Of a stretch of DNA of 20,797 nt, positions 1-20,797 are shown piece after piece. The stretch is from a virus. Both the position numbers and the translations under genes were made by a program. The number at the start of each line of letters is the position of its first letter. Position 1 is the first letter of the stretch. Location of the stretch: the IMG/VR virus record IMGVR_UViG_3300042389_000401, positions 1 to 20,797 of that record; one strand, given 5' to 3'. The notes beneath the pieces are model-generated. The model was not told the DNA's origin. It saw only the letters and a list, made by a program, of their open reading frames with translations, and made no database searches.

Positions 1-41
1 TCACGGTAAGAATAGGGATTCGAATTCCCTTGGGTTCACCA
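1..41 (+). tRNA. partial tRNA, probably Glu (or Asp), 3' half only
   Basis: The window opens inside a tRNA. A 5-bp T-stem (AGGGA/TCCCT) around a TTCGAAT loop is followed by a 7-nt acceptor strand, discriminator A and encoded CCA. The first bases read TCAC, which fits anticodon positions 35-36 = TC, then A37 and C38. That pattern belongs to Glu (TTC/CTC) or Asp (GTC). Both are otherwise absent from this window. The identity is inferred because position 34 lies outside the window. Confidence 0.8.
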
Positions 42-47
42 CTTTAT

Positions 48-123
48 GGATCGTTAGCTCAGCTGGTAGAGCATTTGACTCTTAATCAACAGGTCGTAGG
101 TTCGAACCCTACACGGTCCACCA
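48..123 (+). tRNA. tRNA-Lys (CTT)
   Basis: Complete 76-nt cloverleaf with CCA encoded. The acceptor GGATCGT pairs with ACGGTCC, with one G-T. The anticodon loop is CTCTTAA on a TTGA/TCAA stem, giving anticodon CTT. It is the first of two Lys tRNAs here; the other, at 1348, has anticodon TTT. Confidence 0.96.
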
Positions 124-135
124 TTTTGTGATTGT

Positions 136-209
136 TTCCCGATGGTGTAATGGTAGCATACGAGTCTCCAAAACTCTTGGTTGCGGTTCAAGTCCGTATC
201 GGGAACCCA
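136..209 (+). tRNA. tRNA-Trp (CCA)
   Basis: 74-nt cloverleaf with acceptor TTCCCGA/TCGGGAA, anticodon loop CTCCAAA (anticodon CCA) and encoded CCA end. The discriminator base reads C, whereas bacterial tRNA-Trp usually has G73, so charging efficiency may differ. The other elements look normal: D-loop GG and T-loop TTCAAGT. Confidence 0.93.
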
Positions 210-317
210 TCTTCTAATGCATAGTGTGAGAACTCCCGCACTTAATAATGGGATACGGTGTGTGACTCTACCTAATGAAAAGAGCAGGAGCGGTGGTTAC
301 TTACACCGCAGCTATTT
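210..317 (+). ncRNA. 108-nt non-coding spacer in tRNA array with 3' hairpin
   Basis: No gene or tRNA fits here although most neighbouring tRNA spacers are only 4-12 nt. The clearest structure is a hairpin, GCGGTG at 290-295 with CACCGC at 304-309 (8-nt loop). It can be extended by AAAAGAGC (278-285) against GCTATTTT (311-318), which has one G-A mismatch. The extended stem reaches the first base of tRNA-Asn. The 5' part shows only weak pairing. It could be a stable small RNA processed with the tRNAs, or a decayed tRNA. Confidence 0.35.
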
Positions 318-392
318 TGGCGCGTAGATCAGCGGTAGATCAGCTGACTGTTAATCAGCCTGTCGGTGGTTCGATCCCACCCGTGCCAGCCA
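318..392 (+). tRNA. tRNA-Asn (GTT)
   Basis: 75-nt cloverleaf with acceptor TGGCGCG/CGTGCCA (one G-T). The anticodon stem GCTGA/TCAGC encloses loop CTGTTAA, so the anticodon is GTT. T-arm GGTGG/CCACC, discriminator G, CCA encoded. Confidence 0.94.
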
Positions 393-555
393 TCTTGGTG
401 ACCTGCAGATACATCTGACGGGTTCATCCTATCAGTGTAGGGGCTTTTCCGTTTCGGTAGCACTGATTGAAGTATGAGGCAGAACGGAATGTAATCTATG
501 TTGCGTGGGGGCATAGATAAGAACGAACCTTAAATGGTAGCCCACGCCTTATTTT
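393..555 (+). ncRNA. candidate structured RNA with H-type pseudoknot
   Basis: This 163-nt gap between tRNA-Asn and tRNA-Ala has no gene but contains several perfect stems. CAGA (405-408) pairs with TCTG (414-417), and ATCAGTG (431-437) with CACTGAT (461-467). ATCTATG (494-500) pairs with CATAGAT (512-518), and GCGTGGG (503-509) with CCCACGC (541-547). The last two stems interleave with 2-nt, 2-nt and 22-nt loops, the geometry of an H-type pseudoknot. T4's tRNA cluster also encodes stable RNAs of unknown function. The function here is unknown and the fold is by eye only. Confidence 0.5.
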
Positions 556-629
556 GGGGACGTAAGCTAACGGGAAACTGACGCCCTTGCACGGCGTACT
601 TGTGGGTTCGATTCCCACCGTCTCCACCA
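556..629 (+). tRNA. tRNA-Ala (TGC)
   Basis: 74-nt cloverleaf. Acceptor GGGGACG/CGTCTCC carries one G-T. The anticodon stem ACGCC/GGCGT encloses CTTGCAC, giving anticodon TGC. The expected G3-U70 alanine determinant is present. CCA encoded. Confidence 0.94.
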
Positions 630-632
630 CTT

Positions 633-742
633 TTGTTGTTTGTAAGCCCAGAGGCTAGATCGAGCGTTATGTAACTATCACAATACAATCCCGTTATCGA
701 TCGTAAAACGGGTGAGTCGATAGCATAGAGTGCAAACAACAA
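633..742 (+). ncRNA. candidate ~110-nt structured RNA, three-way junction
   Basis: A 10-bp perfect closing stem, TTGTTGTTTG (633-642) with CAAACAACAA (733-742), encloses two branches. One is a short hairpin, AGCC (645-648) with GGCT (653-656). The other is a long arm: TTATG (667-671) with CATAG (724-728), CTATC (675-679) with GATAG (719-723), capped by CCCGTT (690-695) with AACGGG (707-712). It has no tRNA features and no ORF. It lies between tRNA-Ala and tRNA-Gln, so tRNA processing (RNase P at the Gln 5' end) would free it. Unknown class; function not inferred. Confidence 0.6.
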
Positions 743-750
743 TCTTCTCT

Positions 751-824
751 TGAGGAGTCGTCTAACGGCAGGACAGCAGGTTTTGATCCTGCTTATCGTG
801 GTTCGAATCCATGCTCCTCAGCCA
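751..824 (+). tRNA. tRNA-Gln (TTG)
   Basis: 74-nt cloverleaf with perfect acceptor TGAGGAG/CTCCTCA. The anticodon stem GCAGG/CCTGC encloses TTTTGAT, giving anticodon TTG. Discriminator G and CCA encoded. The unstable U1-A72 pair and G73 fit known glutamine identity elements. Confidence 0.95.
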
Positions 825-830
825 AAATTT

Positions 831-917
831 GGACAGGTTGGAGAGCGGTTAAATCCAATTGACTGTAAATCAATCACCCTACGGGTTACGCTAGTTCGAA
901 TCTAGCCCTGTCCACCA
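831..917 (+). tRNA. tRNA-Tyr (GTA)
   Basis: 87-nt type II tRNA with acceptor GGACAGG/CCTGTCC and anticodon stem ATTGA/TCAAT around CTGTAAA (anticodon GTA). It has a long variable arm, normal for bacterial tRNA-Tyr. Discriminator A and CCA encoded. It follows tRNA-Gln after only 6 nt. Confidence 0.95.
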
Positions 918-922
918 ATTAT

Positions 923-997
923 GTGATGGTTGACTAATGGTAAGTCCCCAGGTTGTGATCCTGGTATATCTGGGTTCGAGTCCCAGTCATCACCCCA
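923..997 (+). tRNA. tRNA-His (GTG)
   Basis: 75-nt cloverleaf: acceptor GTGATGG/TCATCAC, anticodon stem CCAGG/CCTGG around TTGTGAT (anticodon GTG), discriminator C, CCA encoded. The base before position 1 is T rather than the G-1 that normally pairs with C73 in bacterial tRNA-His. The canonical G-1:C73 identity pair is therefore not encoded in this reading. Confidence 0.92.
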
Positions 998-1001
998 CAA
1001 T

Positions 1002-1077
1002 GGGACCATAGCTCAGTTGGTAGAGCAAACGCTTGATAAGCGTTAGGTCACTGGTTCGAGCCCAGTTGGTCCCACCA
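1002..1077 (+). tRNA. tRNA-Ile (GAT), copy 1
   Basis: 76-nt cloverleaf: acceptor GGGACCA/TGGTCCC, anticodon stem AACGC/GCGTT around TTGATAA (anticodon GAT), CCA encoded. It is closely similar to the Ile(GAT) gene at 3164, with most differences in the stems. This is one sign that part of the array was duplicated. Confidence 0.95.
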
Positions 1078-1085
1078 TTTTGTTT

Positions 1086-1175
1086 GGAAGATTGACAGAG
1101 AGGCTTATTGTCGCTGTTTGCTAAACAGATGGGGTAGAAATACCCACACAGGTTCAAATCCTGTATCTTCCGCCA
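1086..1175 (+). tRNA. tRNA-Ser (GCT)
   Basis: 90-nt type II tRNA: acceptor GGAAGAT/ATCTTCC, stem CTGT/ACAG around TTGCTAA (anticodon GCT). A long variable arm with a GGGT/ACCC stem and discriminator G are serine features. CCA encoded. It reads AGC/AGU. Confidence 0.95.
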
Positions 1176-1182
1176 ATACAAT

Positions 1183-1258
1183 AGAAACATAGCATAGCGG
1201 CTAATGCGCCACCTTCATACGGTGTTTATCGTGAGTTCGAGTCTCACTGTTTCTACCA
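1183..1258 (+). tRNA. tRNA with CAT anticodon (Met or lysidine-type Ile2), copy 1
   Basis: 76-nt cloverleaf: acceptor AGAAACA/TGTTTCT, stem CACC/GGTG around TTCATAC (anticodon CAT), CCA encoded. Its close relative at 2997 has the same loop. CAT is ambiguous between elongator Met and Ile2, where C34 is changed to lysidine and AUA is read. T32/C38 differ from the CTCATAA loop of the Met gene at 19252. It has none of the initiator features of the gene at 2471. Confidence 0.93.
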
Positions 1259-1267
1259 TTTTAACAT

Positions 1268-1342
1268 GTGACGGTGGCTGAAAGGTCAGGCAGAAGTCTG
1301 CAAAACTTCTTCATGCTGGTTCGAGTCCCGTCCGAGTCGCCA
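1268..1342 (+). tRNA. tRNA-Cys (GCA), degenerate copy
   Basis: The anticodon arm is perfect (AGAAGT/ACTTCT around CTGCAAA, anticodon GCA) and CCA is encoded. The acceptor GTGACGG against CCGAGTC has three adjacent mismatches at 2:71, 3:70 and 4:69. The T-stem has a T-C mismatch, and the discriminator is G instead of the U73 needed by cysteinyl-tRNA synthetase. The intact copy is at 3078. This one is probably decaying or has been repurposed. Confidence 0.8.
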
Positions 1343-1347
1343 TATTC

Positions 1348-1423
1348 GGGACCTTAGCTCAGCTGGTAGAGCAGTAGACTTTTAATCTATTGGTCAGGAG
1401 TTCGAATCTCCTAGGTCCTACCA
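1348..1423 (+). tRNA. tRNA-Lys (TTT)
   Basis: 76-nt cloverleaf: acceptor GGGACCT/AGGTCCT (G1-T72), stem TAGA/TCTA around CTTTTAA (anticodon TTT), discriminator A, CCA encoded. With Lys(CTT) at 48 it serves both lysine codons. Confidence 0.95.
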
Positions 1424-1427
1424 ATTC

Positions 1428-1519
1428 GCTCCTGTAGTGTAAGGTAGCACGACGAGTCTTATAAGCTCGATTCGCCAGATTAGCGGTTAGTCTTGGTTCA
1501 AGTCCAAGCAGGAGCACCA
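1428..1519 (+). tRNA. tRNA-Ile (TAT) with long variable arm
   Basis: 92-nt tRNA with perfect acceptor GCTCCTG/CAGGAGC and T-arm CTTGG/CCAAG. The anticodon stem CGAGT/GCTCG (one T-G) encloses CTTATAA, giving anticodon TAT, which would read AUA. The variable region is about 22 nt with a TCGC/GCGG hairpin. Length of that kind belongs to Leu, Ser and Tyr tRNAs, not Ile. The aminoacylation identity is therefore uncertain. CCA encoded. Confidence 0.85.
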
Positions 1520-1532
1520 AACGGAGATTGTT

Positions 1533-1940
1533 ATGGATACTTACAACAGAACATTTGCTAAGACAGTAACGTATAGAATAGTAACATTCATACTTACATT
1601 TGTCTTAACATACTTAATAACTGGTGATGCCTTTCCATCTGCAACGATTGCAATTCTCTCGTTGACTGCTGGTGCCTTATCGTTTATAATACACGAACGT
1701 CTTTGGACGAGAGTGAAATGGGGCAACTTGGGCGGAATCGATCGTAAGATTAGATCAGTTGCGAAAACAATTACATATAGACTTTGGTCATTGTTCATCG
1801 TCTTTGTAATTGGACTATTTCTTGGAATGGGTGGTGGTGATGCAGCATTGCTAACTATCGCTCTCAACATTATGTACTTGACCACACACTACGTAAATGA
1901 GAGGTTGTGGAATAGAGTGAAATGGGGTAAGATATACTAA
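1533..1940 (+). CDS. DUF2061 family membrane protein, two tandem domains
   Basis: 135 aa. Two copies of the DUF2061 pattern are visible, at about residues 7-65 and 73-132. Each starts with a K-T-x-T-Y-R motif, contains two hydrophobic segments and ends with E-R-L-W-x-R-V-K-W-G. This predicts a four-helix integral membrane protein. DUF2061 proteins are small bacterial and phage membrane proteins of unknown function. GGAG at 1523-1526 lies 6 nt before the ATG, supporting this start. The gene sits wholly inside the tRNA array, 13 nt after tRNA-Ile(TAT) and 6 nt before tRNA-Pro, so it probably shares their transcript. Confidence 0.88.
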   Translation: MDTYNRTFAKTVTYRIVTFILTFVLTYLITGDAFPSATIAILSLTAGALSFIIHERLWTRVKWGNLGGIDRKIRSVAKTITYRLWSLFIVFVIGLFLGMGGGDAALLTIALNIMYLTTHYVNERLWNRVKWGKIY

Positions 1941-1946
1941 TAGTTT

Positions 1947-2023
1947 CGGATATTAGCTCAGTCTGGTAGAGCACCTGCTTTGGGAGCAGGGGGTCGCAAG
2001 TTCGAGTCTTGCATGTCCGACCA
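1947..2023 (+). tRNA. tRNA-Pro (TGG)
   Basis: 77-nt cloverleaf: acceptor CGGATAT/ATGTCCG, stem CCTGC/GCAGG around TTTGGGA (anticodon TGG), discriminator A, CCA encoded. C1-G72 fits the bacterial proline identity pair. Confidence 0.95.
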
Positions 2024-2029
2024 ATTTTC

Positions 2030-2114
2030 GCGACTGTGGTGGAATCGGTATACACAACAGACTTAAAATCTGTCGGCGTCAGCCTTGTCGGTTCGAGTCC
2101 GACCAGTCGCACCA
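2030..2114 (+). tRNA. tRNA-Leu (TAA)
   Basis: 85-nt type II tRNA: acceptor GCGACTG/CAGTCGC, stem CAGA/TCTG around CTTAAAA (anticodon TAA), long variable arm, discriminator A, CCA encoded. It reads UUA/UUG, codons that suit this AT-rich phage. Confidence 0.95.
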
Positions 2115-2121
2115 AGTTTAT

Positions 2122-2198
2122 GGCCTCGTAGCTCAGTGGATTAGAGCAACAGCCTTCTAAGCTGTGGGTCGCAGGTTCGAGTCCTGCCGGGGTCGCCA
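2122..2198 (+). tRNA. tRNA-Arg (TCT)
   Basis: 77-nt cloverleaf: acceptor GGCCTCG/CGGGGTC with two G-T pairs, stem CAGC/GCTG around CTTCTAA (anticodon TCT), discriminator G, CCA encoded. It reads AGA/AGG, the Arg codons that dominate genes such as the one at 10168-10764. Confidence 0.95.
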
Positions 2199-2206
2199 GT
2201 TTATTG

Positions 2207-2235
2207 TTGACTTTATACATATAGTTTAGTACAAT
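2207..2235 (+). promoter_or_regulatory. sigma70-type promoter before tRNA-Thr
   Basis: TTGACT (2207-2212), a 17-nt spacer and TACAAT (2230-2235) match the bacterial -35/-10 pattern closely. The 46-nt gap is wider than most spacers in the array. Transcription would start a few bases before tRNA-Thr at 2245. It shares TAGTACAATACA with the promoter at 5466. Confidence 0.65.
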
Positions 2236-2244
2236 ACAGATATC

Positions 2245-2320
2245 GCCCACTTAGCACAGCTGGTAGTGCACCTGATTTGTAATCAGGGGGTCGGGAGTTC
2301 GATCCTCTCAGTGGGCACCA
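2245..2320 (+). tRNA. tRNA-Thr (TGT)
   Basis: 76-nt cloverleaf: acceptor GCCCACT/AGTGGGC, stem CCTGA/TCAGG around TTTGTAA (anticodon TGT), discriminator A, CCA encoded. It is the first gene after the promoter at 2207. Confidence 0.95.
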
Positions 2321-2470
2321 TTTCTTAAAAACATAAATAACAATCGCCGCACTAACCTTTCGGTGTAAGTGTTATGCGCACGGCGCTGGCGTTATAGGAT
2401 CCAGCTACTGCTCGAGAAGTAGCACTCAGTAGCGCGCTGAGGGAAAAGATGAACCGATACCTTTTTTTGT
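2321..2470 (+). ncRNA. candidate structured RNA upstream of tRNA-fMet
   Basis: This 150-nt gap has no ORF but several stems. CGCCG (2345-2349) pairs with CGGCG (2381-2385), enclosing CACT/AGTG and ACC/GGT (2350-2371). GCTACT (2404-2409) pairs with AGTAGC (2418-2423), and CTCAG (2425-2429) with CTGAG (2437-2441). A seven-T run lies at 2462-2468. ATAACA (2337-2342) could instead pair with TGTTAT (2370-2375), crossing the CGCCG stem as a pseudoknot or switch. The T run is too far (21 nt) from the last stem for a standard terminator. Function unknown. Confidence 0.5.
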
Positions 2471-2545
2471 TGCGGGGTAGAGAAGTAGCAACTCGTTAGC
2501 CTCATAAGCTAAAGACCGGTGGTGCAAATCCATCCCCCGCTACCA
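2471..2545 (+). tRNA. initiator-like tRNA-fMet (CAT)
   Basis: 75-nt tRNA, anticodon loop CTCATAA. The body strongly resembles bacterial initiator tRNA: GCGGGG near the 5' end, CCCCGC near the 3' end, an unpaired 1:72 (T-T here, C-A in E. coli) and an A11-T24 pair, both initiator hallmarks. The usual three G-C pairs at 29-31/39-41 are absent (AGC/GCT instead). The D-loop has A18 rather than G18, and the T-loop reads TGCAAAT, with G at position 55. CCA encoded. Confidence 0.85.
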
Positions 2546-2555
2546 ACTTAATATT

Positions 2556-2828
2556 ATGACACTAGATCAATTCAATAGTATATTTCCTTTCGTAGCAAGC
2601 ACTGCTGTTATACTGAACATTCGCAGAGTGTATCAGGATAAGATTGTTAAGGGAATCCATTGGGCCAGTCCTCTTATCAATTACACTGGCCAGATATCAG
2701 GAACATACTTACTATATTCATTAGGTCAGTACTATTCTATGATGGCAGGTATTTGGTATACCATGTTGTCTGTTACTTGGTATTGTATGATGATATACTA
2801 CAACTACATTAAAAAGATGCCCGGTTAG
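2556..2828 (+). CDS. small three-helix membrane protein, PQ-loop/SemiSWEET-like
   Basis: 90 aa with about three hydrophobic segments (roughly residues 8-24, 38-58 and 62-85). The first helix is followed by a basic stretch and K-G-I-H-W, which recalls the R-x-K-x-x-x-G-[IV]-S pattern after helix 1 in PQ-loop/SemiSWEET proteins of about the same length. SemiSWEETs form dimeric sugar pores, but sugar transport here is only a guess from size and topology. Its last three codons and TAG stop lie within tRNA-Val (10-nt overlap), so the stop is tRNA positions 8-10. No strong ribosome site is visible before the ATG, which is 10 nt after tRNA-fMet. Confidence 0.75.
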   Translation: MTLDQFNSIFPFVASTAVILNIRRVYQDKIVKGIHWASPLINYTGQISGTYLLYSLGQYYSMMAGIWYTMLSVTWYCMMIYYNYIKKMPG

Positions 2829-2894
2829 CTCAGCGGTAGTAGCATCTCCTTTACACGGAGAGGGTCGGCGGTTCAATCCCGTCACCGGGTACCA
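2819..2894 (+). tRNA. tRNA-Val (TAC)
   Basis: 76-nt cloverleaf: acceptor GCCCGGT/ACCGGGT (G1-T72), stem CTCC/GGAG around TTTACAC (anticodon TAC), discriminator A, CCA encoded. Its first ten bases are also the end of the membrane-protein gene at 2556-2828. Confidence 0.94.
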
Positions 2895-2996
2895 TATATA
2901 ATATAGCCTCGTACTGCTCAGGCAAGTGGGGCAAAGGCCGGTGGCTCGCGGCGCCAAGCACGAAAAACGCCTTGGCCAACATGAGCCTCCTTTTAT
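2895..2996 (+). ncRNA. candidate GC-rich structured RNA in tRNA array
   Basis: This 102-nt gap has no gene and is GC-richer than its surroundings. GCCAAG (2953-2958) pairs perfectly with CTTGGC (2971-2976), nested inside GGCTC (2943-2947) with GAGCC (2983-2987). A separate small hairpin is GCCT (2906-2909) with AGGC (2920-2923). It ends 9 nt before the next tRNA, so processing could free it. Class and function unknown. Confidence 0.42.
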
Positions 2997-3072
2997 AGCA
3001 ATGTAGCATAGCGGCCAATGCACCTCCTTCATACGGAGTTTATCGTCAGTTCGAGTCTGACCATTGCTACCA
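2997..3072 (+). tRNA. tRNA with CAT anticodon (Met or Ile2), copy 2
   Basis: 76-nt cloverleaf: acceptor AGCAATG/CATTGCT, stem CTCC/GGAG around TTCATAC (anticodon CAT), CCA encoded. It resembles the gene at 1183 along its whole length and, like it, is followed directly by a Cys tRNA. The pair looks like a duplicated block. Confidence 0.93.
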
Positions 3073-3077
3073 TGTTT

Positions 3078-3152
3078 GTTGCGGTGGCAGAAAAGTTATG
3101 CAAGAGTCTGCAAAACTCTTTTATGCTGGTGCGAGTCCAGTCCGCAACTCCA
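3078..3152 (+). tRNA. tRNA-Cys (GCA), intact copy
   Basis: 75-nt cloverleaf with perfect acceptor GTTGCGG/CCGCAAC, anticodon loop CTGCAAA (anticodon GCA) and U73, the cysteine discriminator. Compared with the copy at 1268 the D-loop has A18 instead of G18, and the T-loop is TGCGAGT, with G at 55. CCA encoded. Confidence 0.94.
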
Positions 3153-3163
3153 TATACATATAA

Positions 3164-3239
3164 GGGACAATAGCTCAGTTGGTAGAGCAAAGTGTTGATA
3201 ACGCTTAGGTCCATGGTTCGAGCCCATGTTGTCCCACCA
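3164..3239 (+). tRNA. tRNA-Ile (GAT), copy 2
   Basis: 76-nt cloverleaf: acceptor GGGACAA/TTGTCCC, stem AAGTG/CGCTT (one T-G) around TTGATAA (anticodon GAT), CCA encoded. Near-duplicate of the gene at 1002, with compensating changes in the stems. Confidence 0.95.
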
Positions 3240-3253
3240 CTTTGAGGTTTGCT

Positions 3254-3613
3254 ATGAGATTCTTAACAAGGAAGTTAGTCCAGCCAAGTGATCTAAATGT
3301 AAGAGGTACTCTGTTTGGAGGACGACTTCTTGCCTGGGTCGACGAGGAGGCAGCAATCTTTGCCGGCGTTGAGGCAAGGCACAATAAAGTTGTCACTAAG
3401 AGCATTTCAGCAATCGATTTCATTGCACCAGCATTCCAAGGGGATATTATTGAGATTGGTGTAAGATTGAAATCAGTTGGTAGGACCTCTATCACTGTTG
3501 AGGTCCAAGTACGCAATCTTGTTACTCAAAAAGTAATAGTCAACATTGATGAGATGATATTTGTTTGCGTAGATGAAAATGGCAAACCAACACCACACAG
3601 TCTAAGAAAGTAA
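3254..3613 (+). CDS. acyl-CoA thioesterase, hotdog fold (YciA-like)
   Basis: 119 aa from ATG 3254. GAGG at 3244-3247, 6 nt upstream, favours this start over the TTG at 3242. The N-terminal part carries the acyl-CoA hydrolase pattern: N15, G18, F21-G22-G23, and the expected catalytic acidic residue D30 in W-V-D-E-E. A strand-rich hotdog core follows. The family hydrolyses acyl-CoA thioesters in the cytoplasm and acts as dimers or hexamers. It directly follows tRNA-Ile and is 1 nt from the next methyltransferase, so they are likely co-transcribed. A phage could use it to alter host fatty-acid flux, which is an inference. Confidence 0.82.
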   Translation: MRFLTRKLVQPSDLNVRGTLFGGRLLAWVDEEAAIFAGVEARHNKVVTKSISAIDFIAPAFQGDIIEIGVRLKSVGRTSITVEVQVRNLVTQKVIVNIDEMIFVCVDENGKPTPHSLRK

Positions 3614-3614
3614 T

Positions 3615-4196
3615 ATGGCATACCTACCAGAATACTTGGAATTCGTTACAGAAGCAATTAGGCTTGAGTTCTTTCAGCCTAATGGACTATCAATGTTTGA
3701 GCTTGGTAACCAAAGATTTATTGGTGGTGAGTTCTCAACTGGTAAACAACATTTTGAACACTATGGTATGCTTCACACATCCGTTGATATTAATGGAGAG
3801 GATGGAGCACTTGCTTTAGATTTAAGAAAGCCAGAACTCTTCTATGACTTCAGATGTAGATATGATGTCCTAACTAATCTTGGCGTCACAGAACATGTTG
3901 AACCAATTGTCAGCCAGTATGAATGCTTTTCTATTATTCATGATGTCGTAAGAGCTGGTGGCATTATGATTCATATGGTACCTGATGTTGAGGAGTTAGA
4001 TGTTAGTGGTGCTTGGAATAAGCATTGTAGTATCTATTACCAAAAAGAATTCTTTAGTGAACTAGCCGAACAATGTAACTATACCATTCTAGAGAATAAG
4101 GTCATCTTCGGATTAAGATCTGTAGTGCTAAGAAAAGAAACAGCAAGATCATTCACAACAAACGCTGAGATATTTTCTTTGATACAACAAAGATAA
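3615..4196 (+). CDS. class I SAM-dependent methyltransferase-like protein
   Basis: 193 aa. Residues 27-40 (M-F-E-L-G-N, then F-I-G-G) resemble the glycine-rich SAM-binding motif I. S-V-D-I-N-G near residue 56 fits the acidic end of strand 2. A Y-D-V-L-T-N-L-G-V-T-E-H-V-E stretch matches the motif seen in small phage and cell-surface methyltransferases, and Val-Arg-Ala-Gly-Gly after a helix is typical of motif post-III. Motif I is not perfect. The substrate cannot be read from sequence. It lies between the thioesterase (1-nt gap) and the oxygenase. Confidence 0.68.
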   Translation: MAYLPEYLEFVTEAIRLEFFQPNGLSMFELGNQRFIGGEFSTGKQHFEHYGMLHTSVDINGEDGALALDLRKPELFYDFRCRYDVLTNLGVTEHVEPIVSQYECFSIIHDVVRAGGIMIHMVPDVEELDVSGAWNKHCSIYYQKEFFSELAEQCNYTILENKVIFGLRSVVLRKETARSFTTNAEIFSLIQQR

Positions 4197-4204
4197 ATAA
4201 TTTT

Positions 4205-4768
4205 ATGGTTAAATTGATTAATAACATTCCTCAAAAAATTGTTAATGATATTGAGCTATGGGTAACGAGTACAAAGATCCCATGGTTTTTCTTTACTCAT
4301 ACATTGGGTGAAGACCAAAGAGGTAGTCATAAAGTAGATCAGGATACTTATACAATAGCTGATCTACCACGTCTTACTCACTACTTCTATCCAAATTCCA
4401 AATCGCCTGAGAATGATAGAAAGTTCATTATGCCATTGACCCAATGGTGCCGGGCAAATATCTTACCTCCAAACTATGAGGTAAGAAGAGTGATGGGTAA
4501 CTTAACAACTCAGCTAAGAGACGCTGAATTGCTTTTGAACATTCCTCATGTTGATTCAGATGATGGTGAAAAATTTACGTTTCTCTACTATGTAAACGAC
4601 AGTGATGGCCAGACTGTGTTTTTCGAGGATGGTAAGATTGTATGTGATGCAACACCAGTAAGAGGTACTGGCGTCCTGTTTCCATCCAACACTGTTCACG
4701 CAGGACAAGTGCCTGCCATGAACAAATCGAGATATGTTATTAACTGTTTATTTGAAAAGCGGGATTGA
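4205..4768 (+). CDS. Fe(II)/2-oxoglutarate-dependent oxygenase, paralogue A
   Basis: 187 aa. The C-terminal half shows the double-stranded beta-helix facial triad: H115-x-D117, distal H165 in V-H-A-G, and R176 for 2-oxoglutarate. Y-Y-V-N-D-S-D-G-x-T and L-F-P-S-N are shared with the paralogue at 4845 and are typical of phage P4H-like oxygenases. Such enzymes hydroxylate protein or nucleic-acid substrates; the target here is unknown. ATAAATAA at 4193-4200 could be a T4-type late promoter. The last three codons and TGA stop overlap tRNA-Gly by 10 nt, with the stop at tRNA positions 8-10. Confidence 0.85.
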   Translation: MVKLINNIPQKIVNDIELWVTSTKIPWFFFTHTLGEDQRGSHKVDQDTYTIADLPRLTHYFYPNSKSPENDRKFIMPLTQWCRANILPPNYEVRRVMGNLTTQLRDAELLLNIPHVDSDDGEKFTFLYYVNDSDGQTVFFEDGKIVCDATPVRGTGVLFPSNTVHAGQVPAMNKSRYVINCLFEKRD

Positions 4769-4832
4769 TGTAATGGTAGCCTGGAACCTTGCCAAGGTTC
4801 ACGCGCGAGTTCGATTCTCGCATCCCGCTCCA
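4759..4832 (+). tRNA. tRNA-Gly (GCC)
   Basis: 74-nt cloverleaf: acceptor GCGGGAT/ATCCCGC, stem GAACC/GGTTC around TTGCCAA (anticodon GCC), U73 as expected for glycine, CCA encoded. It overlaps the end of the upstream oxygenase gene by 10 nt. Confidence 0.95.
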
Positions 4833-4844
4833 TTTAGGTAATGT

Positions 4845-5465
4845 ATGGTTGATTCTCTAACAGTAAATCCCTTATTAGCAGACTCAGTAGAAAAAGAGTT
4901 GCTGAGTATTAAACCAACATGGCAATATGTTGGGATGACAAATTACTTTTATGATGTTTCAGATCCCGGCATAAGATCTCTTCTTAACAACATTAACGCA
5001 AAGTATGGTCCTGTCGTTGACACTCAAAGATTTACAGATGAGTATGTCAATAGATTTGTAAAACCTGATGTTAGATTCATCGACATTCGCAGCAACCCAA
5101 ACTCGCGTTACAACAAACATTTTCCAAATGTCGCTAGACTTGTTGATTATATACAAACTGCATACATTCCTAAAGAGTATGCTGTGTATAGATTGATGAC
5201 AAATATTCAAACAATCAGACCCAAATGGACTATGAATGCTCCTCATCCAGACACGAGGTTGGATAAGTTTATTACAGTTTTATACTATGTTAACGATAGT
5301 GATGGTGATACCTTTTTCTTTGATGGGGACGAATGCATAAGCAGAGTGAAACCTATCAAAGGTACAGCTGCAATGTACCCATCTAATACGTGGCATGCTG
5401 GCTCAACACCAGTTGAGCATGAAACGAGAGTGGTTATCAACATGGTGTTTGGACCAAATAAATAG
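4845..5465 (+). CDS. Fe(II)/2-oxoglutarate-dependent oxygenase, paralogue B
   Basis: 206 aa. The triad is H134-x-D136, distal H184 in W-H-A-G and R195. The C-terminal 75 residues align readily with the gene at 4205 (Y-Y-V-N-D-S-D-G-D-T, then Y-P-S-N-T-W-H-A-G), while the N-terminal 100 residues differ. The pair probably arose by duplication, with tRNA-Gly now between them. Substrate unknown; capsid, tail or nucleotide modification are all possible. A weak AGGT site precedes ATG 4845. A sigma70-like promoter begins right after its stop. Confidence 0.85.
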   Translation: MVDSLTVNPLLADSVEKELLSIKPTWQYVGMTNYFYDVSDPGIRSLLNNINAKYGPVVDTQRFTDEYVNRFVKPDVRFIDIRSNPNSRYNKHFPNVARLVDYIQTAYIPKEYAVYRLMTNIQTIRPKWTMNAPHPDTRLDKFITVLYYVNDSDGDTFFFDGDECISRVKPIKGTAAMYPSNTWHAGSTPVEHETRVVINMVFGPNK

Positions 5466-5494
5466 TTGATTGTTAAAGTAATTTGTAGTACAAT
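5466..5494 (+). promoter_or_regulatory. sigma70-type promoter for tRNA-Ser and TonB receptor
   Basis: TTGATT (5466-5471), 17-nt spacer, TACAAT (5489-5494). It is followed 9 nt later by tRNA-Ser(TGA) and then the receptor gene. The -10 region shares TAGTACAATACA with the promoter at 2207, so both probably belong to one temporal class. Confidence 0.65.
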
Positions 5495-5503
5495 ACAAAC
5501 AAA

Positions 5504-5593
5504 GGAAGCGTGGTAGAGCGGGTGAATACGCTAGTCTTGAAAACTAGAAGCCCTTTACAGGGCTCGAAGGTTCGAATCCTTCCGCTTCCGCCA
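5504..5593 (+). tRNA. tRNA-Ser (TGA), intact
   Basis: 90-nt type II tRNA: acceptor GGAAGCG/CGCTTCC, stem CTAGT/ACTAG around CTTGAAA (anticodon TGA), strong variable arm AGCCC/GGGCT, discriminator G, CCA encoded. A second, broken Ser(TGA) gene lies on the far side of the receptor gene. Confidence 0.96.
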
Positions 5594-5614
5594 TTTATTT
5601 TATTGAGGTGAATT

Positions 5615-7702
5615 ATGAAAAAAGCAATTTTGTTTTGTCTTATCTTTACTAATAGTCTTGTTGTTGCAAGCCCTCCTCAATTAGAGGAAGTAGTAGTAAC
5701 TGCACAGCGCAAAGTTGAGTTGTTACAAGAGGTACCTCTTTCTCTTTCGGTACTTTCCGAAGAAGACCTTGATTCAAGGCAAATTGAAACTGTTAAACAG
5801 CTTCTAACAAACTCCCCTAATGTCATTGGCAACAATAACCTTGCAACAGCAAGTGCTCTTAGCGTATTCATTAGAGGAGTTGGCACAACAGAGAATCTTG
5901 CAACAGCAGAAACATCAGTTGGTGTTTATGTTGATGGCGTGTATGTTGCTCGCCAAGGTTTCAACAACCTTGCACTCCATGATGTTGAGTCTGTTGAGGT
6001 CCTTCGCGGACCTCAAGGTGTATTGTATGGACGCAATACAAATGGTGGTGCAATTAAGATTAATTTTAACAAGCCAACATTTGAAAATGTAATGACCAAC
6101 AATGTTAGCTATGGTGCAGTGGATTATATCTATGGTGATAGTGTCATTAATACCCCAATTAATGAAAACTTGGCTGTTCGTTTCAATCTAAGTGCTTATC
6201 AATATGATGGGTTTGTAACAGCTCCCTATCTCAATAGGGATGTTAACGATGGTGATGGAAGATCTGGTCGCCTTGCCGCACGTTATAAGGATGACAACAT
6301 TGATGTAAATCTATCTGTTGATTACTCTAAGGTATCTACAAATGGCAATTTTCAAGTTGACATTGGTGGAATACTAACCGCAAGGCCGCCCGATCTTTTC
6401 ACTACGCTCTCAACATTCAATGCAATGAATAATAACGAGACTCGCGGCGCTATGCTCAATGTTACATACAATAATGATTATTTTGAACTTCAATCAATCA
6501 CTGGGTATAGAAAGCTAAACCAATTTGTCAGCTCTGATGCGTCTGGTCAACCAGTTTCCCTATTTACTTTCTATCAGGACCAACAATCTGAGCAAGTGAG
6601 CCAAGAAGTGCAGGCTGTGGGAAATGTGTCTAATAATTTAAGCTATGTTGGCGGCGTATATTTCTTTAAAGAAAACGCCGATGTTTATTTGTATGATATT
6701 CTAAGAACTGCACCAACAGCAAACGCATTAATTGCATCTAAAATCTTTGGTGTCGATATAGAAAACTATGCTGCATATGGACAGCTTGAGTATGTGTTGG
6801 ATAAAGTTACACTTGCTGCTGGCCTAAGATATACATCAGAAGATAGAGATCTTAGAATTGTTCAGACAAGCAACAATCCTAGCTCACTCTTCAATTTTAA
6901 CACAAATGCTTTGGATGCAAGAGGAGTTGCTACAAGAAAAACTTATAGTGACACCACGCCTCGAATGAGCGTGAGCTATAAGGTGAATGATAATGCATTT
7001 CTTTACGCCTCCTACACCGAGGGGTTCAGGGCAGGTGGCTGGACAGGTAGAGCTGTAAGGGTTGATCAGTATGTGAATTTCAACCCAGAAAATGTACAAA
7101 CTACAGAAAGTGGTTTGAAATTGAATGGCGCTAACTGGAGATTGAACACAGCTGTATTTAATACAAAGTACACTGACCTATTCAACACATTGGCAATTAA
7201 TGGTGTGTTCACTGTGCAGACAGCCAATGCAAAAATTCAAGGACTAGAAACAGAAGGTAGCTGGCTAGTAACTGATTGGCTAAATGTCTATGGAAGTGTT
7301 GGGTTACTTGATACAAAGTACACTGGCAACCGCCCAGCAAACCTAGCCACAGAACTTCAGAGAGCACCAAGCACACAAGTTAAGGTTGGTGCTAAAGTTA
7401 TGTGGGGGAATTTGGAATGGAATGTTGGAGCTTATGACGCCAGCGAGTATAGACTTACCCCAGCCAATCTTGCTGTCACTGCACCAGCGCTTGCAGGGCG
7501 AGGGATTGAGCTAACAAAGGTACCAGTTGTTGTAGACAACTCGCTTACCTGGTCACCCAACCGTCGGTTCTCGCTAACACTTGCCTGCACAAATTGCTTT
7601 GATAAAGAGTTTGTCGAAGGTGCTGTTTATGTTGGCCAATGGGCTGGAGCATGGGCAGGCGACTCGCAGATGTGGTCAGTAACACTCTCGCAGCAGCTGT
7701 GA
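5615..7702 (+). CDS. TonB-dependent outer-membrane receptor
   Basis: 695 aa, a usual full length for the family. Residues 1-19 form a Sec signal peptide ending V-V-A-S. A TonB box, E-E-V-V-V-T-A-Q-R, lies at 24-32. The plug runs to about 150 with F-I-R-G-V-G (85-90) and L-R-G-P-Q-G-V-L-Y-G-R-N (130-141). The rest is alternating beta-barrel strand sequence, ending M-W-S-V-T-L-S-Q-Q-L. Such receptors import siderophores, heme, B12 or glycans using TonB-ExbBD energy. The substrate cannot be told; no heme FRAP/NPNL box was noticed. GAGGTG at 5605-5610 supports ATG 5615. The open frame and lack of damage imply function. The final codons and stop fall in a ruined tRNA-Ser. Phages commonly use these receptors for entry, but carrying one is rare. 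Confidence 0.93.
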   Translation: MKKAILFCLIFTNSLVVASPPQLEEVVVTAQRKVELLQEVPLSLSVLSEEDLDSRQIETVKQLLTNSPNVIGNNNLATASALSVFIRGVGTTENLATAETSVGVYVDGVYVARQGFNNLALHDVESVEVLRGPQGVLYGRNTNGGAIKINFNKPTFENVMTNNVSYGAVDYIYGDSVINTPINENLAVRFNLSAYQYDGFVTAPYLNRDVNDGDGRSGRLAARYKDDNIDVNLSVDYSKVSTNGNFQVDIGGILTARPPDLFTTLSTFNAMNNNETRGAMLNVTYNNDYFELQSITGYRKLNQFVSSDASGQPVSLFTFYQDQQSEQVSQEVQAVGNVSNNLSYVGGVYFFKENADVYLYDILRTAPTANALIASKIFGVDIENYAAYGQLEYVLDKVTLAAGLRYTSEDRDLRIVQTSNNPSSLFNFNTNALDARGVATRKTYSDTTPRMSVSYKVNDNAFLYASYTEGFRAGGWTGRAVRVDQYVNFNPENVQTTESGLKLNGANWRLNTAVFNTKYTDLFNTLAINGVFTVQTANAKIQGLETEGSWLVTDWLNVYGSVGLLDTKYTGNRPANLATELQRAPSTQVKVGAKVMWGNLEWNVGAYDASEYRLTPANLAVTAPALAGRGIELTKVPVVVDNSLTWSPNRRFSLTLACTNCFDKEFVEGAVYVGQWAGAWAGDSQMWSVTLSQQL

Positions 7703-7780
7703 TAGAGGAATAAAGCTCCTGACTTGAAATCAGACGTGGGGGCAACCTCACCGTGAGTTCGAATCTCACCCCTTCCGCCA
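7693..7780 (+). pseudogene. tRNA-Ser (TGA) with 5' half destroyed by receptor gene end
   Basis: The 3' two-thirds are normal: CTGA/TCAG around CTTGAAA (anticodon TGA), a GTG...CAC variable arm, T-arm GTGAG/CTCAC, acceptor CCCTTCC, G73 and encoded CCA. The matching 5' acceptor should be near GGAAGGG but reads GCAGCTG. Only four of seven positions can pair, including a G-T. The D-stem does not form and the D-loop lacks GG. The receptor's TGA stop is at 7700-7702, where tRNA positions 8-10 would be. Probably non-functional as a tRNA; the intact Ser(TGA) is at 5504. Confidence 0.8.
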
Positions 7781-7817
7781 ATTTATGAATATAGCATTAT
7801 TCAACTAGGATGTTACA

Positions 7818-8444
7818 ATGAAAAAGTTATTGACACTAGCTGCTGTTACCTTAGCCACCACTGCATTTGCTCAAGACGAATTAGTTGAGCCAAAGGGAAT
7901 GCAGGACATAATGGCTGAAGTTGTTACTGGCAAGTATAGAATGAAGCAAGCCAGTGCAGCACCTTGGGATGTTGATGTTGTAACAACCAGTGCCCACATT
8001 AATGCATTTATCGACGGTGAGATTTGTAACTCACCAGAGTTTGATGTTAAGTTTGTAAAGCAACAAACGAGCACTGTCGCCAAGTGGCGAAATCCTATTG
8101 GCTTTGAATCTGTTACATATAAAGGTAAGCTGGAAGTAACATCAGAAGATAGAACAATGACGATGCTGATGGAGAGCAATTCTAAGGGAATGGTTCTTCG
8201 TAGAACTGTTGTGTATTCAGGTGGCCAAAAGCTTAATTGGCTTTGGCTAGGTACAGGTACTGTAATAAAGGGGATGAGCGGTGGTCCAGTTGTTGCTGAT
8301 AGTGATGGGAGTATTGTTGGTATTGTTATGGGCCGTCCTGCCAAGGGATTGAAGAAGTACCAGTTTGAAGAAAACAAGTATGGCGACCTAACTCTATTTG
8401 TACCTTATGATGTTGTAGATTTCGTTTGGAGAAACTGCAAATGA
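7818..8444 (+). CDS. exported trypsin-like serine protease
   Basis: 208 aa. Residues 1-18 form a clear signal peptide (K-K, hydrophobic core, T-A-F-A then Q). The catalytic triad of the chymotrypsin/HtrA fold is visible: H60 in T-S-A-H, D76 in E-F-D-V-K-F-V and S154 in G-M-S-G-G-P-V, followed by G-S-I-V-G-I. There is no PDZ domain. The two cysteines C70 and C207 could form a disulfide. It should act in the periplasm or outside the cell. AGGA at 7807-7810 precedes the ATG by 7 nt. It starts 38 nt after the ruined tRNA-Ser, and its stop overlaps the next start (ATGA). Its target is unknown; processing of envelope proteins or of the receptor is possible. Confidence 0.82.
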   Translation: MKKLLTLAAVTLATTAFAQDELVEPKGMQDIMAEVVTGKYRMKQASAAPWDVDVVTTSAHINAFIDGEICNSPEFDVKFVKQQTSTVAKWRNPIGFESVTYKGKLEVTSEDRTMTMLMESNSKGMVLRRTVVYSGGQKLNWLWLGTGTVIKGMSGGPVVADSDGSIVGIVMGRPAKGLKKYQFEENKYGDLTLFVPYDVVDFVWRNCK

Positions 8445-8548
8445 GCAAACCAAAGCTAACATGGGCTAATATCAAAAAGGATAAGCTGTTCTTGTTACAG
8501 GCTGGTATTGTTATTGTGGTTACTGGATTGTATATTGTATTCCGATGA
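8441..8548 (+). CDS. 35-aa single-span membrane peptide
   Basis: A short gene joined to both neighbours by ATGA overlaps. It starts in the protease stop and its own stop overlaps the next ATG. Residues 1-15 are basic and polar (K-x-x-W-A-N-I-K-K-D-K), and residues 16-34 form one hydrophobic helix ending in Arg. This predicts a cytoplasmic N terminus with one membrane span. The exact fit between two coupled genes is the main evidence that it is real. Function unknown. Confidence 0.65.
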   Translation: MSKPKLTWANIKKDKLFLLQAGIVIVVTGLYIVFR

Positions 8549-8772
8549 AAACATATATCCATGTCAACCAACATGTAATACGTTCAAATAAAAAGAACGG
8601 AACATCAGATCCTGTGCTTACAATTAAGCAAGGTAAAAAGAATACCTATTGCAAAAAAGTAAAGATACATGGTCCTAGTGAGGTAGTTTATTCTGGCAAT
8701 GATAAGCCACTACTTTCTTGTGGCGCCAGAGTAGCAGTTGTAACAGAAAGCGAAGTTGAAGTAGTAGAATGA
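8545..8772 (+). CDS. conserved small phage protein, 75 aa
   Basis: Unknown function. Basic N-terminal half with H-V-N-Q-H-V-I-R-S-N, then G-P-S-E-V-V-Y and P-L-L-S-C-G-A-R-V, then an acidic C-terminal tail. As I recall, small proteins with this motif order are common in marine T4-like phages, next to nucleotide-metabolism or early genes. No signal peptide or membrane segment. The start overlaps the upstream peptide's stop and its stop overlaps the ATPase start, so translation is probably coupled. Confidence 0.8.
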   Translation: MKTYIHVNQHVIRSNKKNGTSDPVLTIKQGKKNTYCKKVKIHGPSEVVYSGNDKPLLSCGARVAVVTESEVEVVE

Positions 8773-9305
8773 AAGTTATTAATTTGTTCGGTGGGCCAGG
8801 GATTGGAAAGTCCACCATTGCAGCAGATCTCTTCGCTCTAATGAAGAGAGAAGGCTATAATGTTGAACTAGTGAATGAATATGCTAAAGAAGTTACCTGG
8901 GAGGGGCACTTTAGTTATTTAGATGATGAGTTCTATATCCTGGCCCACCAGAACAGACGTTTAGTTAGACTAAAGGGTAAGGTAGATTACGTCATTACAG
9001 ACTCGCCCATCCTTTTAGGACTGGCATATACGCCAGAAGATTACTATCCTCATTACTTTAGTAAGTTTATCCACGAAGTGTGGGGATCGTATGACAATAT
9101 AAATATCGTCTTACAGAGAGAGTCTAAGACTTATACAGAAGCTGGAAGGAACCAGAAGTATGAAGAGGCTCTTTTGAAAGACAGAAAGATGATTGATCTA
9201 CTTGAAGAGAATGGTAATGACTTCATTCATGTTAAAGTAGACAGAACAACCAAATATGAAATACTTGGGTATATAAATGGCGACAAAAAACGATATAACC
9301 GGTGA
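8769..9305 (+). CDS. P-loop NTPase/kinase, AAA_28 (NadR-like) type
   Basis: 178 aa. Walker A is G8-G-P-G-I-G-K14-S-T at the extreme N terminus. A Walker B-like D-Y-V-I-T-D-S-P lies near residues 73-80, and an arginine-rich lid region follows (R-E-S-K-T-Y, then A-G-R). This layout matches the AAA_28 kinases of T4-like phages, related to the nicotinamide-riboside kinase domain of NadR. The substrate is not evident; a nucleotide or nucleoside kinase role is likely. It is coupled to the upstream gene (ATGA), and the next gene begins inside its C-terminal end (29-nt overlap). Confidence 0.82.
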   Translation: MKVINLFGGPGIGKSTIAADLFALMKREGYNVELVNEYAKEVTWEGHFSYLDDEFYILAHQNRRLVRLKGKVDYVITDSPILLGLAYTPEDYYPHYFSKFIHEVWGSYDNINIVLQRESKTYTEAGRNQKYEEALLKDRKMIDLLEENGNDFIHVKVDRTTKYEILGYINGDKKRYNR

Positions 9306-9438
9306 TGCAATTCAGACGAAACTAGCATCTGATCTTTATAGACAGAACTGGGATAAGATCTTCGGTAAGAAGGATAAGAAGAAAGATGGACCAAAACGAA
9401 CTCGAGCAGCTCGAGCAAAAGTACAAGGAACTCCTTGA
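9277..9438 (+). CDS. small conserved phage protein, 53 aa
   Basis: It starts inside the end of the NTPase gene and overlaps the next gene by 53 nt in another frame. The N terminus, M-A-T-K-N-D-I-T-G-D-A-I-Q, followed by W-D-K-I-F-G-K-K and a very basic tail, resembles tiny proteins found repeatedly in T4-like marine phages. No membrane segment. The tail from about residue 31 is almost all K, R, D and A. Function unknown; the basic end could contact nucleic acid. Confidence 0.68.
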   Translation: MATKNDITGDAIQTKLASDLYRQNWDKIFGKKDKKKDGPKRTRAARAKVQGTP

Positions 9439-9556
9439 CCGATACGGTGACCAATTGCCAGATCCAAACCACTACCCTCGCCAGTTCCAATATTATGTCA
9501 ATATACTAACATGGCAAAAGCAACTTGAGAAGTTAGCTGTTGATTCTAAGAAGTAG
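9386..9556 (+). CDS. small conserved phage protein, 56 aa
   Basis: Glutamate/leucine-rich helical start (E-L-E-Q-L-E-Q-K-Y-K-E-L-L), then D-Q-L-P-D-P-N-H-Y-P-R-Q-F, a proline-tyrosine motif common in small T4-like phage proteins, then a second helix. It overlaps the end of the 53-aa gene out of frame. GATAAGAAGAAAG upstream gives at best a weak ribosome site. Function unknown. Confidence 0.65.
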   Translation: MDQNELEQLEQKYKELLDRYGDQLPDPNHYPRQFQYYVNILTWQKQLEKLAVDSKK

Positions 9557-9568
9557 TGGTTGTATAAT
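9540..9568 (+). promoter_or_regulatory. sigma70-type promoter before HNH gene
   Basis: TTGATT (9540-9545), 17-nt spacer, perfect TATAAT (9563-9568). The -35 lies in the end of the 56-aa gene. AATAAATA overlaps the -10 and resembles a T4-type late promoter core, so the site may serve two phases. The HNH start codon is 33 nt downstream. Confidence 0.65.
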
Positions 9569-9601
9569 AAATACATAGGACTTGACCATTAGGAGTATAT
9601 C

Positions 9602-10171
9602 GTGTCCCTTGTGTTGATTGCTGATAGTGCTGGTACCCCAAAAGATTGGGTTAACTTTGAAACTGCTGTTTGCTATTACGCTAAAGACAAAGTTGTTTGG
9701 GAAGCGGGCTCCCCCATAAGGGAGTTCCTAGGTGGCCACAACTATGTTGGCAAACAATCCAAAATTACTATCTCCTCCATCCTTGGTGTATCTGGTCCAA
9801 TCCTTGGATCTGCATTCTACGATAAAGAATCAATCTACGCAGACCGCTATGTTCTCTACTCTCGTGACCGCCACATCTGCGCATACTGCGGTGACCAGTT
9901 CTTAGCAAGAGACCTAACTATCGACCATGTGATGCCTAAGTCTCGAGGTGGCAAGAATAACTGGACAAATGTTGTTGCTGCCTGTAAGCCTTGCAACCAT
10001 AGAAAGGGTAACAAGACGCCAGAAGAAGCAAGGATGCATCTTCTCTACGTTCCCTATGTGCCTAACATCTTCGAGAAGATGATTCTACGTAACAAGAAGA
10101 TCTTGGCTGACCAGATGGAATTCCTAATTGGTAGGATTCCAAAGCATAGTAGAATCTTTCCTCTACAATGA
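9602..10171 (+). CDS. HNH endonuclease
   Basis: 189 aa from a GTG start with AGGAG at 9591-9595. A classic HNH module occupies residues 91-136: C93-x-x-C96, T-I-D-H109-V-M-P-K-S-R-G-G, N-W-T-N, C128-x-x-C131-N-H133. The cysteines bind structural zinc and H109 is the general base. The N-terminal 80 residues are unlike free-standing homing enzymes, and this type is common in bacteria and phages as a nicking or restriction-like nuclease. Roles in host DNA breakdown or homing are both possible. The stop overlaps the next ATG (ATGA). Confidence 0.9.
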   Translation: MSLVLIADSAGTPKDWVNFETAVCYYAKDKVVWEAGSPIREFLGGHNYVGKQSKITISSILGVSGPILGSAFYDKESIYADRYVLYSRDRHICAYCGDQFLARDLTIDHVMPKSRGGKNNWTNVVAACKPCNHRKGNKTPEEARMHLLYVPYVPNIFEKMILRNKKILADQMEFLIGRIPKHSRIFPLQ

Positions 10172-10764
10172 AGCTACCAGGGCTACTGTTCAAACTAGGT
10201 ACAGTAGATGTTAGTAAGATTGAAGAAGAAGTCAATAGCCTAACACACGATCAATGGATAGAATGGGACCTGAGGCAGAATAGATACAAAGTCCACTCTG
10301 CCACAGAGTCCTATCCTTTGATGTTCTCAGAGTATGGTGAAGAGCCAAAGTCCTACAATGTTGGCTCACCATTATGGAACGCTACTCAGCATCTAATCAG
10401 TAAGCTCGAGACATTCTATAATAGAAAGGTTGGGGCAGCTGTCTATGTTAAGTTGAAACCAAACACAAACATTATACCTCATACAGATGGTGGCTGGTTT
10501 GTTGATACTCATAGAGTCCACATTCCGATAGTTACAGACCCTGGAATCTTATTCTCTCTTACAGATAAGAAGTTCCATTTGGAGAAGGGTTCAATTTACG
10601 AACTCAACAATCTTGTAGAGCATGGCGTTGAGAATCCTACTGGCGTTGGTAGGGTACATTTGATGGTCGATATCCTACCTGATAGAACCGTAAACACTGC
10701 AGTTTTAAAAAGTCCTTTAGAATCAATAGGTTACGAATCCTTAAAAATCAACGAGTTAGCGTAG
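10168..10764 (+). CDS. aspartyl/asparaginyl hydroxylase-like 2OG-Fe(II) oxygenase
   Basis: 198 aa. The triad is H105-T-D107, distal H152 in V-E-H-G-V and R162 in G-R-V-H-L-M-V-D. The order I-I-P-H-T-D-G, then H-R-V-H-I-P-I-V, then E-L-N-N matches the Asp/Asn beta-hydroxylase family (PF05118). It is distinct from the two oxygenases upstream. All six Arg codons are AGA/AGG. The last 18 codons and stop lie within the repeated stem-loop cassette at 10709, so the C-terminal tail was probably added by that cassette. Confidence 0.85.
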   Translation: MKLPGLLFKLGTVDVSKIEEEVNSLTHDQWIEWDLRQNRYKVHSATESYPLMFSEYGEEPKSYNVGSPLWNATQHLISKLETFYNRKVGAAVYVKLKPNTNIIPHTDGGWFVDTHRVHIPIVTDPGILFSLTDKKFHLEKGSIYELNNLVEHGVENPTGVGRVHLMVDILPDRTVNTAVLKSPLESIGYESLKINELA

Positions 10765-10785
10765 TTCTTGTAACTCCTTGATTTT
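10744..10785 (+). terminator. stem-loop at oxygenase gene end, likely terminator
   Basis: AAAATCAACGAGTTA (10744-10758) pairs with TAACTCCTTGATTTT (10771-10785): 14 of 15 positions with one C-C mismatch, 12-nt loop. The 3' arm ends in a short T run, and A-rich bases precede the 5' arm, so it could terminate in both directions. The oxygenase stop (10762-10764) is in the loop. Confidence 0.65.
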
Positions 10786-10790
10786 ACATG

Positions 10791-10818
10791 TTGTCTTTGC
10801 TAACCTTTGCTGTATAAT
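10791..10818 (+). promoter_or_regulatory. early-type sigma70 promoter, copy 1
   Basis: TTGTCT (10791-10796), 16-nt spacer, TATAAT (10813-10818). The downstream ATG at 10826 is only 7 nt past the -10, so transcription should start at or within 1-2 nt of the start codon. Confidence 0.75.
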
Positions 10819-10825
10819 GCCCCGT

Positions 10826-11200
10826 ATGTTAAATCAATACACATTCGACGAAAACATCGTCTCGGACCTCTACAAAGAGGCATACAATATGCGCCCAGGA
10901 GAGTTCTTTTGGAATCGGTGGGAGACTGCTACCAACGATGGCAAGCAAGCCATCTGGGATGATCTCATCGATGCTGCTAATCGTGCGGCTGAGACCGAGC
11001 GCGAGATTCAGCAAGAAGCGATTGCTGAGTTCGAGAGCACGGTTCGCGGCATCATGGCGACCGTTGCTGGTGTGACTCGCAAGGATGCGATTCGCTATCT
11101 CCACGACCAGTACGACACGCAAGGAAGCGAAGAGTGGCTCGAGTACGAACTCGGTGTGCCGTATGGTTATCTCTCTGGTTCACTGAAGGTGGGATTCTAA
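10826..11200 (+). CDS. hypothetical early protein, 124 aa
   Basis: No recognised domain. Largely helical and acidic, with long Glu/Ala-rich stretches between residues 40 and 80 and a Gly/Tyr-rich end (P-Y-G-Y-L-S-G-S). ATG 10826 is chosen because an earlier in-frame ATG (10817) overlaps the -10 box. The mRNA would be leaderless or nearly so. All seven Arg codons are CGN, opposite to the upstream gene, and GC content is visibly higher. It is the first gene after the promoter cassette, suggesting an early host-takeover role, which is inference from position only. Confidence 0.72.
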   Translation: MLNQYTFDENIVSDLYKEAYNMRPGEFFWNRWETATNDGKQAIWDDLIDAANRAAETEREIQQEAIAEFESTVRGIMATVAGVTRKDAIRYLHDQYDTQGSEEWLEYELGVPYGYLSGSLKVGF

Positions 11201-11201
11201 T

Positions 11202-11525
11202 ATGATGCCCGAACACGATTTGGATATTGCGTTGACGATGTACGCTGATCATTTGATCAAGGATTACAATCGTTGGAACAAGGATGCTGCGAGTGAAGGC
11301 AAATATGGCGTCACATTCGACCGTGGTCGCAAGTTTATCAAGGTTGTGAATTCTTCATGGGGTTCGAAATCGGTTCATAGTTTCATCTGCATTCAGCCGC
11401 ATGGCAAGTTTCAGTTTGGTGACATTCTGAAAGCTGCTACCTGGCGTCAGCCTGCCAAGAACTTTGCTCGAGGCAATGTGCTTGATCCGAAGTCGTATAT
11501 ACATCATAGCTGGACGGGTGCCTAA
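11202..11525 (+). CDS. conserved phage protein, 107 aa
   Basis: Unknown function. The C-terminal half (F-G-D-I-L-K-A-A-T-W, P-A-K-N-F-A-R-G-N-V, W-T-G-A at the end) is a pattern I recall in many T4-like and other large phages. Small, soluble, slightly basic, with a strand-rich middle (F-I-K-V-V-N, S-F-I-C-I-Q). It starts 1 nt after the previous stop, with two adjacent ATGs at 11202 and 11205. Part of the early gene run behind the promoter at 10791. Confidence 0.8.
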   Translation: MMPEHDLDIALTMYADHLIKDYNRWNKDAASEGKYGVTFDRGRKFIKVVNSSWGSKSVHSFICIQPHGKFQFGDILKAATWRQPAKNFARGNVLDPKSYIHHSWTGA

Positions 11526-11527
11526 TT

Positions 11528-11779
11528 ATGAATCTTAAAGAATTTGATAACATGCTGAAGAATTTTGACTGGTACTATCAGATGTCTGATGACAACCGAG
11601 TCTGGCGAGCAGGTGAATCTGCTAGCGCCAGAATTAGAGAGGTTACTAAGACTTCTGCTGAACATAAAGAGTTGTATGAAGTTTGGTCAAAGTATTATTA
11701 TAGTGGTCCAACATGGAACACTGAGAAATTTACAAGAGAGATGTTGGATGCTGAACGCAAGCGGCTTAGTGTTCTCTAA
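11528..11779 (+). CDS. hypothetical protein, 83 aa
   Basis: No recognised domain. Begins M-N-L-K-E-F-D-N-M-L, rich in aromatic residues (W-Y-Y, W-S-K-Y-Y-Y), otherwise polar and helical. It starts 2 nt after the previous gene, and its stop overlaps the next ATG (TAATG). Arg codons are mixed AGA and CGN, unlike the first gene of this run. Short proteins of this composition are common in phage early regions. Function unknown. Confidence 0.68.
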   Translation: MNLKEFDNMLKNFDWYYQMSDDNRVWRAGESASARIREVTKTSAEHKELYEVWSKYYYSGPTWNTEKFTREMLDAERKRLSVL

Positions 11780-11922
11780 TGCGAGTTTCTAAAGAGACAA
11801 TCTGGCATTTCGTTTGCGACTCTTGCCGTAATTGGTGGAGCATTGCAAGTAGCGATGATTGGAAACCGAAAGAGCTGTATTGTCCGCATTGTGGGCTGAA
11901 GCAAAATTTTGGAGTTGAGTGA
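11779..11922 (+). CDS. zinc-ribbon miniprotein, 47 aa
   Basis: Two zinc knuckles, C13-x-x-C16 and C35-x-x-C38 (C-D-S-C and C-P-H-C-G), separated by a Trp-rich strand region: a minimal zinc ribbon. The start overlaps the upstream stop (TAATG). The protein ends F-G-V-E, encoded by the same bases that provide GGAG for the next gene. Such ribbons bind nucleic acid or protein; the partner is unknown. Confidence 0.72.
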   Translation: MRVSKETIWHFVCDSCRNWWSIASSDDWKPKELYCPHCGLKQNFGVE

Positions 11923-12116
11923 TGAACAATAGAATCAAAGAACTTGCTAAGTCTGTTCAATGCGAACGGCATTGGACCGAAGAAGATATTGAAAAGTTCG
12001 CCGAGTTGATTGTGAAGGAATGTGCCCAAATTTGTTTTAGCGAGAGCAAAGGGCACGACATGGCTTTTGGTGAACATTGCGGAATTGTGATCAAAGAACA
12101 TTTTGGAGTTGAGTGA
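11922..12116 (+). CDS. conserved small phage protein, 64 aa
   Basis: Unknown function. The motif order R-I-K-E-L-A, then E-K-F-A-E-L-I-V-K-E-C, then a C-terminal I-K-E-H-F-G-V-E occurs in many small proteins of tailed phages. Mainly helical. ATG 11922 follows GGAG at 11911-11914, which is better placed for it than for the GTG three bases earlier. Its end repeats the TTTTGGAGTTGAGTGA sequence found at the end of the preceding gene. Confidence 0.78.
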   Translation: MNNRIKELAKSVQCERHWTEEDIEKFAELIVKECAQICFSESKGHDMAFGEHCGIVIKEHFGVE

Positions 12117-12123
12117 ATAATTT

Positions 12124-12483
12124 ATGTCATATCAAGAAGCATTGGCTGCAGCTGGCGCCCGCGTAATTGCGTTTGAGTCGTTTGGCTCATGGCAAGGTGA
12201 ATGGGTTGCGCTAGTTGAGTATCGTGGTGAACGTGGTTGGGTGCAAGGTTCGTTTGGATCTTGCTCGGAGTGTGATTCATTTGAATCAGAGTTTGGTTGG
12301 GATGCAGAAGAGCAAGATGACTATCAGCAGCGTCTTGCCTCGTTTGGCGAATCATACTTAGGTGGGTTGCAGACGACTCAGCAAGTTCTTTCTCAGTTTG
12401 AACGAAGTTCAGAATGGGATTTGGATGCTGAGGATGCCATCTTCTGGATTCGTGAGACTCAACAAACCTATGGTGTTGAGTGA
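12124..12483 (+). CDS. conserved phage protein, 119 aa
   Basis: Unknown function. The middle (S-F-G-S-W-Q-G-E-W, then G-W-V-Q-G-S-F-G-S-C-S-E-C-D-S-F, then E-F-G-W) is a conserved pattern I recall in phage hypothetical proteins. The cysteine pair may be structural. Very acidic overall, with a glutamine/serine-rich helical C terminus ending Y-G-V-E. The next gene starts on a GTG that overlaps its stop. Confidence 0.78.
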   Translation: MSYQEALAAAGARVIAFESFGSWQGEWVALVEYRGERGWVQGSFGSCSECDSFESEFGWDAEEQDDYQQRLASFGESYLGGLQTTQQVLSQFERSSEWDLDAEDAIFWIRETQQTYGVE

Positions 12484-12827
12484 GTGAATACACTCCAGAC
12501 TGTTGGGTAGTACTTCGCATCGTCAGCATCAAAGATGACGATCAGGTTTTCTATCGTCTGCTAACTGGATGGATCGGTGGATATGCTGAGGCTGATGTTT
12601 GGAGATTGAACAGCGGTATTACTAAAATGGAAGATGCTGAAACACACTGGCTTGTTTATGGTCAGAGCAGCAGTGTCTATCGTTGCGGTAAAAATTCATA
12701 TCGATGGAGCACATTGACTTTCAGCAAGTACACTGAATGGCAAAAGACATTAGGTGAAGAGAATATTGAAATGATGCCAGAAGATACTGACTGGCTGAAT
12801 GTGAATTGGGGATTGAACAATGCGTAA
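12480..12827 (+). CDS. conserved phage protein, 115 aa
   Basis: Unknown function. The pattern W-V-V-L-R-I, Y-R-L-L-T-G-W-I-G-G-Y, W-R-L-N-S-G-I-T, then G-Q-S-S-S-V-Y-R-C is shared, as I recall, by many phage hypothetical proteins and looks like a small mixed alpha/beta domain. GTG start at 12480 overlapping the previous TGA; GTTGAG just upstream may be the ribosome site. It overlaps the next gene by 8 nt. Confidence 0.76.
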   Translation: MSEYTPDCWVVLRIVSIKDDDQVFYRLLTGWIGGYAEADVWRLNSGITKMEDAETHWLVYGQSSSVYRCGKNSYRWSTLTFSKYTEWQKTLGEENIEMMPEDTDWLNVNWGLNNA

Positions 12828-13242
12828 AGAACTTGACGAAAAACTGTGTGAGAAGTATCCCAGAATCTTTCAAAATCGTTACGCAGATATGCGCACATCA
12901 GCAATGTGCTGGGGGTTTGAGTGTGGTGATGGCTGGTACAATATCATCGATACTGCTTGTGCTCAGATTGAGAATCGAGCATACAACAATCGTCTTAATA
13001 ATGTAAAGTTTCCTCCGGTTGTTGCTACCCAAGTCAAAGAAAAATATGGTACTCTGAGATTTTACTATACTGGTGGTGATGAATACATTGATGGTGTTGT
13101 GAGCATGGCAGAATCCATGAGTGCAGTGACTTGCGAAACTTGTGGCGCACCCGGCAAACTGCGCGAAGATGATTGGCTGAGAACACTTTGTGATAAACAT
13201 GCCAATGATCCAATCGCTTGTCATTATAGCACAGAGAGATAG
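12820..13242 (+). CDS. conserved phage protein with zinc-binding C terminus, 140 aa
   Basis: Unknown function. The first part (K-Y-P-R-I-F, then C-G-D-G-W-Y-N-I-I-D), Q-V-K-E-K-Y-G-T-L-R-F-Y-Y and a C-terminal C-E-T-C-G-A-P-G, followed by T-L-C-D-K-H, form a recurrent phage/bacterial family. The last cysteines and histidine suggest a zinc site. It starts within the end of the upstream gene. Probably cytoplasmic; no transport signals. Confidence 0.8.
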   Translation: MRKELDEKLCEKYPRIFQNRYADMRTSAMCWGFECGDGWYNIIDTACAQIENRAYNNRLNNVKFPPVVATQVKEKYGTLRFYYTGGDEYIDGVVSMAESMSAVTCETCGAPGKLREDDWLRTLCDKHANDPIACHYSTER

Positions 13243-13245
13243 AAT

Positions 13246-13680
13246 ATGTTTCTTACCATTCCAGAAGATGGGTACTTCTTTAAGAAGGACAAGATCAAGA
13301 TCATTGAGAATCACTACAGTGCCAAGTATCTTGGGTATTGGGCAGTGAAGTGGTCTGAGCGTCTTGGCTGGTCATCGACGCCTGTTGATGTCTTCTATCA
13401 GCCAAACCCAGACGTATCCAAAGGCCACTCTCATTACTTCGGAATGCATATCAGCGAACGAGGCGACGTAATGATCTCAAATGCTGAGAGTGCTTTCAGT
13501 GAACCAATCACTGGTATGTTAATAGAAGGTGGCGAAGTGATTGTCAGTCGCTATCGTCACGACTATGTTAGTAAAAATGGTTGCTGGATTGATGGTGGCC
13601 GCGATTACATTCGTACATCGGGCGGTGAGTTTGTGAAAATTACTATCAAAGATGGTGTGTTTGTTTTGGAGGCAGCATGA
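13246..13680 (+). CDS. conserved phage protein, 144 aa
   Basis: Unknown function. Central conserved block: V-D-V-F-Y-Q-P-N-P-D, G-H-S-H-Y-F-G, then S-A-F-S, S-R-Y-R-H-D-Y and I-D-G-G-R-D-Y. Several His/Asp/Arg residues in that block could form an active or metal site, but no named family is recognised from sequence alone. Strand-rich, soluble. It starts 3 nt after the previous gene, and the next gene starts in its stop (ATGA). Confidence 0.8.
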   Translation: MFLTIPEDGYFFKKDKIKIIENHYSAKYLGYWAVKWSERLGWSSTPVDVFYQPNPDVSKGHSHYFGMHISERGDVMISNAESAFSEPITGMLIEGGEVIVSRYRHDYVSKNGCWIDGGRDYIRTSGGEFVKITIKDGVFVLEAA

Positions 13681-13904
13681 ATAAGAAAATAACAGTTGAA
13701 CTTGATTGGGATACTATCGATAAAATTACTACTTGTTCAATGAAGAGTCTTGTTGAAAGTCTTGAGGATGATCTCAGGAAACGTAAGGACAATACTGGTA
13801 TGGCAATATTTGAAACAGACAAGGAATCTGATATTGCTCTAATTGAAAAACACATTGAAGCGTTCAAGTTGGTTTTGAAGTATTATGGAGAAGGCAATGA
13901 GTAA
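13677..13904 (+). CDS. small conserved phage protein, 75 aa
   Basis: Unknown function. Helical, highly charged (K-K-I-T-V-E-L-D-W-D-T-I-D-K-I, then E-S-L-E-D-D-L-R-K-R-K), ending L-V-L-K-Y-Y-G-E-G-N-E. As I recall, the N- and C-terminal patterns are widespread among small T4-like phage proteins. Coupled to both neighbours (ATGA at the start; the next gene starts at 13897 inside it). Confidence 0.75.
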   Translation: MNKKITVELDWDTIDKITTCSMKSLVESLEDDLRKRKDNTGMAIFETDKESDIALIEKHIEAFKLVLKYYGEGNE

Positions 13905-14184
13905 AGCATTTGTAGATAAGGATGGAAAGATCTTTATGGCTTTTGACAGGTTTAAATTTGAAACTCAGATCATGTCTTGCTGGAATGTTACCACTGACTT
14001 GAAAGATCTTTCAGAGGAAGTCTTAGAAGGCGATTTATCTAAAGATCAAATCACCAATGTTCTTATTGGAATTGAACACCTATATACTATTAGGTTTCAA
14101 AAGCTGTTCCGTCAATTCGAGCAATTGATTCGTGAGCATGGAAAGACGTTAGATCATCTGCCAGAGGCTGATAAAGTTGATTGA
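13897..14184 (+). CDS. small conserved phage protein, 95 aa
   Basis: Unknown function. ATG 13897 is preferred to the ATG at 13885 because GGAG (13887-13890) lies 6 nt before it. The sequence is helical and acidic in the middle (D-L-K-D-L-S-E-E-V-L-E-G-D) with an R-F-x-x-L-F-x-x-F-E-x-L helix. It resembles short conserved proteins of T4-like phages. It overlaps the next gene, which starts on TTG at 14177. Confidence 0.75.
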   Translation: MSKAFVDKDGKIFMAFDRFKFETQIMSCWNVTTDLKDLSEEVLEGDLSKDQITNVLIGIEHLYTIRFQKLFRQFEQLIREHGKTLDHLPEADKVD

Positions 14185-14803
14185 TATAGATTCAATCGTT
14201 TATAACAACACAATGTGTAGCAAGAAGCGGGTAGAAGCGCTTGCTAAGGCTATACATTTTGTTATTGATAACAATGTCCCTGGTGACTTTGTGGAGTGTG
14301 GTACGTGGAGAGGTGGCCTTGCTGCCTTAATGCTCTACAATGCAAAAAGGACAGAAGATAAGAGACTCTATGTCTACGATACATTTGAAGGTATGCCTGA
14401 ACCAGGTGAGAATGATTGTGGCACCTCGAAAAGAATGTACGAAGAGAATAAGGGTGATTGGTGTAGGGCAGGTTTAGATATTGTTAAGTCTGTACTACGA
14501 GAAGTAGACGCTTCTTATTCGGACCTTTGCTATTTAATTAAAGGCAAGGTCGAAGACACATTAGATTTAATGGCCCCTCAAACTATTGCTCTTGCGAGAT
14601 TGGATACAGACTGGTATGAATCGACAAAGAAGGAATTAGAAGTTCTATATCCACGAGTTGTAGCAAATGGGTTTGTTCTCATTGATGATTACTCAGATTG
14701 GAATGGATGTAGACAAGCAGTTGATGAATATCTAGCTACTATTGATAAGACTACATATAGATTAGAATTGGCTGATGGCTCATTGGTGATACAAAAGAAA
14801 TGA
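14177..14803 (+). CDS. TylF/MycF-type O-methyltransferase
   Basis: 208 aa. The TylF family signature is visible: G-D-F-V-E-C-G-T-W-R-G-G (SAM motif I, about residues 36-47), Y-V-Y-D-T-F-E-G-M-P-E-P (64-75), R-L-D-T-D-W-Y-E-S-T (metal/substrate region) and V-L-I-D-D-Y. The family O-methylates sugars on macrolides or surface glycans and needs Mg2+. TTG start at 14177 with GAGG 9 nt upstream; the alternative ATG at 14213 would remove 12 residues. Arg codons are mostly AGA/AGG, differing from the earlier CGN-rich run. Substrate in the phage unknown. Confidence 0.85.
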   Translation: MIDIDSIVYNNTMCSKKRVEALAKAIHFVIDNNVPGDFVECGTWRGGLAALMLYNAKRTEDKRLYVYDTFEGMPEPGENDCGTSKRMYEENKGDWCRAGLDIVKSVLREVDASYSDLCYLIKGKVEDTLDLMAPQTIALARLDTDWYESTKKELEVLYPRVVANGFVLIDDYSDWNGCRQAVDEYLATIDKTTYRLELADGSLVIQKK

Positions 14804-15384
14804 AAACATATTTTATAAAAGAAGGGTACACTATTCGTCCAAACAATATGTTCTACAATGATACGAACATGAAGGATGAGTGGCAGAGGGAAGTGTATCA
14901 ATATGCTCGTCAGCAGTTTGATATTCATAACCTCACGAGCGTGTGGGATATCGGAACTGGTTCTGGTTACAAGTTACTAAAGAACTTTAGTGACGTTAAG
15001 ACTCTTGGTACTGATCTTACACCAACTGTTGATTGGCTGAAGAAGACATATCCTGATAGAGAGTGGTCTGATAGTTTTGAAGTCTTCCATGGATACGATA
15101 TGATCGTTTGCTCGGATGTGATCGAACACATTATGGATCCTGATCCTCTCTTAGATACAATCGAGGCTGCCAAGCCAAAGCTGATTGTCTTCTCTACTCC
15201 TGACCGTACACTCTTTCCTAAAGGTCACGATGGTCCTCCTGATAACATCTGCCATGTAAGAGAGTGGACGACGTTTGAATTTGGTCAGTACATTGATTCC
15301 AGGTTCAAGGTCCTGGACCACTTCATATCTAATGAAAAGCAGGCTACCCAATGCCTATTAGCGTGCTTAAAAACGCGATCCTAG
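14800..15384 (+). CDS. class I SAM-dependent methyltransferase
   Basis: 194 aa. SAM motif I is V-W-D-I-G-T-G-S-G-Y (residues 48-57), motif II is T-L-G-T-D-L, and Y-D-M-I-V-C-S-D-V-I-E-H-I-M-D-P-D is the usual motif of the Methyltransf_11/23 group. F-S-T-P-D-R and H-V-R-E-W fit the glycan/lipid-type methyltransferases found in bacterial surface-sugar loci. ATGA overlap couples it to the TylF-type gene, so they may act on one substrate, perhaps a sugar. The stop directly touches the second promoter cassette. Confidence 0.85.
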   Translation: MKTYFIKEGYTIRPNNMFYNDTNMKDEWQREVYQYARQQFDIHNLTSVWDIGTGSGYKLLKNFSDVKTLGTDLTPTVDWLKKTYPDREWSDSFEVFHGYDMIVCSDVIEHIMDPDPLLDTIEAAKPKLIVFSTPDRTLFPKGHDGPPDNICHVREWTTFEFGQYIDSRFKVLDHFISNEKQATQCLLACLKTRS

Positions 15385-15420
15385 AAAGTCCTTTAGAATC
15401 AATAAGTTACATTTCCTTAG

Positions 15421-15449
15421 GAATCAGGGAGTTACTAACTCCTTGATTC
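15421..15449 (+). terminator. 12-bp stem-loop in cassette copy 2
   Basis: GAATCAGGGAGT (15421-15432) pairs with ACTCCTTGATTC (15438-15449): 12 bp with one G-T and a 5-nt loop. There is little T tract after it (TACG), so it may act as a weak terminator or as an RNA end-stabilising hairpin for the methyltransferase message. Confidence 0.55.
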
Positions 15450-15455
15450 TACGTG

Positions 15456-15483
15456 TTGTCTTTGCTAACCATTCCTGTATAGT
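15456..15483 (+). promoter_or_regulatory. early-type sigma70 promoter, copy 2
   Basis: TTGTCT (15456-15461), 16-nt spacer, TATAGT (15478-15483). ATG 15492 lies 8 nt after the -10, again placing the start codon at or near the transcript's 5' end. Confidence 0.72.
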
Positions 15484-15491
15484 GGACGCAT

Positions 15492-15659
15492 ATGGAAACA
15501 ACAACTGCACTTGAACAAGAGGCCTGGAACGAGTACGTTATCGTCCAGGGTGTTTTAGATTCCGAGATTGAGGAATTCGAATTCCTCTCTTGGATTGAGA
15601 GTCGCCTTGGTGGCTACGATGATGCCTGCGATGGTATCGATCCTACGGAGTGGAAGTAA
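15492..15659 (+). CDS. small acidic early protein, 55 aa
   Basis: No recognised family. Strongly acidic (about 15 D/E against 2 K/R) and helical, with D-S-E-I-E-E-F-E-F-L-S-W-I-E in the middle. First gene after the second promoter cassette, probably translated from a leaderless or near-leaderless message. Its stop overlaps the next ATG (TAATG). Very acidic small early proteins of phages often bind host polymerase or mimic DNA, but nothing in the sequence proves this. Confidence 0.7.
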   Translation: METTTALEQEAWNEYVIVQGVLDSEIEEFEFLSWIESRLGGYDDACDGIDPTEWK

Positions 15660-15985
15660 TGAAGACCAAGACTTCTAAACCGAAGAAGGGTCAAAAGTTT
15701 TTCCAAGGCGACTTGGTGATGATTTCAAATCTCCCTCCGTGGATGAGTCATTTTTCTAGTGGTCTGGCGATTGTCATTGGCTCAGAGGCTGACCAGGGCG
15801 GTCACAGTCGCGTTGCCCACAAAGAGTATACTCTTCATATTATCGAACGAAAGAATGATTCTTCTTGGTATCCTGAGGAGTGCCTTGAACTCATCGAGAT
15901 TGACCGTCTTGACTTGCTGCCTGAGAATCACAGAATCTCCAAGTCTCTCCGAGCCAAGAAAGAGCGCGATGAGGATATGCTATGA
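15659..15985 (+). CDS. conserved early phage protein, 108 aa
   Basis: Unknown function. ATG 15659 is chosen because it forms a TAATG junction with the 55-aa gene. Lysine-rich start (K-T-K-T-S-K-P-K-K-G-Q-K), then F-F-Q-G-D-L-V-M-I and L-A-I-V-I-G-S, suggesting a small SH3-like barrel, then S-W-Y-P-E-E-C-L-E-L-I. Charged tail. Coupled to the next gene by ATGA at 15982. Confidence 0.75.
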   Translation: MKTKTSKPKKGQKFFQGDLVMISNLPPWMSHFSSGLAIVIGSEADQGGHSRVAHKEYTLHIIERKNDSSWYPEECLELIEIDRLDLLPENHRISKSLRAKKERDEDML

Positions 15986-16203
15986 AAAACATTAGTTCAG
16001 AACTCAACGAGACTTCTCTCCAACAGCTGTTCGATGCTCTTGAGGCTCGAGGTGGCAAAGAGTACACACTTGGCTACATCTTCAGCATGATGCATCGGTT
16101 TATGGATGACAATCCAAAGCTTCGGAAAGATGTTGAGTGGCATACAAACAACATTCGTAAACTGGACAAGATCAGTCCTTGGCTGAACAAAGAGGTAGCG
16201 TAA
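15982..16203 (+). CDS. hypothetical protein, 73 aa
   Basis: No recognised family. Predominantly helical and charged: L-Q-Q-L-F-D-A-L-E-A-R-G-G, then Y-I-F-S-M-M-H-R-F-M-D-D. No signal or membrane segment. ATGA overlap with the upstream gene and 1 nt to the next place it in the same early operon. Function unknown. Confidence 0.7.
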   Translation: MKNISSELNETSLQQLFDALEARGGKEYTLGYIFSMMHRFMDDNPKLRKDVEWHTNNIRKLDKISPWLNKEVA

Positions 16204-16204
16204 C

Positions 16205-16423
16205 ATGGGATTCTTTAGTGACATTGATATTGAGATCAACAACATGATTGCAGAGGGTGCAACTCGAGATGAGGTCCTCGCAAAGTATTCGTTCCTCTCG
16301 GAGCGCGAACTTGAGGCTTACTTCAACCGAGACTTTGACTATAGCCATCAAGATGGTGATGTTGTTAGTTATGATGATCTGGTATGTGAGCCAGAAGACA
16401 CTTGGATTGAGGAACATTATTAA
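16205..16423 (+). CDS. hypothetical acidic protein, 72 aa
   Basis: No recognised family. Acidic and helical. G-A-T-R-D-E-V-L-A-K-Y-S-F-L-S-E-R-E-L-E-A-Y suggests a small helix-turn-helix-like or coiled domain, but this is weak. The C-terminal tail is D/E-rich and ends E-E-H-Y. In the early operon, 1 nt after the previous gene and 1 nt before the next ATG (16425). Confidence 0.68.
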   Translation: MGFFSDIDIEINNMIAEGATRDEVLAKYSFLSERELEAYFNRDFDYSHQDGDVVSYDDLVCEPEDTWIEEHY

Positions 16424-16424
16424 T

Positions 16425-16667
16425 ATGTTAACTCATAGAGAAGTAAGAGAGATTGTCCGTGCAGTCAGTGGTACTAAGGACTACGGTTATATGGACAGGA
16501 GTAAGACTAGTCCTGAATTATACAATCTTGCATTCTGTAAAAGTGGTACCTGGGAACCTAATCTGGTTGATGCTATTAGAGAGGCATTGACAGCAGCTGG
16601 TCATACTGACCAGGTTAAGGTGACAGGCAATGGTCATTACCTAAGAGTAATGCGAGCAGGAGTTTGA
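16425..16667 (+). CDS. hypothetical protein, 80 aa
   Basis: The start at 16425 directly follows the stop of the previous gene. The frame is open further upstream (to 16248), but that part is out of frame over the real upstream gene. Contains L-T-H-R-E-V-R-E-I-V-R-A-V and a C-terminal V-K-V-T-G-N-G-H-Y-L-R-V-M, a helix-helix-strand layout that could be a small nucleic-acid-binding domain. Unrecognised. Confidence 0.68.
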   Translation: MLTHREVREIVRAVSGTKDYGYMDRSKTSPELYNLAFCKSGTWEPNLVDAIREALTAAGHTDQVKVTGNGHYLRVMRAGV

Positions 16668-16668
16668 T

Positions 16669-17085
16669 ATGATCTTCAGAGAAGACATTAACACTCGTAA
16701 GATCTATAAGTTCGAACGAGAGTACTTCTGGGGTGAACCTTCTCTCCCTATGAAGATGCTTCAAGATCTTGCAAACAAGATCTGGGAATCAGAAGGTAAA
16801 GAAGAACCTTTGCCTCGTGTTGTCTCTGGCAAAGGAACCAAGTATAGTGGGCGGTACTTCTCCTACTTTGATGGCGAGAAGATTGAACTTGCTCGGTCAG
16901 AGCGTAAGAGAACTGTCCTCATACACGAGATGGTTCATGCGCTTGGATACGACAAGCACGATGATGGGTTTGCCTGTAAGTACTTCGAACTGCTAGAGCA
17001 GTTTGCTGGTTGCAGTCGCAGAGAACTTTTGTACATTGGTATTGAGTATAAGTTGGTAGAGGAACCGGAAGCAGACATATGGTAG
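16669..17085 (+). CDS. HExxH zinc metallopeptidase-like protein
   Basis: 138 aa. H86-E-M-V-H90-A-L-G-x-x-x-x-H97-D-D provides three zinc-ligand candidates and the catalytic Glu, preceded by a helix and a strand (R-K-R-T-V-L-I). This resembles the SprT-like/WSS1-like type of small metallopeptidase found in T4-like phages. No signal peptide, so a cytoplasmic target such as a DNA-bound or host protein is likely. It lies 1 nt after the 80-aa gene and overlaps the ligase start by 7 nt, suggesting a link with DNA metabolism. Activity is inferred from the motif only. Confidence 0.8.
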   Translation: MIFREDINTRKIYKFEREYFWGEPSLPMKMLQDLANKIWESEGKEEPLPRVVSGKGTKYSGRYFSYFDGEKIELARSERKRTVLIHEMVHALGYDKHDDGFACKYFELLEQFAGCSRRELLYIGIEYKLVEEPEADIW

Positions 17086-18398
17086 ATTCGATTTTTAATC
17101 AGTTGGCAAACACTTCTTCTCGTCTTGAGAAAGAGGCTATCCTTACCGCTAACAAGAACAATGCCATATTGAAGCAAGCTTGTTTCTTGGCACTTGACCC
17201 ATTTACTAACTTCTATATCCGAAAGATTCCAAAGTATAAGACCGATGTTGGTCCTTACGATACTCTACAACATGCTCTCGATAGGCTGTTTGCTCTATCT
17301 ATTAGACAGAAGACTGGCAATGCTGCAATCGAGTATCTAACGATGATTCTTCAATCCCTTGACCATGATGATGCTAAGGTCATTGAACGAGTGATTGAGA
17401 AGGACCTTCGATGTGGTGTATCAGAAGCCACAATCAACAAGATCTGGCCTCAACTTGTTCCCACCTACCCCTGCATGCTTGCATCTGGGTATGAGGATAA
17501 GCTCGTAAATAAGATTACATGGCCTGCTAATGTCCAACTGAAGTTGGATGGTATGAGATTCAATGCTATTGTGAAGAATGGCTCAGTAGAGTTTCGTTCT
17601 CGTAATGGTAAGTTGTTGAACCTTCTTGGTCAGCTTGAGCAAGAGTTCCTAGCAATAGCTGGTAACGACGATGTTGTATTCGATGGCGAACTTAATGTCA
17701 TGGATAATGACACATTGCAGTTTATGCCTCGACAGATTGGCAACGGTATTCTATCCAAGGCTCAGAAAGGAACTTTGACTCTTGGTGATGCTGCTTTGAT
17801 TCATGCAACTGTTTGGGATTGGATTCCGTATGAGGACTTCTTGAGAAGCGAATGTTCAATGCCCTACCGTATGCGATTGAACTCCTTGTTCTCCTCTATG
17901 GACAATGCTGCATATGAGAAGAACGAGCATCGAGTTGGCAAGGTGCACAAGGTTTGGAACAAGGATGTTAGTAACATTCAAGAGGCACAGGATACGTTTG
18001 AAGAGTTGTTGGGTGATGGCCAGGAAGGCATCATCCTAAAGGATTTGTTTTCTAAATGGGAAGATAAGAGAGCGAAACACCAGATCAAATTCAAGGGAGA
18101 ACTGGAATGCGATCTAATGTGCGTCGATTGGGTCGAGGGTACTGGTAAGAATGCCGGTCGCTTAGGTGCCCTGGTTCTCGAATCAGCTTGCGGCAAGATT
18201 AAGGTGAACGTAGGTACTGGATTTACGGACTATGATCGTAATAAGATCACTAAGGACGTTGTTGGTAAAGTGATTTCCATTAAGTATAATGGTAGGATTG
18301 TTGACCAACGAACTGGTGTTTCGAGTCTCTTTCTTCCTGTGTTCATTGAAGTTAGGGACGATAAAGATACAGCTGATGACTCTAAAAACATTAAATAA
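17079..18398 (+). CDS. ATP-dependent DNA ligase (T4 gp30-like)
   Basis: 439 aa, slightly shorter than T4 ligase (487). Motif I, K155-L-D-G-M-R160, holds the adenylated lysine. Motif III F-D-G-E-L-N-V is at about 201-207, motif IV E-G-I-I-L-K-D at 316-322, and motif V H-Q-I-K-F-K-G at 334-340. An N-terminal helical domain and a C-terminal OB-fold region (C-D-L-M-C onward) flank the core. It seals nicks in replication and repair. It overlaps the metallopeptidase gene. It is followed by a gene-free 67-nt stretch carrying a promoter. Confidence 0.95.
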   Translation: MVDSIFNQLANTSSRLEKEAILTANKNNAILKQACFLALDPFTNFYIRKIPKYKTDVGPYDTLQHALDRLFALSIRQKTGNAAIEYLTMILQSLDHDDAKVIERVIEKDLRCGVSEATINKIWPQLVPTYPCMLASGYEDKLVNKITWPANVQLKLDGMRFNAIVKNGSVEFRSRNGKLLNLLGQLEQEFLAIAGNDDVVFDGELNVMDNDTLQFMPRQIGNGILSKAQKGTLTLGDAALIHATVWDWIPYEDFLRSECSMPYRMRLNSLFSSMDNAAYEKNEHRVGKVHKVWNKDVSNIQEAQDTFEELLGDGQEGIILKDLFSKWEDKRAKHQIKFKGELECDLMCVDWVEGTGKNAGRLGALVLESACGKIKVNVGTGFTDYDRNKITKDVVGKVISIKYNGRIVDQRTGVSSLFLPVFIEVRDDKDTADDSKNIK

Positions 18399-18401
18399 CT
18401 G

Positions 18402-18430
18402 TTGATGTTTAGAAACAATTCAGCTATAGT
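18402..18430 (+). promoter_or_regulatory. sigma70-type promoter after ligase, with late-like motif
   Basis: TTGATG (18402-18407), 17-nt spacer, TATAGT (18425-18430). CTAAATAT just downstream resembles a T4-type late promoter core. GAGG near 18452 serves the gene at 18466. Confidence 0.55.
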
Positions 18431-18465
18431 GATGACTAAATATTTCTATTTGAGGACTAATTGAT

Positions 18466-18687
18466 ATGGCAAATGATGTAAAAGTAAATCTTGCATTGAG
18501 TGTTGAGGATGTAAATCTTGTTCTTAATGCATTGGCAGAACTTCCTGCTAAGCTTTCTATGGGCTTGATTAATAACATTTCAGTCCAGGCTCAGCAGCAG
18601 CTCCAGGCTACCCAACAGGCACCTAGTATGGCCGAAGCTTCAAGAGCTGTAACAAATGAGATTCGTGATATTGAGGTTAATAACTAA
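18466..18687 (+). CDS. conserved small phage protein, 73 aa
   Basis: Unknown function. N terminus D-V-K-V-N-L-A-L-S-V-E-D-V-N-L-V-L-N-A-L is a strand-helix pattern common in small phage proteins, followed by L-P-A-K-L-S and a glutamine-rich helix, then polar residues. It has its own promoter and ribosome site after the ligase, so it is probably expressed separately and strongly. The gene at 18689 starts 1 nt after its stop. Confidence 0.75.
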   Translation: MANDVKVNLALSVEDVNLVLNALAELPAKLSMGLINNISVQAQQQLQATQQAPSMAEASRAVTNEIRDIEVNN

Positions 18688-18688
18688 T

Positions 18689-18898
18689 ATGGCTAACAGA
18701 AGCGACTTTCAATCAGACTTTCCTCGTTCCCTGAAGCGTATGCTCGCTATGGAGCAAGCATATGGCTGGGTTAGGGATAACCAGGAGCGAGGCGAACTCA
18801 AGCGCCTTTGGAGAGCCGCCCATACGCGACATCGCGATTATGTCAATAAGCGTGGTACGATGGCCGTTGGTCAGAATGTAGATGAGAGTAGTGAATGA
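18689..18898 (+). CDS. conserved small basic phage protein, 69 aa
   Basis: Unknown function. Basic and helical (R-S-L-K-R-M-L-A-M-E, R-G-E-L-K-R-L-W-R-A-A-H-T-R-H-R), plausibly nucleic-acid binding. ATG 18689 follows the previous stop by 1 nt; the frame is open further upstream, but that would overlap the previous gene. It ends with an acidic E-S-S-E, and its stop overlaps the next ATG (ATGA). Confidence 0.72.
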   Translation: MANRSDFQSDFPRSLKRMLAMEQAYGWVRDNQERGELKRLWRAAHTRHRDYVNKRGTMAVGQNVDESSE

Positions 18899-19245
18899 AC
18901 ACAATCGACTACTTCGGTAAAGAGTTAGTACTCAAACCTATCAACAAGGTTCGCGTCCGTGTGATTGACGGAAAGTGGAATGTTGAGTACCGTACCAAGA
19001 AGTGGTTTTTTAACTTTTGGAATGTTGAAGGTCAGTACCGTGACTTCGTTGATGCCAAAGCTAAGGCAGAGACATTGAAAGCACAAGGTGGATTCTTCAC
19101 TCTAAGAGATGTGGTCATTGAGATGGATGTCAATACAGATGTTCAGGAAGAACCTGAAGCTGATTTATTCACTCAGTTTACTACAAGTGAGCAGACCGAG
19201 CCTCCTAAGAGAAGTTGGTTTGCACGAATATTCAAAAGGTCCTAA
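18895..19245 (+). CDS. hypothetical protein, 116 aa
   Basis: Unrecognised. The first 80 residues are strand-rich with many aromatic and basic residues (V-R-V-R-V-I-D-G-K-W-N-V-E-Y-R, K-K-W-F-F-N-F-W), followed by an acidic linker and a basic C terminus, S-W-F-A-R-I-F-K-R, that could sit on a membrane surface. ATGA overlap with the upstream gene. tRNA-Met begins 6 nt after its stop. Confidence 0.7.
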   Translation: MNTIDYFGKELVLKPINKVRVRVIDGKWNVEYRTKKWFFNFWNVEGQYRDFVDAKAKAETLKAQGGFFTLRDVVIEMDVNTDVQEEPEADLFTQFTTSEQTEPPKRSWFARIFKRS

Positions 19246-19251
19246 CACGAG

Positions 19252-19327
19252 GGGCCTATAGCATAACGGTTAATGCAGCAAACTCATAATTTGTTGACTG
19301 TAGGTTCGAATCCTACTGGGCCCACCA
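19252..19327 (+). tRNA. tRNA-Met (CAT), elongator-like
   Basis: 76-nt cloverleaf, 14 kb from the main array: acceptor GGGCCTA/TGGGCCC, stem CAAA/TTTG around CTCATAA (anticodon CAT), discriminator A, CCA encoded. The CTCATAA loop matches bacterial Met and Ile2 tRNAs, so a lysidine-type Ile cannot be excluded. Position 1:72 is paired, so it is not an initiator. Confidence 0.93.
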
Positions 19328-19338
19328 AATTTAATATT

Positions 19339-19575
19339 ATGGATTCACGACAACAAACAATTCAATACTTAATGCTCGAGGCTAGCGAACTCTCAAAGGT
19401 TTGTGCTGAGGCTTTGATGGCTGTCCATAGAAATAAGGCAGACATCAAGGTTGAGCAACAAGTTGGCGTTATCCTTAACGCCATCAAAGAAGCAACCATT
19501 CAACTTAACTTATCAGAAGATAGACTGATGGTTGCAGTAGAGAAAGAACAACTAAGACGGGAGAAGGAACTATGA
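19339..19575 (+). CDS. hypothetical helical protein, 78 aa
   Basis: ATG 19339, 11 nt after tRNA-Met; the frame is open back into the tRNA, but those codons cannot be part of a real protein. Almost wholly helical with heptad-like spacing (L-S-K-V-C-A-E-A-L-M-A-V, I-L-N-A-I-K-E-A-T-I-Q-L) and a charged end K-E-Q-L-R-R-E-K-E-L, suggesting a coiled coil. No ribosome site is obvious. Its stop overlaps the next ATG. Unknown function. Confidence 0.7.
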   Translation: MDSRQQTIQYLMLEASELSKVCAEALMAVHRNKADIKVEQQVGVILNAIKEATIQLNLSEDRLMVAVEKEQLRREKEL

Positions 19576-19874
19576 AGGATGATATTGATCCAAACACATA
19601 CTTCAGTTTGTCTATGCGTAAAGATGGTAAAGATGTCAACGTCAACTTTGATGGTTTTGATATTACCAGCACTCAAATTCTCGAAGAAGTTCTCAACTTC
19701 ATGAAGGCATGTGGCTATTGCTTTGACATTGATGACCGACTTGATATTGTTAACGATTTCAGATTTCAGGACGATAGTGTTAATCCGCAAATCGATATGT
19801 CATGGTTAGACAATTATCCAGACCCAGAGCTAACAAACTTTAATGCAAACAATATAACTAAGCCAGAGGGTTAA
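19572..19874 (+). CDS. hypothetical acidic protein, 100 aa
   Basis: Unrecognised. Very acidic (D-D-I-D-P-N-T, F-D-I-D-D-R-L-D-I-V-N-D-F, F-Q-D-D), predicted mixed alpha/beta, with a proline-containing tail D-N-Y-P-D-P-E. GGGAGAAGGA precedes the ATG closely. ATGA overlap with the preceding coiled-coil gene. Function unknown. Confidence 0.72.
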   Translation: MKDDIDPNTYFSLSMRKDGKDVNVNFDGFDITSTQILEEVLNFMKACGYCFDIDDRLDIVNDFRFQDDSVNPQIDMSWLDNYPDPELTNFNANNITKPEG

Positions 19875-19878
19875 TACA

Positions 19879-19968
19879 ATGCCAGCAAAAACAGGTACTA
19901 AGGGTTACGGCAAGGGTCGGGCTAAGTTAGGTTCTAAGAAGCGGAAGGCTCGTCGTAAGAAGAGTTAA
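19879..19968 (+). CDS. 29-aa highly basic peptide
   Basis: Thirteen of 29 residues are Lys or Arg, with a glycine-rich N-terminal part (T-K-G-Y-G-K-G-R) and a K-K-R-K-A-R-R-K-K-S end. It starts 4 nt after one gene's stop and ends 2 nt before the next ATG, filling the gap exactly, which supports it as real. The composition resembles protamine-like or ribosomal-protein tails, so DNA or RNA binding is likely. Confidence 0.65.
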   Translation: MPAKTGTKGYGKGRAKLGSKKRKARRKKS

Positions 19969-19970
19969 TT

Positions 19971-20522
19971 ATGAAAGTGCATATAGGTCGTTACCCAAAG
20001 AACGGTAGCGAGCAAAAGGTTAAAGTCCAAATTGACAAATGGGACATATGGAATATGGACTGCACGTTGGCTCATATTATTCTTCCTATGCTTATTCAGC
20101 TGAAGCAAGCAAAGCAAGGTGCCCCTTATGTGGATGACTGTGATGTTCCAGACAACATCAAATCTACCAGTGCTCCACCAAAAGAAAATGACTATGATGT
20201 TGATCAATTCCATTTCGATCGTTGGGACTATGTTCTTGATGAAATGATTTGGGCATTTGGTCAAAAGAATATTGATTGGGAAGAACAATACTATAGTGGC
20301 GAAGCCGACTACCTACACCAAGCATATGATGAGAATGATCAGAAGATAGGTGATCCATACAAGTGGCCTCAGAGGAGTCCTAAGGGTTCCAAGTACAGTC
20401 AACTTGTCCCTGGTCCAAAGCACACATTCAAAACGGATATGGAAGGGCTGAAGGCACATCATGACCGTATGAAGAATGGCTTTAAGCTATTTGGTAAGTA
20501 CTATGACGGTCTTTGGGATTGA
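19971..20522 (+). CDS. conserved T4-like phage protein, 183 aa
   Basis: Unknown function. As I recall, the N-terminal pattern V-H-I-G-R-Y-P, V-Q-I-D-K-W-D-I-W-N-M-D-C-T-L-A, I-I-L-P-M-L and P-Y-V-D-D-C-D-V-P is found in many T4-like phage genomes, followed by a helix (F-D-R-W-D-Y-V-L-D-E-M-I-W-A-F) and a C-terminal R-M-K-N-G-F-K-L-F-G-K-Y-Y. It is among the best phage markers in this window. It starts 2 nt after the basic peptide. Confidence 0.85.
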   Translation: MKVHIGRYPKNGSEQKVKVQIDKWDIWNMDCTLAHIILPMLIQLKQAKQGAPYVDDCDVPDNIKSTSAPPKENDYDVDQFHFDRWDYVLDEMIWAFGQKNIDWEEQYYSGEADYLHQAYDENDQKIGDPYKWPQRSPKGSKYSQLVPGPKHTFKTDMEGLKAHHDRMKNGFKLFGKYYDGLWD

Positions 20523-20523
20523 T

Positions 20524-20797
20524 ATGAAACGGCAATGGCGTTGTGTTGACAAGAATAATCACTACTACTTCCAGGTAGACAATGGCTTAGTTATTGGCCA
20601 GGTCTATAACTATGCACATACAATTATCTGGGGTGCTAAGATTCCTATTAATGCAACAGAAGAAAAGATTCTTGGTCAGTATGTTGAGATGGAATTTGCC
20701 AAGAGAGCAATAGAAGAATATTGGGAAGAGAAAGACCGTACATTCGATCTATATGATAATGACATGAAGCTTCTAGTTGGAAACAGTAACGGGTTAT
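20524..20797 (+). CDS. hypothetical protein, truncated at window edge
   Basis: ATG 20524, 1 nt after the previous stop. The frame stays open for 91 codons to the right edge. Contains W-R-C-V-D-K-N-N-H-Y-Y-F-Q, G-Q-V-Y-N-Y-A-H-T-I-I-W-G-A-K-I-P and an acidic helix M-E-F-A-K-R-A-I-E-E-Y-W-E-E. Similar small proteins follow the preceding family in other T4-like phages. Function unknown and the C terminus is missing. Confidence 0.72.
   Translation, partial: MKRQWRCVDKNNHYYFQVDNGLVIGQVYNYAHTIIWGAKIPINATEEKILGQYVEMEFAKRAIEEYWEEKDRTFDLYDNDMKLLVGNSNGL

Follow-up and report, generated by a model that had tools for sequence, protein, structure and literature searches.

The Receptor Locus

The window, i.e. 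the whole stretch of DNA analyzed here, comprises an entire IMG/VR record (20,797 bases). Its run of 23 tRNA genes (48-5593) ends, on the 3′ side, with tRNA-Ser(tga) (5504-5593), and directly downstream of this tRNA lies a gene for a TonB-dependent receptor (TBDR), in agreement with the first-pass annotation, which had placed the receptor within a phage tRNA array. The features of the locus are as follows.

5466-5494, + strand: putative promoter-like site, TTGATT-N17-TACAAT, upstream of tRNA-Ser
5504-5593, + strand: tRNA-Ser(UGA), the upstream border of the cargo site
5605-5610, + strand: ribosome binding site GAGGTG, read from the sequence, 4 nt before the TBDR ATG
5615-7702, + strand: TBDR, 695 residues, full length, ATG start
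5615-5668, + strand: predicted signal peptide, TBDR residues 1-18, cleavage between VVA and S proposed from the translation
5681-5707, + strand: TonB box LEEVVVTAQ, TBDR residues 23-31
5711-6064, + strand: plug domain, TBDR residues 33-150 (PF07715)
6089-7699, + strand: 22-strand β-barrel, TBDR residues 159-695 (PF00593, AlphaFold2, Foldseek)
7693-7780, + strand: damaged tRNA-Ser(UGA)-like sequence, with TBDR codons in place of the 5′ acceptor strand
7818-8444, + strand: secreted trypsin-like serine protease (PHROG 9683), with conserved His60 in TSAHI and Ser154 in GMSGGP

The receptor was annotated as full length, and this description holds: the ORF (5615-7702, + strand) has zero internal stops, and plug, barrel and TonB box are all present. 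The proposed Pfam check gave matches far above the curated cut-offs for both the Plug (PF07715; residues 38-146, 2.7e-20, 73.3 bits versus a cut-off of 23.9) and the barrel (PF00593; residues 225-660, 1.1e-30, 108.3 bits versus a cut-off of 27). By eye, the N-terminus reads MKKAILFCLIFTNSLVVA followed by S, with MKK, a hydrophobic core and a VVA-S junction (ASA-A in a relative), and TonB box residues Glu25, Val26, Val28, Thr29, and Ala30 are invariant across 49 aligned TBDRs. Modeling of the barrel, also proposed earlier, yielded a confident AlphaFold2 structure with a plug and a 22-strand barrel (mean pLDDT 87.2, pTM 0.88), which Foldseek matches to full-length TBDRs in the PDB, the best being FyuA (TM 0.81/0.88) over the whole receptor. 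A CTNC motif occupies residues 658-661, and the last residue is Leu, the corresponding residue being Phe in both phage relatives and Phe, Trp, or Tyr in 78 of the 91 bacterial TBDRs compared. The receptor scored only 147.3 bits against TIGR01783 (TonB-siderophore), below the cut-off of 223.5 bits, and gave no match to TIGR01782 (TonB-Xanth-Caul, cut-off 310 bits).

Elsewhere in the window, two adjacent and related 2OG-Fe(II) oxygenase-type proteins (4205-4768 and 4845-5465), whose C-terminal halves are about 39-40% alike, are encoded amid the tRNA genes, as is, inside the array, a 135-residue DUF2061 membrane protein (1533-1940; Pfam, 1.2e-14) that has no PHROG match and is kept by relatives at 71-74% identity. 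A conserved 198-residue protein without a known family is encoded at 10168-10764. In one relative, two neighboring ORFs upstream of the tRNA array give Nol-like carbamoyltransferase matches (L046:12206-14896).

tRNA Borders and Transcription

The tRNA-Ser(UGA) is found at the equivalent position in three relatives (L053, L178, and L179). Only 21 nt separate it from the TBDR ATG, which is too little space for a separate promoter, and the promoter originally ascribed to the receptor gene itself was therefore rejected; the ribosome site assigned to it (GAGGTG, 5605-5610) was retained. A promoter-like site lies instead upstream of tRNA-Ser, where L178 and L179 have TTGACN-N17-TATAAT/TATTAT sites, and the TBDR is therefore probably co-transcribed with tRNA-Ser. 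The site at 5466-5494 probably serves both genes, although promoter-like sites in the region are at chance level (10 found versus 10 expected).

Comparison of the tRNA-Ser-like sequence at 7693-7780 with an intact Azospirillum tRNA-Ser, and likewise with the annotated tRNA-Ser of Xanthomonas phage LucasX, identified it as the second tRNA-Ser(UGA) of the array. With respect to the Azospirillum tRNA, its first seven bases are the final TBDR codons, and the TBDR stop TGA occupies tRNA positions 8-10. ARAGORN made no tRNA call at 7693-7780, and the Rfam score was under the gathering cut-off. The sequence is a probable dead pseudogene, and a deletion may have fused the 3′ end of the TBDR gene to the tRNA, damaging the latter. 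The span 5504-7780 given in the annotation does contain the receptor gene, but its end takes in this damaged sequence.

The Same Receptor in Related Phages

A viral scan using the TBDR alone as query returned zero relatives, and DNA-level similarity to known phages was confined, among the matches listed, to tRNA genes. The DNA ligase gene at 17079, together with neighboring oxygenase, AAA, and HNH genes, provided the lead to relatives. IMGVR_UViG_3300021962_007022 (68 kb) encodes a TBDR 52% identical to that of the window at the equivalent site, in the order tRNA-Gly, 2OG oxygenase, tRNA-Ser(UGA), TBDR, tRNA-Leu(UAG), protease, 75-residue ORF, AAA protein. IMGVR_UViG_3300021961_007069, from a separate assembly, is identical to it over 21.9 kb. 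IMGVR_UViG_3300022200_008771, from a third metagenome, begins inside the TBDR, with a C-terminal piece 60% identical to that of the window, and continues with tRNA-Leu, protease, 75-residue ORF, and AAA genes.

Since the window is a single 20.8-kb metagenomic contig, its receptor could in principle stem from a chimeric assembly or from bacterial DNA contaminating a viral contig. The recurrence of the tRNA-Ser/TBDR/tRNA/protease/75-residue ORF/AAA order in other contigs, and the agreement of two assemblies plus a third metagenome, make this explanation vanishingly improbable. The equivalent gene order in viral contigs, together with versions of the site that lack the receptor (below), removes the earlier concern over a chimera or an exclusively bacterial block and upholds the claim that the gene is phage-borne. 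It is phage-encoded, of host-metabolism type, and intact in related phages, as are phage AMGs.

Baseplate genes share the 68-kb contig with the TBDR, and genes for gp23-like head, portal, and sheath proteins occur in a 101-kb relative. The closest counterparts of the head protein are those of Stenotrophomonas phage DLP6 (70%), Methylophilales phage Melnitz, Sinorhizobium phages, and pelagiphages. Judged from sequence, the window virus is a T4-superfamily phage (myovirus).

Wherever the site carries the TBDR (three of three phages), the secreted serine protease adjoins it, and both TBDR-less sites lack the protease. A strict TBDR-protease module is weakened, however, by protease homologs without an adjacent TBDR in L215, L216, and L218. 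Modeling of the protease gave low confidence (pLDDT 60), and a trypsin-like fold is supported by its C-terminal half only.

A Cargo Hotspot between tRNA Genes

In L178, which has no TBDR at this site, tRNA-Ser is followed after 43 bp by tRNA-Leu and then by a 132-residue ORF; in L179, also TBDR-less, tRNA-Ser is followed by a 128-residue ORF resembling that of L178. Among more distant relatives, tRNA-Ser and tRNA-Leu are adjacent in L218, and an oxygenase-like gene lies between them in L235 and L215. The 188-kb contig of another relative stops 13 bases past the upstream oxygenase gene. The varying contents between tRNA-Ser and tRNA-Leu imply that this interval is a cargo hotspot, of which the TBDR is one cargo. 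L178 also encodes a 788-residue protein in its tRNA array (L178:5454-7820), a large cargo just before tRNA-Gly.

Such variability would be expected if the receptor were passing cargo, i.e. a bacterial gene caught at a tRNA-array recombination hotspot from which the phage gains nothing. The absence of a TBDR from most related contigs and the fusion of the 3′ end of the window gene to a damaged tRNA point in the same direction. Three intact or in-frame versions of the receptor in diverged phages argue against it, as do the substitution pattern, composition, and phylogeny described below, and we consider passing cargo distinctly improbable.

Constraint and Conservation Pattern

Constraint was assessed from the two full-length phage receptors, with topology assigned from the model. 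For this pair omega is about 0.2 (a rough value, dS being near saturation), compared with 0.04-0.15 for neighboring genes, a value at odds with passing cargo; the window-type receptor clearly appears to be under coding constraint, with no decay. The TBDR is nonetheless more divergent between the phages (52% identity versus 66-91% for most neighbors; dN 0.43 versus 0.05-0.25), and the higher dN could reflect faster change for other reasons.

Divergence is unevenly distributed over the receptor. The TonB box region (residues 22-32) is 82% and the plug 69% identical between the two phage receptors, and the extracellular loops (about 56-57%) are better conserved than the barrel strands (46%), a contrast resting on a single full-length phage pair (about 2 SD, an estimate) plus the C-terminal piece. 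Between the phages, conservation is strong in loops 309-316, 473-491, 614-632, and 660-685. In bacterial pairs of similar divergence the loops (42-50%) are less conserved than the strands (52-53%), although some distant pairs (such as L161-L150; loops 40%, strands 37%) go slightly in the same direction as the phages. The phage loops are 31% identical to those of the closest bacterial receptor. Because the TonB box, plug, and loops are the best-kept parts, a functional importer whose ligand is particular to these phages is favored over a decoy or an escape role. Receptor evasion through loop diversification predicts that loops are the least conserved, the opposite of what was observed.

These patterns bear on two further explanations. 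TBDRs, FhuA among them, are common entry points for phages and colicins, and phage-coded porins can replace a host porin, as does the Lc porin of phage PA-2. The phage-made TBDR might thus fill the outer membrane or alter surface receptors and so block competing phages or bacteriocins (receptor switch or superinfection exclusion). The faster divergence of the TBDR relative to its neighbors is consistent with such a role, as is the adjoining secreted protease, which could act on surface proteins. For exclusion, however, a receptor would need neither TonB box nor plug, yet no other part of the protein is conserved as well; the loops facing outward, at which escape is expected to operate, have changed less than the strands; and an extra TBDR is an extra possible entry point. 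Moreover, the known proteins that act on TBDRs in exclusion, Cor and Llp, are small inhibitors and not receptors (PMC11436027; PDB 8a60). We therefore judge exclusion unlikely.

Alternatively, TBDR copies in lysed membranes or vesicles might serve as decoys that absorb competing phages or bacteriocins, or might guard against binding to debris, and a full-length receptor would indeed bind TBDR-targeting particles. Nothing in a decoy role would select for retention of the TonB box and plug, the loops are conserved in a way opposite to that expected of an arms race, and receptors on debris would absorb the phage's own progeny should these use TBDRs; this explanation seems very unlikely. Of the roles put forward in the first-pass annotation, uptake thus stands as the best explanation, while decoy and replacement of a lost receptor sit poorly with the conserved TonB box, plug, and ligand-side loops.

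Origin and Bacterial Relatives

The search for bacterial relatives covered GTDB contigs together with sampled genomes of Pseudomonadota and Alphaproteobacteria. Among the bacteria sampled, the best match to the window TBDR has 40% identity (L161). In the receptor phylogeny, called for by the earlier note, the phage receptors are monophyletic, forming a single clade (support 100) whose neighbors are L161 and a receptor from Eilatimonas, and no bacterial match exceeds 40% identity among the bacteria sampled; both results also count against a chimera, and the monophyly against passing cargo. The phage clade is nested in alphaproteobacterial TBDRs with a C-terminal CxNC motif (13 rows, SH-aLRT 100), and the window receptor has its CTNC at the corresponding place. 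A single phage clade with at most 40% identity to bacterial receptors implies that the capture is old. The GC3 of the window TBDR (0.33) lies within the range of neighboring phage genes (0.28-0.47), which likewise indicates an old resident, and this phage-like composition is a further point against passing cargo.

Some bacterial relatives adjoin genes for an MFS transporter, FAD-linked oxidase, acyl-CoA synthetase, or GMC oxidoreductase. These catabolic neighbors hint at organic compounds over iron as ligands, although an identity of 40% or less is too low for the assignment to be transferred. Iron uptake as an assignment from sequence was set aside, since the TIGR01783 cut-off was missed and some relatives lie near catabolism genes, neither of which is decisive.

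A Second, Unrelated Receptor Type

Scanning of 77 related phage records, many of them fragments, for PF00593 gave five positives, two with the window-type receptor and three (G869, G890, and G887) with another type of 834-838 residues, which matches TIGR01782 and lies on the opposite side of the tRNA array. The full-length representatives, each beside a metallophosphoesterase-like gene, are as follows.

L259:6603-9119: second-type TBDR (TIGR01782)
L260:6794-9298: second-type TBDR (TIGR01782)

TIGR01782 E-values for the two full-length receptors are 2e-170 and 1.6e-171 (L259/L260, 569-573 bits); a truncated copy stands at the start of the 173-kb contig G887. A very long branch parts the second type from the window type in the tree. 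The presence of two unrelated TBDR types in the phage group implies capture at least twice, and this second, independent type is a further argument against passing cargo. Among 50,697 deposited phage records, neither type has a match that reaches 60% identity, and the matching records, six per type, are mostly unannotated faecal contigs. A search for close bacterial relatives of the second type, run without a positive control, gave none at E 1e-120. The TBDR is dispensable, as most of the related contigs scanned, many being fragments, have none.

Proposed Role and Comparison with Known Systems

We consider it on balance probable that the window TBDR is a working auxiliary importer of a T4-superfamily myovirus, taken long ago from a CxNC-clade alphaproteobacterium and kept in a tRNA-array cargo site. 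The site is bounded by tRNA-Ser(UGA) and, among relatives, by tRNA-Leu(UAG), and the TBDR would be transcribed together with tRNA-Ser. The host BAM machinery would fold the receptor, made with a signal peptide, into the outer membrane, and host TonB-ExbB-ExbD would drive it via the TonB box, such that the infected cell may import one external compound faster or newly. We infer expression during infection, coupling to host TonB, and a benefit from uptake. A broader proposal, which we advance tentatively as a possibility to be taken seriously, is that this T4-type phage group repeatedly captures TBDRs, of at least two subfamilies, for use in infection, and that the tRNA-array lineage has evolved a receptor with its own ligand face, a TonB-driven nutrient channel that these viruses install in the host.

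TBDRs are among the principal routes by which water bacteria obtain scarce nutrients, and phages commonly enter through them. If phages bring their own TBDR, they would control the imports of the infected cell, beyond the usual internal metabolic genes. One site with and without the gene in related phages, plus two unrelated receptors in a single phage group, make the uptake idea directly testable.

The closest solved fold to the window TBDR is that of FyuA, the ferric yersiniabactin receptor (PDB 4epa), at 17% identity. Alphaproteobacterial CxNC TBDRs (Eilatimonas milleporae, Caulobacter, and others) share the plug and CxNC motif with the window receptor (SH-aLRT 99-100), but are chromosomal, with outer loops 31% identical to the phage ones. 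Although a TBDR in a phage was regarded as unexpected when the locus was annotated, there are precedents (PMC9723777; PMC10504331), and the kind remains rare. Polarivirus skadi, a marine pelagiphage isolate, has a gene annotated as a TBDR, which its authors interpreted as a hint at the adsorption receptor (PMC10504331); it lies between tail-tube and capsid genes, unlike the window TBDR in its tRNA array, and the Polarivirus skadi record was not among the tblastn matches to the window TBDR. The marine megaphage Mar_Mega_1 is, like the window phage, a tailed phage encoding a full TBDR, in this case SusC-type, and its authors propose raised carbohydrate uptake in infection (PMC9723777). The sole full-length TBDR match in the viral structure library, BFVD A0A8D9FQQ5 (TonB-dependent receptor SusC, uncultured marine phage), has the same fold as the window TBDR (Foldseek 5.9e-30, TM 0.69/0.60). 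The SusC phage receptor (Mar_Mega_1/A0A8D9FQQ5) differs, however, from that of the window in its SusC type, with 12% identity, and Mar_Mega_1 is a megaphage whereas the window virus is T4-type. The passage on the Mar_Mega_1 receptor describes neither a conserved site nor TBDR-less relatives nor repeated capture (PMC9723777). As far as our searches go, therefore, the occurrence in T4-type phages, the tRNA-flanked site with and without the TBDR, and the two unrelated captures are new.
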